Assembly: GCA_903854475.1 (NCBI GenBank)
Contig: CAINWP010000097.1
Location: 1 to 57,475, forward strand
From: an uncultured Verrucomicrobiota bacterium
Lineage (GTDB): Bacteria > Verrucomicrobiota > Verrucomicrobiia > Limisphaerales > UBA9464
Direction of reading: 5' to 3'
DNA length: 57,475 nt
Shown here: piece by piece, positions 1 to 57,475 of the stretch
Position numbering within the stretch: the stretch's first letter is position 1
Layout of the letters: each line of letters begins with the position of its first letter
The notes under the pieces: model-generated
Seen by the model: the letters and a program-made list of their open reading frames with translations, nothing else
Databases searched by the model: none
What the model was told of the DNA's origin: nothing
Program-made: the position numbers and the translations under genes

Positions 1-168
1 CCGTTTGAGTGGGGGTTTCAACCGTTTGAGTGGGGGTTTCAACCGTTTGAGTGGGGGTTTCAACCGTTTGAGTGGGGGTTTCAACCGTTTGAGTGGGGGT
101 CTCAACCGTTTGAGTGGGGGTCTCAACCGTTTGAGTGGGGGTCTCAACCGTTTGAGTGGGGGTTTCAG
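1..168. repeat. 21-bp tandem repeat, 8 units
   Basis: Eight consecutive copies of CCGTTTGAGTGGGGGTTTCA plus one base. Units 1-4 read GGGTTTCA, units 5-7 GGGTCTCA, and unit 8 ends CAG. On the minus strand they encode TPTQTVE heptads. The array runs to the first base of the window, so its true copy number is unknown. Confidence 0.97.
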
Positions 169-862
169 TAACGTTTCCGGCGAGAACGTCAGCAGTATCC
201 ACCGGCGTGTAGGGGGTATCCACCGGCGTGTAGGGGGTATCCACTACATCCTTGTTATAGGTCGCAACATACTTGTCTGCATTGGGGTCTTGAGTATTTG
301 TTGAAAGGACATCGGGAGTATTTTCACTAGCCTGTCTTTCAGCATCGCTCTGCCGCACCATTTCCATCGTGGCGTCTGCTTCGGCCTGCCCGCTTAGGAT
401 CTGTACGGGGGATCCGTTGTAATTATCCAGTGCGAAACCGGTGAAGTCGCCAAATCCCGGTCCGCCATACGAAGCACCACGGGTGTCCTCTGGCTGTATC
501 CCAGCAATATTTGCTGCGATAGAGTTGTACATATTTTTAGTTTGGTCGCTAAGTGATACCCCACTATCATTCGATCTAAAATATGGGATTTGACTGGTGA
601 TCTCCCGAGCCTTGATTGCATAAGGCTGGAGCTTATCCAACTTTTGCTGTTCCGTTAAACTTGGATCTGCAACGATCCTTTCGCTAAGAATAATATTGTC
701 AAGACGAGCCCTGTTTGCCTCAAAGGACCCCCCTAGGTCCTGCTGCTGCAAGGCCACTTGTGCATCACTGACAAAAGGATACAGCTCCTCCAGTGATTTT
801 GAGGCGGTAGCAGTAGTAGCGGCAGGGGTCGTTTTTTTGACGACGTCTTCGCTATCAGCCAT
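1..862 (-). CDS. Repeat-rich virion-operon protein, N-terminal part (runs off the window)
   Basis: An open frame starts at ATG 862 (MADSEDVVKKTT) and stays open for 287 codons to the window edge, so its 3' end is missing. Residues 1-200 are a mixed, mostly polar region. Then come two VDTPYTP units and eight seven-residue TPTQTVE units encoded by 21-bp repeats. The start lies one base past the stop of the transglycosylase gene (TGA at 866-864), which suggests co-translation. No known domain is recognised. I infer that it continues as the frame entering from 57475, because reading minus-strand across the joined ends keeps the usual phage order (portal, then scaffold and capsid). It could be a head-interior or fibre-like protein; function unknown. 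Confidence 0.8.
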   Translation of the reverse strand, partial: MADSEDVVKKTTPAATTATASKSLEELYPFVSDAQVALQQQDLGGSFEANRARLDNIILSERIVADPSLTEQQKLDKLQPYAIKAREITSQIPYFRSNDSGVSLSDQTKNMYNSIAANIAGIQPEDTRGASYGGPGFGDFTGFALDNYNGSPVQILSGQAEADATMEMVRQSDAERQASENTPDVLSTNTQDPNADKYVATYNKDVVDTPYTPVDTPYTPVDTADVLAGNVTETPTQTVETPTQTVETPTQTVETPTQTVETPTQTVETPTQTVETPTQTVETPTQT

Positions 863-863
863 G

Positions 864-2246
864 TCACATCACCCCGGTGCGGTCGTGGAACATCCTTGAG
901 AACGCAGTGCCGATTTCGGGATGTGTCGAGATGGCCGCTTGAACTATCTGCACATTACCATCAGCGAGGTGCCCAGCCAACTTGCCCGCAGTCTTTGCTG
1001 AGAGGGCAGGCTTCGTGGACTTGGCTATCAGAGAAGCAGTTTTGCTCCAGTCGCCGCCGATGCGGCCGGTGAAGTCTCTGAAATAGGTAATGGCCTTCCT
1101 AGCCAACGTACCAGAAGCCGACGCCGAAGCATTGAGCTTGTCAAAGGGCGCACGGGTGACGGCCTTCTTCTCGAAGAGAACAGCCGTGGGATGGGCCGCA
1201 TTCCTTCCAAGGATGCCTTCATACCCCTTCGCACGGATGTCCTTCTCCAACTGATTGAGGGCCGCAGGGGACGTGCCACGGTACAGTTTCAGGGGGTCCT
1301 TTGCCAAGTCGTACAGCTTGTCGCTTGTGGCGGTGTACGCATACTTGCCCACCTTCTCTTCCGGCAGAACATCGCCCGGCTTGCCAAGGTAGAAGTAGCT
1401 ACGACGGGGGTTCCCATCCTTGCGGGCCAAGGTACGTTTGGCATCGTCCCCCAGATCATTCGTGCCGTAGAAATCTGGGTCCACAACTCTAAGATCAGGC
1501 TTGTTGCTGTAATGCGTTAGCATTACCGGCTTGCTCTTCAAGGCGCTGACGATACCACCCTCGGCGTAGGTTACTTCGGGGATCGGCAGCAATGGTCCGG
1601 GGGCCGGGGACTCAAAAGCTTTCGCCGAGTTCCGCAGCATGTTGAGCGCGAGAGCGGTCTTCTTGGTCGGGCTTGTCAGGGCTGCGGGCATCTCCTCATC
1701 GGAACTGGGAACGGGTTCCGTGGTCGCCGCTACTTGGTCCAAGGGCTTGGAGGTCTTCAGGGCACTGAAGGGCTTGATGGCCTCGGGGTCCACGCCCTCG
1801 TACTTGCCGAAGATCTGCTCGACAAAACCCTTTGAGGTGCCAGCCTTGTCACCACCATTAGCCGTGACAGCCTTGTCTCCAACAGCTCCGCCCGCAGGGG
1901 CATCTCCGCTGTTCAGAAGCTTCAGGGCACCCCCAGCACCTTGTTGATGAGCCAGATACAGTGTCTTCCCATCGGGGTTTTCCACACCGTTCTTTTGGAG
2001 TATGGCTCGGTTCTGAACAGCCAAGCGCGCCGCAGCGTCTGCCGAAGCCGCAAGATCGTCCGGATTTTCAAGACCCATGGCCTTGGCGGTGCTGTCCTTG
2101 AACTGAAACGGTCCTTTGGCATCGCTGTTCTTGCTTCTGAGGTTCGCGCCACGGCTGCTCTCGATCTCATACAGGCGACCCAAGTACCCATCGGGCAGTC
2201 GATACTTGGCTTCCAGTGTAGCAAACAGTTCTTTTTCGGAGGCCAT
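864..2246 (-). CDS. Virion lytic transglycosylase with a C-terminal polyvalent-protein domain
   Basis: 460 aa. Residues 20-112 match the SLT/goose-lysozyme-like transglycosylase pattern: YEIESSRG (catalytic Glu29), GPFQF (45-49) and YLAHQQGAGG (97-106). Such proteins cut peptidoglycan during DNA entry. A linker ends in AEGGIV (228-233). Residues 238-365 then hold a second domain with THYS, DPDFYGTN, SYFYLG and YAYTATSDKLYDL motifs; I remember this type from phage polyvalent proteins but cannot name its Pfam family. The start ATG overlaps the portal stop (TAATG). Position between portal and capsid genes fits an injected virion enzyme; the lysis-time endolysin is a different gene at 26543. Confidence 0.8.
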   Translation of the reverse strand: MASEKELFATLEAKYRLPDGYLGRLYEIESSRGANLRSKNSDAKGPFQFKDSTAKAMGLENPDDLAASADAAARLAVQNRAILQKNGVENPDGKTLYLAHQQGAGGALKLLNSGDAPAGGAVGDKAVTANGGDKAGTSKGFVEQIFGKYEGVDPEAIKPFSALKTSKPLDQVAATTEPVPSSDEEMPAALTSPTKKTALALNMLRNSAKAFESPAPGPLLPIPEVTYAEGGIVSALKSKPVMLTHYSNKPDLRVVDPDFYGTNDLGDDAKRTLARKDGNPRRSYFYLGKPGDVLPEEKVGKYAYTATSDKLYDLAKDPLKLYRGTSPAALNQLEKDIRAKGYEGILGRNAAHPTAVLFEKKAVTRAPFDKLNASASASGTLARKAITYFRDFTGRIGGDWSKTASLIAKSTKPALSAKTAGKLAGHLADGNVQIVQAAISTHPEIGTAFSRMFHDRTGVM

Positions 2247-4678
2247 TACACCCTCTTTGATTCACGAACCCTTTGCAGGGAGACGTTGGCGCGGAGCTGC
2301 TGGATGTCTTCATTCGAGGACCTACGCTGGTTGTCCTCTTCCTGCCGTTGCTGGAGCTTGCGCTCGTCAAGGTCGATGCGCAGGGCGGCTTCCTCAGCCT
2401 TCTGCTTGACGGTTTGCTCACGGATATCGAGGTCCCGCTTCTGCAAAGCAACCAGCGGATCATCGGCCTTCTCAGGGGCAAGCTGTTGCAAGACCTGTTC
2501 GATGAGCTGCGCTTCGATAGCAGCCGCAGCCTTCTGAAGAAGCTGGGGCGGCGGGGTCGGAGCAGACATTGGAGCGCCCGTCTGCGGGTGCGGCGTCTGC
2601 GAAGCGGCCTGATGGGCCTCAGCGGCATGCTGTTGAACCTGTTGCATGGCCATGTACGTGACATGTTCAAACACATGCGCCAGCAGAATGCCATACACCT
2701 GAGGCGAAGTCTGGATTAGGTTCGACTTAATGAAGGCAACATGGGACGCCATATGGGACACGTGATCCTGATCTGGGAACGCCTTAAGCGCAGGAGCCCC
2801 ATTTGGAACCAGCATTGACCGGGCGTTCTCCATGGCCGGGCCATCAGGCTTGGGCTGCGGAGGGGGAGGCAAGATAAGGTCGATATCGCGCACACCAAGG
2901 GCCGAGTACATGCGATGGTACGCCTCGTACTGGTTGTGCATCTGCGGAGCGGCCTGCGCGAGGCGGAGCTGCTCCTGCGCCAGCGAGATCCGCTGAGTCA
3001 TCGAAAAAATATTGGGGTCCGAGACCGGGACGATATCGATCCGGTCATCGAAATCCTGCGCGAAGATTTGTTTACCCCCCGCCACATCGTAAGGATAAGC
3101 CTCTACGCTTTCTTTAATCGCCTGCGTCAGGAGTTTCAGCTCCTGCTTTTGGGCGTAGTGCAGGCGCTTGTGGACCGCGCTTAACACACGGCTACCACGC
3201 TCCAGCAAAGCAATGGTCGTGCCGACCGGCATCTCCTGATTAGAGTCCGTCATGCCCATGTCGGACGTTCCGACGAACTTTTCAGCCGCCGATATGCAGA
3301 AACCGAGGAGCTGCATAAGAGTTGCGCTGGGTTCCTTGTACGGGAGCGGCATCAAGCTTTCGCGAAGGCTTCCGCCGGGGGCATCCACGTCCCGCCACTC
3401 GCCCGGTTGGAGCAAGGACCCCTCGTCTTGGATGCGCAGGCCCTTGGCCTTGAACCCCGCAGGAAGGTTTGACAGGGTTCCAGCGTCGATGAGCTGACGG
3501 AGGATCGAAGTCGAGCTGCGCGACAGGTTCCCCAGCATGTGAACAAGGCCAAACCCGTAGAAACCGAGGCCGGGCATGAACTTGTAGTGGACGAAGTACT
3601 GGCGTTTGCGCTTTTTGGGGTCAGCCGGGTCGTAGTTCCGGCGAACGGCCAGCACATCTCCCGTATCAGAGTTGATCGTGACGATGTAGGGGAGCTTGAT
3701 ACCGGTTTCGTGGCCGTCTTGGTCCTTATCCTCGAACCCTTCGAGGTCCAAGTACGTGTGGATCTCGTACAGGGTGTAAGTTTCGGTCTCTGACCCCGGC
3801 TCAATACCAGAAACCGTGTCGATTTTCTCTTCGATCACGTCTCTTTCGGTGTTATCCGGGTCACTTTGCTCGATATCGCGGTAGAAACCGGACACTTGCT
3901 GCTTGCGAAGGTCGTTCTTCGTGACCCGCAGCACATGAGTTACACGTTCAGCGGTCGCCAAATCCCTCGCACCATAGGGAACGATGAGGTCTTTGGGCAA
4001 AACGTAGGGGGAAACCGCCCGTCCAAGGTCCCCGTCGCGGTAGACCTTCTTAAAAGTTGACCCACCATAGCCAAGATAGTACAGCATCTGGTCATAGTCT
4101 GGATCGTACTCCTCCATTTCAACGGTAATATAGTAGTTGAGGAAGTCCTTAACCCGTTCAGCCTGCTGTTCCTTGACCGGGTTGCTTGATCCGAGGATCT
4201 GTGTGCGGACCGGGCCATTTGACGGGAGCATCTCCTTGTAGGCCTGCGCCTGAAACTGCGTGACCGCCTCGTTCAGGATAGGATGAGTGACGCCCGTGGA
4301 CCCTTCGAAGGGCTCCGTCCGCTCATCGTACTTCAAGCCAAGAAGATTTAGACCCTCTTCGTAGATCTTCTTCCACTCTGCCCTGCTTTCATCATCATCT
4401 TCCACGAGATCGATGAGTTCGTTGGAGATCGCCTTGAGTTCCTGAGGTTCAAGGACCTCGGCCAAATTGTCCCCGAAGCCAATGGACGAGATGTCCTTGT
4501 TCATCGTGGACGACCCGTACGTGATTACCGCACCGCCGTCCTCGTCTTCTTCGATGGTGTAGTCTGCTTCAGCCTCGTCCTTGGGCTCGTCCAATACGAC
4601 GTTCGCCCCCTCCATCTCAGACCCATCAGGAGCCTGCATCAGGCCTTTTTCGATACCGTTGAAGGGGGACATAGCCAT
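2246..4678 (-). CDS. Portal protein
   Basis: 810 aa, the size of long podovirus portals. The N-terminus is acidic. The core has the typical run of EGLNLLGLKYDERTEPFEG, THPILNEAVTQFQAQA and LNYYITVEMEEYDPDYDQML, with FYGFGLVHMLGNLSRSST in the stem/crown region and a Gln/Lys-rich helical C-terminus (about 700-810) like a barrel or tail helix. Twelve copies normally form the DNA gate at one capsid vertex and dock the terminase. It lies between terL and the transglycosylase with one-base TAATG overlaps on both sides, so the three are translationally coupled. Confidence 0.92.
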   Translation of the reverse strand: MAMSPFNGIEKGLMQAPDGSEMEGANVVLDEPKDEAEADYTIEEDEDGGAVITYGSSTMNKDISSIGFGDNLAEVLEPQELKAISNELIDLVEDDDESRAEWKKIYEEGLNLLGLKYDERTEPFEGSTGVTHPILNEAVTQFQAQAYKEMLPSNGPVRTQILGSSNPVKEQQAERVKDFLNYYITVEMEEYDPDYDQMLYYLGYGGSTFKKVYRDGDLGRAVSPYVLPKDLIVPYGARDLATAERVTHVLRVTKNDLRKQQVSGFYRDIEQSDPDNTERDVIEEKIDTVSGIEPGSETETYTLYEIHTYLDLEGFEDKDQDGHETGIKLPYIVTINSDTGDVLAVRRNYDPADPKKRKRQYFVHYKFMPGLGFYGFGLVHMLGNLSRSSTSILRQLIDAGTLSNLPAGFKAKGLRIQDEGSLLQPGEWRDVDAPGGSLRESLMPLPYKEPSATLMQLLGFCISAAEKFVGTSDMGMTDSNQEMPVGTTIALLERGSRVLSAVHKRLHYAQKQELKLLTQAIKESVEAYPYDVAGGKQIFAQDFDDRIDIVPVSDPNIFSMTQRISLAQEQLRLAQAAPQMHNQYEAYHRMYSALGVRDIDLILPPPPQPKPDGPAMENARSMLVPNGAPALKAFPDQDHVSHMASHVAFIKSNLIQTSPQVYGILLAHVFEHVTYMAMQQVQQHAAEAHQAASQTPHPQTGAPMSAPTPPPQLLQKAAAAIEAQLIEQVLQQLAPEKADDPLVALQKRDLDIREQTVKQKAEEAALRIDLDERKLQQRQEEDNQRRSSNEDIQQLRANVSLQRVRESKRV

Positions 4679-6144
4679 TAGTAATAGACCCTGTTTGATG
4701 GATACCTAGTGACTTCCATCTCGTAATCATCAGGGTGGCCGATGAACCCGCCCTGCCTAAATCTCATCAGTGCCTGAGTGGCGCAATCGACGTGGTCGTC
4801 GTTTTCCCCGAATGGGAAGGACGCCAACTCCTCGACAACTTCCTCAGCCCACGAAGTGTCTGGTCTCCAGATCAGCCCTGACTCGAACAAGGGGGAGACC
4901 GAGTTCACCCTAGAGTGTTTATCATTACCACGGGAGGGCGTAAAGTTTACAACGGGAATGCCCATGTGACGCAGTTCCTGAGTGAGCGGGGTCCCCGATG
5001 CCTTGGCCTCGATCAAGACCGTCTCCGGATCCCAGTACTTGTACTCTTCCAGAGCGATGCGCTTGAGATCCGGGAACTCCCACCGCCCTTTCTTGGCGTC
5101 CAAGAGGATCGCATTGGGCGGCGAATCCTCGGTCGGAAAGAACACCCCCCACGTCTGGATGGCGCTATAGTCAGCGGTCCGTGTTTTGAGGAACGCCGTG
5201 TCGTAGCTCTGGATCACGTACTGGAGCCGGGGGATGTCCTTCTTGTCCCAGATTTTCCACCAGTCCCGCTTGATCAGAGAGGAGGCATCGGACGTGGGGC
5301 GCTGCATATACTGCGCCATCCACTTGGACAAGGAGATCGAAGCCTTGATCTTCTCCAGTTCCTCCAGCTTCCAGTATTCTGGCCATAGGGGTTCTCCGCT
5401 ATCGAAGATCGCTGGGAACTCCACGATCTCCCACTGGTCGGCCTTGGGGTCCATGGCCTGTTGCTTGATCAGGCGGGCCGTCAGGTCGGCGTCCCCCCAT
5501 CTCGTCATAACAATGATGATCGCCCCGCCGGGTTGCAGACGCTGGCGGGGGCCAGACATGTACCACTCCCAAGCATTGTCCAAGGCAGTAGGGCTCATCG
5601 CGTCCTGTTCGGAGTGCGGATCGTCGACAATAAACAGATCAGCTCCTCGACCCGCAATACTCCCGCCCACACCCGCCGCATAATATTCACCACCGTCATC
5701 TGTTTCCCACCTATATGCGGCCTTGCTATCGGCCCGAAGTTTCACATCAGGAAAGACCTTCTTGTAGTCCTCCCCATCCATCAGGTTTCTGACCTTGCGG
5801 CCGAAGCGGATCGAGAGGTCCGCCGTATGAGTGGCCTGCATGATCTTTTTCGTTGGTACTCGGCCAATGAACCACGAGGGGAACAAGTAGCTGGCGAACT
5901 CTGACTTCGTGTGCCTCGGTGGCATATTGATGATCAGGCGCTTCAGCGTACCGTTGGCCACGGCCTCAAGCTTCTCGGCCACAATGTGGTGGTGCCTACC
6001 GGCCACGAACCCCGGCCAAACGAACTTCACGTACTCGATGAAGTTGTCGTGGGCCTTCTTCGAGGACTCCAGTTGCGCGAGCCGGTCATACAGCTTGGCA
6101 AGCTTCTTGAGGTTCTCTTCGTCAATGCGGGGAGCAATGGGCAT
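4678..6144 (-). CDS. terL: Terminase large subunit
   Basis: 488 aa packaging motor. The ATPase half carries a variant Walker A, PPRHTKS (75-81), Walker B LFIVDDPHSEQD (170-181) and the motif III-like VMTRW (212-216). The RNase H-fold nuclease half has acidic residues at SYDTAF (D315), LIEAKASG (E379) and DDHVDCA (D453). All expected catalytic positions are intact. The protein translocates DNA through the portal and cuts the concatemer. The start at 6144 has only a weak ribosome site (GGAATATCC). It is separated from terS by the plus-strand block 6516-9106, an unusual split of the two terminase genes. Confidence 0.95.
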   Translation of the reverse strand: MPIAPRIDEENLKKLAKLYDRLAQLESSKKAHDNFIEYVKFVWPGFVAGRHHHIVAEKLEAVANGTLKRLIINMPPRHTKSEFASYLFPSWFIGRVPTKKIMQATHTADLSIRFGRKVRNLMDGEDYKKVFPDVKLRADSKAAYRWETDDGGEYYAAGVGGSIAGRGADLFIVDDPHSEQDAMSPTALDNAWEWYMSGPRQRLQPGGAIIIVMTRWGDADLTARLIKQQAMDPKADQWEIVEFPAIFDSGEPLWPEYWKLEELEKIKASISLSKWMAQYMQRPTSDASSLIKRDWWKIWDKKDIPRLQYVIQSYDTAFLKTRTADYSAIQTWGVFFPTEDSPPNAILLDAKKGRWEFPDLKRIALEEYKYWDPETVLIEAKASGTPLTQELRHMGIPVVNFTPSRGNDKHSRVNSVSPLFESGLIWRPDTSWAEEVVEELASFPFGENDDHVDCATQALMRFRQGGFIGHPDDYEMEVTRYPSNRVYY

Positions 6145-6515
6145 GGATATTCCATGGGGGTGGGTGGTCCGGGACCCACGGTACTACAAAATATAGATGG
6201 GGGGTAGGGGATCCTAGGGGGTCTTTGTTGACAATTGGGGTGGCGGATTTTTTACAATTGGTAACTTAGCGTGGAAAATCGGGTTTTACGCGCGCCCGCG
6301 AAGCCCGCGCCCTGTTAGGGGGGTGTCGGGTTGCTGACAGGACCGTGTCGGGATCTTGACAGGGGCCAAGGGACCCATGGTGGCATGGACCTTGCATGGC
6401 GTGGCGATTCGTTGTGTGATCACGTGTTTGTGATATTGACTATGTGTGCGCCTTGCTTCATTCTGTCTATGTGATTCGCAATCGTGCAATCACATAAAAA
6501 AGAAAGCGATTAAAC
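6145..6515. promoter_or_regulatory. Divergent control region between terL and early block 1
   Basis: 371 bp without a gene. It contains TTGTTGACAATT at 6225-6236, a 12-mer shared with the other control region at 10448-10459. TTGACA at 6228 is followed after 19 bp by TACAAT, a possible plus-strand promoter with long spacing. A 19-bp direct repeat lies at 6323-6363. TTGACT at 6436 precedes a weak CATTCT at 6459. GTGATCAC and several GTGAT half-sites lie at 6415-6475. No clear minus-strand promoter for terL is visible. Confidence 0.5.
6323..6363. repeat. 19-bp direct repeat pair, 22-bp spacing
   Basis: GTGTCGGGTTGCTGACAGG (6323-6341) and GTGTCGGGATCTTGACAGG (6345-6363). They share GTGTCGGG and TGACAGG, with start positions 22 bp apart, about two helical turns. 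That suits cooperative binding by a phage regulator on one DNA face. The role is inferred. Confidence 0.75.
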
Positions 6516-6890
6516 ATGACCGATCTAATCAAAGCCCTCGCCGACGGCGCCGCCCTCTTGTCTCGCCTCGGCGAGATGGTGGAACGGGTCGAGGCCTATC
6601 ACGCCGAGATGGACACGTTGAAAGCCCGGATCGATGAACTTGAAGGAAAGCTCGTGGACATGGACACCATGGACACGGACCACGCCGACCTGATCGAGCG
6701 CCTTGACGAGCGGGTCGACCGTATCAAGGATCGGGTCGTCACTCTTGAAAACGACTCGGGTCGTTGGCTCGAGACCGGAGACGATCTCGACTCGCAGATC
6801 GAAACCGTTGTCGAGCGGGTCCTAGACCGCGTCCTAGAAGACACTCTCGACTCCGCCCTCTCGGGTCGCGAGATCACCGTCACCCTCTAA
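6516..6890 (+). CDS. Coiled-coil protein, early block 1
   Basis: 124 aa, not recognised. Heptad-like helices (LSRLGEMVERVEAYHAEM, ARIDELEGKLVDMD, LIERLDERVDRIKDRVVTL) span about residues 12-80. A second acidic helix (ETVVERVLDRVLEDTL) lies near the C-terminus, so an elongated oligomer is likely. It is first in its operon, preceded by a weak AAAGAAAG ribosome site. Codon use is strongly G/C at third positions, unlike the cassette at 8142. Immediately downstream is a GCAA-capped hairpin. Confidence 0.7.
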   Translation: MTDLIKALADGAALLSRLGEMVERVEAYHAEMDTLKARIDELEGKLVDMDTMDTDHADLIERLDERVDRIKDRVVTLENDSGRWLETGDDLDSQIETVVERVLDRVLEDTLDSALSGREITVTL

Positions 6891-6897
6891 CCCAACC

Positions 6898-6919
6898 GGG
6901 GAGAGCGCAAGCTCTCCCC
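6898..6919 (+). other. GCAA-tetraloop RNA hairpin, copy 1
   Basis: GGGGAGAGC - GCAA - GCTCTCCCC gives a perfect 9-bp stem with a GNRA-type loop and no T-run after it. It sits between two genes, followed by GAAAGGGAA and the next ATG. The same element recurs at 7498-7519. More likely an RNA processing or stability element than a terminator. Confidence 0.8.
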
Positions 6920-6941
6920 ATTCCTCAGAAAGGGAAACATC

Positions 6942-7196
6942 ATGTCAGACGTTAACAACAGCATCGCCGCTGCCCTTGCCTCGCTCACGACCGCTCTCAC
7001 TGCTCTGGCAATCGAGACCGCGCGTAGCAGGGGCTTTGCGTCAGCCCTAGAAGACCGGATCGCAGCCCTCGAGGCGCGCGCCGTGAATCAGGATAACAAC
7101 GCCCCCGTCGGACCGACCACAACCGAGATCCTGCGGGCGCGCAACCTGACGACGTTCGAACGGGTCGCCCGGCCCGTCCGCGATGGCCAATGGTAA
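6942..7196 (+). CDS. Small helical protein, early block 1
   Basis: 84 aa, not recognised. An Ala/Leu-rich helix (about 8-30) is followed by ASALEDRIAALEARAV, a short coiled coil, then a polar tail. The ribosome site GAAAGGGAA lies 6-8 bases before ATG 6942, directly after the first GCAA hairpin. It overlaps the extended upstream frame of the next gene, so the two are probably co-translated. Confidence 0.65.
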   Translation: MSDVNNSIAAALASLTTALTALAIETARSRGFASALEDRIAALEARAVNQDNNAPVGPTTTEILRARNLTTFERVARPVRDGQW

Positions 7197-7209
7197 GGGG
7201 GGAACGAAC

Positions 7210-7491
7210 ATGTCAGATAGCTATATCACTGTTGACGAGAAGAACGGGATCACGGGATTCCATGGCCACGACGCCACGCGCCTCTTGCACGCCCGGACCG
7301 TTAAGCACGCCCTGCGGGCTTGCAAGCTCGGGTTCCGGTTGACCCGGACCGCGACCCCGACCCGGTCGTTTTCAATGGCCAGCAGGATCACCGGCAAGAC
7401 GTACAAGCGGGGCCAGTATGACCAAGCCATCGCCGACGTGAACGAATGGATCTGGGCCATGGAAGCGGCGCTCCCAGTGGTCCAGAGATGA
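7210..7491 (+). CDS. Small hypothetical protein, early block 1
   Basis: 93 aa from ATG 7210 (MSDSYITVDEKN), chosen because AAGGGGGG stands about 8 bases upstream; an in-frame ATG at 7183 lacks such a site. Basic middle region (HALRACKLGFRLTRTATPTR) and a helical C-terminus. No family recognised. Confidence 0.65.
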   Translation: MSDSYITVDEKNGITGFHGHDATRLLHARTVKHALRACKLGFRLTRTATPTRSFSMASRITGKTYKRGQYDQAIADVNEWIWAMEAALPVVQR

Positions 7492-7497
7492 TCGACC

Positions 7498-7519
7498 GGG
7501 GAGAGCGCAAGCTCTCCCC
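7498..7519 (+). other. GCAA-tetraloop RNA hairpin, copy 2
   Basis: Identical to the hairpin at 6898-6919, including the preceding ACC and the following ATT, and again placed just before GAAAGGGAA and a start codon. Duplication of the whole intergenic module suggests selection for the RNA element or recent gene duplication. Confidence 0.8.
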
Positions 7520-7541
7520 ATTTCCAGAGAAAGGGAACACC

Positions 7542-7622
7542 ATGATCCAGACAATCGAGACCGTCCTCTTCACTGCTACTTGGCTCTTCATCGGCGCGGT
7601 TGCCGCGCTCTCATTGTTCTAA
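7542..7622 (+). CDS. 26-aa membrane micro-protein
   Basis: The frame ATG 7542 to TAA 7622 encodes 26 residues. One hydrophobic segment (TVLFTATWLFIGAVAALSLF) fills nearly the entire protein. A strong ribosome site AGAAAGGGAA precedes it, placed as for its neighbours, and the next gene follows after 14 bases. The site supports real translation. It could modulate the host envelope; function unknown. Confidence 0.6.
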   Translation: MIQTIETVLFTATWLFIGAVAALSLF

Positions 7623-7636
7623 GAAAGGAACGCACC

Positions 7637-7873
7637 ATGACTCGACCCATTCACGCAATCGCTGACGAGATTATCAAGGATTGGACCAAGCCCTACTTTG
7701 GCGCGGTCCCCTATCTTGGCGCAATGCGGTTCCTTCATACCGTAGACGACACTTACGGCTATGACGACGCGCGGACCGTGATCCTCTATTTCCTGTCCAA
7801 TGCCACGACGTGGCGCGGCGAGACGGCGCGGCGCGTCAAGGCCGAACTGAAGGCCCTGACCGCGCGCCGCTAA
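7637..7873 (+). CDS. Small hypothetical protein, end of early operon 1
   Basis: 78 aa from ATG 7637, with AAGAAAGGAA upstream; the frame is open further upstream but has no ribosome site there. A compact helical protein (HAIADEIIKDWTKPYFGAV, DDARTVILYFLSNATTW) with a basic C-terminus. It resembles small proteins common in phage early regions, but I cannot name the family. An intrinsic terminator follows. Confidence 0.7.
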   Translation: MTRPIHAIADEIIKDWTKPYFGAVPYLGAMRFLHTVDDTYGYDDARTVILYFLSNATTWRGETARRVKAELKALTARR

Positions 7874-7893
7874 TCCGGATCCGCCCTGCCACC

Positions 7894-7927
7894 ATCCCCC
7901 GGTCGAAAGGCCGGGGGATATTTTTTT
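7894..7927 (+). terminator. Intrinsic terminator of early operon 1
   Basis: Stem ATCCCCCGG / CCGGGGGAT (7894-7902 and 7911-7919) with loop TCGAAAGG, followed by A and seven T. It closes the operon 6516-7873. Confidence 0.92.
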
Positions 7928-7935
7928 GCCGGGGC

Positions 7936-8032
7936 TTGTATAAATTGCATCTTAGGCCCGCGCGAAAGCCCGAGCGGCGCGTGGTTTAGTTTGTATAAAT
8001 TGCATCTTAGGCCCGCGCGAAAGGCCCGAGCG
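7936..8032. repeat. Two direct copies of the GCATCT-AGGCCCGCG repeat, long form
   Basis: TTGTATAAATTGCATCTTAG continued by GCCCGCGCGAAAG(G)CCCGAGCG occurs at 7936-7976 and 7991-8032. The core GCATCTTAGGCCCGCG lies at 7947-7962 and 8002-8017. The same core recurs at 9113, about 9208 and 9253, bracketing the two-gene cassette 8142-9106. CCAGACGCATGGCGAAA at 8045 also recurs at 9420. Confidence 0.9.
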
Positions 8033-8078
8033 ACTAGCTATGCGCCAGACGCATGGCGAAAATAAATTCAAAAACAGC

Positions 8079-8106
8079 TTGCATTCCCCCTATTGTTCTC
8101 TATACT
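8079..8106 (+). promoter_or_regulatory. Sigma70-like promoter of the two-gene cassette
   Basis: TTGCAT (8079-8084), 16-bp spacer, TATACT (8101-8106). Transcription would begin near 8113, with the AGAAAGGG ribosome site and ATG 8142 downstream. Confidence 0.65.
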
Positions 8107-8141
8107 TACACCGTTAACAAGCCGCAGAAAGGGCTTTCGCC

Positions 8142-8918
8142 ATGATCAAATCAGCCGCAGACATGATCAAAGCATTACGCAAAGGCACGTTTACAGGAGT
8201 CATTCTATACCGTGGGCCGAGCATGCTAGACGGCGCGCCCATTGTCGTCATTGCAAACCGCATCACCGACGCTAGCACAAATAGCAAGACGGGCGCGATG
8301 GTTCAAACCTTCATTGTTCGCGCCGACGCCGACCCTATGCGGGCTTTGCGCGAGGGACTAGATAGCAGTGTTTGCGGGGCTTGCATGCATCGGCCCGCGA
8401 ACAATGGAACATGCTATGTCAACGTGGGACGCAGCGTTGCCAGTGTTTACGGAGCGTTGACTAGAGGGCGTTATGCGGAGCCGGGCGTTGACTACGACAC
8501 TCGCATATTGCCAGACTTGTTTGCGGGACTAGCGTTTCGTATGGGGACCTATGGGGACCCGACGGCCGCGCCGTTTCAGATCTGGCGCGCTTGCACGTTG
8601 AACGCGGCCGCGATTAACGGATACAGCCACCAATGGCGCGACAAGCGTTTCGCCGCGTTCAAACTTCTTTGCATGGCCAGCGCCGATAGCACGGCCGACC
8701 ACGCCGACGCCCACGCCATGGGATGGCGGACGTTTCGCGTGAAGGCTATCGGCGCGCCGAGCTTACAGGGTGAAGTCACTTGCCCCGCGTCAAAGGAAGC
8801 TGGCCAGAAGACCGTCTGCGCAGACTGCCTAGCATGCGGCGGGCAGAGCGCCAAGGCCCGCGCGTCAATTGTAATTGAGGCCCACGGCGCGACTGCTAAA
8901 CGATTCGTAGGGGTTTGA
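8142..8918 (+). CDS. Conserved phage protein with Cys clusters
   Basis: 258 aa. It belongs to a widespread but uncharacterised phage/plasmid family, recognised from the pattern DGAPIVVIANRIT, NSKTGAMVQTFIVRAD, VCGACMHRP, CYVNVGRSVASVYGAL and LACGGQSAKA. Two groups of Cys (CGACMH near 78, and CADCLACGG near 228) could bind zinc. AGAAAGGG precedes ATG 8142 and a promoter lies at 8079. Codon use is mixed (many GCG, TTG, CGT and A/T-ending codons) and unlike neighbouring early genes. With flanking direct repeats, this suggests an acquired cassette. Function unknown. Confidence 0.75.
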   Translation: MIKSAADMIKALRKGTFTGVILYRGPSMLDGAPIVVIANRITDASTNSKTGAMVQTFIVRADADPMRALREGLDSSVCGACMHRPANNGTCYVNVGRSVASVYGALTRGRYAEPGVDYDTRILPDLFAGLAFRMGTYGDPTAAPFQIWRACTLNAAAINGYSHQWRDKRFAAFKLLCMASADSTADHADAHAMGWRTFRVKAIGAPSLQGEVTCPASKEAGQKTVCADCLACGGQSAKARASIVIEAHGATAKRFVGV

Positions 8919-8920
8919 TC

Positions 8921-9106
8921 ATGATCACCACCACCAAGGAACAACGGCGCGCCCTCGGGCGCGTCTTTTCCCGCACTCCTCTGGGGATTCCCTATCGCGC
9001 ATTCCGCGCGTCCGTTCAGCCCACGTTCGGGTGCGACGGCGCGATATGCGTCCAGTGGCAGGGGATGTGGCTTTGTATCGAGCGCGACGGCTATTGTCAC
9101 ACGTGA
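8921..9106 (+). CDS. Small conserved partner of the 8142 gene
   Basis: 61 aa from ATG 8921; TAGGGG lies 7 bases upstream, inside the end of the previous gene. The pattern YRAFRASVQPTFG ... VQWQGMWLCIERDGYCHT matches a small family that, as I recall, accompanies the upstream protein in other phages. The two probably act together. No catalytic motif is visible. Confidence 0.65.
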   Translation: MITTTKEQRRALGRVFSRTPLGIPYRAFRASVQPTFGCDGAICVQWQGMWLCIERDGYCHT

Positions 9107-9112
9107 AACATT

Positions 9113-9268
9113 GCATCTAAGGCCCGCGCTCAAAGGCCCGCGACCCCCGGATGTTGAAACATCCGGGGGTTTTTCTGCGTCAGAGTGTTGAACCCGCCTG
9201 TGCGATTGGATCTAAGGCCCGCGAGCCATGCGTCTGGCGCATGGGTCTAATTGCATCTAAGGCCCGCG
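9113..9268. repeat. Three downstream copies of the GCATCTAAGGCCCGCG repeat
   Basis: GCATCTAAGGCCCGCG at 9113-9128 and 9253-9268, and GGATCTAAGGCCCGCG at 9208-9223; a truncated AGGCCCGCG follows at 9134. A palindromic CATGCGTCTGGCGCATG lies between copies two and three. The last two copies fall inside the C-terminal coding region of the nuclease gene 9180-9686. Confidence 0.9.
9143..9174 (+). terminator. Intrinsic terminator of the cassette
   Basis: ACCCCCGGATG - TTGAAA - CATCCGGGGGT, an 11-bp perfect stem, followed by TTTT. It ends plus-strand transcription just before the convergent nuclease gene. The minus direction has no T-run. Confidence 0.9.
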
Positions 9269-9686
9269 CCGCAGCGAAGTCGAGGAACATGGACCACGGA
9301 TCGTCATAGCTAAGTGTCTGATCTGGTTCAGTTTTTCCCGTGGTGTCGTCCCAAAGGTCCGTGATCCGTGAACCACTGTAGATCTTGAGAACTTGAGCCT
9401 CAGGATGGCTGACCATGTTCCAGACGCATGGCGAAACCCTAGATCTCGCGGTTTGCCACGCAATTTGCGCAGGTCTCCACAACCCGGCTGTTTTGTAAGC
9501 CTTGGTTTTACAGACCTTGAGTTCCACCCAGATCTCAATAGGCGATTGCTGGCCATTAGGGGGCCACTGGTAGGCCCCATTGATGTCGGGGATACCCGCC
9601 CCTACCCGCGCCTCAATTCGCGTCCAGTGGACGTTTCTATCCGTTTCTCGCTTCAGGCGTTTCCAGATCTCTGCCTCGGTCTTCAA
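9180..9686 (-). CDS. VRR-NUC-like PD-(D/E)XK nuclease
   Basis: 168 aa. The fold is recognised from RIEARVGAGIPDINGAY (Asp34), IEIWVELKV (Glu55, Lys57) and RPAQIAWQTAR (Gln74), followed by the LKIYSGS strand. VRR-NUC enzymes cut branched DNA, so resolution of replication junctions before packaging is plausible. The start is TTG 9686, overlapping the terS stop (TTGA), with GAGGAG upstream. The last 25 or so residues (RALDAIRPMRQTHGSRALD) are encoded by the dispersed repeats, so repeat insertion probably extended the reading frame. Confidence 0.8.
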   Translation of the reverse strand: MKTEAEIWKRLKRETDRNVHWTRIEARVGAGIPDINGAYQWPPNGQQSPIEIWVELKVCKTKAYKTAGLWRPAQIAWQTARSRVSPCVWNMVSHPEAQVLKIYSGSRITDLWDDTTGKTEPDQTLSYDDPWSMFLDFAAARALDAIRPMRQTHGSRALDPIAQAGSTL

Positions 9687-10279
9687 AGGTCGATCTCCTC
9701 GGCCATGCGCTGGCGCTCTTCCTCCGGGATGAAGTCGGGCAGCGAATCGGGATCCCGAGCATTGGCCACCATGTCGAGGGTGGGCGATGTCGAGTTCATC
9801 AAGATGGGGAACTGCTGCTGTAGCTTGGCAATCTCGGCGATGACGTCCTCGCGGCTCATCTGGTCGATCTTTCCCACAAGGATCTCGCTGCGGGAGATAT
9901 AGAGACCACCGGCCTGTCCTCGAGACTTCTCTGCCGCGACGGCGGCGGTGTAGTTTCCCTTCTCCAGAGCCATGTCGCGAATCTTAGCAAGCTGGCGGAT
10001 ATGGCTGTCAAAGGTCACCTCGTACTTGCGGGACAGTTCTTCCTTGATCTCGGCAATACGGACCAAAACGTGAGGGTAATCCCGACCGTTCAAAAACCGG
10101 GACGCAGCCCATGACGCTGTGCCGTCACCGTAACCGGCCAAACGAGCCGCCTCGGTGCGCGTGACGTCCTCGGTGGCATAGATCCGGCAGAACTTCTCCT
10201 GCTTCTCGGTCAGCCCCTTGGTCTTGGGATTTACAAGGATATCCATCTTAGGCTTGTGCGTTGCTTTGGCGGTTGCCAT
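9683..10279 (-). CDS. terS: Terminase small subunit
   Basis: 198 aa from ATG 10279, chosen because GGAGGG stands 5 bases upstream; the frame is open further but would run into the inverted repeat. GLTEKQEKFCRIYATE followed by TRTEAARLAGYGDGTASWAA is the classic N-terminal HTH of terS families. A central helical oligomerisation part follows (ELSRKYEVTFDSHIRQLAKI, TAAVAAEKSRGQAGGLY). It recognises packaging DNA and loads TerL. It is co-directional with the nuclease and lies about 3.5 kb upstream of terL. Confidence 0.9.
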   Translation of the reverse strand: MATAKATHKPKMDILVNPKTKGLTEKQEKFCRIYATEDVTRTEAARLAGYGDGTASWAASRFLNGRDYPHVLVRIAEIKEELSRKYEVTFDSHIRQLAKIRDMALEKGNYTAAVAAEKSRGQAGGLYISRSEILVGKIDQMSREDVIAEIAKLQQQFPILMNSTSPTLDMVANARDPDSLPDFIPEEERQRMAEEIDL

Positions 10280-10315
10280 GCGGCCCTCCATCGGTGTCCG
10301 AGGCCCCATTCTAGC

Positions 10316-10580
10316 ATAGAGAAAAGTAAAAATCCGGGGGTTGTCGCAGGGTGTCCCCTTAGAATACCGGGGGATCACACCCATCGCAGGGTATTTTCAA
10401 TATTTTCAAAAAGGGGTCCGTTGCGTGTGTGCGCGATGTGATTTACATTGTTGACAATTCTACTTTTACCGCGCGCGGCCGGAAAACTCCAATTCTCGTT
10501 TAACCCCCGGACACCCTGCGATCCCCCGGTATTCTAGGGACACACCCTGCGACAACCCCCGGATTTTTGCTTTTCTCTAT
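10316..10580. repeat. 61-bp inverted repeat around an AT-rich centre (candidate origin or packaging site)
   Basis: The left arm 10316-10376 and right arm 10520-10580 are reverse complements with 57 of 61 positions matching. Each arm holds TCGCAGGGTGT, and a further copy lies just inside each arm (about 10384 and 10512), giving four copies in mirror symmetry. The 143-bp centre contains two tandem TATTTTCAA (10392-10409) and an AT-rich stretch with TTGTTGACAATT (10448-10459). It occupies most of the 428-bp gap between terS and the plus-strand gene at 10708. It could be an origin, a pac region or a shared operator. The repeat is certain; the role is inferred. Confidence 0.9.
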
Positions 10581-10650
10581 AGAAGAACCCCCCCTGCATC
10601 CAGGTTCCATAATACGGCAAACGGACCGTGGTCCTCGGACCCCGTGACCC

Positions 10651-10679
10651 TTGACATGCAAAACGTACCCCAATAAAGT
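10651..10679 (+). promoter_or_regulatory. Strong sigma70-like promoter of early block 2
   Basis: Consensus TTGACA (10651-10656), 17-bp spacer, TAAAGT (10674-10679) within CAATAAAGTA. The start point would be near 10686, 22 bases before ATG 10708. The same CAATAAAGTA -10 context recurs at 16291-16300. Confidence 0.8.
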
Positions 10680-10707
10680 AGTGTCACCCCCTGTTCAGGA
10701 GCCCATC

Positions 10708-10995
10708 ATGGTAAAAATCGAGACCGACGTCCCTTTCACAACGAACCTTCCCGCCCGCTATTCTGGTTTCCCCCGCAAGTGGCCGTGGACCGAGATGAAA
10801 CCCGGCGACAGCTTCTGCGTCCTGACCGAGGCCGAGATGAAGTCCGCCCGCAATTCCTTGTACCAGCATCGCCTGACGGTCCACTGCAAGATCCCCTCCA
10901 CATGGGTCGCGGCCACACAGAAGACCGCCGAGGGCTATCGCCTCTGGCTGATCGACACAAAAAACATCGTGACCCCTGTTGACACACCCACATAG
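10708..10995 (+). CDS. Small conserved phage protein, paralogue of 14323-14583
   Basis: 95 aa from ATG 10708 with AGGAG 7 bases upstream; upstream in-frame codons lie in the promoter. The pattern WPWTEMKPGDSF ... ARNSLYQHR ... YRLWLID is shared with the 86-aa protein at 14323 (YPWLTMKVGDSF ... RLWLVEK), so the two are paralogues. Similar proteins are common in phage early regions with unknown function. A second promoter overlaps its 3' end. Confidence 0.75.
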   Translation: MVKIETDVPFTTNLPARYSGFPRKWPWTEMKPGDSFCVLTEAEMKSARNSLYQHRLTVHCKIPSTWVAATQKTAEGYRLWLIDTKNIVTPVDTPT

Positions 10996-11008
10996 TGTGT
11001 TCTATACC
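10979..11008 (+). promoter_or_regulatory. Sigma70-like promoter upstream of 11058
   Basis: TTGACA (10979-10984), 18-bp spacer, TATACC (11003-11008). It overlaps the 3' end of the 10708 gene and would start about 40 bases before ATG 11058. Confidence 0.65.
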
Positions 11009-11057
11009 TATCCCATGCTCACTGATTCGGTGCGCACTCACAAGAAAGGTGAGCCAT

Positions 11058-11318
11058 ATGTCCAACTTGACCGAGACAGAACACACTATCCTCGCCGAGG
11101 TCCGTCATCACGCGCGCAGCCTGACCGAGACCACCTCCGCCTTGTACTGGGACACCCCGTTCGAGGCCGTCTTGATCCGTCGTCTCCGGGATGACCTGTC
11201 CAAGCTCGTGTCCCTGTATGACACCCCCGAGGTCACCAGCATCCTTGGCCGCTCTGCCCCCCGCACCCGCTACTCTTGGGACGGACACGGCACCACAGCC
11301 CACGTGGAGACCGTCTGA
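11058..11318 (+). CDS. Small hypothetical protein
   Basis: 86 aa from ATG 11058, ribosome site AAGGTGAG. Helical (TETEHTILAEVRHHARSL, AVLIRRLRDDLSKLVSLY) with a polar C-terminal tail. Its TGA overlaps the next ATG (TGATG), so it is coupled to the 11318 gene. Not recognised. Confidence 0.65.
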   Translation: MSNLTETEHTILAEVRHHARSLTETTSALYWDTPFEAVLIRRLRDDLSKLVSLYDTPEVTSILGRSAPRTRYSWDGHGTTAHVETV

Positions 11319-11590
11319 TGGCCTACGCCCCTCGCCAAGTCGAGACCCACAAGGTGACCCTGCGCACGGTCATGCGCCGGGCGTCCTTTGTCCAAGGTCA
11401 CCGGTCCTTCCTGCAAGGCAAGCCGCTCAATTACGACGCCTACCCCCTCTGCATCAACGAGCAGTGGTCCTATGAGCGTGGTCGCCAGTTCGCGGCCATC
11501 TTCCCCGAACCTGTGAAGAACGGAAAGACCATCCGCACCGCCGCCCTGTACGCCTACGCTGGCGCTCTGAACCGGAGGGAGATCCTATGA
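11318..11590 (+). CDS. Small hypothetical basic protein
   Basis: 90 aa from ATG 11318, overlapping the upstream stop by one base and the downstream start by four (ATGA at 11587). Basic N-terminal half (RQVETHKVTLRTVMRRASF), then YDAYPLCINEQWSYERGRQF, which resembles small conserved phage proteins of unknown function. The tight overlaps support real translation. Confidence 0.65.
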   Translation: MAYAPRQVETHKVTLRTVMRRASFVQGHRSFLQGKPLNYDAYPLCINEQWSYERGRQFAAIFPEPVKNGKTIRTAALYAYAGALNRREIL

Positions 11591-11991
11591 GCATGCGCTA
11601 CGTGTTCACCTACGAATACAACCCATCCCTCCCTGTCAGGCCCCACGCTGCCTATGTGGACACCGTCCTCGACGACGGGTCCGTCTTCGACCGTGACTTC
11701 CTCGGTGCGTTTGCCACCGAGGAGGAAGCTGCCGCCTGTCTGGCCAACACGGTTCACCCCGACATCGTCGACTGCTTCCACGGCTCGAGATCCATCAAGG
11801 ACCGTGAGCCGCTGGACGCTGACTTCCGTGCGTTTATCGACCTCGCCTCCGCTTACTACGGCAAGGCCCCCATGGATCTGCCTGTCGAGATCCGTGACCA
11901 GTTGGTGCGCGAGGTCTTGTACGGCGAGCAGCTTCTGGATGAAGAGCAGGAAGAATACCGGTCGTTCCGGTCATTTGGCTATGGAGCCTAA
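11587..11991 (+). CDS. Hypothetical acidic protein
   Basis: 134 aa, starting within the previous stop (ATGA). The N-terminal half looks like a small alpha/beta fold (MRYVFTYEYNP, AAYVDTVLDDGSVF, ATEEEAAACLANTV). The C-terminal half is helical and ends EEQEEYRSFRSFGYGA. No family recognised. Part of the coupled series 11058-12725. Confidence 0.6.
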   Translation: MSMRYVFTYEYNPSLPVRPHAAYVDTVLDDGSVFDRDFLGAFATEEEAAACLANTVHPDIVDCFHGSRSIKDREPLDADFRAFIDLASAYYGKAPMDLPVEIRDQLVREVLYGEQLLDEEQEEYRSFRSFGYGA

Positions 11992-12011
11992 CCCCAAGAA
12001 AGGAACAGCAC

Positions 12012-12725
12012 ATGAATTTCCTCAGCTATCTCGGCGGGATCCCCGCCTCTGCAAAAGAAGCCGTTGACGTGATCGCCAAGGGACCCGCTCCGACCGAACT
12101 GGAGCTATCCCTGCGTCAGATGCATGCCGACCACCTGACGGCCATGCAGGCCATCAAGAACCTCACGGAGATCGCGGTGAACCAGACCACAAGGGCCGTG
12201 GACCAAGTCGCACAGTTGCGCGAACTGAGGCGCACGATCACCGCCTCTGAGGTCAAGCACCTCGCCGCCTTCGAACTGGCGCTGCGCCCCGTGATGCGGG
12301 CCACCGACACCCTGATGGAAAAGGTGAACAACGTCGAGATGGAACTGTTCGCTAATCGTTCCATGATCGACGTCATGCGCAAGGAACTGCTCGCGGACCG
12401 TGAAGCGGCATTGGTGATCCACGGCGCGAAGCTCGACCTTGTTGCCGAGCGCCTTGACAAGCTGGTCAAGGTCGTCGCCAGAAGCCTGATCAAACACCCC
12501 GAGGGCGTGACCGTGGCCCCGCCCCCGAAACCTCGGGGTGGCAAGCGCAGCAATGCTGGCCGTAAGCCGGGGTCCAAGCCTCGCCCCCTCGATGTCCAAT
12601 ACGCCGACGTGTCCAACCGCCTCCAGCGTTGCCGCCCGAACAGCAAAGCGCGCCTGATATATCAGTTCAGGCTCACCGAGTTGCGTCAGAAGCTGGGCAT
12701 GGCCCCGATTCGGAAGGAAGGCTAA
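12012..12725 (+). CDS. Coiled-coil protein with an AT-hook-like basic segment
   Basis: 237 aa, ribosome site AAGAAAGGAA. Residues 25-160 are almost wholly helical, with coiled-coil character (LRQMHADHLTAMQAIKNL, LMEKVNNVEMELFANRSM). A Pro/Gly/Lys/Arg segment near residue 175 (KPRGGKRSNAGRKPGSKPRP) resembles an AT-hook, followed by a short helical tail. DNA binding is plausible. Its stop overlaps the nuclease start (TAATG). Confidence 0.6.
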   Translation: MNFLSYLGGIPASAKEAVDVIAKGPAPTELELSLRQMHADHLTAMQAIKNLTEIAVNQTTRAVDQVAQLRELRRTITASEVKHLAAFELALRPVMRATDTLMEKVNNVEMELFANRSMIDVMRKELLADREAALVIHGAKLDLVAERLDKLVKVVARSLIKHPEGVTVAPPPKPRGGKRSNAGRKPGSKPRPLDVQYADVSNRLQRCRPNSKARLIYQFRLTELRQKLGMAPIRKEG

Positions 12726-13120
12726 TGATCTGTTCTGTCCTCGCCATCTGCGCCGTCATAGCCGGATCCCCGTCAGTCCATGACGGGGATACACTTACGA
12801 TCCACGGACAGGCCATTCGCCTGTTTGGGGTCGATGCTGAGGAACTTGACGAGCCTCACGGGCCACAGGCCCGTGAGGCCCTGCGAGCCCTCGTCAGGAA
12901 GACCGAGTATGTCCGCTGCGAACTGAGTGGAGAGCGGTCCTACAACCGTCTGGTGGGAATCTGCTACACGGCAGAGGGCCTGAACCTCAACGAGGCCATG
13001 ATCCGTGGTGGCCATGCCTTGGACTGTGCCAGATATTCTGGCGGTCTTTACCGTCAGTTTGAACCCATGGCGATACGCCTGAAGCTCACCCAGAAACCCT
13101 ATTGCAGGAGCAAGCAATGA
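12725..13120 (+). CDS. Staphylococcal-nuclease-like (thermonuclease) protein
   Basis: 131 aa from ATG 12725. After a short hydrophobic N-terminus (CSVLAICAVIAG, residues 3-14), SPSVHDGDTL, IRLFGVDAEE and SYNRLVG give the SNase active-site set (Asp20/Asp22, Arg32, Glu40, Arg75). All key residues are present. It should hydrolyse DNA or RNA phosphodiesters. The N-terminus could export it to the periplasm, where it might attack competing DNA, or it may degrade host DNA in the cell. Two strong hairpins lie inside the gene. It is coupled to both neighbours. Confidence 0.85.
   Translation: MICSVLAICAVIAGSPSVHDGDTLTIHGQAIRLFGVDAEELDEPHGPQAREALRALVRKTEYVRCELSGERSYNRLVGICYTAEGLNLNEAMIRGGHALDCARYSGGLYRQFEPMAIRLKLTQKPYCRSKQ
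12766..12878 (+). other. Two strong hairpins inside the thermonuclease gene
   Basis: ATCCCCGTCA-gtcca-TGACGGGGAT (12766-12790, 10-bp perfect stem) and CCTCACGGGCC-aca-GGCCCGTGAGG (12854-12878, 11-bp perfect stem). Both are near the 5' end of the message and lack T-runs, so they may affect translation or RNA turnover. Confidence 0.8.
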
Positions 13121-13386
13121 CCACGAAACCCCTCACCAACGATGAAGCCCACACGCTAGCGTGTGGGCTAGAGTCGCAGATCCTGAAGGTCTTGAGCGGG
13201 AACGTAGACTATGTGGCCATGACCGCCCTGACTTATGCCGCCGCCACGCTGATCGTCCAAATGCCCACCCGGGGGGCCAGCCACGACGAGCAGTTGGACA
13301 TGTTTGATGGGCAGTTGCGCACGGCTGTCGGAATCTTACTGAGACATCGGATAGACGCCGAAAAGCACCGAAGGGCGATGAACTGA
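13117..13386 (+). CDS. Small hypothetical helical protein
   Basis: 89 aa from ATG 13117, overlapping the upstream stop (ATGA). The helical pattern (NDEAHTLACGLESQILKVL, VAMTALTYAAATLIVQM, LRTAVGILLRHRIDAEKHR) looks like a small soluble helical bundle. Not recognised. Codons 11-18 are encoded by a perfect 22-bp palindrome. Confidence 0.6.
   Translation: MTTKPLTNDEAHTLACGLESQILKVLSGNVDYVAMTALTYAAATLIVQMPTRGASHDEQLDMFDGQLRTAVGILLRHRIDAEKHRRAMN
13147..13168. repeat. Perfect 22-bp palindrome within a coding region
   Basis: GCCCACACGC-TA-GCGTGTGGGC is self-complementary over all 22 bases, 30 bases into the 13117 gene. It may act as a protein-binding site or as a cruciform/hairpin near the start of the message. 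Confidence 0.85.
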
Positions 13387-13496
13387 TGATCCACTTACAA
13401 ATCATCCTGATCATTGCGGCGGCAACATGCGCGATGGCGGACAGCACAGGTTTTGCCCTGTTCTTCTGCGTCGTGTTCCTGTTTACCACATCATGA
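13386..13496 (+). CDS. 36-aa membrane micro-protein
   Basis: ATG 13386 overlaps the upstream stop (TGATG); stop TGA 13494-13496. It encodes two hydrophobic stretches, LQIILIIAAATCAMA and GFALFFCVVFLFTT, enough for one or two membrane passes. The overlap and the following AGGAA plus start at 13507 support translation. It could be a small envelope or holin-like factor; unproven. Confidence 0.55.
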   Translation: MIHLQIILIIAAATCAMADSTGFALFFCVVFLFTTS

Positions 13497-13506
13497 GGAA
13501 CGCGCC

Positions 13507-13836
13507 ATGACTGACGATCTTGTGAAGCGGCTAGAGCAATCTATTAAGATGAGCCGCGCTGACTATTGGGAAGTTCAAGCATCCATGTGGCATGAGAGCT
13601 ACAAGGGAGTTGCCGACCGCATCGAGAAGCTGGAGGCCGATTTAGAAATCGCCACAATGAAACGCATTCTTGATGCCGACCGCATCGAGAAGCTGGAGGC
13701 GGCGCTGGCAAAGGTGGCGGACGGATATGAAACAGAGTGGTCAACAAGTTCTGTAACCAACATGCTCGACATCGCGCAGATACTGTCTGAGAGAATTGTT
13801 ATCGCCCGCAAAGCACTGGAGGGGAAAGATGACTGA
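13507..13836 (+). CDS. Coiled-coil early protein, paralogue family member 1
   Basis: 109 aa from ATG 13507 with AGGAA upstream. MTDDLVKRLEQ at the N-terminus and IVIARKALEGKDD at the C-terminus are nearly repeated in the next gene. ADRIEKLEA occurs twice inside (about residues 37 and 58) and again in the third paralogue, encoded by near-identical DNA. The type resembles lambda Ea22/Ead-like proteins found in variable early regions. It overlaps the next gene by 8 bases. Confidence 0.7.
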   Translation: MTDDLVKRLEQSIKMSRADYWEVQASMWHESYKGVADRIEKLEADLEIATMKRILDADRIEKLEAALAKVADGYETEWSTSSVTNMLDIAQILSERIVIARKALEGKDD

Positions 13837-14065
13837 CGATCTTGTGAAGCGGCTGCGCGATAAAGTTGAGGCCAGTAGGATTTATGACGACGACGAAGAG
13901 ATTCTTGATGAAGCCGCCCACCACATCGAAACGCTTGAATATGTCATGAAGGACGACGCCAAGTGGCTGGCTGCATACCATAAATGGTGCGAAATGAATG
14001 GCTGCGCCCCGTCATCTTCCGACCTGATTGCCGCCCGCAAAACACTGGAGGGGGAAGATGAGTGA
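13829..14065 (+). CDS. Coiled-coil early protein, paralogue family member 2
   Basis: 78 aa from ATG 13829, preceded by GGAGGGGAAAG. It starts MTDDLVKRLRDKVEA and ends IAARKTLEGEDE, matching the ends of the upstream protein around a different middle. This suggests domain shuffling between tandem copies. Overlaps of 8 bases on both sides. Confidence 0.7.
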   Translation: MTDDLVKRLRDKVEASRIYDDDEEILDEAAHHIETLEYVMKDDAKWLAAYHKWCEMNGCAPSSSDLIAARKTLEGEDE

Positions 14066-14321
14066 ATCATTCAAAATCTGCATCCAACGAGCAGAGACGC
14101 GCCAAGAGTGGGATGAAATGCAAGCCGATTACATTTGGCGCGCACTGCTTTCTGCCGACCGCATCGAGAAGCTGGAGGCGGCGCTGCGGCCTTTCGCGAA
14201 ATGGGCTGACGCCTATGACCCCGAAGAGAATGACGATGATCGCGAGGCGTGGGATCACGCGCCGACCATCGGGATGCTGCGCGCCGCGCGCAACGCAATG
14301 GGTGAACTGAAGGGAAAATAA
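14058..14321 (+). CDS. Coiled-coil early protein, paralogue family member 3
   Basis: 87 aa from ATG 14058, preceded by GGAGGGGGAAG, the same junction sequence as its upstream paralogue. It carries SADRIEKLEAALRPFAKWAD, whose DNA (about 14155-14188) nearly repeats 13676-13708, followed by a common phage-type tail (DHAPTIGMLRAARNAM). Function unknown. Confidence 0.7.
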   Translation: MSESFKICIQRAETRQEWDEMQADYIWRALLSADRIEKLEAALRPFAKWADAYDPEENDDDREAWDHAPTIGMLRAARNAMGELKGK

Positions 14322-14322
14322 C

Positions 14323-14583
14323 ATGTCCAACAAGACCATCGAAATAGATCGCCACGTTCCGTTGCCCAAGGGCGAAACCCGCAACCTTCCTCTCTACCCA
14401 TGGCTTACCATGAAGGTGGGGGATAGCTTTGCAGTTGTCGGAAAGATCTCCGCATCGGCTGCGCGGGGCAGCTTCCGCCGTTACCAGAAGCTGGGACAGA
14501 TCCCCGAGAACCTGAAGGCCATTCAACGGACCATGGACGATGAGGGGCCGGGCCATGTGCGCCTGTGGCTCGTGGAGAAATGA
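14323..14583 (+). CDS. Small conserved phage protein, paralogue of 10708-10995
   Basis: 86 aa. YPWLTMKVGDSFAV ... AARGSFRRYQKL ... HVRLWLVEK corresponds position by position to the 10708 protein. Two diverged copies of the same family 3.6 kb apart imply duplication or separate acquisition. Weak ribosome site AAGGGAAAA before ATG 14323. Confidence 0.7.
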   Translation: MSNKTIEIDRHVPLPKGETRNLPLYPWLTMKVGDSFAVVGKISASAARGSFRRYQKLGQIPENLKAIQRTMDDEGPGHVRLWLVEK

Positions 14584-14586
14584 GCC

Positions 14587-15054
14587 ATGAGTATAGAGTC
14601 AAGCGTAGACCCATCCGTCGATTGGCTGGCCCACGCCACAGAAAGGAAACGAAAACTAAACGCCCAGATTCAACAGGCATCGATCCTCCTAAAGAAGAAC
14701 CGGAGGATGCCGCCCCCGCCCCCGGTGAAGATTCCTATGCCCCCGGACCCCAAGCCGACGCCTAAACTCTCGCCCTCGGTGTTCACCAAACTGCTCGAAT
14801 ATGTCCCAATCTGGAGATCCATCCAGTTGGAGGTCTGCGACAAGTACCACGTGAACTTGAGGGATGTCCTCTCCGATATCCGGACAAAACAGTACATTAT
14901 TCCAAGGCAGGAGATGTATTATCGCATGCGTCACGAAGCGAAAATGTCCCTGTTGCACATTGGAATGCGAATGAGACGAGACCACACATCGGTGATGAAT
15001 GGAATCGAACGCCACACTAAACGTCTCGAAAAGGAAACCAAGCATGTATCATAA
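14587..15054 (+). CDS. DnaA domain IV-like DNA-binding protein
   Basis: 155 aa. The N-terminal third is basic, followed by a proline-rich linker (RMPPPPPVKIPMPPDPKPTP, about 40-59). Residues 80-145 fit the DnaA C-terminal (domain IV) helix-turn-helix: VCDKYHVNLRDVLSD, then IIPRQEMYYRMRHEAKMSL, then RDHTSVMNGIERH (131-143), the DnaA signature for DnaA-box contact. There is no AAA+ ATPase. It may mark the phage origin, block host DnaA boxes or act as a regulator. Overlaps the next gene by 11 bases. Confidence 0.85.
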   Translation: MSIESSVDPSVDWLAHATERKRKLNAQIQQASILLKKNRRMPPPPPVKIPMPPDPKPTPKLSPSVFTKLLEYVPIWRSIQLEVCDKYHVNLRDVLSDIRTKQYIIPRQEMYYRMRHEAKMSLLHIGMRMRRDHTSVMNGIERHTKRLEKETKHVS

Positions 15055-15334
15055 AGATGTCCTAAACGCCTGCATCGACACCGTGAACCAACGCGCCCAG
15101 TCCTACGGGAATGAGGACGACATGTTCGAGACGACGGCGCAGATCGCGTCCCTTCTTCTGGGCAGGGTGTTCACCAAGTACGAAATCTCCGTGGTCTTGG
15201 AATCTGTGAAGCTGGCCCGTCGCCGTTACGATCCTCTGCACGAGGACAGCTACATCGATCAGATCAATTACACTGCGTTCTCGGCGCAGTTTGCAAAGAG
15301 CGCCTTCATCGATCCCCCGGCTCAACAAGCCTAG
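15044..15334 (+). CDS. DUF6378-like small protein
   Basis: 96 aa from ATG 15044 with AAGGAA upstream. RAQSYGNEDDMFETTAQIAS ... VFTKYEISVVLESVKLARRR ... HEDSYIDQINYTAF matches the pattern of the DUF6378 family of phage proteins (RAxxYGxxxxNFxxxA ... KxAR ... HxDSxxDxxxY). The molecular role is not known to me; the layout recalls small helical nucleotide-metabolism or regulatory proteins. Confidence 0.75.
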   Translation: MYHKDVLNACIDTVNQRAQSYGNEDDMFETTAQIASLLLGRVFTKYEISVVLESVKLARRRYDPLHEDSYIDQINYTAFSAQFAKSAFIDPPAQQA

Positions 15335-15352
15335 CCAAAGCTGGAGGGTGAG

Positions 15353-15595
15353 ATGCATGAGGCAGACAGTATCTGTACCGTTGTTAGTGCATCTCCCTTC
15401 CAGTGTAGGTGGGTCACTGACATGGTCACCGAGTCCGGTCTCCGGATCCTTTGTGGTCAGCCCTGCCCGGGCACGGCAAGACCATGGTGCGCGGACCACT
15501 ACCCCCTTATCTACATCAAGAAAGGATCGAGGAATGACGACCTATCTGCCGACACTGGTGGTGGAGAACGTAACAATAAAAGGCCTCGGCGTTGA
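15353..15595 (+). CDS. GcrA C-terminal-like zinc-knuckle protein
   Basis: 80 aa from ATG 15353 with GGAGGG 5 bases upstream. Residues 17-53 read FQCRWVTDM ... ILCGQPC ... PWCADHYPLIY. This matches the C-terminal end of alphaproteobacterial GcrA (CRWP ... FCG ... PYCxxHxxxAY). The N-terminal DNA-binding HTH of GcrA is absent. GcrA's C-terminal region is reported to contact sigma70, so the protein might mimic or compete with GcrA. That is inference. The last 20 residues overlap the next gene by 62 bases and may be loosely constrained. Confidence 0.65.
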   Translation: MHEADSICTVVSASPFQCRWVTDMVTESGLRILCGQPCPGTARPWCADHYPLIYIKKGSRNDDLSADTGGGERNNKRPRR

Positions 15596-15863
15596 GTTCG
15601 TCGGGGACGTTTGCGTATTCTATGCGGGCGATGACTATGTGTGGCCCATGAACTTCGTCGGGAACCTGACCAAGCTGATAAGCGCCGACCCGAAGCCGGT
15701 CTTTGGGGAGTGGAGCAAGGGTCCGATCTTCAACAAGCTGAAGCGTATGACGTTCAGCAACAAAGAGTTCTTGGCCAGCGCCAAGATGACCGTGCGTGAC
15801 CACAAAGCCTTCATGTCAGGAGAGAAAGATGATGAACCCAGAGTTGAAGAACCTGTTGTGTGA
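15534..15863 (+). CDS. Hypothetical protein
   Basis: 109 aa from ATG 15534, preceded by GAAAGGATCGAGGA. The N-terminal half is beta-rich (LPTLVVENVTIKGLGVEFV, VCVFYAGDDYVWPMNFVG) and the C-terminal half helical and basic. The frame overlaps both neighbours. No family recognised. Confidence 0.6.
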   Translation: MTTYLPTLVVENVTIKGLGVEFVGDVCVFYAGDDYVWPMNFVGNLTKLISADPKPVFGEWSKGPIFNKLKRMTFSNKEFLASAKMTVRDHKAFMSGEKDDEPRVEEPVV

Positions 15864-15915
15864 CGTCGAGGAATACCTCGCCAAGGAAGACGGGCAGCAC
15901 CCTCGGAGGTACTGA
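15829..15915 (+). CDS. 28-aa micro-protein, short paralogue of 15987-16286
   Basis: ATG 15829 to TGA 15915, preceded by AGGAGAGAAAG. NPELKNLLCDVEEYLAKEDG followed by QHPRRY aligns with the start of the 15987 protein (SIDSLLSDIEEYFVDNSD ... YPHRY). It is therefore probably a truncated or minimal copy. Below normal gene-calling length. Confidence 0.5.
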   Translation: MMNPELKNLLCDVEEYLAKEDGQHPRRY

Positions 15916-15986
15916 GGGTGTCACACAAAAGAGGTCTTATCCCCGAGCGGATCGACCGTCCGCTCTTATCTGGAAAGGGAAGCACA

Positions 15987-16286
15987 ATGCGTCTTTCGAT
16001 TGATAGCCTGCTGTCCGATATCGAAGAGTACTTCGTTGACAATTCGGACCCATATCCCCACCGCTACAAGCGCCTCGATCCCCGTGGCCTGCTGGGCCGC
16101 GCCTACACCCTGATCGCCGAACTTGACGAGAAGGTCGTGCTGCAAGACGCAGAGGATCACCTGTTCGAGGACGATGAGGAATACGACGAAGAGTATGACC
16201 CCGAACAGGATGGCGAGGAGTACGAGGAGGAGACCGAGGAAGATGACGACAGCGAAGTCGTTGACAATGTTGACGACGTCAAGTAA
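15987..16286 (+). CDS. Small protein with a very acidic tail
   Basis: 99 aa from ATG 15987 with GGAAAGGGA. The N-terminal 50 residues are helical (LLSDIEEYF ... RGLLGRAYTLIAELDEKV). Residues 56-99 are nearly all Asp/Glu/Tyr (FEDDEEYDEEYDPEQDGEEY). Such DNA-mimic-like tails occur in phage inhibitors of DNA-binding host proteins; that role is only a possibility here. A promoter for the next gene overlaps its 3' end. Confidence 0.65.
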   Translation: MRLSIDSLLSDIEEYFVDNSDPYPHRYKRLDPRGLLGRAYTLIAELDEKVVLQDAEDHLFEDDEEYDEEYDPEQDGEEYEEETEEDDDSEVVDNVDDVK

Positions 16287-16299
16287 TCGTCAATAAAGT
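16270..16299 (+). promoter_or_regulatory. Sigma70-like promoter upstream of 16322
   Basis: TTGACG (16270-16275), 18-bp spacer, TAAAGT (16294-16299), in the context CAATAAAGTA shared with the promoter at 10651. The start point would be near 16306, giving a short leader of about 15 bases before ATG 16322. Confidence 0.6.
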
Positions 16300-16321
16300 A
16301 ACCGACGACGGGACCCGTGGA

Positions 16322-16630
16322 ATGGAAGAGACAAGCGCCTACATCCTTGATATAAAAAGGATTTTCAAACTGTCCACACAACTGGCCTCGGTCCTTGAGC
16401 TTTTGCTCGTGAAGGATATGGTCCGTTCGGACGACTTGAAGCCCCTGTTCTCCACCTTCCACGGGGAACGCCGCCACCACAACACCGACCGCATGATGGT
16501 GTATCGTTTGCGGTCGAAGCTTGCCAAGATCAAGGTGTGCATCTTCACCCAGTACGGCGAAGGGTACTTCCTAAAGGCCGCAGACAAGGCTTACCTCAAA
16601 GGGATTCTGATGGGGGTCATCGATGTCTGA
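16322..16630 (+). CDS. Winged-helix (OmpR-type) DNA-binding protein
   Basis: 102 aa. The pattern QLASVLELLLVKDMV, DRMMVYRLRSKLAKI and IFTQYGEGYFL matches the OmpR/PhoB effector winged helix (recognition helix then beta-hairpin wing GxGY). There is no receiver domain, so it is a stand-alone DNA binder, a candidate early regulator. It has its own promoter. The ribosome site is poor (CCGTGGA). Overlaps the next gene by 8 bases. Confidence 0.65.
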   Translation: MEETSAYILDIKRIFKLSTQLASVLELLLVKDMVRSDDLKPLFSTFHGERRHHNTDRMMVYRLRSKLAKIKVCIFTQYGEGYFLKAADKAYLKGILMGVIDV

Positions 16631-17210
16631 CAGGAAGACATACCTGTACCGAGTGTTTGATGGTGACAAGAACCTCATCTACGTCGGGATATCGCTCAGT
16701 TTTTTTTCACGCCTGCAACAACACAAGAAAAACTCGGTCTGGTTCGACAAAATGTCTTCGGTCACGCTGACCCAGTACATGACACGAGAAGAAGCCTTGT
16801 TCGCCGAGGCGACTGCCATCAACACCGAGAACCCGCAGATGAACATCATGCGGCCACGGTCCAAGGAGCTAGAACTGGCGCAAAAGGTTCTAGCGGACCG
16901 GAGTAGGGCTGAAAGAAAAGTCTGGGTTCAGACTGACGCTTCGAGGGATTTCCTTATAGAAAAGGTCGTGCGGTTCGAGGTTCTCTACACCCTATCGGAG
17001 GCCGCGAACGTCCTGAACCTAACCCGAAAAGCCCTAGACAAGCTCATCGAGGACAAGGGCCTTGGACATATCACCCTTCCGTTGAAGCCCGGGAAGAACG
17101 CCTACGGGCAACCGCACAAGCCGAAGATCATGGTCAGTGGTTGGCAGATCATTGACTACCTCGAGGGCTTACACACCCCCCAAACCATGGACAGAAGGAA
17201 GTCGAGATGA
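16623..17210 (+). CDS. GIY-YIG nuclease with C-terminal HTH
   Basis: 195 aa. Residues 7-75 carry a GIY-YIG fold: YRV (9-11) and YVG (20-22) strands, Arg30 in FFSRLQQH, Glu62 in FAEATAI and Asn74 in QMNIM, so the catalytic set is complete. Residues 115-190 form a helix-turn-helix (YTLSEAANVLNLTRKALDKL) with a MerR/excisionase-like look and a C-terminal strand. A freestanding homing-type or host-DNA-degrading endonuclease is possible. There is no intron or intein beside it. Confidence 0.8.
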   Translation: MSDRKTYLYRVFDGDKNLIYVGISLSFFSRLQQHKKNSVWFDKMSSVTLTQYMTREEALFAEATAINTENPQMNIMRPRSKELELAQKVLADRSRAERKVWVQTDASRDFLIEKVVRFEVLYTLSEAANVLNLTRKALDKLIEDKGLGHITLPLKPGKNAYGQPHKPKIMVSGWQIIDYLEGLHTPQTMDRRKSR

Positions 17211-17434
17211 GCAAGGACGACGACATCATCGAACTCGTTGAAGATGAGATGCCGATCTTCGATGACCCGGTTTCCCAACGCGCCTACGCCTTCGTTCATC
17301 TGGCCCAGTTCGCTGAATCCTCGAAGGACGACACGGCTAGGGATCTGACCTACACCATGATGCGCAAGGTATGCGCCTCGATCAAAACTACCTCGACCGC
17401 CGACCTAAAGGTCATCGATGGTGGGAAATCCTAA
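17207..17434 (+). CDS. Small acidic protein, end of early block 2
   Basis: 75 aa, starting within the previous stop (ATGA). Acidic N-terminus (DDDIIELVEDEMPIFDD), then a helical AYAFVHLAQFAE / TYTMMRKVCASI region. Not recognised. Its TAA overlaps the TAG of the convergent polymerase gene, so no terminator separates the two opposing operons. Confidence 0.65.
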   Translation: MSKDDDIIELVEDEMPIFDDPVSQRAYAFVHLAQFAESSKDDTARDLTYTMMRKVCASIKTTSTADLKVIDGGKS

Positions 17435-19314
17435 TCGAAAGCCTCGTCTAGGCCCTTCGTTGCCTCACCCCACGAAGGGCCTAGCTCTGCGTCTACGACA
17501 GTCGGAACGAGAAGATCGACGCCGCTCTGCATGATCTCCATGATCCGTTGGCCGTGTTCCTTGCTCTCAACGGACAGGGCCAACTCATCGTGGATCTGGA
17601 TCATCGGCAGGATGCCAGCCTCATAGAGGTCCACCATCGCCTTCTTGGTCTGGTCCGCAGCGGACCCTTGGATCAACCGGTTAAGTGCCTTGTAGGTGTA
17701 TGCCCGCTTCAGCATGGTGGTGTCGCCATAGGTCTGGCGCGCCTCCTCCTTGGGCAGACCCTTGTGAACCCCGAAGGTGGCAGGCTCCCACAGGTCGAAC
17801 CGGCAGCGGCGCCCGAGCAGGGTGCGGATGACGCCTCGGTGGTCGGCGGTCTTCGACACCCGGGTGGTCAGGTCACGGACGAAGGGGACCTTGTCGTGGT
17901 AGGTCTTGAACAGTTCCTTGGCGGCATCGATGTCGAGACCGAGCTGCTCGCCCAGCTTGTTCACCCCCATCCCGTAGAACAGGCCGAGGTTGATGGTCTT
18001 GGCCTGCTTGCGGGGGACGCCCACGATGTCGGCTGCAAGCTGGTGGAAGTCCGTGCGGGGGTCATCCCGATAGGCCTTCACAAAGCTGTCCGCTCCGCCG
18101 AGTGACAGGATCTGGGAATAGTGGACCACGATCCGAGGTTCTTGGGACGAGTAGTCGAAGCTGCCCCACTGGCACCCCTCCTCCGGAAGGAATAGGCCAC
18201 GGATCAGGGGGCTGATCTCACCGTCGCGCGCAGGAATCTGTTGAAGGTTGGGGTTTGAATAGCTGAAGCGCCCGGTCACCGTACCGCCGTCATCGGATCG
18301 AAGCTGGTGGATGTCGGCATGGATGCGCCCGTTGATCGTATGCTTAGTGATCGAATCGATGAACGTCGTGCGGGCCTTGTTCAGTTCGCGCGCCTTGACG
18401 ATAGCCTTGGCAATCGGGTGCGAATGGGTGGCCAAATAGTTCTTGGTGAAGGACGGAGCTTCGGTCTTGGCAGTGCGGGGATAAGTCAGGTTCAAAGCAT
18501 CGAAGACCTTGGCCACGGACGCCGCCGCCCAGACGTTGACGTCCACGCCAGAGGTATCTCGCACGTACTCGAGTATGCTCGACTCCTGTAGGTGCAGCTT
18601 CTTCTTGACCAGATCTGCCTTGTCAAGATCAACACGCACACCCCGGGCGCGCATGGCGAGGCAGACCTTCAGGACCCGCATCTCCAAATCGAAGATCGAG
18701 GACAGCTCCTCGGTGACGATCAGGTTCCGGAGGTGGATCCACAGGCGCAGGGTAAGGGCGGCATCCTGTTCAGCGTAGCGGCCGACGAAGTGGGCAGGCA
18801 GCTTGTGCATCTCGGCCTTGGGGTCGAGGCCCATCTCCTTCGCCGCCTCGCGCAGGGCGCGCTCGTCCTTGCGCTCCTTGAGGTAGTCGAACCCGAGGTT
18901 GTTGAGCGAATAGCTGAAGCGGTTCTCGTCGAGCAGAGGAGCAGCCACCATCGTATCGGCAATGGTCCCCTTGATCTCGACGCCCTCCCGGCGCATCCAG
19001 CCCACGTCATACATGGCGTTGTGGAAGACGTAGGTGCAGTCGGGGTTCGAGCAGACATCGGCCAGCCAGCGCAGGGCCATGCGCGCATCGAGGTTGCCGC
19101 CGTTCGCATGACGGATGGGGAAGTACCACGACGCCCCCTCCACGGCGACGGCTATGCCAATGATGTGTCCGTTGCCTGTCGCCCACCCCGCCCCTGTTTC
19201 TTTCAGGCCGGGGTCATAGGTCTCAAGATCTATCGCGATAAGCCGGGCGTCGGACAAATCCGGGAAGCTGTCCGGCATCACCCATTCTGTCTCGTGCGTG
19301 TACTGGAATGACAT
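17431..19314 (-). CDS. Family A DNA polymerase with 3'-5' exonuclease
   Basis: 627 aa replicative polymerase. The exonuclease domain is intact: ExoI AIDLE (D29, E31), ExoII FHNAMYD (N99, D103), ExoIII YAEQD (Y180, D184). In the polymerase domain, motif A is FDYSSQEPRI (D387), motif B RKQAKTINLGLFYG (435-448) and motif C QIHDEL (H575, D576, E577). The residue equivalent to E. coli Pol I Phe762 is Leu443. There is no 5'-3' exonuclease domain. GAAGGTGAG precedes ATG 19314. Last gene of the replication operon, after primase and helicase. Confidence 0.95.
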   Translation of the reverse strand: MSFQYTHETEWVMPDSFPDLSDARLIAIDLETYDPGLKETGAGWATGNGHIIGIAVAVEGASWYFPIRHANGGNLDARMALRWLADVCSNPDCTYVFHNAMYDVGWMRREGVEIKGTIADTMVAAPLLDENRFSYSLNNLGFDYLKERKDERALREAAKEMGLDPKAEMHKLPAHFVGRYAEQDAALTLRLWIHLRNLIVTEELSSIFDLEMRVLKVCLAMRARGVRVDLDKADLVKKKLHLQESSILEYVRDTSGVDVNVWAAASVAKVFDALNLTYPRTAKTEAPSFTKNYLATHSHPIAKAIVKARELNKARTTFIDSITKHTINGRIHADIHQLRSDDGGTVTGRFSYSNPNLQQIPARDGEISPLIRGLFLPEEGCQWGSFDYSSQEPRIVVHYSQILSLGGADSFVKAYRDDPRTDFHQLAADIVGVPRKQAKTINLGLFYGMGVNKLGEQLGLDIDAAKELFKTYHDKVPFVRDLTTRVSKTADHRGVIRTLLGRRCRFDLWEPATFGVHKGLPKEEARQTYGDTTMLKRAYTYKALNRLIQGSAADQTKKAMVDLYEAGILPMIQIHDELALSVESKEHGQRIMEIMQSGVDLLVPTVVDAELGPSWGEATKGLDEAFD

Positions 19315-19441
19315 TGCTCACCTTCATAGATTGTCGGCAGGAACAGAACGGCCATGCGTTCCTCACTTTACGCAGTGTCGTTACGGCATCATCCTTGCCA
19401 CAGGCGCAGGCAATATATACCTCACGGTCCGGATTGCTCAT
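19223..19441 (-). CDS. Small Cys-rich protein overlapping the polymerase start
   Basis: 72 aa from ATG 19441, which overlaps the helicase stop (ATGA). CACGKDDAVTTL ... WPFCSCRQSM offers four cysteines for a zinc ribbon. The 3' half overlaps the first 92 bases of the polymerase gene in another frame and looks like a shadow of it, so the functional part may be the first 40 residues. The start coupling supports translation. Confidence 0.45.
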   Translation of the reverse strand: MSNPDREVYIACACGKDDAVTTLRKVRNAWPFCSCRQSMKVSNVIPVHARDRMGDAGQLPGFVRRPAYRDRS

Positions 19442-20949
19442 ATTAAAGGGAAGCCCCTAGAGTTCATCGGATGAATCAAGTGGAGTTCTTTCTTCGCGCG
19501 TGTCAGGCCGACGTAGAATACACGCTTCTCGTCGTCTAGTTCAGTCCTAGTTGCATTGCCCCCCGTGATCCGCTGTGGGCAATCGGTGAGAAGCAAGACG
19601 TTAGTTGCCTCGGCACCCTTTGCAGAATGGATAGTTGAGATCCGGATGCGTGGTTCTTTGGTGAGGTCTTCGCCTCGGCGCATGCAAGCCTTGTAGTAGA
19701 TCACTTCGTTTTCGGGGATCGCAGCAAGGGCCTCGGTCCACGGTTCGTCCGTGACCAACCCATGGTCCATCTTCAATGCCTCAATGTTCAGCAGCGTATC
19801 CTCAGGGATATCGGGCAGCGTCTTATGCCCCCGCAGAACTTGCTTGTTGAGGACCATGTACTTGTAGACGTAGCGAACGTCCTTTGCGGTGATGCTTTCC
19901 CCGCGCCTCAGGGCCTCCCAGAGCTGGATCGCAGCCACGCACTGGTGGCTCATGTCCTTGGACAAACTAAACGAGTACAGCAGGCCTCTCTGCCTCACCT
20001 CGGCCTCAAGCCTCTTGGCATCCCTGCGGGTGCGAGCGAGCAGCAACCAGTCCTCGTTGTCGAGGTTGACCTCTTCGCTGTGCCGGTGGCGGAAAATCGA
20101 GCCGCTCTCCGGGCGGGGAAGAAACTCCTTCTTCCTGCGGTTGTGGATGCTTTGGATCAACCGCTGGCTCATGCTGTGGTGCAGGGCAGGGATGCGGTAG
20201 CTCTGGCCGAGGACCTCGCTCGTCGTGTTCAGGCGGATGAAGTACTCGACATCGGCTCCAGCCCACCTATAGATGGCCTGATCATCGTCGCCTGCTAACA
20301 CCATTTCCTTGCTGCGCTTGGCAATCTGGTGGACCATGGCCCACTGTATGGGAGACAGATCCTGTACCTCATCGATGAACACGACATCGAACTGGGGGGA
20401 CAGCTCACGGGCAAGGAAGATCTCCAGCATGTCGGTGAAGTCGTAGAGGTTATGTGCTTTCTTGAAGGCCCGTAGGCCACGGTCCACGTACTCGACCTTC
20501 GAGAAATTTGTAGTGAGGGAGACGGGAGACTTATTATAGACCATGCGCAGGGGGATCATGCAGATGCGGGACATGTTGATGATCTCAAGGAAGCGGTCGC
20601 CCATCCCGTACTCTTGGTACGGGCCTTCCTCCATCGGGCGCGTCTCGATGAACGACCCTATGTGCAGCCAATCCGCACACTCTTGGTAATGAGAAAGGGT
20701 CATCACGTCCTTGCGGTCGATCCCCGCCCGGTGCATGGCGAGGCTATGCAGGGTACGAAAGTAAGGGAGGTCCTTGTAGGACAGGTGGAACCTCTTGACG
20801 GCGCGGGTGATCGCCTCCTCCGCAGCGCGCTTGGTGAAGGAGAAGTACCCGATCCTGTCGGGCGGGACGCCACGGTCCATGGCCTGTTCGACCATGGTGA
20901 GGAGGCGGGTAGTCTTGCCGGTTCCCGGAGGGCCAAGGATGATGTGCAT
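19438..20949 (-). CDS. UvrD/Rep-like superfamily 1 helicase
   Basis: 503 aa, shorter than cellular UvrD (about 720). Motif I GPPGTGKT (6-13), Ia FSFTKRAAEEA, II FIDEVQD (191-197), III LAGDDDQAIYRWAGA (218-231), IV LGQSYRIP, V STIHSAKGAEA and VI FYVGLTRAKK are all present, so it should be an active 3'-5' DNA helicase. The reduced 1B/2B regions fit phage forms. It lies directly between primase and polymerase (TGATG and ATGA overlaps). No DnaB- or T7 gp4-type helicase is seen, so this is the best candidate for fork unwinding. Confidence 0.93.
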   Translation of the reverse strand: MHIILGPPGTGKTTRLLTMVEQAMDRGVPPDRIGYFSFTKRAAEEAITRAVKRFHLSYKDLPYFRTLHSLAMHRAGIDRKDVMTLSHYQECADWLHIGSFIETRPMEEGPYQEYGMGDRFLEIINMSRICMIPLRMVYNKSPVSLTTNFSKVEYVDRGLRAFKKAHNLYDFTDMLEIFLARELSPQFDVVFIDEVQDLSPIQWAMVHQIAKRSKEMVLAGDDDQAIYRWAGADVEYFIRLNTTSEVLGQSYRIPALHHSMSQRLIQSIHNRRKKEFLPRPESGSIFRHRHSEEVNLDNEDWLLLARTRRDAKRLEAEVRQRGLLYSFSLSKDMSHQCVAAIQLWEALRRGESITAKDVRYVYKYMVLNKQVLRGHKTLPDIPEDTLLNIEALKMDHGLVTDEPWTEALAAIPENEVIYYKACMRRGEDLTKEPRIRISTIHSAKGAEATNVLLLTDCPQRITGGNATRTELDDEKRVFYVGLTRAKKELHLIHPMNSRGFPLI

Positions 20950-22472
20950 CAGAACGGATCCACAATGTTGAGGGCCGGGAGATCAAGCTTGATGTCCTCG
21001 ACGCCTTGGAAGTAGGACTGTGGCAGGAACCACAGGTGGGCGGTCTTGCCCTTGATCCGCCAGTCAACCTTCTCTGCCTTGAGTTCTTTAAGGCGCAGGC
21101 CCAACTGGACGTTGTTGTACTTGATGAAGGCGTTGGCTTTCAGATGCTTCTGTAGATCGCGCAGTTGGAAGTAGACGTGTTCGTCCACCCACACGGCGAT
21201 GCCTTGCAGGATCTCCTCACGCTCGACGCCGCGCGCACGGTCGCAACAAAAGGACATGAGGAGTTCTTCGAACTCGCCTCTGGCAGTGGCCTCTGGCGGG
21301 ACCTCGATGATGGTGAGCGAGGCAAGCAGAGTCTGCATGCGCGCGGACCACGCCTTCTCGCTCATAGTCTTGGGGTACAGGTTGATCTGGTTCAGGCAGT
21401 CCTTCTGGAATTGCTTCTGCATGACGAGGCTTTCTGTCGCCAACTCCACGCGCTTGCCGTCCACGTCCATGATCCAGACAGGCGGGTCGCCATTGATCTT
21501 GGTCAGTGAGCCAAGGTCATTGGACTTCTGCCCGGGGCCGATCCCGAACTTGCGGCCAATGCAGACTTCCTTGTTGCAGTAGCTGGCGATGGGCTGGTCA
21601 TCGCACTTGTAGAAGTATTCCTTCTTCGATAGCTGGGAGATGATGATCTCCACCTCTTTGTCGAAGAGCGGGGGGATCATCAGGGTCTGGTTGTAGTGAC
21701 GGACACGCTCCTCCCATTTGTCGGGTGAAGCCATACGCGCATAGACACCGAGGTTGAAGAGCGCATTGTTGCGACCACCTTCACCGAAGCCCTGTGCTGC
21801 CAGTTGCTGTAGGCATGGTGGTCCCTTTGGAAGAACCTCCTCGGCCTTCTTAGGTGCCGTTTCATAATCGAGAAAAGCATCTGGTGATACCGCTCGACCT
21901 TCGGCGAACAGGACAAACTCTTCTGGACCAAGGCTTTCTCCCTTGTCGTTGTAACCGTATCGCGTAGTCCGTGTGCCTGCGAAGTAAGGCATGTTGAGGA
22001 AGTTGCCGGTGTCGCCCCGGTCAACAAGGATCTCTTGCTGTTTAGGGAACACCTCTGATCCAGCGTAGCCAAGGAGCGCGGCCATCGAGACAAGCTTTGG
22101 TTGCAAATCCGCAGCGGGCAACTCTTCGGTGAAGAAAAAGTACAGGTGAGCGCCCCCTGATTTGGAGCGGCAAACGACACCCGGCAGTTGGTGCTTTTCG
22201 ACCTGACGGATCAAGGCGGAGTGGTCTAAGTTGTAGACGTCAATATCGATGGCCCCCCAATGACACTTGTTGTTATCCTTGATAGGGATGATGCCAAGCC
22301 CTGTGCCCCCGGCCAGATGCTCAGTCCAATGGTTCACGGTCGGCGGATCACGGAGGATGCGCGCCTGACCCTGTTTCTTCCCATCACGTTGGCGGTCGTT
22401 CTGAACATTGAATGTTCCGTGCGCCCGTCCATTGCCCGTGAACAGCGTAAAGTATCTCTGTGCAAGGTCCAT
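20949..22472 (-). CDS. Archaeo-eukaryotic-type primase (AEP)
   Basis: 507 aa. The AEP catalytic core shows WGAIDIDVY (D76, D78), CRSKSGGAHLYFF (Ser105, His109) and ILVDRGDTGNFLNMPYFAG, the three AEP motifs; the style resembles the TOTE/phage AEP family. FGEGGRNNALFNLGVYARM (after about residue 230) resembles a PriCT region. CDDQPIASYCNKEVCIGRKF adds four cysteines, possibly zinc-binding, as in priming helicase-primases. It should make primers and perhaps polymerise dNTPs. A terminator lies just upstream, setting expression below that of the SSB. Confidence 0.88.
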   Translation of the reverse strand: MDLAQRYFTLFTGNGRAHGTFNVQNDRQRDGKKQGQARILRDPPTVNHWTEHLAGGTGLGIIPIKDNNKCHWGAIDIDVYNLDHSALIRQVEKHQLPGVVCRSKSGGAHLYFFFTEELPAADLQPKLVSMAALLGYAGSEVFPKQQEILVDRGDTGNFLNMPYFAGTRTTRYGYNDKGESLGPEEFVLFAEGRAVSPDAFLDYETAPKKAEEVLPKGPPCLQQLAAQGFGEGGRNNALFNLGVYARMASPDKWEERVRHYNQTLMIPPLFDKEVEIIISQLSKKEYFYKCDDQPIASYCNKEVCIGRKFGIGPGQKSNDLGSLTKINGDPPVWIMDVDGKRVELATESLVMQKQFQKDCLNQINLYPKTMSEKAWSARMQTLLASLTIIEVPPEATARGEFEELLMSFCCDRARGVEREEILQGIAVWVDEHVYFQLRDLQKHLKANAFIKYNNVQLGLRLKELKAEKVDWRIKGKTAHLWFLPQSYFQGVEDIKLDLPALNIVDPF

Positions 22473-22487
22473 TCTTCGGCCTCAATT

Positions 22488-22514
22488 AAAAGGGGGACCA
22501 ACCTGTGGTCCCCC
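22488..22514 (-). terminator. Intrinsic terminator between SSB-like and primase genes
   Basis: On the minus strand, GGGGGACC-acaggtt-GGTCCCCC (8-bp stem, 22514-22492) is followed by TTTTAATTG. It stands inside the replication operon with no visible new promoter after it, so partial read-through probably sets the SSB:primase ratio. Confidence 0.88.
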
Positions 22515-22523
22515 GGTATGCCA

Positions 22524-23330
22524 TCAGAACGGGACGGAGTCGTCATGCACAGGGGTAGCCTGCTCGCCCTGATCCTCCTTCACCTTAACCTCGCCCGCCT
22601 TCACCGACTTGGAGAAGTCCATGGCCATCTGGAACAGGGTCTTGTCGTTCTGGAGATTAAGGTTGACGCTGCGCTCATGGGCAACCTCCCATCCAAACCA
22701 CGAGCCCTTGTCGTTGCGCTCTTCGACGGTGCGCAGGCGATAGACCTGAGACATCATGGGCATGGTGTATAGCCCATTCTTGCCCATCGCTGTGCGAGAC
22801 TGCATCTGCGTCACCCACTTGCGAGCCTTCTTCAACTGGGTCGAGGTCATGGTCAGCAGGCAGCGTTGCGGGATACCGCTATCGTCCAGACGGAGCAGGA
22901 AGAATTGCGCCGTGTTAGTGAGGAGGTTACCGTTGGGCAGCACGTCGTTGCCACGGTCATCACGGTAAGTGGTATTCACGATATTGTCGTCGGCGTTATA
23001 GCTATTCACGTATCCGCCCCCTTTTTCACGGGGCTTCCACTCAACGTAGCGGCGGCTGTAATAGCAGGGAACAACAAGCACACCGGCCTCACCATCGAAC
23101 ACCTCGTTGGCGACGGTGTCGTAGATCATACCGGCTTCAGCGCCCTGCACGTAGGCCCCGTCACGCTTGTTCACCTGAGGTGAAAGCTGGGCGAGGACGC
23201 GCAGGAAGGGGATCGACATGTCCTCGGTGCGGACCTGATCCATACCGAGCCCGGCAAACTCCTCGAAGTCCCCGGCGATGGCGACAGCGGTTCCTGTCGT
23301 AGCGGTAGTGGCAACAGCGTTCTTGGTCAT
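22524..23330 (-). CDS. SSB-like replication protein
   Basis: 268 aa from ATG 23330 (MTKNAVATTATTG), with AAGGGAAGTAAG upstream; the longer frame begins inside the previous gene. The core pattern (SIPFLRVLAQLSPQVN, GAEAGMIYDTVANEVFDGE, VVPCYYSRRYVEWKPRE) belongs to a conserved phage replication-module family. The C-terminus VHDDSVPF mimics the acidic SSB tail (DDDIPF) that recruits partner proteins in bacteria. I infer single-strand DNA binding. Followed by an intrinsic terminator, consistent with high expression. Confidence 0.75.
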   Translation of the reverse strand: MTKNAVATTATTGTAVAIAGDFEEFAGLGMDQVRTEDMSIPFLRVLAQLSPQVNKRDGAYVQGAEAGMIYDTVANEVFDGEAGVLVVPCYYSRRYVEWKPREKGGGYVNSYNADDNIVNTTYRDDRGNDVLPNGNLLTNTAQFFLLRLDDSGIPQRCLLTMTSTQLKKARKWVTQMQSRTAMGKNGLYTMPMMSQVYRLRTVEERNDKGSWFGWEVAHERSVNLNLQNDKTLFQMAMDFSKSVKAGEVKVKEDQGEQATPVHDDSVPF

Positions 23331-23331
23331 C

Positions 23332-23880
23332 TTACTTCCCTTTCTTGATCGTGGTCTTCTGACCGATATAGATACCAAACAGTTCGCTGGGGATGTCGGT
23401 CCCGCGCTCGATCTGCTCCTTGCAAAAGGCCTTGAGTGTACTGGGATGTACAGCTTCCTTCTGGTCTGTGGCCCACCCCTGCGCATCCAACTGACTGATC
23501 AGCGCAGCAGCCTTCTCGTCCTCGCCTTTGCCGAAGGACACGGACACCGTGTTCTTGATCAAGTCAGCATGGCCATTCGAACGCAGCCAGTCATGTGCTT
23601 CGTACGCCTTCTCCTTGGTGATGCTGGCGCTGATCATAGTAGCGACTGTGATTTTCGAACCGTCAGCCATCTTCAGTTCCGTGAGGCCGTGTTCAGCAAG
23701 TGCTGCGGGCAGGGCCTCGCCAGAGATATGCGCGAGATCTGCCTGCGCCTTCTTCAGGTCGGCAGCAAGGTCCTCGACACGTTGTTCCAAGAGCAACTGC
23801 TGGCGCACAAGGCCAGACACTTGTCTCAGGTCGTTGTTGTCCACGCTGGACAATTGCATTGCAACAAGTTCTAGGTCCAC
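23332..23880 (-). CDS. Conserved phage replication-module protein of unknown function
   Basis: 182 aa. The N-terminal coiled coil (LLLEQRVEDLAADLKKAQAD, about 29-50) is followed by a conserved core: SITKEKAYEAHDWLRSNGHA, DLIKNTVSVSFGKGEDEKA and EAVHPSTLKAFCKEQIERG, ending LFGIYIGQKTTIKK. This family sits next to the SSB-like gene in many phages as far as I recall; its activity is not known to me. Two bases separate it from the SSB-like gene. Confidence 0.75.
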   Translation of the reverse strand: MDLELVAMQLSSVDNNDLRQVSGLVRQQLLLEQRVEDLAADLKKAQADLAHISGEALPAALAEHGLTELKMADGSKITVATMISASITKEKAYEAHDWLRSNGHADLIKNTVSVSFGKGEDEKAAALISQLDAQGWATDQKEAVHPSTLKAFCKEQIERGTDIPSELFGIYIGQKTTIKKGK

Positions 23881-23890
23881 TTTCTATCTC

Positions 23891-24202
23891 CTAGCGTTGA
23901 TACAGATCGACATCGATGGGATAGTACCGAATTTCGATACGGTCCCACTTCAACACCTTGAACTTCCCGTTGTTAGCGAGAGCAGCAAGGCAGCATGCTA
24001 TCCCAATGCAGACCGGATCACCGGACAGCACAAGGTAATCGTTGGAGGTGAACTTCGCCAGCTTACGCTGCATCCGCCGCACCGTCGGCATGGCTGACAA
24101 CGAGATCTGCTCCTTTGCGGGAAGCAAGATATCGAGATCACCAAACTCCAGAGCGTCGGACAGGTCGCGCCCCGGGACTTCTTGCGTTATGTAAACAGTC
24201 AC
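23891..24202 (-). CDS. Conserved small phage protein, first gene of the replication operon
   Basis: 103 aa from GTG 24202 (MTVYITQEVPG), chosen because GGGGAGAAAGCC precedes it and the -35 box lies only 51 bases upstream. An ATG at 24319 would place the start before the promoter. NDYLVLSGDPVCIGIACCLAA ... FKVLKWDRIEIRYYPI is a pattern I recall from many phage replication modules. Function unknown. Confidence 0.75.
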   Translation of the reverse strand: MTVYITQEVPGRDLSDALEFGDLDILLPAKEQISLSAMPTVRRMQRKLAKFTSNDYLVLSGDPVCIGIACCLAALANNGKFKVLKWDRIEIRYYPIDVDLYQR

Positions 24203-24324
24203 GGCTTTCTCCCCGTTCGACGCTGACAACCTACGCCCAACCCCCGGGGGTCTGTCAAGCGGGCTTGCAAAATAATTTCGGATGGGCATATCATCATCGT
24301 GCCAAACAGAAAGGGCCACGGACC
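24203..24324. promoter_or_regulatory. Divergent promoter region with central palindrome
   Basis: Plus strand: TTGCAA (24265-24270), 18-bp spacer, TATCAT (24289-24294), leading to the SNF2 gene. Minus strand: TTGACA (24258-24253) with a weak TAGGTT (24233-24228) at 19 bp, leading to the replication operon. The perfect palindrome ACCCCCGGGGGT (24240-24251) lies between the minus -35 and -10 boxes, a typical operator position. Confidence 0.65.
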
Positions 24325-25773
24325 ATGGACATCGTTGACCGTTACAAATTCCGCATGCAGCCGTACCAGCATCAGATGGATGCGCTTCGTAAGTCGTGGA
24401 GCGACAAGGAGTTCGCCATCTTTGCAGAGATGGGGACGGGCAAATCGAAGATCCTCATAGACACTGTCTCGATGCTGTACGACCGGGGAAAGATTAGCGG
24501 CTTTCTCGTTGTAGCACCGAAGGGTGTGTACAAGAACTGGGAAACCATCGAGCTTCCCAAACATGTGCCGGAGCATGTTCTCTATGACGTGACGGTCTGG
24601 GATCCGGGGATGTCCAAGAAGAACCTTGCTAGGTTGGACGAGTGCTTGGCGGACGATGAGAACCTGAAGGTCGTGGTGATGAACGTCGAGGCGTTTTCCA
24701 CAGAAAAAGGTTTGGCCTTTGCCCTGAAGTTCATGCGGGCCAAGAAAGTTCTGATGGCCGTGGACGAAAGCACGACGATCAAGAACGCCAAGGCACTGAG
24801 GACAAAGAACATCATCCGTGCGGGCAAGGCGGCTGAGTACCGCCGGGTGATGACGGGATCCCCGATCACCAAGACCCCCATGGATTTGTACACACAATGT
24901 GCATTCTTGGATGAGTGGATCTTGGGTTTTGGAAGTTTCTATTCGTTTCAAGGTAGGTACTGCCGCATGCTGCGCCGTAGCATGGGGGCACACTCGTTCA
25001 ATCAGGTGGTGGGGTACCAAAACTTAGACGAACTTTCGGCACGTCTCGATAAGTTCTCGTACCGCATCCTGAAGAAGGACTGCCTAGACCTTCCCGAAAA
25101 AGTGTACACTAAACGCCTCGTCCAACTTACGGATGAACAGGCTCGAATCTATGCCACTGTCAAGAAGGCCGCGATTGCAGAGCTTGAGGGAAAGACGCTC
25201 ACAGCTCAGAATGTGTTGACGCAAATTATCCGCTTGCAGCAGATTTGCTCGGGATATTTCAAGGCCGACGACGGTACGGTCATTGAGATGAAGTCGGACA
25301 AATTTGATGAGCTTCTCAGTGCCCTCGAAGAAGTCGACGGCAAGGTCATCATCTGGGCGAACTACACTTACGACATCCAAATGATCGAACGTGCGTTGGC
25401 CAAGGAGTATGGACCCCCGTCTGTACGTTCCTACTATGGCGAAACAACGCCTGACGAACGCCAACAGATTGTTAAAGACTTCCAAGATCCAGCTCATCCG
25501 CTTCGCTTCTTTGTTGGCCAACCACGGACCGGTGGCTATGGTCTGACGCTGACCGAGGCCAGCACGGTGATCTACTTCTCGAACAACTATGATCTAGAGA
25601 TTCGATTGCAGAGCGAAGATCGCGCTCACCGCATTGGGCAAAGGAACAACGTCACATACATTGACATTGTAACCGAGGGTACGGTCGATGAGAAGATCCT
25701 CCGCGCCCTTCGGGAGAAGATCAATGTGGCTACTCTCGTTCTAAAAGAGGGCCACAAGGAGTGGCTGATCTAG
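24325..25773 (+). CDS. SNF2-family superfamily 2 helicase
   Basis: 482 aa from ATG 24325 (AGAAAGG upstream). Motif I EMGTGKSK (35-42), Ia VVAPKGVYKNW, II as DEST (147-150) in place of DEAH, III MTGSPI. In the second RecA domain are YGETTPDERQQIVKDF, GGYGLTLTEA and QSEDRAHRIGQ (429-439), diagnostic of SNF2/RapA-type translocases. It probably moves on double-stranded DNA to strip proteins or remodel forks. It is the only plus-strand gene in the right half, transcribed divergently from the replication operon. Confidence 0.93.
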   Translation: MDIVDRYKFRMQPYQHQMDALRKSWSDKEFAIFAEMGTGKSKILIDTVSMLYDRGKISGFLVVAPKGVYKNWETIELPKHVPEHVLYDVTVWDPGMSKKNLARLDECLADDENLKVVVMNVEAFSTEKGLAFALKFMRAKKVLMAVDESTTIKNAKALRTKNIIRAGKAAEYRRVMTGSPITKTPMDLYTQCAFLDEWILGFGSFYSFQGRYCRMLRRSMGAHSFNQVVGYQNLDELSARLDKFSYRILKKDCLDLPEKVYTKRLVQLTDEQARIYATVKKAAIAELEGKTLTAQNVLTQIIRLQQICSGYFKADDGTVIEMKSDKFDELLSALEEVDGKVIIWANYTYDIQMIERALAKEYGPPSVRSYYGETTPDERQQIVKDFQDPAHPLRFFVGQPRTGGYGLTLTEASTVIYFSNNYDLEIRLQSEDRAHRIGQRNNVTYIDIVTEGTVDEKILRALREKINVATLVLKEGHKEWLI

Positions 25774-26024
25774 CACTTCCATGCCCGCAGGGATTTGTTG
25801 ATGCGGGAGTTGGGGTCATTAGCCGTTTTCTCAGAGGTAAGCTTCTTCTTCATGCCCTTCATGCGGGCGCAGAAGCTGTCCTTGCGGGGACCGCCCTCCG
25901 GTTGAGGGGCCTTGAGCCCGGGCTTACCCGGGTTCTCCTTGTTGTAAGACGCGCGGCCCTTGGCATTGAGCCCGCCGCTCGGGGCTTTGCCTTCCTTGCG
26001 CTGCCATGCCGGGGTCTTTGCCAC
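25770..26024 (-). CDS. DUF6321-like small basic protein
   Basis: 84 aa, very Lys/Gly-rich. WQRKEGKAPSGGLNAKGRAS, then LKAPQPEGGPRKDSFCARM, ends INKSLRAWKC. This is the phage DUF6321 pattern. It resembles a nucleic-acid-associated peptide; role unknown. Last gene of the late operon. Its TAG shares CTAG with the stop of the convergent SNF2 gene. Confidence 0.75.
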   Translation of the reverse strand: MAKTPAWQRKEGKAPSGGLNAKGRASYNKENPGKPGLKAPQPEGGPRKDSFCARMKGMKKKLTSEKTANDPNSRINKSLRAWKC

Positions 26025-26543
26025 CTACGCCTCCTTGGTCAGGTCTGCCCCGACTTCTGCTACGTCATGGACCCGGCTCTCCCACCCACGGCCAAAGGTC
26101 GAAAAGGTGGACAGGGACTTCAAGAAGTTAAGGCGCATGTCGCAGAGATCGTTAACCATCTGGGCCGGATCATAGGCACAGATTGCTTCCACAGATTTTT
26201 TTCCGATCACCCCATCGTCGGTGACATTGGCTATACGTTGTAGATACTTCGCGGCCCGGCCCACCCCGCTGTTGACCGCAAAGTCATAGGCTGCGTAGTC
26301 CACCCCGGACGGAAGGTCATCGCACTTCAGCTTGTCCCAGTACAGGGCTTTGTAGAAAGCCTTGACGGCGCCGGGGGTGAGGGCGCGCATCTCGGCCTCG
26401 GTGACATCCCGATTGAGGAAGGCTTCCCACGCCGTGCGGGTGACCCCCAAGTTCGTCATGCCGCCCGGGTCCTTCGGGTGGTTTACAAAACCGCCTTCGT
26501 GCTTGATGACACGGTCGAAGCAGTCGTCGAAGTTCTCTTTCAT
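26025..26543 (-). CDS. Endolysin, glycoside hydrolase family 108
   Basis: 172 aa. The N-terminus VIKHEGGFVNHPKDPGGMTN has the GH108 catalytic Glu16 and the DPGG turn (25-28), followed by LGVTRTAWEAF. The C-terminal half (SGVGRAAKYLQRIA, DDGVIGKKSVEAI) is the type 3 peptidoglycan-binding domain usual for this family. It cleaves the glycan strand (muramidase) at lysis. No signal peptide, so it relies on the holin upstream; ATGA overlap with it. Confidence 0.93.
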   Translation of the reverse strand: MKENFDDCFDRVIKHEGGFVNHPKDPGGMTNLGVTRTAWEAFLNRDVTEAEMRALTPGAVKAFYKALYWDKLKCDDLPSGVDYAAYDFAVNSGVGRAAKYLQRIANVTDDGVIGKKSVEAICAYDPAQMVNDLCDMRLNFLKSLSTFSTFGRGWESRVHDVAEVGADLTKEA

Positions 26544-27061
26544 TTTTCACCTCTGGTCAGGGCATCGGTCTTCTGTTTCGACCCGGCACTGGAACCATAA
26601 TAGAACTGTACGACACCTGTCCATGAGGTGGACAGGGAGCCCAGCATCATCAGAAGGACCTCGGTCCCCGTCTTTGGGATTCCGAACACCATGACCCAGA
26701 TCAGGGCGCCAAAGAAACCGAACGTGATGAAGAAGGCTAGAGCTTTAGGAGTCCAGTCCTTCGTAGCAGCTTGCATCTGTCGGGCACTATCCCGATCCCC
26801 AGCAGCAATCCGCTCAAGGTCAATGTCCAAGGTCTTCATCTGCACCTTGAAGTCGGCATCGATCTTCTTGACGGCGGCAAGCTGGTCTGGGGTCGCCGTA
26901 GCCAGAGCCTCCGACACTTGCTGCTCGCTCGCGTCCTCATGCCCGAACAAGGCGTTCGATAGGGTACGGACGGCGATGCCAGCAAGAGGACCACCCAAGG
27001 CGGTGGCAATGGAGGGGGCAACCTGACCCAGCAGGGGTCCAAACTTGGCAAGAAGATCCAT
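26540..27061 (-). CDS. Holin, 3TM/GTA-type
   Basis: 173 aa. A weakly hydrophobic N-terminus (APSIATALGGPLAGIAVRTL), a charged helical middle with the family hallmark GDRDSARQMQ (88-97) before WTPKAL, then two clear membrane segments (about 107-127 and 133-154) and a basic tail. This fits the 3TM phage/GTA holin family common in alphaproteobacterial phages. It forms the inner-membrane lesion that lets the endolysin out. Confidence 0.85.
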   Translation of the reverse strand: MDLLAKFGPLLGQVAPSIATALGGPLAGIAVRTLSNALFGHEDASEQQVSEALATATPDQLAAVKKIDADFKVQMKTLDIDLERIAAGDRDSARQMQAATKDWTPKALAFFITFGFFGALIWVMVFGIPKTGTEVLLMMLGSLSTSWTGVVQFYYGSSAGSKQKTDALTRGEK

Positions 27062-27064
27062 GGT

Positions 27065-27532
27065 TCACCGGTGCAGGAGGAGGTAAAGAGCAAAGGCTAT
27101 TGTAGCGAGGATCAGGGCCGCAGCCAAGATGACGAGCAGGATACTAGCCATGTTTTCAAGGGCCTGCTCCTGAGCCTTCTCAGCCTGTAAGGCTGCGGCC
27201 TTCTGAGCCTTCTTGATTTTAGTCGTCTCACTAAGAATATTATCCCATGCAGCGATTCCATATTCGCCCACGAAATGGTTCTTGAGTTCCGCCATCATTT
27301 GCTCGGCCTCAGCCTTGGCGGCATACGCCTCCATCGCCACTTGCTCGGCAGTTTTACCAGACAAGAGACTGGCATGCGGCGGTTCCGCAGCCAGACGAGT
27401 GATGTGCGCAACGCTGTCGAACAGTGATCCGAGGTCCTTGGCTACGCCTTGGATCTCCTTGCCCACGGCCACCCCAGCTTTGACAGCTTCAAAGCTGGCC
27501 TTGGCTATAGCCAATAGGGTAAACGGATCCAT
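27065..27532 (-). CDS. Membrane-anchored coiled-coil protein in the lysis region
   Basis: 155 aa. Helical and Ala-rich throughout (AKASFEAVKAGVAVGKEIQG, TKIKKAQKAAALQAEKAQEQ) with one C-terminal membrane segment (about 130-152, ILLVILAAALILATIAFALY). It overlaps the giant internal protein's stop (TAATG) and precedes the holin, so it may be a lysis accessory or a structural membrane protein. Similar proteins are frequent in marine podoviruses as I recall. No spanin lipobox is visible. Confidence 0.65.
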   Translation of the reverse strand: MDPFTLLAIAKASFEAVKAGVAVGKEIQGVAKDLGSLFDSVAHITRLAAEPPHASLLSGKTAEQVAMEAYAAKAEAEQMMAELKNHFVGEYGIAAWDNILSETTKIKKAQKAAALQAEKAQEQALENMASILLVILAAALILATIAFALYLLLHR

Positions 27533-30500
27533 TACCTGTATACCCCCGCACGGTTAGCAGCATCTACCATCTGCTCGGCCAGTTTACCACGGACCAAGGT
27601 CAGCCGCTCGATGAGCGCGGCCTTTTGTTCAGGTTCCATCTTGGGGTTCCTGCGGATGGTGTCGATCTGCGAGTTGATCTTGCCCATGTTCTCGTTCGCT
27701 GCATTGAATGCGGTGTATAGGCCACGTGCCGCAGGCATCTGATCAGCGCGCTTCTTAATCGTCTCCATGTCCCCGATCTTGGCAGCTTCCGTCATCGAGG
27801 TGGCGATCTCCGTGACCTTCTGCTTGATCTCGTAGAAGTCGCCAATGAACTTGTTGTTGATCTGCCCTTCGGTCTTCAGGATGCGGGAGACACCTGACAC
27901 GTTACCGATGATCCCGGGAACGCTGGCCGGATCACCGAAGACACCGGCAGGACGAGTGCCGCCTGCGCTGGTCACCCCGTCAACCGTAGTCAGGAAGAGC
28001 ATGCCCATGCTGCCGGTATACCCACGGATCAGAGCATCAACCTGTTTGGGCGACAGCCCCACGGCGGAGGACACCTGACCGGCATACTTCGCAAGGCTGC
28101 TGGTATACTCGTCGTACCTCTCTTCCTTTGGCTTGCGCTTGTCGGCGAGCGTCTCGATGTCCTGACCAGTGTAGGCATTCCGGTTTGCGTAGATCTCCTC
28201 GATGGGCTTTGCAAACTGCGGGATCACCTCCAAGAAGAATGTCTTCTTCCCAAACTCGATCACGCCCTGTGCGATGTCGTGCCCATCATTCTTCCGGATT
28301 GAGTCCAAAGCAAGAGTAGGCAGGGCACCAAAGAGTTCCCCGATTTCAAACGCGCGGGGCAGGGCGACAATGGTGTCTCCGACCTTGACGTACATGTTGG
28401 AAAGGCGGTCCTTCACGGACAGTTTCTTGTACCAGTCGTCATCGCCATAGGCGAAATCCACGGCAGCGTTGATGGCAAAAACCATAGCGCCGCGCGTGAT
28501 GATTTGCTTCGTGATACCAGCGGTTCCACCCTTCCCGATAAGCGTGTCGGGAGCGCCAGCAGTGTTCGTTTCTGCCAGCCGGTACAGGCCTTGGATACGG
28601 GCCGTGAGGAATGGGGTCAGCGGGATGAGGTTGGAGACAACACTTCCGAGGATGCCGTTGCCTGCGCCACTGCGGTGGTAGTTCACAAGGTTGACCGCTT
28701 CCCACGCAGCGTCCGCCTTGGACAATCCGCCACCCTTCTTGGTCTGGAGGTAGTTGTAGTAGGCGAGGCGCGGGGCCATTTCGGTCACCTCTCCGATATG
28801 CTCCAGCTTGTCAAAGGCGCGGGCGAAGTTGTTCCAAGCGTTAAGCGGCTGCTCCTTCGACTTGTAGACGCGCTGCATGTACTCGGCTTGGTTTCGATAC
28901 CCAGAGCCAAAGCCAAAACCACCAAAGCCCGTCATGCCTACGATCTCGGAGTAGGCCCCCTTCTTGTTCCAGACGTCGCTTACCGAGTCGAGGGTGCCCT
29001 TGAGGATTGTGGTGATGGGCATGCCTGTTTTGATCTTCAGTTCGACAAGACCACGAATCAAGTTGGTCAACTGGAAGCCGGGCGTTGACGTGACGCCGGT
29101 CCGCAGCAAACTTGTCCAGAAGCCGACGGTACGGACAAACTCGTTCTTCTCTTTGGGGGAGAGGGCCGCAATAGCTTGGAACATGGGGGCGTCGTGGATA
29201 AGCATATGCTTGTCCTCGCCGTTCACCCGATAGGTGATGGTGGCGCGGCCCGTTTCCTTATCGACGCCGGGCTTGCTGACGATCTCGGCAATCGTGTCGT
29301 CGCCGCCAGCCTTCTTGACGTCCGTGAGGGTACGGGCTGTCTCCTGATAGGCCACGTTGCGCACAGCGGCGCTGACGATTGCGTTGTAGTTGCGCAGGAC
29401 ATTCTCATAGAGGTTGCCGTGGATGGCCCCGCCCGCAGCAAGCTGTTTGTTGAAGGCGTTGATCGACTCAGGGTCTCGGATGGCCTTGTACACATCATCA
29501 CCGAGGGTGATGTTGCGGTCCTGTTTCATGGCCTCGTCCTGCGCTCTGTACATAGGTGTGTACATAAGCGTCTTGAACTTCTCGCCAAGCGATGCTGGGA
29601 TCAGGCCGGTGTCGATGGCCATCTGAACCATCTTGTCGTTGAACGCTTGGAACTCCCGGCTTGCGTCCAAGATCTCCTTGTCGGCGGAAGCAACAATCGC
29701 ACGAAGCTCTGGCGTGGTGATATACACCTGTTTAAGTTCGCCAGTGGTTGGGTCCTTCACCGTCCGGAACATGATGCCAGTCTTGCTAACCGTTCCGACT
29801 TGTTTCGCCGCCCGCAGGGCAAGCTCACGCTGGGCGAGAAACACAATCTGCGCCTGCTCCATGTTCTGGATGCCGACCTTCTCAAAGATCTTCAGAAGCG
29901 GATTATCCTTCGGGCCATTGTGGAAGAAGAACGTCTTGGTGACGGGGTTCCAGCCAAGAGGGCCTATGGTGACGATGCCCATCACACGACCGGTCGAGTT
30001 CAGAAGACCCTCCAAGAACTTACCGAGATTGCGGGTGTCGGCACGAGCGAAGAAAGGCTCATTGGACAGGGTCGTGTTGCGCAAGAGGGCCTTGCCCAGA
30101 GACTCGCCCGGCTCTGCACCGACAAGGCTGCGCATAAACTTGTGGAACCACGGGATCATGCCGCGAGGTTCGTTGCGGACAAGGTCCCCGTAGCCCTTCC
30201 ACCCTTTAGCATCCGCCGGGATCTGCGCGTTCGCAGCGTTGATTTTCGCCGTCTGCTCCGGAGTTTCACGGGAAACATTTTCAGGAGCAACAGACTCTTG
30301 TATGGAAGGCGCTGCCACACCGCCCTTAGATGTAGCCGGGGCAGAATATATCAACCTTGAATCAGATTGGACGCTACTAAGACCGGGCGTCTGGATCTTG
30401 ATTCCGTAGGTCTTACGCAACAGGCGTTGGAAAGCACCCTCTGTGGGGGTGATACCGAGAAGGCTAGCGATCTGCTGGTAGAGGCTACGCAGATTGTCGA

Positions 30501-32871
30501 GGATAGATTTTTGAAACTTCTCGAAAGTGGTCTTCGGGACAAGGCCTTCAAGTTCCTTGGCGTACCACTTCGCTCCGGTCTCTGCGACCCACTCGGAGAA
30601 ATTGCGGGTATAGCCAAGATACTTTTCGCTCCGAACATCGTCCGCATCAGATTTGCTAAAGGTTCCAGTTGCAGCCTGCTTTTCCTCACTATCCATGAAG
30701 TTTCTATAGGTTGAAAGACTTAGCTTGTACCGGCTTAAGATTGACGCGAGTGTATTCTTATCTACAAGTGCGCCCTTGCCAAGCATGGCCTGCGTGAGGA
30801 CAAGCCGCTCAAGAGTGTTGGGGTTACGCTCCTTCACGTACTGGTCGAAGATCTCCAACTGTTGGTCCTTGGGGAGATTAGCGATCCAGTGATACTCCAA
30901 AGGATGCGCAAGCTCGTGGAAGAGTGACTGCAAAACAGCCATCCTCCCACGTTCTGTCGCAAGCGGCTTTTTTTTACCCTGACTTCCACCTGTGTCTTTG
31001 AAAATCCGGTTCAGGTTGAGGCTTATAGTCCCGCTCCACCTTCCGGCGGGAGACGGGTAAGCTCCCTGCTTCACATCCGCATTTTGATACGGCGCATACT
31101 GCCCCCAAGAACGAGGGTTGTTTGTACCGATGCGCAGGCGCAGATAGGTTCCCGGGAACATCCTCTGGTGGATCTGGCGGATAACATCCACGACGCCGGG
31201 GACTGCGGCCTCAATCCGCTTCTCAACCTTCGGGTCAATCTCGAAGATCGAAGCAGCCTGCTTTATCTGCGTCGGGCCGGGGGCGGGAGGAGCGGGGGCA
31301 GGCGCAGGAACGGGTGCCGGAGTCGGCTCGGGGCTAGGGGTAGGGGCGGGCTCTGGAGAAGGTGTTGGCGCAGGAACAGGGGCGGGCTCGGGGCTAGGGG
31401 CCGGGACAGGGGCGGGCTCGGGGCTAGGGGCCGGGACAGGGGCGGGCTCGGGGCTGGGGGCCGGGGCCGGGGCCGGGACAGGTGCGGGTTCAGGAGAAGG
31501 TGACGGTGCCGGGCCGGGTGCAGGCTCGGGGAGGGGCGTAGGGCCGGGCTCTGGAACAGGTGCAGTTGTGCCACCTGACTCTGTAGCCGTTTCGCCCTCC
31601 GCAGCCGTAGCGCCCGCCTCGGTGCCGGTTGCTCCACCCGTTTCTGTTGCAGTCCCCTCCGCAGAGGTGGAAGCGCCAGCGGCCTTCTTGAAGAAGTAAT
31701 CGTCGGGGTGAGTTCCAGCAGAGGCAATCGAGCCAAGCTCCCCTACCGGAACCTTGTCGATGTCCTCGTCAGTCCAACCAAGATTGTAGAGGTCGTCGCG
31801 GTATTCGTCCCGCTTCTTGGCCGCTTCCTCTTCCTCGGCAGTGCGAACAACAGGCGTCTCTGGCTTCGTGCCTTCGGTAGTCTCTGGTCCTTGGGCCGTG
31901 GTGGTTTGACCTTGGTCCGTGGTCGGCTGACCGCCCGACACAACATTGCTGACGCCCTTCACCGGACCGCCAATGATTGCACCACGGATGGAGCTGTCGA
32001 GGATTTTGGTCCAGTTCTCAGACGTGAAGAAGTCAATGTTGTTGTCAACGATGGATGCCGCCGCTTGGTTGACTGCCTCCTGCGCGCCTTCCGTAAGGCC
32101 TTCCGCAGCAGCGCCTTCCACGACACCAAGGCCAAACCGCTTGGCGATGTTCTGGACAACGGCATCCTTTGCCGCTTTTCCACCAACAGCCTTGAGGGCA
32201 GCGCCCATGCCTACTCGCTCAAGGGCTGCGTTGACGCCGCCCGCAACAAGGGAGGCTCCAAGCTGGGGCTTGCCTGTCTTCTCCAGCAGGGTTTGGTAGC
32301 TCTCGCCGAAGGCCAGACCAAACCCGGCAAGGATGCCGCCAGCGGTTGCGCCGATGGCAGTTCCAACGCCGGGGAGAAAGGAGCCTGCAACTGCGCCGGT
32401 GGCCGCGCCCGCGCCGATAGCGGCCCATGGAGCGACCACGCTTGGAGCGGTCTCGGCAAAGTATCCGGCAGCGGACCCCGGTCCGGTGACACTGCGGTAA
32501 TCCTCGTACTGAGTGGGGTACTTCTTCTCAAGTTCCCGTGCGGTGTCCATCGCCTCTTTGCGCTGGCGCTCGGCATAGCCCTGCGCCCCCAAGAAGTTGG
32601 ACACGCTTTCGGGCGCATAGTCGGCAACACCCTGCGCAATAGCCCCGGGGATCACATCCCCGAAAGTGCTGCCCATCTGCCCGAACTGCTTCTTTGCAGA
32701 GTCCATGAACAGGCTTCCAACGCCTCGTTCAGGCTTGGGCTTTATGGACTCTAGGTACTGCGGGTAGGCAGTGGTTTCGGCATAACTAAGGATGTCCTGC
32801 GGCTTCGCGTCCGGAGGACCCTCGATCTGCAAGATAGTGCCGTTAGGCGCTTGGACCTCATAGACAGCCAT
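27532..32871 (-). CDS. Giant polyvalent internal virion protein with zincin motif and LPD38-like region
   Basis: 1779 aa. Parts in order: an N-terminal YEVQAPNGTILQIEGP strand module (4-19); a glycine-zipper membrane-active segment (about 145-190); an acidic linker; a Pro-rich linker of PAPSPEPAPV units (440-533); a zinc-protease-like domain with HELAH (652-656) and a later EWVAE that may supply the third ligand; and a long C-terminal region. The latter includes NYHRSGAGNGILGSVVSNLI, TPFLTARIQGLYRL and a following VPxxFE-like ALPRAFEIGELFGALP, which I recognise as LPD38 of phage polyvalent proteins. Probably packaged and ejected with the DNA, combining membrane passage and proteolysis. Confidence 0.8.
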   Translation of the reverse strand: MAVYEVQAPNGTILQIEGPPDAKPQDILSYAETTAYPQYLESIKPKPERGVGSLFMDSAKKQFGQMGSTFGDVIPGAIAQGVADYAPESVSNFLGAQGYAERQRKEAMDTARELEKKYPTQYEDYRSVTGPGSAAGYFAETAPSVVAPWAAIGAGAATGAVAGSFLPGVGTAIGATAGGILAGFGLAFGESYQTLLEKTGKPQLGASLVAGGVNAALERVGMGAALKAVGGKAAKDAVVQNIAKRFGLGVVEGAAAEGLTEGAQEAVNQAAASIVDNNIDFFTSENWTKILDSSIRGAIIGGPVKGVSNVVSGGQPTTDQGQTTTAQGPETTEGTKPETPVVRTAEEEEAAKKRDEYRDDLYNLGWTDEDIDKVPVGELGSIASAGTHPDDYFFKKAAGASTSAEGTATETGGATGTEAGATAAEGETATESGGTTAPVPEPGPTPLPEPAPGPAPSPSPEPAPVPAPAPAPSPEPAPVPAPSPEPAPVPAPSPEPAPVPAPTPSPEPAPTPSPEPTPAPVPAPAPAPPAPGPTQIKQAASIFEIDPKVEKRIEAAVPGVVDVIRQIHQRMFPGTYLRLRIGTNNPRSWGQYAPYQNADVKQGAYPSPAGRWSGTISLNLNRIFKDTGGSQGKKKPLATERGRMAVLQSLFHELAHPLEYHWIANLPKDQQLEIFDQYVKERNPNTLERLVLTQAMLGKGALVDKNTLASILSRYKLSLSTYRNFMDSEEKQAATGTFSKSDADDVRSEKYLGYTRNFSEWVAETGAKWYAKELEGLVPKTTFEKFQKSILDNLRSLYQQIASLLGITPTEGAFQRLLRKTYGIKIQTPGLSSVQSDSRLIYSAPATSKGGVAAPSIQESVAPENVSRETPEQTAKINAANAQIPADAKGWKGYGDLVRNEPRGMIPWFHKFMRSLVGAEPGESLGKALLRNTTLSNEPFFARADTRNLGKFLEGLLNSTGRVMGIVTIGPLGWNPVTKTFFFHNGPKDNPLLKIFEKVGIQNMEQAQIVFLAQRELALRAAKQVGTVSKTGIMFRTVKDPTTGELKQVYITTPELRAIVASADKEILDASREFQAFNDKMVQMAIDTGLIPASLGEKFKTLMYTPMYRAQDEAMKQDRNITLGDDVYKAIRDPESINAFNKQLAAGGAIHGNLYENVLRNYNAIVSAAVRNVAYQETARTLTDVKKAGGDDTIAEIVSKPGVDKETGRATITYRVNGEDKHMLIHDAPMFQAIAALSPKEKNEFVRTVGFWTSLLRTGVTSTPGFQLTNLIRGLVELKIKTGMPITTILKGTLDSVSDVWNKKGAYSEIVGMTGFGGFGFGSGYRNQAEYMQRVYKSKEQPLNAWNNFARAFDKLEHIGEVTEMAPRLAYYNYLQTKKGGGLSKADAAWEAVNLVNYHRSGAGNGILGSVVSNLIPLTPFLTARIQGLYRLAETNTAGAPDTLIGKGGTAGITKQIITRGAMVFAINAAVDFAYGDDDWYKKLSVKDRLSNMYVKVGDTIVALPRAFEIGELFGALPTLALDSIRKNDGHDIAQGVIEFGKKTFFLEVIPQFAKPIEEIYANRNAYTGQDIETLADKRKPKEERYDEYTSSLAKYAGQVSSAVGLSPKQVDALIRGYTGSMGMLFLTTVDGVTSAGGTRPAGVFGDPASVPGIIGNVSGVSRILKTEGQINNKFIGDFYEIKQKVTEIATSMTEAAKIGDMETIKKRADQMPAARGLYTAFNAANENMGKINSQIDTIRRNPKMEPEQKAALIERLTLVRGKLAEQMVDAANRAGVYR

Positions 32872-32892
32872 AGGCCATGCCTTTTCATTTGA

Positions 32893-34182
32893 TTAGGGTT
32901 TAGCGCCAAGAAGCTTAAACTGGCTGTTGTTACCAAGGCCAAGGCGTAGAAGCTCGGCGTTGGCCCTCTTCACACTTTCTGGATCGGCACCCGTCACGGC
33001 GGCTTGCTTGACGTAGTCGTTAAGAGTTCTCATGCGCTCCGCCGCATGCGTCTTCTCGTATCCATCGAGAGCCGCCTGCTGGTACTTCTCCGGAGGATCC
33101 CCGGCCTTCCACCCGCCAAGGGCGGCATATGTACGGACAGCATCCGGGTCCTTGGCAAGTTGCGCGAAGGCAATCTCCTTCTGCTGCGAAAGCTGCTGCG
33201 TTTGAAGGGAAAGCTGCTGCCTCTGGTAATCTTCTTGGCGGCGCGCGGCCTCGTCATCGCGACGGCCCTTCTCAAGACCGGCAAACGTCTGAAGACCCTG
33301 CAACCCACCCTCTCCAACGCCGCCAGCAAAACGGGGACTTTTGCTGGACATCATGCCAAGTCCAGCGGCAAGGATGCCCATCCACTTGTTCTCTTCACGT
33401 TGCTTATCGGACTGCTCCTTGCGGGCTTTGAGAGCAGCCTCCCCCTCCTCACGACGAGCCCTGATGGCGGCAAGGTTTGTTTGGATGGATTCATCCTTCG
33501 GGCTGGGTGGCGGGGTGGCGGGGGCAGGGGCGGACGGGAAAGCCACAGACCGGCTGAACATGCCGCCGGGGACGGTCTGATCAAGGCGATCCTTGTCCTC
33601 CATACGGGCAAGCGACTCAGGAGTGTTGGTATCAAAGCCAGATGTCACACGACGAAACGACTCTTCGGGGGAAGCCGCAGGGATGTTAGCTTTAGCGTAC
33701 GCCTCGTCAGTTATGCGTTGAAGGTCGGCAAAACCCTCCTGAACGAGGCTGGGGTTACGGCCCGTGCGACCAGCACTAATCTTGGCCATGGCCCGTTGCC
33801 CGGCCTCGCTGGCCTCAATACCCCTTTGCACCGGGACATTAGAGGTGGTCGGCGGGGCCGCAGGAGAAGTTGAACGCGCCCCCAAAAGTTCGCGGGCTAT
33901 CCTGTCCGGAACCTCCTGCCCAGCGGGGGCCGGGGGCGGGGCCGGTTGTCCTCCGAGGGTGGTAGGCGCGACGACCTCATCGCCCTCAGCAAAGTGCGCC
34001 ACGCCATCGATGACCTCGCCGCCACGCTTGAAAGCCTGCGGAGAAAACATGTTGCGTAGGGCCATGGCATTTTGGTCAGGCGTCGTCATGCCACCAATGC
34101 CCGTGGCAGGCATCGAGGGGGCCGACATCGCAGGCGTCCGCTGGAACATAGGGCGGCTAAGGGTGGAGTCATTCATGGCCAT
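32893..34182 (-). CDS. Internal virion protein with KRGGEV motif
   Basis: 429 aa. Low-complexity Pro/Ala N-terminus containing FKRGGEVIDGVAHFAEGDEV (51-70), a middle coiled coil (QTNLAAIRARREEGEAALKA), a short Gly-rich hydrophobic part (WMGILAAGLGMMSS), then a Gln-rich helix (RRQEDYQRQQLSLQTQQLSQ) and a helical end. The composition and its place between other internal proteins fit an ejection protein. ATG 34182 and ATG 34176 are both possible starts. Confidence 0.7.
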   Translation of the reverse strand: MAMNDSTLSRPMFQRTPAMSAPSMPATGIGGMTTPDQNAMALRNMFSPQAFKRGGEVIDGVAHFAEGDEVVAPTTLGGQPAPPPAPAGQEVPDRIARELLGARSTSPAAPPTTSNVPVQRGIEASEAGQRAMAKISAGRTGRNPSLVQEGFADLQRITDEAYAKANIPAASPEESFRRVTSGFDTNTPESLARMEDKDRLDQTVPGGMFSRSVAFPSAPAPATPPPSPKDESIQTNLAAIRARREEGEAALKARKEQSDKQREENKWMGILAAGLGMMSSKSPRFAGGVGEGGLQGLQTFAGLEKGRRDDEAARRQEDYQRQQLSLQTQQLSQQKEIAFAQLAKDPDAVRTYAALGGWKAGDPPEKYQQAALDGYEKTHAAERMRTLNDYVKQAAVTGADPESVKRANAELLRLGLGNNSQFKLLGAKP

Positions 34183-34185
34183 GAC

Positions 34186-35292
34186 CTACGGTTTCATGAG
34201 TTGGTTTGCGGCAACAATAGTGGTGGCCCCGCCAGCGACTTGCGAAGCCAGCGACGGCGAGGGCGACGTCGTGGAGCTGAGTGTCTGCTGAGACGACGGG
34301 ATGCCTTTATAGATGTCGCTGGCCCAAGAGGTGAGCTGGAACGGCAAGTACTCAGCAGCCACATCGTTCTTGTAGCCGGTGTCCAGTTCCTTTTGCCTTT
34401 GATCCTGCTGCTTCTGGCCAACATTGTACAGGAACGAGGTGTCGCCCTGCTGCAAGGCCGAAAGCTTCTGGCCGAGATCAGCGGTGTCCTTACCGAGGCT
34501 CTCAATACCTTGCGCGCTGGTCGCCTGCAAGTTACCGGCATTCTGGGTAGCATTGGCACCGAGTGTGCCCGCCGCGATGTTCACGTCACCAATAGCCTTG
34601 CCTGCGCCAAGGGCCGTGGTCCCCGCATTCTGGGCTCTGGTCTGCTGCGAGTTCCATGCATCCATCGAGGACTTCTGAGCCTGCGCGTAGTTGTTGTAAT
34701 AGTCCTCAAAGATCTTCTTCGCTTGGACCTCGGCAAGGTTGCGGTTGGTTTCCGCAGTCTGGACACCAAAGCGGCTACCGCCAAAAGCGCCAGCCTTAGA
34801 AGCTGCGGAGGAGTTTGTCGCCTGCTGGATCTGAGCCTGACGGTTCATCTCAGCAATAGCGTTCTGCGTCACTTGCTGCTGGTACGGGTTCATATAGGTG
34901 GATACGGAATTTGGATCGTAGTTCTGCGCGCCAGACGCCGCCATGCGGGTGGCGAGGTCAGAGTAATCAGTCGTGCCATCAACGGCTTTTTTGCCAGCAG
35001 CGTTGGCGATGTTGATCCCGGCAATCCCGTACCCCGGAAGACCCGCGTAACCCTCGGCAGATTTGGTAAAAGCTTCTCCAGCGTTCTTGATGTACGGCTC
35101 ATATGAACCGACACCTTGGCCCGCCATCTTGATGGCGTCCTTTTGCTGGTCAGTCATCCCCGCTACTTGCTGTATCGGAAGGTTGATCCCCTTCGCAACA
35201 AGCGCCTTTGCGGAATCGATTAGGCCAAGTTTTTCGGCTTCGAGGTCTGGGGCCTCGCGGATGATCTGCGTTTGTGAGGTAACGTCAACCAT
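34186..35292 (-). CDS. Internal virion protein, Gln/Ala-rich
   Basis: 368 aa. The conserved block YMNPYQQQVTQNAIAEMNRQ, then SKAGAFGGSRFGVQTAETNR, is typical of a structural family common in podovirus and metagenomic phage ejection modules. The rest is helical and Ala/Gly/Gln-rich with a small hydrophobic C-terminus. Three bases separate it from the downstream gene and two from the upstream one. Confidence 0.72.
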   Translation of the reverse strand: MVDVTSQTQIIREAPDLEAEKLGLIDSAKALVAKGINLPIQQVAGMTDQQKDAIKMAGQGVGSYEPYIKNAGEAFTKSAEGYAGLPGYGIAGINIANAAGKKAVDGTTDYSDLATRMAASGAQNYDPNSVSTYMNPYQQQVTQNAIAEMNRQAQIQQATNSSAASKAGAFGGSRFGVQTAETNRNLAEVQAKKIFEDYYNNYAQAQKSSMDAWNSQQTRAQNAGTTALGAGKAIGDVNIAAGTLGANATQNAGNLQATSAQGIESLGKDTADLGQKLSALQQGDTSFLYNVGQKQQDQRQKELDTGYKNDVAAEYLPFQLTSWASDIYKGIPSSQQTLSSTTSPSPSLASQVAGGATTIVAANQLMKP

Positions 35293-35294
35293 GT

Positions 35295-36872
35295 TTAAGC
35301 CCGCCGTTCGAATTTGTGCATGAGGTCGTACATGTTTTTGGCCCCGGCTTTGCGGTCGCCGTTGCCTGCGCCACGGACGGCCTTGGCCGTCATCACAAAC
35401 TCTCCATCGCTGAGACGGGCAGGAATTGAATCGCTGGTCGCGGTCCCCGGCCCATCAATAGCCCCGCCAACAGCAGCGTTCATTATGCCAGATCTCGCAT
35501 ACTGGGGGGCTTGGTAGTCAAACATGTTGGGGTACTTGACGCTGCTGTAGTCGTAGAACTTCGGGCCGTCATTTTGAACAAGATCTGTCTTGATGTAGTT
35601 GCTCGGAGCGATGACCGGGGTCAGCTCATTCGCGGCCCGCCCACCAGAGGACTTGCTCAGGTCGAGACGGTACTTGCTGGGGTTCGCATCAACAAGGGTT
35701 CGACCCGTCACGGCGGGGTCCACATTGAGGGGCGTTCCTTGGTTGGACTTCGAAGTAGACTTGTCGATGGCATAGAGGCCCAAGGCCCCCGCTCCAAGAA
35801 GAGGCCACTTATTGTCCGAAGCCCACTTCGAAAGGTTATCAAAGGACGATGGAGAAGCCTTGGCCGCAGCAGCCACGTCCGGTTCGTTCATGCCGATTGC
35901 CGCACCGGTGGCCGTATTGGTGCTGGGCTTGAGGGCAATCGCGTCTGCATTTGCTTGAGCAAGGCGCGCATCTGCCGGGTTGTCGGGAAACACCGTCTTA
36001 CCGGCCTCTGTCCCGGCAAGGGCCTTGGAGGCAAAAGTCTCGTACGGCTTGCTGCCAAGCAGGCTACCGCCAGACGTAGCGCCTTCCCAGAAACCGCCGC
36101 CCCCGGCAACGCTGCTGATACCCCCAGCAAGACCGCCCATAGCGCCGCCGATTAGGGCACTCTTCATGGCATCTGCGGGGCTACCACCGGATACAAGGGA
36201 AGACACGCCGCCGACGATTGCGCCAGCCGCCGCAGGGCCGAGATAGTACCCCAGAACAGCAGTCCCAAGGACTTGGGCACCTATCTTGAACAGGTTTCCA
36301 AGGCCGCTGAAGACACCAAACTCGGGGAGGCCGGTTTCCGGATTGATCGTCCCGCTGCCACCTGCCCGCTTGAGCATAGCGGCCTCGGCAGGGTTGATGT
36401 GGGCAAGCATTGTGTCGCCGTCACGACCGGCGCTCCGCACCTTTTCCGCAGCATCCCTAAGGCCGACAATGCCACCCTTCGCGTACCCCGGGCTGGCCTG
36501 TGCCGACATCTTCTTTACAATCGCCTGCCCGACAAGGGACTTGACGACCGCCATCAGCTTGGGGTCGTAACGCTCGGGAAGGTCGCCCTTCTCAAAGGTT
36601 CCGGACTTGACAAGCTGCGCAACAACTTCCGGGTATCGGTCTTTGTTTTTGGTGATGCTATCGAGGATCTGTGAGATAGCCTTGAGGTTCTGCAAGGGCA
36701 TCTGGTTCAGGTTGTCCGTAGCCTCCTTCAAATTCTTTCGAATTTCAGGAGGCATCTTCTCATAGGCACCAGCAATAGCAGACGATAGCCCGGGAAGATC
36801 CTGAGGCTTGAAGGGGGATTTTGAGAGAAGACCGGCAAACTGCGGGTCTTGAATAAGTTGGTCGCCCTGCAT
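35295..36872 (-). CDS. Internal virion or tail-core protein with DGEFVM signature
   Basis: 525 aa. Helical N-terminus (1-120), AKGGIV (131-136), glycine-rich hydrophobic segments (about 195-260) that could insert in membrane, and a C-terminal DSIPARLSDGEFVMTAKAVR followed by AGNGDRKAGAKNMYDLMHKF. That ending is a widespread phage tail/internal protein signature. It probably belongs to the injected core with the three downstream genes. AGGAAAAG precedes ATG 36872, and a possible promoter lies at 36901-36929. Confidence 0.72.
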   Translation of the reverse strand: MQGDQLIQDPQFAGLLSKSPFKPQDLPGLSSAIAGAYEKMPPEIRKNLKEATDNLNQMPLQNLKAISQILDSITKNKDRYPEVVAQLVKSGTFEKGDLPERYDPKLMAVVKSLVGQAIVKKMSAQASPGYAKGGIVGLRDAAEKVRSAGRDGDTMLAHINPAEAAMLKRAGGSGTINPETGLPEFGVFSGLGNLFKIGAQVLGTAVLGYYLGPAAAGAIVGGVSSLVSGGSPADAMKSALIGGAMGGLAGGISSVAGGGGFWEGATSGGSLLGSKPYETFASKALAGTEAGKTVFPDNPADARLAQANADAIALKPSTNTATGAAIGMNEPDVAAAAKASPSSFDNLSKWASDNKWPLLGAGALGLYAIDKSTSKSNQGTPLNVDPAVTGRTLVDANPSKYRLDLSKSSGGRAANELTPVIAPSNYIKTDLVQNDGPKFYDYSSVKYPNMFDYQAPQYARSGIMNAAVGGAIDGPGTATSDSIPARLSDGEFVMTAKAVRGAGNGDRKAGAKNMYDLMHKFERRA

Positions 36873-36900
36873 GGACTTTTCCTATGAGCGTGTCAGGCTA

Positions 36901-36929
36901 AATCTACCCTGACAGGGGGTTTAACACAA
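36901..36929 (-). promoter_or_regulatory. Possible promoter of the internal-protein genes
   Basis: Minus strand: TTGTGT (36929-36924), 17-bp spacer, TAGATT (36906-36901). It lies in the only sizeable gap (60 bp) of this part of the late operon. CCCTGACAGGG forms a small palindrome in the spacer. Box matches are only moderate. Confidence 0.35.
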
Positions 36930-36933
36930 GATG

Positions 36934-37227
36934 CTAGGTCGTTACAGTGACGGATCCAACACGGCCCCGGGCTGAGTTCCCGGCCACGTAGGGAGAGTAC
37001 TTCACTGAAACACGAAGTGCCCCATTGACTTGAAAGATTGTTCCAACCTCAAGTCCTACATCATTGCTTGCAAGGTTTGTCAGGACAATGGTCGTTTGTC
37101 GACCCTCACCCACGGCGCTAACATAGGTTACTAGCGATACAAGAGCACGAAGAAGGTCGGAGAAATAGCGGACATTGTATTGTTCCGGGGGCCGTGGAAA
37201 GACGGGTGGTACAAGGCGTACGTCCAT
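36934..37227 (-). CDS. Small structural protein
   Basis: 97 aa: helical N-terminus (YNVRYFSDLLRALVSLVTYV) and beta-rich C-terminus (TTIVLTNLASNDVGLEVGTI, ALRVSVKYSPYVAG). It resembles small baseplate or nozzle-associated phage proteins; no named family. The start overlaps the nozzle protein stop by one base. Confidence 0.6.
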   Translation of the reverse strand: MDVRLVPPVFPRPPEQYNVRYFSDLLRALVSLVTYVSAVGEGRQTTIVLTNLASNDVGLEVGTIFQVNGALRVSVKYSPYVAGNSARGRVGSVTVTT

Positions 37228-39077
37228 CAGCGCCTCCCGTCAGGTTGTATCTCGATACGAGGGGAGCCAAGAACCCACCGAGTTCCAACCCGGTTGCTCT
37301 CAATGCGGAAGATGACGGACCGCCCACGAAGGCGCACGTTTTCTACCTCCGTGAACTGCTCGACGGGGACCGTGGCCGTTTGCAGCGCAACCGAGTCAGA
37401 GCCAGACCTATAGTCGGAGCCAGCGTAGTTCTGTGTCTTCAAGATGAAGTCAACGCGAGGGCTGTTCGTGGAGTCGATGAACCCGACATCCGGAACCAAC
37501 CTACGAATAAACGAGAACTGCGTCCCATCTGCAATGTCGATAGGAGAACTCTCAATGTAGGCGTTCAGTGCCGTAGAGGGGCTCGTACTACCATCGTCAT
37601 TACCGACTTCGTGGTTGTACATGTACCCATCCGTGCTTGCGGCAAGCGGGTACGTGCGAACGCCACGGTCGATCCATGCCGTTCTGGCAAGGTTTCCGTA
37701 GGCCCATACCTTTTCATTGTAGTTGAAGAGGACGTACCTATCATTCTCAATGGAGTTTGCAGATGGGTAGAACCAGAAGATCTCGCTGTACTCGGTGTTG
37801 ACCCCAGCAAAGACCTTGTCGCTTTGGTCAGCGTTGAAGTTCGTAAAGATGTAGTTGTTCAGGGGGCAGGGGAGAGGGTCGACCTTACCCGTGTAAACGT
37901 AGAACGAGTTCTTGCCCATCCAGAAGACGGTGTCGTCCACGGTAGCAAAACAGTTGTACCCGCCCACGTTGATGCCGGAACCAACTTGCTGGATACCGAA
38001 GGTGTAGGGAGGTCCAACGTACTGGAGGGAGTACGCAGCTACGTCCGTGAACACGAGGATTTCGCGCTTGGTCTCGATGCCCCTAATGATGGCGCTACCT
38101 GAACCAAGACGAAGGTCACCCGCCGTATTCGTGGCTACAGCAGTCCACGTGAACGGGTCCTCCTGCGAGGAGAACCGGATGATCAAAGGATCTTGGGCCG
38201 TGGACCCCCCATAGTTGGCCCCCAGCGCGATGATGTGCCGATCTCGATCAGACACGATGACCTGAATGGCGACTGTCGGGGTCTGGGTATCCGTCGATAG
38301 GGAGGCAAGGGACACCGCTCGCGTAGTCACGCCAGAGCTAGCATACCAATAGTAAATACCGGCGTTACGGACGTTAATTATCAGGTCTTCGCCATAGTTG
38401 TCTTGGGACCAGAGACGAAGTGTATTGGCAGAGTTGATGGACGTGGCGCTTCCCCATGCACCACGGCCCCATGTTCCAGCGCCCCAGCCAGTTCCACCCA
38501 CCTGTGTGTCGAGGCCGGTGTTAATCTGGTACACGGCAGAGATACTTGCGCCACCATGCCCAGAGTCGGAGCTTGTTGCGGTGACACTGACCGTGATCCG
38601 GTAGGTGTTCGCCGTCAGGTAGGTGATCTGGTACTCTTTATTGAGGATCGCTGCGGTGACATTACCCCCGAGAGACACTGCTCCGGAGAAAGTGACGAAG
38701 TCTCCATTGACGCAGCCATGGCCCGTATCAGTCACCACGATGGTGGATTGCCCCGTGGCTGCGGTGAAAGCCCCATTAAGGGCGACCGTCTTGCGAATGG
38801 GGGTGATATCGAAGTTGGTGCCACCACTCTCAACGTAGTACTTCAAATTGGTTCCAAAACCGAGAAGATTGGCTGAGGCAAGGGTGACCCAGTTCAGCAT
38901 CGACCGACAGGTCCCAAGAAAGGACCCAGTAAGGGAGTACTTCTGCCAGCCGCCCAAACTTTGAGGGTACCCAAAACGAAAGCGGATGAGGTTGGAGTCT
39001 CTCCACCCACCTTCATTGGTATACCCGGTCACGTCACGAACGATGCCGGGCCTGAATTGGAGCTTCTGCAACGGCAT
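37227..39077 (-). CDS. Tail nozzle/hub-like structural protein
   Basis: 616 aa, beta-rich. The N-terminus LQFRPGIVRDVTGYTNEGGW followed by DSNLIRFRFGYPQSLGGW, and the C-terminal RLRGRSVIFRIESNRVGTRW then VLGSPRIEIQPDGRR, are typical of a family found beside neck genes in podoviruses (P22 gp10 hub or T7 nozzle type). The internal blades (IIALGANYGGS, EILVFTDVAAYSLQYVGPPY, VFWMGKNSFYVYTG) suggest a beta-propeller, as in nozzle proteins. Exact equivalence is inferred. Confidence 0.7.
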   Translation of the reverse strand: MPLQKLQFRPGIVRDVTGYTNEGGWRDSNLIRFRFGYPQSLGGWQKYSLTGSFLGTCRSMLNWVTLASANLLGFGTNLKYYVESGGTNFDITPIRKTVALNGAFTAATGQSTIVVTDTGHGCVNGDFVTFSGAVSLGGNVTAAILNKEYQITYLTANTYRITVSVTATSSDSGHGGASISAVYQINTGLDTQVGGTGWGAGTWGRGAWGSATSINSANTLRLWSQDNYGEDLIINVRNAGIYYWYASSGVTTRAVSLASLSTDTQTPTVAIQVIVSDRDRHIIALGANYGGSTAQDPLIIRFSSQEDPFTWTAVATNTAGDLRLGSGSAIIRGIETKREILVFTDVAAYSLQYVGPPYTFGIQQVGSGINVGGYNCFATVDDTVFWMGKNSFYVYTGKVDPLPCPLNNYIFTNFNADQSDKVFAGVNTEYSEIFWFYPSANSIENDRYVLFNYNEKVWAYGNLARTAWIDRGVRTYPLAASTDGYMYNHEVGNDDGSTSPSTALNAYIESSPIDIADGTQFSFIRRLVPDVGFIDSTNSPRVDFILKTQNYAGSDYRSGSDSVALQTATVPVEQFTEVENVRLRGRSVIFRIESNRVGTRWVLGSPRIEIQPDGRR

Positions 39078-39087
39078 TGTCTATCCC

Positions 39088-42000
39088 TTAGAACATGAGG
39101 AAGAAGCTGCTGGTGCCGCCCACTGTGGGTCCTGCAGTGAAGATCCAGCCCAGCGAGCCGCCATTTGTAGAGTGCGTTCCAGCATACCATGTTGAGGTTG
39201 TGGGGTACGCCTTGATGTTGTTAATTGTTAGGTAGTCTGACCCAACCGTACTAGCTCCCGTGTAGATCAGAGTGGCTGGAGAAGCCGCTGACGTACCGGA
39301 AATCGTCAAAAGGTTGCCGGATGTGCCTGCTGCGCTGAACTGCAATAGCGTTGTGCTTGTACTTGCAAAACTGATCGTGTTGGCAACGCCGCTGGTGTTG
39401 GTAATGTCTTTGAACGTGTTGTTACCTGTGATGTTGAGCTGTCCCGCGCCGCCCTGATCCAGCGTGATGTTGGTATAGGAAACGCTGCCACCGGCAAAAG
39501 TTTTTGCGGAGGCGCTTGTCAGTTTAATAGTTCCGGTGCCAGTTACGGTAAGATTTGTAGACGTTGGAAAATTCCACCCGGCAGTTCCAGCGATTGTCCA
39601 AACTCCAGAACCAATTGCAACCGTCCTGACATTTGAGTTATTTGATGACACGCCACCTGACGCGCTAGAAAAAGTTAGGTTTTGATTGTTTGCGTTAAAA
39701 GTACCAGATGTAATTTGTAATGCCGTAGATGACGTATAACTATTTAGCAACGCATCCGCCAACGTCACTGACCCTCCGGGGGTGTTGATGGTAAATGGCT
39801 GCGTAAACGCAGCCGCACCCGCACTCGTGATTGTTTGCGACCCGCGACCGGCAAACGTAATTGCGCCAGTGCCAGTGAATGAGCAGCCAGACCCATTGAT
39901 CCAGTTGCCGTAGACATAAGGCGTCTGCGAGCCAGTCGCCAATATCATTGTATCGGCCGTGCGGAGCGACATGTCGATGGTGCCGATGTTGTAATTGGCA
40001 TTTATTGAAACGGTGTTGCCAGATGTAAGGCCCGCAACAGTAAATGTTGGCGTATCCTGCGGCAGCGGAAAATTACTGCGAACAGGTGTTTCACTTGAGC
40101 TTGTAGTCAAGCACCATGCAATAGCGGACCAGTTTCCACCCGCTGCAAGATTCCAGTATTTTGGAACGCCTGCTGGGAATGTAATGCCGCTATTTCCTTT
40201 GCAGTCTCCAAGGCGTGTTCCGTTGACAGGCGCAGCCGCGCCAGCGATAGTAATGTCGCGAAAGTCAGCGTCAGCTCCAGAAAACGACGCGCATGTAATT
40301 GTTCTAGCCGTTCCAAGCGTGTCAGATTGCAAAAAACTACGAGCAGAGGCATCAAAAGCAGTGTTTATTGTAAAAGTGCTTGTAATTGTTTGGTTGGCTC
40401 CAAAAATAATGGCGTTTATTCCGCCCAGAACTCTTCCCGCGAACGACAAATTTGAAAATGTGTTCGCGCCATTTATAGTAAGTACTGTTGCCAACGTGCC
40501 CGTAAAAGACACGTTGTTGAAAGTTTTATTTCCCCCAGAAAATGTAACAGCACCAGCATTTGAAAGATTTATTTGAGACGTACCTGCGCTAAATGTTAAA
40601 TTAGACAGCTCGGCTTCCGAGCTGCTGAGAGAAAAACTGGTACTTGATAAATCAATCGTGCTTGATCCCAAGTTGATGGATCGTGTGTTTGCGTTTACTG
40701 AGCTTATAAGTGTTCCTGTAAAATTAAAAGTTGAAAAGTCTATAGCGCCATTTGTCACAGTTATGCTTGAAATCCCAACAAGCGCAGACCCTAGCGTCCA
40801 ACCACACCCAACACCATTGACAGTAATAGCAGACGTCAATGACACGCCATTTGTCGTAAGCGTCTTGCCCGTAGCTGATCCGGTCAACGTAATCGCACCT
40901 GTATAGGTGCGCGTCATTCCCGTTGCAGGGAGTACCACGTTGCCATGAATAGCAAGCGGCGCAGTGCCTGCCCATGTAATGTTGCCTGTCGCAGGGCCAG
41001 CCATTGTCAGCGAGGCGCAGCGCAATTGCGTGGCTGTGCAGGTGACGGTGTAGGCAGTACCGTTTGATAGGGTGTCAAATATAACATCATCCGCAGACGT
41101 AGGAACAGACGCTGGACCTAACCCGCCAGATGCAGTAGCCCAATTCGTTGTGTTTGCGGTGTCCCATGTACCACCACCGCCACGCCAGTATCGAACGGTA
41201 GCAGCAGGAGCAGCAGTCAAAATAACGCCCGTGCCTGTGCCAGTGCTGTTTGCGCCAGCGTAAAACTCGCCGGGCGAGGTTGTGCTGATGGCGGTCGTGC
41301 CCATCGCAAGATAATCCACGCCAGACACACGGGCGCCTGTGATAGTCAGTGTGGCTGTGCCGCTGACCGTGACTACGTTGCCCACTGTCCCGGTAACAGT
41401 CCAAGCGCCAAAGGTCTGCGTTGTCGCGCCAAGCGCAATCGTGTGCGCGACCGTCTTGGTCGAGGCAAGTTCCGTGAATTGGTTGTTCCCGGTGATGGTC
41501 AACGTCGAGATGCCGGTTGTTCCACCAATGGTCAGTTTGTTGTAGCTATATCCAGCGCCAGAAAAAGTGCGGGCGCTAGTGCTAGTATCGGACAAAACGA
41601 TATTTGCCGTGCCTTTATTAAAAGCTGTTCCATTTGCCCAAATGGTTCCAACGCCAGAAAGAGTCCATGTGCCGGACCCCATTTTTAGGGTTCCAGCGCC
41701 ACCACTGAACAGCCCAACACTCACGTTGGCCGTTCCGGCATCGAATGTGCCAGATGTCAGGGTAAGTGTGCGAGTGGTTCCAAGCGTCAGGTCGCCGGAA
41801 AGCTGCACGGTGCCCGTTGAGGAGTCGATGGTTACTGCACACCCAAAAGTAATGCCATTGCTGGTGATAGTCTGAGTACCACGTCCTGAAAAAGTGATCG
41901 CACCTGTTGTGCTTACAGAAGAAACTCCCGTTCCAAATCTCCAATTTCCATAAACAACCGGAGAATTGCCAGAATTGGTCAGTCCCATTGCGCCGGTTCG

Positions 42001-43680
42001 ACCAGACGCATCAAAAGTACCTATGTTCCAATTTGCGTCAATTGAAATGTTACCAGTTGGGACACTGCCGGTATCAAATGTAGCAGTATCTTGCGCCAGT
42101 GGGAAATAGATGACGTTAGGTGTTCCGCCAGAAGTGTTAGACCAGCCTGTAGAGGACCAACTTGCTGAAGTTCCACCAAGATTCCAGTACACCGTCTTCG
42201 TACCGGGGAATGTGATCCCAGAGTTGCCGCCGCAGTCGCCCACACGCAGTGAGCCAGCATTGTAGGGTGCAGCAGCACCAGCGATTGCAATGTCTCTGAA
42301 GTCGCAGTCTTGCGCAGAGACAGTAGCGCAAGTCAGTGTGCGCTGCGTTCCAACGGTGTCAGAACGCAAGAAAATGCGGCGGATGGCAGACGCGCCAGCG
42401 CATGTGAGAGTGCCGGTGATGGTTTGGTTGGCGGCAAAAGAGCAACCCATAAGACCGGCAGCAGCAGGGGCTGTAAACGTCAGGTTGGCAAAAGTGTTTG
42501 CGCCAGTTATGGCGTGAGTGACAGCAGTAGTGCCGATAAAACTCACGTCATTAAACGAAAGACCGCCACCGTTAAAGGTTGCCGCGCCTGTTGAAGTTAA
42601 ATTAATTGTCGATGTTCCAGCGTTAAAAGTTAGATTTGTAGGCGTTGTAAAAAGAATTGGGGATGAAGATGAAAGTGTCAACGTACTTGCGCCAAGATTA
42701 ATGGCGCGCACGTTCGAATTAGATGAGGAAAGTATGTTTGCTGTTATATTCTGCCCGTTTGTAGTGAATGTGCCGTTGGTGACGGTTAGGGTCAACGCAC
42801 CAAGGTTAAGTGGATCAATAAGCTGAACTGTGCCACCGTAGGTGTCGATGGTGATTGGCGCAGTGAATGTTTTGCTCGCGCTGGTTATTGATTGCGTGTT
42901 ACGGCCAGAAAAAGTGATGGCGCTTGAGCCACTGATAACCGTTCCGCTGCCATTAACCCAGTTCCCGTATACTGTAAGGCCAGCATTAAAAACAAGTGTC
43001 ATCGCACTTGTTCTAGCCGACATGTCAACGGTTCCGGTATATGTAATAGACGAGTTGCTGATAGAGATGTTCCCCGTCACGCTGCCGGTATTATCAAAAA
43101 CAGCGGTGTCCTGAGCCAGCGGGTAGTTGCTTGTGGCAGGCGACCCACCAGACGTAGCTGCCCATCCATTCGCAGACCAATCTTGAGCGCCTGCGAGGTT
43201 CCAATACACCGTCTTTGGCGTAGAGAACGTAACGCCCGTCACGCCGCGCAAGTCACCAATGCGCGTCCCCGTTAACGGAGCGGCGGCGCCCGTGACAAAC
43301 AGGTCGCGGAAATCAAGGTCCGACAAGCCAGAGGCAGACCCAACGATGAAGTTGGTTGCGATGCCATAGGTAGTGCTACGAACAAGAAACCGCCGATTGC
43401 CTGCCGTCCCAGACATGGATAACGCGCCGGTAACAGTCAAAGACGCCGTAATGGCTATCGTGGAGAAGCCAACCGTGGCGCTCGGCGTCAGTGTCAGCGT
43501 GGCGCATGTTTGTGCGGTATCGACAGTCGCAGTTACGCCCACCAACCCAGAATTGGCGTCAAAAATAACGTCATCTGTTGCGGTTGGAACAACGCCAGCG
43601 GTTGTGCCACCAGATGACAGAGACCACTTGGCCGTGCTGGACCAGTTACCCGCGCCGCCAATCCAATAGTATACAGTCAT
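39088..43680 (-). CDS. Giant modular beta-repeat protein (probable tail appendage/adhesin)
   Basis: 1530 aa, Thr/Ser/Gly/Asn-rich, nearly all short beta strands, as in right-handed beta-helix appendages. The module opening Y-W-x-GG-x-W-S followed by SGG and D-x-x-x-FD recurs near residues 5, 158, 497, 830 and 1174. Later blocks also repeat, such as AITFSGR-TQ-ITS, GANTF-NL-F and DFRDI-IAGAAAP. Receptor binding at the cell surface is likely. The DNA alternates GC-rich with AT-rich stretches (for example 40300-40700 and 42580-42750), suggesting mosaic assembly. A related module begins the 845-aa protein at 47083. Confidence 0.75.
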   Translation of the reverse strand: MTVYYWIGGAGNWSSTAKWSLSSGGTTAGVVPTATDDVIFDANSGLVGVTATVDTAQTCATLTLTPSATVGFSTIAITASLTVTGALSMSGTAGNRRFLVRSTTYGIATNFIVGSASGLSDLDFRDLFVTGAAAPLTGTRIGDLRGVTGVTFSTPKTVYWNLAGAQDWSANGWAATSGGSPATSNYPLAQDTAVFDNTGSVTGNISISNSSITYTGTVDMSARTSAMTLVFNAGLTVYGNWVNGSGTVISGSSAITFSGRNTQSITSASKTFTAPITIDTYGGTVQLIDPLNLGALTLTVTNGTFTTNGQNITANILSSSNSNVRAINLGASTLTLSSSSPILFTTPTNLTFNAGTSTINLTSTGAATFNGGGLSFNDVSFIGTTAVTHAITGANTFANLTFTAPAAAGLMGCSFAANQTITGTLTCAGASAIRRIFLRSDTVGTQRTLTCATVSAQDCDFRDIAIAGAAAPYNAGSLRVGDCGGNSGITFPGTKTVYWNLGGTSASWSSTGWSNTSGGTPNVIYFPLAQDTATFDTGSVPTGNISIDANWNIGTFDASGRTGAMGLTNSGNSPVVYGNWRFGTGVSSVSTTGAITFSGRGTQTITSNGITFGCAVTIDSSTGTVQLSGDLTLGTTRTLTLTSGTFDAGTANVSVGLFSGGAGTLKMGSGTWTLSGVGTIWANGTAFNKGTANIVLSDTSTSARTFSGAGYSYNKLTIGGTTGISTLTITGNNQFTELASTKTVAHTIALGATTQTFGAWTVTGTVGNVVTVSGTATLTITGARVSGVDYLAMGTTAISTTSPGEFYAGANSTGTGTGVILTAAPAATVRYWRGGGGTWDTANTTNWATASGGLGPASVPTSADDVIFDTLSNGTAYTVTCTATQLRCASLTMAGPATGNITWAGTAPLAIHGNVVLPATGMTRTYTGAITLTGSATGKTLTTNGVSLTSAITVNGVGCGWTLGSALVGISSITVTNGAIDFSTFNFTGTLISSVNANTRSINLGSSTIDLSSTSFSLSSSEAELSNLTFSAGTSQINLSNAGAVTFSGGNKTFNNVSFTGTLATVLTINGANTFSNLSFAGRVLGGINAIIFGANQTITSTFTINTAFDASARSFLQSDTLGTARTITCASFSGADADFRDITIAGAAAPVNGTRLGDCKGNSGITFPAGVPKYWNLAAGGNWSAIAWCLTTSSSETPVRSNFPLPQDTPTFTVAGLTSGNTVSINANYNIGTIDMSLRTADTMILATGSQTPYVYGNWINGSGCSFTGTGAITFAGRGSQTITSAGAAAFTQPFTINTPGGSVTLADALLNSYTSSTALQITSGTFNANNQNLTFSSASGGVSSNNSNVRTVAIGSGVWTIAGTAGWNFPTSTNLTVTGTGTIKLTSASAKTFAGGSVSYTNITLDQGGAGQLNITGNNTFKDITNTSGVANTISFASTSTTLLQFSAAGTSGNLLTISGTSAASPATLIYTGASTVGSDYLTINNIKAYPTTSTWYAGTHSTNGGSLGWIFTAGPTVGGTSSFFLMF

Positions 43681-43692
43681 CTTGCGCGCCTT

Positions 43693-44529
43693 TTACGATT
43701 GGGTGCTGAGTGCCACTACATCCCAGAAGAACTCATCGGCGTTGTAGATACAGCCGATGTACATCACCTTACCGGCCACCGTGGTGGAGGGCAAGGTAAG
43801 GCCTACCCCCCGGTAGGACCCCGTCCCAGATATCGTCCAGTTCAGTGCCCTCGCCGTGTTATTGTCTTTTATGCGGAAGGTTATCTTTGTCCCATTCGTG
43901 GGGGACCCCGTCGTTGAAGCATTGAATGTAAGCGCCGCAGCAAGCGCGGTGTAGACGTATACGTCAAACGAACTTGGGTCGACCGTGACCGAGGACGCAG
44001 AGGCCACACTGGACACTCTGGCGACAATGGACGCCGTGACACCAACAAGAGAACCACCGTTCACCGTCGGCGAGGTGAGGGTCTTGTTCGTAAGCGTCTG
44101 CGTCCCGGCTTCCGTTACGGGGGCATTGGCCACCTCGATGACGTCTGTCCCATTGTTGTAGACGATGGCCTTCTTGCCGTTGGTGATGACCACACCTGTC
44201 TGCCCGGCAACTTTTACGGTAACGGCAAAGCCGCCTGTCGTTGCGTTGTAGAAGGTATAGGGTTTCTCAACTGCCGGGACCTCCACAGTTCGAGCCGCAG
44301 TGAGTGCGCCAGTAAGCTGGATGACGTAGTTTCGACCGACAGAGGACGTGCCATCGGGGATAGTAAGGACAGTATTGGCCCCATCTGTAACTGCTTGTGT
44401 GGCATACCCGGAGATAGCTTCCTCGATCAGGGTACCAAGATTCACATTGGTAGTGGTGCCCCATGAGCCTGACTGCTCGCCAGTCGTGATCAACTCCAGC
44501 TTAAGGTTTGGGGAGAATGTGCTAGTCAT
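43693..44529 (-). CDS. Tail fibre protein
   Basis: 278 aa. The N-terminus NLKLELITTGEQSGSWGTTT followed by NVNLGTLIEEAISGY is the well-known opening of a marine phage fibre family. A beta-rich shaft follows (TVLTIPDGTSSVGRNYVIQL, TQTLTNKTLTSPTV) and a C-terminal globular end (YIGCIYNADEFFWDVVAL). It is short for a complete fibre and may be a minor fibre or adaptor. Confidence 0.8.
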   Translation of the reverse strand: MTSTFSPNLKLELITTGEQSGSWGTTTNVNLGTLIEEAISGYATQAVTDGANTVLTIPDGTSSVGRNYVIQLTGALTAARTVEVPAVEKPYTFYNATTGGFAVTVKVAGQTGVVITNGKKAIVYNNGTDVIEVANAPVTEAGTQTLTNKTLTSPTVNGGSLVGVTASIVARVSSVASASSVTVDPSSFDVYVYTALAAALTFNASTTGSPTNGTKITFRIKDNNTARALNWTISGTGSYRGVGLTLPSTTVAGKVMYIGCIYNADEFFWDVVALSTQS

Positions 44530-44545
44530 GGGGTCCTCTTAGCCG

Positions 44546-47083
44546 TCAAGCGGATATTTCGGTCCAGACAGGGGTCTGGGATGGGGTAATCTCGCTCCAC
44601 GAGGAAGCAAAATTTGGGTCTATCTCGGTCCAAACAGGGGTTTGCCCCGGGATAATCTGCCCCCAGACGAGGACTTGACCAACATACCCCGTTGCGTAGA
44701 AGCCCGCAAGATTTACGGTAGCGTTGACCACGGCAGTGGCTACGCCCACAGACGTGGTAGACCCAAGGCCGACCACAAATATCGTGTTGTTGACCACTGC
44801 TAGGGCGTCACCAACATATCCGGCGGACTGCGAGCCAACCACTGGGGTAGAACAGTCCACAACAACCGTGGGGGACCCTACCTGTCCCGCCGACGCCGAC
44901 CCCACCGCAAAAATGTAAGTGGTGTAGTCAATGTAAACGTTGCCTACAGCCGTCGTAGAGGCTAACCCAGTCACACTTGCAGAGGCGCTAGCAACAACAG
45001 TTGGGGTGCCGACACGAGCCGTGGAGGATAACCCCGTTACAAAGGCATCTGCGGAGATTGCGACGGTAGGGGATCCAACGGAAGCCGTAGCAGAACGACC
45101 TGTGACGTTGACGTTGATATTGACTACAACAGTTACATTCCCAACAGAACCCGTAGCAAGGCCTATCGTGGCCGCCCCAGTTCCAAAGGGTCCTACCCCC
45201 CACCCAAGGGGCCTATTCCACCCTTCAAAGATTACGCTTGTGGCTGTGGTGATAGACGAGGACCCGGCGAAACCCGTTGCGGACCCACCAGTCACGTTGA
45301 CCGTGGCATTGGAAGTAACCGTGACGGTCGTTGTTCCAATGCCCGTGGTCGAAGCTATTCCCGTAACATTGACTGGAGTGACTACCCCAGTTAACGGGGT
45401 TCCCACAGCAGACGTCGCAGCCACACCCGTAACTGACACGCTGATAGGGGGACCGGTAAATGTCCACCCAGTATTTCCACTGACGTTCGTAGAGTGCGTA
45501 AGAGGGCCTGCGTACCAAGCTGCGCCGCCCGATGCCGTACTATCCTTGAGGCTGACATAGTCGGATGCCGCAGTACCTGAGGCCTTTGACAGGGTTGCCG
45601 CAGTACCAGCCGTGGTACTCGTTATCGTAACGATACTTCCAGACAGACCACTTACCGTCCAGTTCGTCAGGGTCTGAGTGGTCGAAGAAGGAAAAATGAA
45701 GGAGGTTGGCTGGACGCCGTTTGTAATTCCCGTGAAAGTATTTGCTCCAGATATGGTGAGCGCGCCCGCACCGTCATTGGACAAATTACAATTGAAGGTA
45801 GAACCACCGCCGACAAAGGTCTTAGCAGTCGCTGCCGTCATGGCTATCTTGCCGGTACCCGTGCCCGCAACTGTCGTGAACCCTGTGGGAGCGGCATTAT
45901 TAAAAGCCGTTGTCGTGGCCGCTGGGCAGCGAAGCTCGCCTCCATTAAAGGTAAGGCTCTTTGTTCCTGCCGCAGTTGTGTAGGTGGTACCAACAGTGAG
46001 CGTTTTACCATTTAGGTCCAACGACCCGTTGGTGTGGGTGAGGGCACGGGTAGAGCCCATCGTAAAAGCATCTGCAAGCCGGTAGAGCCCCGAGGTACCG
46101 CTGATGGTTATGGGTCCATCGTAGACCTTTGCATTTGAAGTAATAACCCTTGTTGTGGCGCTTGTAGACCCGAGCGTAAGAATGCCCGTAGATGCCCCAA
46201 CAGAAAACCCCGCTACAGCGGATAGGGTGAGGTCCCCATAAATCGTGTTTGCAGTTGTGCGGCCGAGCCACGTACCTCCAAATCCTGCGAAGCTGACGCT
46301 GCGGGCGGTATGGGAGGCGACATTTAGGAACGTAAGGTTGTAGGTACCAGTTGTGAAATTGAAAGATATGCTGTTGGCTTCAGTCATAGCCAATAGGTTG
46401 ACATTGGTAGCAGTCGAACCGCTATAGGACACGTTGACGACAGGAGTACCCGTTACCGTGATGGTGCCTGTTAGACTGAAGGCTGTTCCATTGGCATCGA
46501 CATCACTGACCGTGATGCTTCCAGTTGTCCCAAAGGCTAGGGTATGGGCAGCAGCCGTGTTGATAAAGAACGGTCCCGTAACGGAAAGAGCGTATCCGTT
46601 TAGGTCAAGAGACCCAAAATCTAGTTTGGCTTTACCAGATGTTCCACTTACGCCAGTACCCGAAATGGTCAGCGAGCTTCCAAGAACGATAGTTCCAGCA
46701 ATACCACTTCGTCCAAAGGCAACACTTATGCTTGTATTGAGAGCAGTCCCATTAGTTGTCAGAGTCATCGACGTAGTTGTCGAAAAACTTGTCGTACTGG
46801 AAGCCGTGAAAGCAGCGACGTTGCCAGAGCCAAGGGTGAAGAATGTCGCGGCCGTACCGCCAAAGACATTGATCCCGAGGTTGAACGTCACTAACCCAGC
46901 CGTGACGGACATGTTAAGGGCAGTGGCATTGCCCGTTACAGTGTAGGTGCCTGCGCGGTCAAAGTAGGCGTTATCAGAATTGGTCGGGGCAGACACGCCT
47001 GTAGTACCGCCAGAAGTAGCGGACCACATGTTAACGTCGCTCCAAGCGCCGTTAACTGCATTTGCCCAATACCGATCTGCCAT
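44546..47083 (-). CDS. Beta-repeat tail protein with VG-TV repeats
   Basis: 845 aa. It starts RYWANAVNGAWSDVNMW ... SGG, the same module opening as the 1530-aa protein. Residues 1-540 are beta-helix-like. From about 545 to 800 there are some ten 20-25-residue repeats of the form V-TG-A-T--VG-PTV. The end contains two PGQTPVWTEI/PSQTPVWTEI segments flanking SSWSEI, a likely oligomer or attachment tip. A tail fibre or appendage role is inferred from composition and location. Confidence 0.72.
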   Translation of the reverse strand: MADRYWANAVNGAWSDVNMWSATSGGTTGVSAPTNSDNAYFDRAGTYTVTGNATALNMSVTAGLVTFNLGINVFGGTAATFFTLGSGNVAAFTASSTTSFSTTTSMTLTTNGTALNTSISVAFGRSGIAGTIVLGSSLTISGTGVSGTSGKAKLDFGSLDLNGYALSVTGPFFINTAAAHTLAFGTTGSITVSDVDANGTAFSLTGTITVTGTPVVNVSYSGSTATNVNLLAMTEANSISFNFTTGTYNLTFLNVASHTARSVSFAGFGGTWLGRTTANTIYGDLTLSAVAGFSVGASTGILTLGSTSATTRVITSNAKVYDGPITISGTSGLYRLADAFTMGSTRALTHTNGSLDLNGKTLTVGTTYTTAAGTKSLTFNGGELRCPAATTTAFNNAAPTGFTTVAGTGTGKIAMTAATAKTFVGGGSTFNCNLSNDGAGALTISGANTFTGITNGVQPTSFIFPSSTTQTLTNWTVSGLSGSIVTITSTTAGTAATLSKASGTAASDYVSLKDSTASGGAAWYAGPLTHSTNVSGNTGWTFTGPPISVSVTGVAATSAVGTPLTGVVTPVNVTGIASTTGIGTTTVTVTSNATVNVTGGSATGFAGSSSITTATSVIFEGWNRPLGWGVGPFGTGAATIGLATGSVGNVTVVVNINVNVTGRSATASVGSPTVAISADAFVTGLSSTARVGTPTVVASASASVTGLASTTAVGNVYIDYTTYIFAVGSASAGQVGSPTVVVDCSTPVVGSQSAGYVGDALAVVNNTIFVVGLGSTTSVGVATAVVNATVNLAGFYATGYVGQVLVWGQIIPGQTPVWTEIDPNFASSWSEITPSQTPVWTEISA

Positions 47084-47085
47084 GG

Positions 47086-47304
47086 CTACCCCGCAGGATC
47101 GACAGGAACTTCCTCAACCGGGGGAGTTGTTACGAATGCATACCATTTGTCGTAACGAGACTGCTTCATGGCCGCGATTTCCTCGGGCGTCAGCTTCTCG
47201 TACTCTTCTGGCTGCATGACCAGTGCATCGCTAAGGGTGAAGGGAACCTCACCAATAACGAACTCGTCGGCAATTCTCCCGTCCTCAAGGTAAACGATGC
47301 CCAT
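47086..47304 (-). CDS. Small conserved virion-module protein
   Basis: 72 aa. GRIADEFVIGEVPFTLSDAL followed by EEYEKLTPEEIAAMKQSRYD is a pattern I recall next to fibre genes in related phages. Acidic and probably helical after residue 25. Could be a fibre assembly helper or minor structural protein; function unknown. Confidence 0.65.
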   Translation of the reverse strand: MGIVYLEDGRIADEFVIGEVPFTLSDALVMQPEEYEKLTPEEIAAMKQSRYDKWYAFVTTPPVEEVPVDPAG

Positions 47305-47315
47305 GCACCCCTCCC

Positions 47316-47768
47316 TTAAGCCAGACGAATGATGGCGTTGGTAGCATCGTTCGTTGGGAACACGATGGTGAATGTCCCTGAAGACACGGACTTGTCAGAA
47401 CCAAAGTCCAGAACAACCACCGACTTGTTGCTTTGCGTGGAGTTGTAGATCAGCGCGCCACGAGCAGTGAAGGTTGCTGACGTCCAAGAGGAGTCCGCAA
47501 AATCCACATAAGCCGTGGTTCCGGAACTGGTCGTGGTGGGGCTGGTCAGGCTGTTTCCACCCGTTGTGTACCCGCCGCCAGAAGCAACTTCGTTCGTTGC
47601 AGCGTAGGCTGTCGTGGTTGCATCAAGGGTCGCCGAAGACGTGTACAAAGCAACTTTGAACGTGTCAGCCGTGGTTAGGGCACGAACGACCGTAGTCGTG
47701 AAAGCATGAGTACCTGTCAGCAGCTCAAGCTTGAACGAAGTACACATGAAGTTACCGGTAAAAGCCAT
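47316..47768 (-). CDS. Small beta-rich structural protein
   Basis: 150 aa. FKVALYTSSATLDATTTAYA followed by ATNEVASGGGYTTGG belongs to a common phage virion family (tail or decoration type). Strands continue to the C-terminus (GALIYNSTQSNKSVVVLDFG, FTIVFPTND). Its start overlaps the next upstream gene's stop by one base. Confidence 0.72.
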   Translation of the reverse strand: MAFTGNFMCTSFKLELLTGTHAFTTTVVRALTTADTFKVALYTSSATLDATTTAYAATNEVASGGGYTTGGNSLTSPTTTSSGTTAYVDFADSSWTSATFTARGALIYNSTQSNKSVVVLDFGSDKSVSSGTFTIVFPTNDATNAIIRLA

Positions 47769-48058
47769 CAGAGCCTCCTGAGGTGTTCAGCTAGTTTGGG
47801 ATGCCCAGCCTCTGAAACCAGATAGCTGATTGTCGATCTGTCGCACTTTATAGCACGATTTATGTGGTCAAGGACAACAAGTTCGATTGCTACCTTGAAG
47901 GCGTTCGCCTGATCGCGGATGGCCGGATGTGTCGTATCCGCAGCCTGAACAATCCGGTCCGCAGCCCTCTTCGCCCAGAACTCGGGGGAGTGACCCCCAT
48001 TATTGGAGGTCTCAACATCGACCTGAAAAGTTCCGACTTGTGCGGGTTCTACAAGCAT
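47768..48058 (-). CDS. Small conserved neck-region protein
   Basis: 96 aa, mostly helical. GGHSPEFWAKRAADRIVQAA ... IRDQANAFKVAIELVVLDHI ... GHPKLAEHLRRL is typical of a small family lying between neck and fibre genes in metagenomic podoviruses. Not functionally assigned. One-base overlaps on each side. Confidence 0.65.
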   Translation of the reverse strand: MLVEPAQVGTFQVDVETSNNGGHSPEFWAKRAADRIVQAADTTHPAIRDQANAFKVAIELVVLDHINRAIKCDRSTISYLVSEAGHPKLAEHLRRL

Positions 48059-48696
48059 CAGTTTGCCTTTACTCTAATGAGGCCGTCACGGTATGCGTCT
48101 GTTTCCTCGCGGCCTTCGCCGAAGTTCATCAGGCGGTTCAGGGATTCAAGGAACCGGCTATTGTAGAACTGGAGTAGGTCAGATTCACCCTTCATAAAAG
48201 TATACGCCTCAACCAGAGAGCCGTAAAGAAGGGCCTGCTCTGCATTGTCCCCAAGCCAACTTGTACCAGCGGTCACGATAGACTCGGGCCGGTAGTAGTA
48301 ATGAAGTTCGACAGGATAGCTAGCAGTTGGGATGGGGGCTAGTAGTAGGTTATGGATGTCGAAGAAAGCGTAGTATTTGGGAACCCCCTGCGCGCCAGTT
48401 GGGTTGTACTCTTGAAGGTACTCGACGTCCTTGATCATTAGAAAAGCGGTGGATCCAGACGAGGTTACAGATAGGGAGAAAGGAGACAAGAAATCTGATG
48501 GGACAGCAAGATACTTATTGCCAGCAGAACATGCTCCAGTCACGTTCTTTCTAAAGACCTGAAGATCAACAGCGTAAAGCAGGCGCTCCTCGGCGTTCTT
48601 GATGAACGTGTTGATATTGCTATTGAAAGTTGTCTCATTGTACTCAGTGTAGTCCTTTATGGCCTGCACCAGCGTGGCATACGTCCAGCCCATCAT
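48058..48696 (-). CDS. Head-tail adaptor-like protein
   Basis: 212 aa. TYATLVQAIKDYTEYNE, then INTFIKNAEERLLYAVDLQV, followed by YLAVPSDFLSPFSLSV and the strand-rich centre HNLLLAPIPTASYPVELHYY with a long C-terminal helix. This matches adaptor/tail-tubular families that attach to the portal. The frame starts at the overlap with the zinc-finger gene. Confidence 0.75.
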   Translation of the reverse strand: MMGWTYATLVQAIKDYTEYNETTFNSNINTFIKNAEERLLYAVDLQVFRKNVTGACSAGNKYLAVPSDFLSPFSLSVTSSGSTAFLMIKDVEYLQEYNPTGAQGVPKYYAFFDIHNLLLAPIPTASYPVELHYYYRPESIVTAGTSWLGDNAEQALLYGSLVEAYTFMKGESDLLQFYNSRFLESLNRLMNFGEGREETDAYRDGLIRVKAN

Positions 48697-49004
48697 GGAC
48701 CCCCTATGGTGACATCAACGGAGCCAACACTCACGATGACCTGTGTAGATATGTTGTCGATCAGAGGGAATATACTCTGACCAACGGGGACGTCCATTGG
48801 TTCAAATCGATCTGGGCGAGGGTTCATCAGAGCTTGTGGCTCTGTGGGTGGGTATATCGGAGAAAGCTGTGGATGTTTTGGCGTCCAGCATTCTGTGCAA
48901 GTTCTGAGGCCCTGCCATTCTTTCCGAAGGGTGGTGTACAAGTACTTAAACCCGCATCTGTCGCAGATAGCCTTTGACTTTGTGCCGCTGGCATAGGCGC
49001 TCAT
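48693..49004 (-). CDS. Small zinc-finger structural-module protein
   Basis: 103 aa. ICDRCGFKYLYTTLRKEW ... RTCTECWTPKHPQLSP provides a four-Cys zinc ribbon in the first half, conserved among podovirus neck modules as I recall. The second half is proline-rich with a beta C-terminus (TQVIVSVGSVDVTIGG). Could stabilise the neck; not assigned. Confidence 0.7.
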   Translation of the reverse strand: MSAYASGTKSKAICDRCGFKYLYTTLRKEWQGLRTCTECWTPKHPQLSPIYPPTEPQALMNPRPDRFEPMDVPVGQSIFPLIDNISTQVIVSVGSVDVTIGGP

Positions 49005-49005
49005 A

Positions 49006-49692
49006 TTAGACCACCCGGTAGAAGTTCTGCACGGGGGTCAACTTAAGGGCTGCACGGTCTCGGTCCTCCCCAGCAGCACGTTCAAACTCTTCTTCATAAG
49101 CCGCACGAAGCATCTGAGTACGCTCCGGGGCCTTCTTCATGGAGATATAGTAGGCTAGCCCTGCTGCCAAGCAGGGGTAAAAGCGGAACGGAATAGCTAG
49201 AGTATTGGCCCCCGCCGCAGCATCATCCATGCGGACGAGTTTGTTGACGATGACATAGTAGGTCGTATTAGGCTTGGGCCAGATGTAGAGTTCCGGGGTG
49301 ATCTGCCTGTCAACAAAGTACTGAACCGGACGACCCGGGGTCAGTTTATTGGGAATATTGAGATAATACTCCCTGCTGACACGGTTGAGTGTCAGGTCAA
49401 CTTGATTCTGAGTCCCGGCATTCGTGGTGAACCGGACCACTGCGGAGATGATATCAATGGTCGAGTTCGACAGTGTGTAGTGTTCACTGCTTGACGTGAC
49501 CGTGATGATCTCTTCCTCAATAGTCCACTGGTTCAGGCCTCGGTTGGCCCACTCAGCAAGCAATAGGTTCAGGCTGCGGCGGGCTGTACGCTGCTCATAG
49601 CCCGTACGTATGTCCACGCCGCAGCGTTCGAAGGCCTCTTCGATGTAATCGGAGACGTCAAGTTCGAACGCTTTTGTGCCTGAAACCGTCAT
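49006..49692 (-). CDS. Neck/head-completion protein
   Basis: 228 aa. YIEEAFERCGVDIRTGYEQR followed by TARRSLNLLLAEWANRGLNQ is a highly typical start of a P22 gp4-like or packaged-DNA-stabilisation family. The beta-rich middle (SSSEHYTLSNSTIDIISAVV, LYIWPKPNTTYYVIVNKLVR) and helical end (MLRAAYEEEFERAAGEDRDR) agree. It closes the portal channel after packaging and joins the tail. Confidence 0.82.
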   Translation of the reverse strand: MTVSGTKAFELDVSDYIEEAFERCGVDIRTGYEQRTARRSLNLLLAEWANRGLNQWTIEEEIITVTSSSEHYTLSNSTIDIISAVVRFTTNAGTQNQVDLTLNRVSREYYLNIPNKLTPGRPVQYFVDRQITPELYIWPKPNTTYYVIVNKLVRMDDAAAGANTLAIPFRFYPCLAAGLAYYISMKKAPERTQMLRAAYEEEFERAAGEDRDRAALKLTPVQNFYRVV

Positions 49693-49704
49693 GCTAGGTC
49701 ACCT

Positions 49705-50043
49705 TCAGCAAACTTTGCCGCCCTTTTTGTAAGCCGCGCCCATGCCGCGAGTGGCAATACCACCGCCCTTGAGAGCGATGCCCTTGCCCTTGACGGCGAT
49801 GCCGCCGCCCTTGAGGCCCTTCATGGACTGCTGGCTATCATGTTTCATGTCCGCAGCAGAAGATTCATAGTCCTTCAAGGACATGCCGCGCTTCTTGGCC
49901 AACTTCTTGTCCTGAGCAAGATCCGTCTTAGAACCTTCCCACTGCTTCGTGGACATACCGGGTTTCTTTGCCATCTTCTTCTCCTTTGAGGGTTTGTCAA
50001 ACATGCCGATGTTCATCAAACCGGTGGGGGATGGGCTAGCCAT
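49705..50043 (-). CDS. Small basic Gly/Lys repeat protein (KGG family)
   Basis: 112 aa from ATG 50043. An alternative start at ATG 49974 (MAKKPGMSTKQW, 89 aa) has a better ribosome site (AAAGGAG). The middle is charged and helical. The C-terminal 40 residues repeat a GGGIA-KGKGIALKGGGIA type motif and end AAYKKGGKVC. Positive charge suggests contact with DNA or capsid interior. One of three adjacent proteins with a KGG-V motif. Confidence 0.6.
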   Translation of the reverse strand: MASPSPTGLMNIGMFDKPSKEKKMAKKPGMSTKQWEGSKTDLAQDKKLAKKRGMSLKDYESSAADMKHDSQQSMKGLKGGGIAVKGKGIALKGGGIATRGMGAAYKKGGKVC

Positions 50044-50044
50044 G

Positions 50045-50635
50045 TCAGCACATCCTCATCTTGCCCTGACCGCGCTGGGCCATACCAGCGCCACGAACGG
50101 ATCCGCCTGCCTTTTTCTTTACCATGCCACCTTTACGGTAGCCCTGCTCCGAAGAGCTGGAAGAGTCCTCACCCGTGCGGACAGTGCCGTACCGCTTCTG
50201 CGGCATTTCACTGTTCAACGTGAAGAACGGCTTGCTGGGAGCAGCAGGGGCAGAGTCAGACTCACCCGTACGGTACGTGCCGTAGCGGCGAGGAACAATG
50301 CCAGTCTTGGGTCCTGTGACAACATCAGGCTGATTGATGGTGTCCGAGGAGTTTCTGGCAGCAGACGCTGCCATGTCGGAGCCAGCCGCCATGTCCTCGG
50401 ACTCAACCGTCTTCGCGCGTCCCGCAGCGCGAATGCCTTCTCCCCCAGAAGCGTCCTCGGAAGAACGGGCCTTGTTCCTAGAACCCGCAGCCATAGTCTT
50501 GCCATAGGCAGAAGAACCTTCTCCTGCCATGCGAGTGTTATAGGACTTGCCCTCAAAGTCGAAGGTCTTCTCTCCGTTGTCTCGTGCCTCTTTATAGGCC
50601 TGTTCAAAACGGCTACGTGTTGCGCTCTTAGCCAT
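50045..50635 (-). CDS. Basic virion-module protein with KGG motif
   Basis: 196 aa from ATG 50635, preceded by GGGGAAGTAAG; the longer frame starts within the upstream gene. TRSRFEQAYKEARDNGEKTF followed by DFEGKSYNTRMAGE is a conserved opening in small phage proteins. Two RRYGT-RTGE / KRYGTVRTGE repeats follow. The end RKGGMVKKKAGGSVRGAGMA is strongly basic. Unknown role; could bind packaged DNA. Confidence 0.65.
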   Translation of the reverse strand: MAKSATRSRFEQAYKEARDNGEKTFDFEGKSYNTRMAGEGSSAYGKTMAAGSRNKARSSEDASGGEGIRAAGRAKTVESEDMAAGSDMAASAARNSSDTINQPDVVTGPKTGIVPRRYGTYRTGESDSAPAAPSKPFFTLNSEMPQKRYGTVRTGEDSSSSSEQGYRKGGMVKKKAGGSVRGAGMAQRGQGKMRMC

Positions 50636-50636
50636 C

Positions 50637-50804
50637 TTACTTCCCCCTCTTAGATTTGCCCGCCTCAGAAAGGGCAATGGCGATTGCCTGCTGACGGTTT
50701 TTTACCACAGGACCCTTCTTAGACCCAGTGTGCAAAGTCCCCGTCTTGAACTCGTGCATGACCTTGCCTACCTTGGCTTGGGCCTTTGAAAGTTTCTTGG
50801 CCAT
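50637..50804 (-). CDS. DUF6496-like small basic protein
   Basis: 55 aa, ATG 50804 to TAA 50637. KAQAKVGKVMHEFKTGTLHT followed by VVKNRQQAIAIALSEAGKSK is the DUF6496 pattern. Lys-rich. It fills the gap between its neighbours exactly (one base on each side), which supports it. Such proteins recur near phage head genes; the role is unknown. Confidence 0.8.
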   Translation of the reverse strand: MAKKLSKAQAKVGKVMHEFKTGTLHTGSKKGPVVKNRQQAIAIALSEAGKSKRGK

Positions 50805-50805
50805 G

Positions 50806-51171
50806 TCACTTACCCTTTTTCTTGCCCATGGCGATCATAATCATGATGCCACCCTTCTTGGGGGGGACCGTGCCGCCACTCTTCATGCCGGGTTTCTCGG
50901 AGAGCTTCCCCGTTTTTGTATTCCGGACAATTTTTGAAAAATCCACCTTGCCACCCTTTTTCATCCCCATAGGGGGGGCCATGCCGGGGGGCGCTCCCAT
51001 GTCGGGGGAGGACATTTTGGCAGAAGCGGCCATTGCCGGGGGAGGAGCCATTGGTGGTTTGTCTGCCGAAGTAGCCCGGCGCGAAGGAGCCTGCATCATG
51101 GCATCCTCAACTGCACGAGCCCTTGCACGAGCAGCAAGGGTATTCTTTTTTTCGTCCTTCTTACCAATCAT
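50806..51171 (-). CDS. Pro/Met-rich basic protein with KGG motif
   Basis: 121 aa from ATG 51171, overlapping the upstream TGA (TGATG) with AGGAG 8 bases before. A charged helical start (KKNTLAARARARAVEDAMMQ), then Pro/Met/Ala low complexity, KKGGKVDFSKIVRN (71-84) and a basic end with IMIMIAMGKKKGK. Disordered and DNA- or capsid-associated by composition; function unknown. Confidence 0.62.
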   Translation of the reverse strand: MIGKKDEKKNTLAARARARAVEDAMMQAPSRRATSADKPPMAPPPAMAASAKMSSPDMGAPPGMAPPMGMKKGGKVDFSKIVRNTKTGKLSEKPGMKSGGTVPPKKGGIMIMIAMGKKKGK

Positions 51172-51434
51172 CACTTCGCTCCTGAAAGCCGATCAAGCTT
51201 CTCTTCAAGCCGATCAAATCGTTGCATGATCCTATCTAAGTCATGATGGAGATCATCTCTGGTTACATAGGACCGGGCGACATTTTCACGGGTCTCGGCT
51301 ATGGCCTTCCAAAGCCCGTTGTGTGTAGCCTCGGCGGCGTCCACACGTTTGTTGACGTAAGACAAGGCCCAGACAATAGGTCCAAAGAACAGCGTCAAGA
51401 TGATGTTCCAGAGTAGGTCTGCGCTGACGATCAT
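51171..51434 (-). CDS. Membrane-anchored coiled-coil small protein
   Basis: 87 aa. N-terminal membrane segment (LLWNIILTLFFGPIVWALSY, 7-26) followed by a helical coiled coil (LHHDLDRIMQRFDRLEEKLD). This architecture is frequent in phages among head or lysis genes; it could be a holin-like or superinfection-exclusion protein. TGATG overlaps with both neighbours. Confidence 0.65.
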   Translation of the reverse strand: MIVSADLLWNIILTLFFGPIVWALSYVNKRVDAAEATHNGLWKAIAETRENVARSYVTRDDLHHDLDRIMQRFDRLEEKLDRLSGAK

Positions 51435-51832
51435 CAGTAAAGCTTCCGCATTACGAGGATGATCGTGTAGGAATCACCCGCAGAGGCATCGAGCGTGGTA
51501 AACAAAATATTTCCGGTCTTGCCCGTCGTGGTGTTGTTCGTCAGGCCCCCAAAATCGTCAAACGACATGGTCTGAGCGGCATTCTGGGGGAAGGTGAGGA
51601 TGGTGCCGTTTGCCGTGGCTTCCCACAGCAAACGAACTTCCATGCCATGCGTCAGCCCATAGATGCGCTCTATGAGAACCGACGTACAAGGCTGGCCCCG
51701 AAAAGAGGCCAGCGTAGCAACATCCACCTTCTTGACGTTAGTCTCACCCGTGCCATCTGAGGCATTGGTGAACTTCATCACGACCTGTTTGTCCCCTTGG
51801 AAGAGGATCTGCGTGGCGACTGTGTCAGCCAT
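51434..51832 (-). CDS. Beta-rich structural protein
   Basis: 132 aa. ILFQGDKQVVMKFTNASDGT ... IERIYGLTHGMEVRLLWEAT ... FDDFGGLTNNTTTGKTGNIL ... YTIILVMRKLY is a pattern recurrent in metagenomic phage virion modules. Probably a decoration or minor head protein. GGAGGC precedes ATG 51832. Confidence 0.68.
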   Translation of the reverse strand: MADTVATQILFQGDKQVVMKFTNASDGTGETNVKKVDVATLASFRGQPCTSVLIERIYGLTHGMEVRLLWEATANGTILTFPQNAAQTMSFDDFGGLTNNTTTGKTGNILFTTLDASAGDSYTIILVMRKLY

Positions 51833-51844
51833 TACAGCCTCCTA

Positions 51845-52321
51845 TCAGGGGTTGATGACGCCGGGCTGCACGTAGCTGACGACCAGATAGCCGGTACCAG
51901 TACCCGTGTTGGTTGAGAGCAGCTTGATACGGATATCGGTGGTGCCGACATTGTACCAAGTTCCGACACGAGTAGCGTCGCCGCCCGCCGTGACGGTGAT
52001 GATACCGAGGGTGCCGCCAGCAACAGCATCCGCAGCAGTCAAAGCTGTGATGAGGGCGGTCGTCCCAATGCCAACAGTGGAGGCAACGCCACTCCAGACT
52101 GCCGTGACATAGAGCTTAATGTCGGTGATCGTGCTACCGGCGGGAATGACGATGTCAGTCTGGTACGCACCAGCGGAGGCGATGTTCGTGGCCTGTGTGA
52201 CTGCGCCAGACTGCATCAGGACGACGTTGCCAGTGTTGGCAATGTCCTGACCAAGGGTCGTGCCAGTGGTGAACTTGATCGGGCCAGCCTTAATGGGGCC
52301 TGAGAAGGTAGTCGTTCCCAT
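51845..52321 (-). CDS. Beta-rich structural/decoration protein
   Basis: 158 aa. TTFSGPIKAGPIKFTTGTTL at the N-terminus, then Thr/Val/Gly strands (YQTDIVIPAGSTITDIKLYV, IRIKLLSTNTGTGTGYLVVS). It is the first gene after the capsid terminator, and GGAGATTC precedes the start. Probably a head decoration or fibre-like protein; inferred from composition and place. Confidence 0.68.
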   Translation of the reverse strand: MGTTTFSGPIKAGPIKFTTGTTLGQDIANTGNVVLMQSGAVTQATNIASAGAYQTDIVIPAGSTITDIKLYVTAVWSGVASTVGIGTTALITALTAADAVAGGTLGIITVTAGGDATRVGTWYNVGTTDIRIKLLSTNTGTGTGYLVVSYVQPGVINP

Positions 52322-52378
52322 AAGAATCTCCTGTCGTGGGTTGTCTGCCTAAGGCAGTCAGGGACCATCTAACGCTAC

Positions 52379-52413
52379 AATAAAAAGGGGGGAGGCACAA
52401 GGCCATCCCCCCC
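52379..52413 (-). terminator. Intrinsic terminator after the major capsid gene
   Basis: On the minus strand, GGGGGGATGGC-cttgt-GCCTCCCCCC (10 pairs with one bulged T) is followed by TTTTTATTG. It lies in the 116-bp gap below the capsid gene. Partial read-through would give more capsid than downstream proteins. Confidence 0.88.
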
Positions 52414-52437
52414 AGTACTCGGGCCTTAACCCCACGC

Positions 52438-53346
52438 TTACGCGCCCGGCGAACCGTAGATCGCACGGGGATCGGACCAGCCGAAGCTGTAACGCTCGCG
52501 GGCCTTGTAGCGGACGTTGCCGGTCTCAAAGTCGCCTTCCATGGCGGTCTTGAGGGGGCTACGCACGAAGTGCTTCAGGCCGTTGGGGGCGTCGGTCTTC
52601 ACGAACCAAGCATCGGGATCCGTCAAGAAGTGGTTGATCGCAAAGCCCTGAGGCATGTAACCACCCGACTTGATCGCATTGATGTCGTTGTCAGCGGTGG
52701 AGACCCGCTGCTCGGACTTCAGGATGCGCTCGGCAGTAAACTGAAGTGCCGGAGGCAGGATCAGCTTCATGCCACGGAGGGCGATTTTCAGGCCGCGCTC
52801 GTCGATGAACGCCGCGATGTCGATCAGGGCCTGCTCCAACGAGGTCTCGTTGAGATCGGCCGCAGTCGCCAGTGTGTTCGACCAGTTGCCGCCACCAGTG
52901 GTGGTGTGCGCGTTGCTCACAAGGCAAACACCGTCGCCGCCCAGATAGCTGGACGAGAAAGCGTTGTTGAGAGTGGCAGCGCCCTTCACCTGTTTGGTGT
53001 TGGACATCGAACGCGCCAGAGCGCGGGTGTAGCGAGAACTGAGCTTGTCGTAGAGGTTGTCCTCAACGGCCTCCTCAGTAATCGCAAACGCAAGAGCGAT
53101 GGTCTCGTGCGTATAGCGGGCGGTGAAAGCTTCACCAGCCGTATCGTACGTGATCGCCGCGCCTTCGCCCTTCACAGGGGCCTGACCGAAGCCAGACAGC
53201 ATGACCTCTTCCTCGAACGCACGGTCCGAAGACTCGGTGTCGAAGATCTCGGTATGCTCATTGTCGTACCGGTCGTACTCCATACCGAAGAGGGCGTTAA
53301 GACCCGGCTCCAGTTCCTTCAGGAGTTGTGAACGAGTGATTGCCAT
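52438..53346 (-). CDS. Major capsid protein
   Basis: 302 aa, HK97-fold type of the Mu gpT-like/marine podovirus group. Hallmarks are ETIALAFAITEEAVEDNLYD, ALARSMSNTKQVKGAATLNN, DERGLKIALRGMKLILPPAL, GYMPQGFAINHFLTDPDAWF and ETGNVRYKARERYSFGWSDP. It forms the icosahedral shell with the scaffold encoded just upstream. A terminator follows. The co-chaperonin gene 2 kb upstream may assist its folding. Confidence 0.9.
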   Translation of the reverse strand: MAITRSQLLKELEPGLNALFGMEYDRYDNEHTEIFDTESSDRAFEEEVMLSGFGQAPVKGEGAAITYDTAGEAFTARYTHETIALAFAITEEAVEDNLYDKLSSRYTRALARSMSNTKQVKGAATLNNAFSSSYLGGDGVCLVSNAHTTTGGGNWSNTLATAADLNETSLEQALIDIAAFIDERGLKIALRGMKLILPPALQFTAERILKSEQRVSTADNDINAIKSGGYMPQGFAINHFLTDPDAWFVKTDAPNGLKHFVRSPLKTAMEGDFETGNVRYKARERYSFGWSDPRAIYGSPGA

Positions 53347-53360
53347 TGTTCAAAACTCCC

Positions 53361-53978
53361 TTAGACGCCCGCACCAGTACCGTTAGCATTGTAACGGTAG
53401 AAGTGGTTGTTGAGGAGGACGACAGCCAGACGACCGGCAGACGCAGCATCCGAATTGGCAGGAGTGTCCTCGAAGCCAAGAATACGGAGGTTAAGCGAGT
53501 TGGTCGTGTTAGCCGTCGAGACGGCGAGCTTGCCCGCAGACAGGCCCGAGGTTGTGCTGCCGGTTGTCGCGGTAGCAAAGTCGGCATTGGCATGGACAAG
53601 GGAGTCCGCAGCCGCAGCATTGCAGTTGATCAGGAAGACCTGATCAGGGTTGGCAGAGACGATGCCGGTAGCGATGGAGTTCGCGTAGCATGCGGCGGTG
53701 CCGGGGTAGAAGGGAGACCAGCGGGGCTTGCCCGTGAGGTCAATGTAGTTACAGCCAAGAAACGCGCCCAGAAGGGGGACCGTACCGCCGGAAGCAGAGC
53801 CGACGATATCGATCATGCCGTTCGACAGCGGGATAACAGGGGAGCCCTGATAGATCACGCTGGAAGAACCGGCAGTTGCCGCAGTCTGAATGTTGAACAC
53901 AATGTCACCATTGGTGTTCGCGCCGCTTCCAAGCATACGATACGGGCGAAGCCCGAACGAGGCATTGATATTTGCCAT
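53361..53978 (-). CDS. Head decoration/structural protein
   Basis: 205 aa. ASFGLRPYRMLGSGANTNGD, YQGSPVIPLSNGMIDIVGSA, LGAFLGCNYIDLTGKPRWSP and NPDQVFLINC make up a family that constantly flanks the capsid gene in related phages. Beta-rich, probably on the capsid surface. 14 bases separate it from the capsid gene. Confidence 0.75.
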   Translation of the reverse strand: MANINASFGLRPYRMLGSGANTNGDIVFNIQTAATAGSSSVIYQGSPVIPLSNGMIDIVGSASGGTVPLLGAFLGCNYIDLTGKPRWSPFYPGTAACYANSIATGIVSANPDQVFLINCNAAAADSLVHANADFATATTGSTTSGLSAGKLAVSTANTTNSLNLRILGFEDTPANSDAASAGRLAVVLLNNHFYRYNANGTGAGV

Positions 53979-54002
53979 TGCTCAGATCCTTAGTGAAGGG
54001 AG

Positions 54003-54458
54003 TTACTCAGTGGAACGATTGCCACCGAACGTAACCCGGGTTTGACGTTCAGGTTTGATGATAGGCATAGATGGATTACTTTCACGGAGGAGATCGTTGT
54101 CTACCGCGGCAAGCTGGTCAGCAGCCTGTCGGCGGTAATATGCGTTCCTCTGGGAAGCCACCTCTAAAGGAAAACGGGCTAGTATCAAGCCCCCTACTGC
54201 AATGACGCCCGCATGGACGCCATCTTGGATAGTCGGGGCCACGAAGTCCGGGTGTTCCTCGGCGCGAACAAGTTCAAAGCCTTCGCGAAGGCGGGCGGAA
54301 AAGTTCTTCCGGTCATCAAACCCGTTGGTCTCTACGCGAATCCAACGGTGCGTGTACCCCTCAGGAGGGGGCGGTGCGTCCAAGGAGGACGGGGGCTTCC
54401 AAGTCTGTACACGAGCAGACTTGGCGCGGGTAGTCTCAGAACGAGGGGTACGGTCCAT
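54003..54458 (-). CDS. Conserved head-module protein
   Basis: 151 aa from ATG 54458, with TAAGGAACC upstream; the longer frame starts inside the scaffold gene. PEGYTHRWIRVETNGFDDRK, REGFELVRAEEHPDFVAPTI, GVIAVGGLILARFPLEVASQ and MPIIKPERQTRVTFGG form a conserved pattern next to scaffold and capsid genes. Role unknown; probably a minor head protein. Confidence 0.7.
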   Translation of the reverse strand: MDRTPRSETTRAKSARVQTWKPPSSLDAPPPPEGYTHRWIRVETNGFDDRKNFSARLREGFELVRAEEHPDFVAPTIQDGVHAGVIAVGGLILARFPLEVASQRNAYYRRQAADQLAAVDNDLLRESNPSMPIIKPERQTRVTFGGNRSTE

Positions 54459-54468
54459 AGCTGGTTCC

Positions 54469-55317
54469 TTAACCTGTGATCTTCTGAGCATGCCTTGCAT
54501 ACTCTTCTAAACTAACTCCAAGCCTCTTGGCAATAGAGACCTGAGTTGGGGTGAGTTTTACTTGCCTGCGGCTATCCGGGCGGGCTCCGGGGCGGGCAGA
54601 GGCAACCGGGGAGGAGGACCTAGACCCTTGAAACTTATGGGGAAACTCGGAGCGCATGCGACGATCAATCTCGCCGTAGTAGTCATCGCTAGTAGGATCG
54701 TAACCCTCTGATTCCACAAGTTTTTTATGGATGTGGAAAGCAACGGTGGTCATGGCTTCATCATTGCCGAACCACGGGTTCTTTTCGGCCCAGTCCTGCG
54801 CACGGGGATCCGGGCGAGCCTCGGGTTGAGGAGGAGCATACGCGCGGGTTTCGACCCGAGGCGCAGCTTCTTCCTGCTGGCGACGGACCTTCTGCACCCG
54901 AAGGCGCTCGTTTTCCACAGCCAAATTGGCCATCATCCGCTGGGCTTCAATCTGCCCATCGACATCATTCATGTCGATAGAGGCCTTGAGCTTGTCTTTT
55001 GCTAAGGTTTCCTGAACCTTCAGGCGGGTATCAAACTCTTGGACAAGGGTCTTGTCGAGGACATCCGCACGATTGCGGTGGCTGTCCATCTCGTTCTTGA
55101 TGCCCTTGGCGTAGTCAATAGCCGCCTGCTCACGGCGTTCCGCTTCGCGAAGGCGGTAGGTAAGTTTGTCGATGCGCTTCTTGACGCTCTCCGACTGCTC
55201 GTCCATCTCACTTTTTGGAGCAGTTTCGGCTCCCTTTTTTTCGGGAGGTAAAGCTTTTCCTTCTTCTTCCGGAACGTCAATCTCAACTTCGACAGAACCA
55301 TCAAGTTCTTCAGCCAT
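54469..55317 (-). CDS. Capsid scaffolding protein
   Basis: 282 aa. Acidic N-terminus (VEVEIDVPEEEGKALPPEKK), a long coiled coil (about 40-145, DKLTYRLREAERREQAAIDY), a proline-rich hinge, and a C-terminal helical part with HKFQGSRSSS and a basic stretch. Size, composition and place immediately upstream of the capsid gene are those of podovirus scaffolds, which direct procapsid assembly and leave before DNA entry. Confidence 0.82.
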   Translation of the reverse strand: MAEELDGSVEVEIDVPEEEGKALPPEKKGAETAPKSEMDEQSESVKKRIDKLTYRLREAERREQAAIDYAKGIKNEMDSHRNRADVLDKTLVQEFDTRLKVQETLAKDKLKASIDMNDVDGQIEAQRMMANLAVENERLRVQKVRRQQEEAAPRVETRAYAPPQPEARPDPRAQDWAEKNPWFGNDEAMTTVAFHIHKKLVESEGYDPTSDDYYGEIDRRMRSEFPHKFQGSRSSSPVASARPGARPDSRRQVKLTPTQVSIAKRLGVSLEEYARHAQKITG

Positions 55318-55340
55318 GGTTTTCTCCTTGGTGCGCGGTA

Positions 55341-55814
55341 TCAGACATGCTTGATGTCATCGGGATCCGCGATGGTTGCGATTACTTCGTCCTCATTGAT
55401 GATGCGAACTTCTCCGCCATCAATTCGGAACCTTGCACCGGCATATCGACCGATGGTTACCCAGTCGCCCTTTTTGCACCACGGGCCATTGGGGTACTTT
55501 GCTTTGTCGGAGTAGGCATCGGGTCCTACGACAAGGACGTAGGCAACGACTGTGGCAAGGCTTTGTGCCGCCACATACTCATCTGGAACATAGACACTGC
55601 CAATTTTGCTCTTACCCCGGTAGGGAAGGATCAAGAGACGCCACCCCGTGGGTTGGGGGAGGCGGGCAAGGACGGTGTCAGGGATTTTCGTGGGATCCAG
55701 AACCCGGTCCTCAGCCTTGACGTAAGCGTCATTCAAGATGGACGGGGCTTGTGGCGTGGTGGGCACCGCAGCGACGGTGCTAGAGAGGTGGTCAGGTAGG
55801 ATCAAGGTCGTCAT
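55341..55814 (-). CDS. GroES-like co-chaperonin
   Basis: 157 aa. After a 50-residue extension, residues 55-150 follow the Cpn10 fold: GWRLLILPYRGKSKIGSVYV, VVAYVLVVGPDAYSDKAKYP, CKKGDWVTIGRYAGARFRID and VRIINEDEVIATI. It probably partners host GroEL to fold the capsid protein, as T4 gp31 does. It lies in the head-gene operon just before the scaffold. The start overlaps the upstream gene by 23 bases. Confidence 0.85.
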   Translation of the reverse strand: MTTLILPDHLSSTVAAVPTTPQAPSILNDAYVKAEDRVLDPTKIPDTVLARLPQPTGWRLLILPYRGKSKIGSVYVPDEYVAAQSLATVVAYVLVVGPDAYSDKAKYPNGPWCKKGDWVTIGRYAGARFRIDGGEVRIINEDEVIATIADPDDIKHV

Positions 55815-56004
55815 TGGCGAGAGCTGCCTGTTTTAGCAGAAGGCGGATTTCGCGCTCAACCTCGGACCAAACCTCAAGTTTGCCCCTCAGATGGCGGAAA
55901 GCGGCGAAGTCCTGAACCGAGCCTTCTGTAATCGCTTCAGCAACAACTGTTCGCCGCTCACGGACTACCTTAAGCAGTCTGTCAACAAAGTAAAGGTCTG
56001 ACAC
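55792..56004 (-). CDS. Small helical head-module protein
   Basis: 70 aa from GTG 56004 with AAAGGA 7 bases upstream. All-helical (YFVDRLLKVVRERRTVVAEA ... LRGKLEVWSEVEREIRLLLK). Similar short proteins precede the phage co-chaperonin in related genomes as I recall. Function unknown. Confidence 0.65.
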   Translation of the reverse strand: MSDLYFVDRLLKVVRERRTVVAEAITEGSVQDFAAFRHLRGKLEVWSEVEREIRLLLKQAALANDDLDPT

Positions 56005-56028
56005 AGGCGTCCTTTCTAGGAAAGAGTT

Positions 56029-56060
56029 CCCGCCGTGGGTTTTCCACGGCGGGAGTTTTT
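56029..56060. terminator. Strong hairpin with plus-strand T-run
   Basis: CCCGCCGTGG-gtttt-CCACGGCGGG (10-bp stem), followed on the plus strand by AGTTTTT. The genes here run on the minus strand, where only AACTCTTTC follows. It could stop antisense transcription or act weakly in both directions. Confidence 0.75.
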
Positions 56061-56247
56061 ATCGGACTACAAACTTGGTGGGTCGCATCTGAAGGCCGAA
56101 GCCACGGGCCTCCTGCTCACCGGATTTCAAACCCTTCGCGACGGAGGGGGTGGCTACATTTTCGGTTCTCTTGTACGGAACGGTGCCCTGATTGACGATG
56201 GTTTCGCTGGTCTCGACGGAGGGTTCTCTGGTCTTGGACGGTTTCAT
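56059..56247 (-). CDS. Small basic hypothetical protein
   Basis: 62 aa from ATG 56247, with AAGGACCC upstream. Polar, Lys/Thr-rich, without clear secondary structure; the end LKSGEQEARGFGLQMRPTKF looks conserved-type. Its stop lies in the A-run (minus strand) beside the 56029 hairpin. Not recognised. Confidence 0.6.
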   Translation of the reverse strand: MKPSKTREPSVETSETIVNQGTVPYKRTENVATPSVAKGLKSGEQEARGFGLQMRPTKFVVR

Positions 56248-56258
56248 TGTGGGGGTCC

Positions 56259-57475
56259 TTACGGGGTGGGGGGAAACGCCGGGTAAACGTCTGCAACCGA
56301 TGGGGTGCTGGTGGAAAGGGGGGTAGTGGTCACCGGGGTAGTGGTCACCGGGGTAGTGGTCACCGGGGTAGTGGTCACCGGGGTAGTGGTCACCGGGGTA
56401 GTGGTCACGGGAGATGCAGCAGTAGAGACTGGGGCAGTGGTTGTAGTGGTAGGGTAGTTCACCTGAGAGAAGGGCGTCTGGCCAAACTTCTGGAATTCAT
56501 ACCCCCCAAACGGAATGTACGGAGATACTGGAGTGTTTGGTTTGGCTCTACGGGAGTCCGCAATTTTCCACTTACTCGGTGTGATCGAGTTTAGGCCAGA
56601 CGTGTCTGTTGCTCCCGTAGTAGTCGCCGTGTTGGCAATGTCTGCCGGGCTGACGTTGATCGGGGTGCCTGTTCCGAAGGGGAGGTCTGAAGTTTCAGCC
56701 GACTTTTCGTCATCCTCGGAAAGTTCCGTCTGATTGACCCTGTCAAGAATGTTAGTGTTAGGGGTACCTGTAACAAGGCTTCCAACAGTCGGACCCCCGA
56801 AGAGACCGGATACGGTGTTGATGGGGCCAACAATCGGCAGAAGACCTGTCGCTACGTCAAGGATCGTTTTACCCGGGGTGTTGAGAAGATTATTGATACC
56901 GCTATCGATCAAGCTGATGCCGGTGAGGCCCGACGTATCCTTGGATCCGTTGCCGTCTCCTGACGTGACAGAGACGGTGCCGCTATTAGTGTTTCCCGTT
57001 GTGGCGGTGCTATTGCCCCCTGAGTTGTTCCCATTTCCGGAAATCGAAGCACCGTTCCCAGAGGTTGCAGTCCCCCCTCCAGTGGCGATGTTCCCATTAG
57101 TATTTCCGTTTCCCGTAGCACTATTGCCACCAAATAAGTTTGAGGCCCCCGTGACCACCGTGTTGGCAGCGCCAGTCAATGCATCCTTTGCGGAAGTGGC
57201 GGCATCTGAAACCTTACCGGCAACCGTACTTGCGGCATCGGAGATACCACCCGTCACGGCGTTTGCGGCATTGGAAACCCCACCCGTCACTGCGTTTGCG
57301 GCATCGGAGATACCACCCGTCACGGCGTCGGCAGCGTTGGAAACCCCACCCGTCACTGCGTTTGCGGCATTGGAAACCCCACCCGTCACTGCGTCGGCAG
57401 CGTTGGAGACGGCGTCCTTTGCTGTAGTGGCAGCATTAGAAACCCCACCCGTCACTGCGTTTGCGGCATTGGAAA
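56259..57475 (-). CDS. Repeat-rich virion-operon protein, C-terminal part (enters from the window edge)
   Basis: An open frame of 404 codons from the last base to TAA 56261-56259. Residues from the edge are 11-residue units of the type AVTGGVSNAAN (amphipathic hendecads, like membrane- or DNA-binding helices). Next come a Gly/Asn/Thr-rich part (about 90-170) and a more normal segment (TSGLTGISLIDSGINNLL ... LLPIVGPINTVSGLFGG). Six PVTTT units follow, then the end VADVYPAFPPTP. A GTG at 57455 is only an internal codon. I infer that this is the 3' part of the gene that starts at 862; the missing middle is of unknown length. Confidence 0.8.
   Translation of the reverse strand, partial: SNAANAVTGGVSNAATTAKDAVSNAADAVTGGVSNAANAVTGGVSNAADAVTGGISDAANAVTGGVSNAANAVTGGISDAASTVAGKVSDAATSAKDALTGAANTVVTGASNLFGGNSATGNGNTNGNIATGGGTATSGNGASISGNGNNSGGNSTATTGNTNSGTVSVTSGDGNGSKDTSGLTGISLIDSGINNLLNTPGKTILDVATGLLPIVGPINTVSGLFGGPTVGSLVTGTPNTNILDRVNQTELSEDDEKSAETSDLPFGTGTPINVSPADIANTATTTGATDTSGLNSITPSKWKIADSRRAKPNTPVSPYIPFGGYEFQKFGQTPFSQVNYPTTTTTAPVSTAASPVTTTPVTTTPVTTTPVTTTPVTTTPVTTTPLSTSTPSVADVYPAFPPTP
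56320..56409. repeat. 15-bp tandem repeat, 6 units
   Basis: GGGGTAGTGGTCACC repeated six times almost perfectly, encoding PVTTT on the minus strand near the C-terminus of the partial gene. Confidence 0.95.
57234..57475. repeat. 33-bp tandem repeats to the window edge
   Basis: About seven imperfect copies of a 33-bp unit containing CACCCGTCAC(T/G)GCGT and GCGGCAT(T/C)GGA, encoding NAVTGGVSNAA hendecads on the minus strand. The array continues to the last base, so its real length is not known. Confidence 0.93.

Follow-up and report, generated by a model that had tools for sequence, protein, structure and literature searches.

A GcrA-like phage protein reduced to its predicted sigma-interacting domain, and a phage clade in which the DNA-binding half has probably been lost

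The locus described here, from an uncultivated phage lineage, raises the question of what a GcrA-type protein could still do without the half with which it reads DNA. In Caulobacter GcrA the DNA-binding domain (residues 1-45) recognises methylated DNA and the sigma-interacting domain (SID, residues 108-173) binds region 2 of the sigma factor, sigma2, as described in PMC7403470. A preliminary description of the 57,475-nucleotide stretch of DNA analysed in this work (henceforth the window) pointed to a short open reading frame (ORF) whose product resembles the C-terminal part of GcrA, and both the ORF and its CRW/CG/PWC motif are present where they had been placed (Table 1). The protein, which we call mini-GcrA, carries the motif residues C18-R-W20, C34-G35, P44-W45-C46, H49 and Y54, among which C18, C34, C46 and H49 are the presumed metal ligands. 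An in-frame stop lies six codons ahead of the ATG, hence no DNA-binding half is hidden in frame upstream of the gene. A G-rich site 5' of the start is found in most of the relatives as well, and the short gene is under purifying selection: dN/dS is 0.11-0.31 in 11 of 13 pairs, and only the two pairs with the fewest changes are higher (0.45 and 0.47).

Table 1. Positions in the window of mini-GcrA and of the neighbouring features considered in the text
Feature	Position	Strand	Remarks
Stand-alone DnaA C-terminal (domain IV) helix-turn-helix protein	14587..15054	+	Pfam PF08299, E 9.6e-14
DUF6378 protein, directly 5' of mini-GcrA	14999..15334	+	Pfam PF19905, E 1.3e-11
Shine-Dalgarno-like GGAGGG	15343..15348	+	Just 5' of the mini-GcrA ATG, assigned by sequence
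mini-GcrA, SID-only GcrA-like protein, 80 aa	15353..15595	+	ATG at 15353, stop ends at 15595
Downstream gene, 109 aa	15534..15863	+	62-base overlap with the 3' end of the mini-GcrA ORF
Small OmpR-type winged-helix protein, between mini-GcrA and the DNA polymerase	16322..16630	+	Pfam Trans_reg_C, E 0.0034, below cut-off
Family A DNA polymerase, used to gather and order relatives	17431..19314	-	Pfam E 2.2e-60

Taken by itself, the window protein shows a likeness to GcrA that is statistically borderline, a hint and not a proof. It has no match in Pfam, PHROG or NCBIfam, and among the 177,635 sequences of the PDB (E up to 10) its sole match is the GcrA SID of 5YIX, with E 0.46. When all 791 ORFs of the window were compared with a GcrA SID profile of ten sequences (5YIX plus nine phage proteins that BLAST retrieved with it), mini-GcrA ranked first with E 0.0015, the next ORF following at 0.036, but one of 20,000 shuffles of its sequence outscored it.

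The family to which the protein belongs removes most of this doubt. The first viral scan revealed two close relatives (77% and 84% identity), and the close-relative searches, made with the window protein and with a three-row alignment, returned only two viral loci. Relatives were then gathered from viral contigs by a DNA pattern with the fixed spacing of the window's own motif, which found 52 stretches. Of these, 16 are SID-only genes and 21 are GcrA-like frames that are longer or open; of the other 15, all but one are interrupted by a stop within the match. The resulting alignment, A2, comprises the window protein and 15 relatives that are 34-84% identical to it (L050 was omitted as a repeat). 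A pattern built on the window's own motif could favour look-alikes; the loci gathered by their DNA polymerase, independently of the pattern, yield this short family again in the clade of the window (see below), with the caveat that several of these contigs coincide with the pattern-gathered ones and that the profile applied to them was built from A2. Outside these collections, tightening the pattern gave no match in genome contigs, which rules out that exact motif only; tblastn with the window protein and with its relative L057 against 50,697 phage records retrieved no convincing SID-only relative, and a plasmid search gave four weak matches (best E 0.3).

Against the PDB, the 16-row A2 profile finds only GcrA above noise (5yix at E 3.2e-7 and 7ye1 at 1.3e-6; the next match, an unrelated protein, is at 0.38), and neither Crl nor RbpA is among its four matches with E up to 10. 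The GcrA family of Pfam (PF07750) is the commonest Pfam match, obtained for 14 of the 16 members (best E 2.1e-7); the window protein is not one of these 14, it and L067 gave no match when scanned with Pfam, and the curated cut-off of 26.9 bits is not reached by L025 (16.2), L030 (20.6) and L032 (24.1). The NCBIfam GcrA model is matched by 12 of the 16 (best 2.9e-6). By number of members the next Pfam family is zf-primase, with 3 of 16 and a best E of 0.044, and no other zinc-finger family in Pfam beats GcrA as a profile match; PHROG matches are weak and lead to families that lack a description (best 0.00047). In profile-profile comparisons, whose E-values are those of single pairs and lack library calibration, the short family matches the BLAST-found GcrA SIDs with 96% probability, the SIDs of a sister phage group introduced below with 97.6%, and, slightly higher than these, another full-length phage group typified by L023 with 98.2%. 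We regard this as clear evidence, at the level of sequence, that the short family corresponds to the C-terminal SID of GcrA.

Structure prediction points in the same direction. The AlphaFold model of mini-GcrA has a confident core (pLDDT about 90 over residues 11-50), and the top three Foldseek matches in the PDB are the three GcrA chains, with probabilities of 0.82-0.97 compared to 0.02 for the fourth match. The Foldseek E-values for these chains are modest (0.16-0.20), and so is the Z of 5.1 obtained when the model is superimposed with VIA-align on 5YIX (46 of its 48 residues at 2.7 A), as may be expected of so small a domain. The fold of mini-GcrA is thus predicted to be that of the GcrA C-terminal domain, the GcrA chains being the sole credible PDB matches at this modest Z. 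We looked both for a model unlike GcrA and for a better match among zinc-knuckle families, and the outcome favours GcrA, in keeping with the match to the end of GcrA that the preliminary description had noticed in the sequence.

Compared in detail with the Caulobacter crescentus GcrA SID (PDB 5YIX, 7YE1, 7YE2), mini-GcrA shares the C-R/K-W..CG..[Y/W]C..H core, the preceding TVL-like stretch and the predicted fold, residues 107-152 of Caulobacter GcrA aligning with residues 7-55 of the model. Unlike Caulobacter GcrA, the short family usually has V and not P after CRW, its spacings are 13 and 9 residues instead of 12 and 7, and mini-GcrA lacks the DNA-binding domain and the linker.

The history of this difference can be followed in the polymerase lineage. 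Relatives were gathered by the family A DNA polymerase of the window, without reference to the mini-GcrA gene, and the best 80 of 303 were kept. A SID-only gene was found in 15 of these 80 loci and a longer GcrA-like gene in 17 (14 with both halves and three, L082, L085 and L086, cut by contig ends inside the gene); in the remaining 48 no GcrA match was found in the available flank, which is often so short that "none" is no proof of absence (L097 has 930 bases beyond the polymerase, and several of the 48 have less). The polymerase tree contains 75 distinct rows, ten identical polymerases having been merged and L103 and L104 omitted because their polymerase is cut. In this tree all 15 SID-only rows, including the window, form one clade with SH-aLRT support of 95. 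An adjoining group of 15 rows (support 91; joint node 83) contains every longer gene in the tree and is made up of 11 full-length forms, the three cut by contig ends, and L097. The longer genes of this sister clade (L083-L098) belong to the same polymerase lineage and occupy the same place by the polymerase as mini-GcrA; unlike mini-GcrA, their products retain the linker and an N-terminal part that aligns with the beginning of the GcrA Pfam model. Scans of five sister proteins gave 38-54 bits (cut-off 26.9), the match starting at model positions 1-3 and covering almost all of PF07750.

In the SID tree, which is based on 73 columns and has several long branches, the short forms are nested among the sister full-length SIDs, their nearest relatives (87/92, 83/87), and the canonical GcrA proteins are separate (98/94). 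No separate GcrA-type DNA-binding domain was detected in the window (best E 2.9) or in 12 loci of the mini-GcrA clade (best overall 0.26), in a search whose five positive controls gave 1e-10 to 1e-20 within a five-sequence database. The preliminary description had the protein standing alone without a DNA-binding half, and this is borne out by the short ORF, the upstream stop and the lack of such a domain elsewhere in the window. Since the missing half was searched for and is absent, we classify mini-GcrA as a SID-only derivative of the GcrA family and not as a GcrA. Taken together, the two trees make a single loss of the DNA-binding half, in the common ancestor of the clade that contains the window, the simplest and most likely history, with loss rather than gain as the inferred direction.

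It is possible that the DNA-binding function was not lost but transferred to another protein, so that mini-GcrA would be the sigma-binding half of a split activator and the choice of promoters would fall to the winged-helix protein at 16322 or to the DnaA-type protein at 14587. Both candidate partner genes lie within about 1 kb of mini-GcrA and often beside it. However, the winged-helix gene occurs in 14 of the 15 loci of the mini-GcrA clade and also in all 17 sister loci, where the GcrA genes are the longer ones, and its family was not found in the other GcrA-bearing loci searched (best E 0.14); the DnaA-type gene adjoins mini-GcrA in 8 of the 15 polymerase loci of the clade and was not found in the other 7. 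We consider a split activator quite improbable. The sister loci have the order polymerase, winged-helix gene, DUF6378 (near GcrA in 11 of 17), GcrA. The 109-aa downstream gene adjoins mini-GcrA in part of its clade, and its product has no Pfam family above cut-off.

Two suggestions concerning the winged-helix protein were dropped. It had been considered CtrA-like, and the profile of its family gives generic matches to OmpR-type DNA-binding domains only (E 0.007-0.16, 0.007 being the best). A pairing of GcrA with a winged-helix gene, taken from the annotation beside GcrA in Rhizobium phage Y1_10, was also abandoned, as that neighbour does not match the winged-helix family. The winged-helix protein of the window is kept beside the DNA polymerase in both clades, and some sister phages have shorter versions of it. 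Further along the window, beside a UvrD-type helicase and the polymerase, positions 20949-22472 encode a primase whose archaeo-eukaryotic primase domain is of the kind found in TOTE conflict systems (Pfam AEP-TOTE, E 6e-13).

As for the host, the preliminary description saw in the protein support for an alphaproteobacterium. The 4.4-Mb bin that holds the contig has no GcrA, and the GcrA Pfam model found nothing in 57 genomes of the bin's class (the bin and 56 others sampled), with a positive Caulobacter control; the bin is thus no ordinary alphaproteobacterium. The same model also scores above cut-off in a control archaeon, Sulfolobus acidocaldarius. The tetranucleotide distance between the window and 15 sampled contigs of the bin is 0.24, compared to 0.08-0.20 for each bin contig against the rest, a weak argument given how often phage and host differ. 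Three related polymerases (52-57% identity; L069, L070 and L071) come from metagenome-assembled genomes (MAGs) named Pelagibacter, Flavobacteriaceae and Maricaulis, and such unrelated names make the binning of this phage group look unreliable and misbinning likely. The nearest named phages are 023Pt_psg01, HTVC023P and HTVC027P, which infect Pelagibacter, and DSL-LC04, whose host is given as Gammaproteobacteria.

The GANTC motif, whose m6A form marks the promoters at which GcrA acts, occurs at 0.38 of expectation in the mini-GcrA clade (rank 1), 0.69 in the sister clade, 0.99 in the bin and 0.77 in the window (rank 2 of 16 motifs; 44 sites, compared to 88 in a codon-shuffle control). This depletion is suggestive only: L099/L100/L102, which yielded no GcrA gene, show it strongly as well (0.25), and in the window CCNGG is depleted at least as much as GANTC (0.64 vs 0.77). 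Depletion of CCNGG besides GANTC extends across the loci of the mini-GcrA and sister clades, and in the first 15 kb of phage 023Pt_psg01 (L005) it is CTNAG that is almost absent, at 0.03 of expectation. Thus the kinship with Pelagibacter phages, the depletion of GANTC and a composition unlike the bin speak for the alphaproteobacterial host, and the lack of GcrA in the bin and its class speaks against it; judged from these sequence features, such a host is likely, though no more than that.

The domain identity, the absence of the DNA-binding half, the single clade and the purifying selection were computed here, and they invite the following scenario. A GcrA gene in a phage lineage would have lost its N-terminal, DNA-reading half on one occasion and kept the domain that docks on sigma70 region 2 in Caulobacter. 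The short protein would fold around a presumed zinc site (C18, C34, C46, H49), bind the housekeeping sigma of the host at the site used by GcrA, and by occupying sigma2 keep the host's GcrA off RNA polymerase, so that GcrA-dependent cell-cycle transcription would be switched off during infection. In GcrA an additional domain makes essential promoter contacts, whereas Crl acts on sigma2 without touching DNA, as set out in PMC6917491; hence a SID alone should be able to dock without choosing promoters. Methylated promoters cannot be selected in the absence of the DNA-binding half, and the most likely effect would be the occupancy of sigma2 as such. We tentatively propose, from sequence comparison, that mini-GcrA is a DNA-blind SID that competes with the host's GcrA for region 2 of sigma, and consider this the most likely reading, if one that still falls a little short of an even chance. 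It would be undermined if the host were, after all, the non-alphaproteobacterium of the bin, in which there would be no GcrA to compete with.

The same facts are compatible with a role as co-activator, which we rank after competition and regard as rather unlikely. Here the SID would bind sigma2 in the holoenzyme and stabilise it in the manner of Crl, raising transcription at phage promoters, or at all promoters, irrespective of methylation. Sigma region 2 serves activators as a docking hub, at which Crl acts without contacting DNA (PMC6917491, PMC7403470); the gene is present in 15 of 15 loci of its clade and under selection; and a cofactor of this kind would function also in hosts that have no GcrA. 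However, the comparison with Crl is weakened by those essential promoter contacts of the additional GcrA domain (PMC6917491), and the region 10300-17500 has no excess of promoter-like sites over shuffled sequence (3 found vs 3.3 expected), so that no phage target promoter is in sight. The resemblance to Crl and RbpA, both activators that bind sigma region 2, would accordingly be one of working mode only, a possible docking on sigma2 (PMC7403470, PMC6917491). As to the broader proposal, that a sigma70 cofactor reading DNA methylation was cut down to a DNA-blind peptide predicted to bind sigma2, whether as competitor or as general sigma activator, we hold it to be an evenly balanced one.

A further alternative is that the Cys/His domain has been reused and no longer binds sigma, having acquired another protein, RNA or DNA as its partner. 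What the short form has in common with Caulobacter GcrA is mainly the set of fold-defining positions, and in Caulobacter phage RLK a SID-like domain is joined to another kind of N-terminal region. In the latter case, gp049 (L173:859-1422) ends in a SID-like domain that matches the short-family profile with E 1.4e-8 and the SID profile with 1.8e-6 (Z=1000); its N-terminal region differs from that of GcrA, no GcrA DNA-binding domain was detected in it, and the Pfam GcrA model gives just 0.043. Matches with the same scores were obtained in phages RW, GB2A and KcrB. On the other hand, the constraint on the domain has persisted after the loss of the other half and the similarity spans most of the SID, beyond the presumed ligands, which makes reuse improbable in our opinion.

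Full-length GcrA homologues carried by phages were published as early as 2012, together with the suggestion that they may alter the replicative state of the host (PMC3556154; discussed in PMC9437464). Those of the phages of the phiCbK group, Brevundimonas and Rhizobium (PMC3556154) have in common with mini-GcrA a phage-carried SID of the GcrA family; the nine that were examined in full are 169-235 aa long, and in the SID tree the canonical ones form a group separate from the window family. Two GcrA-like ORFs were reported in Brucella phage Y17 (PMC11836647). By term search, the main text of the paper on HTVC023P-type genomes (PMC9599517) does not mention GcrA, and we found no SID-only form in the open-access literature. 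What is new here is the evolutionary result, a SID-only clade beside a full-length group. GcrA with a SID 54% identical to that of Caulobacter is also encoded by two phages recorded from Synechococcus, Ssp-JY42 (L006) and Yong-M4-211 (H20), and the true host of these phages may be an alphaproteobacterium in the culture.

The two phage clades, one with and one without the DNA-binding half, represent a natural experiment on the contribution of that half. If our proposal is true, mini-GcrA would be the first GcrA-type factor to work without DNA contact. Among the factors listed in PMC7403470, region 4 of the primary sigma is the target of the sigma-repressors, which with one exception are encoded by phages, and those listed for region 2 are activators of bacterial origin; this pattern would be broken by a phage factor that arose from a region-2 activator through reduction to its docking domain. 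Mini-GcrA is small, easily expressed and testable in Caulobacter, and gp049 of RLK offers a culturable test case in isolated Caulobacter phages. If mini-GcrA is a competitor, the cell-cycle transcription of the host would become uncoupled from methylation, and mini-GcrA may in this way let these phages take control of the reading of host genes.
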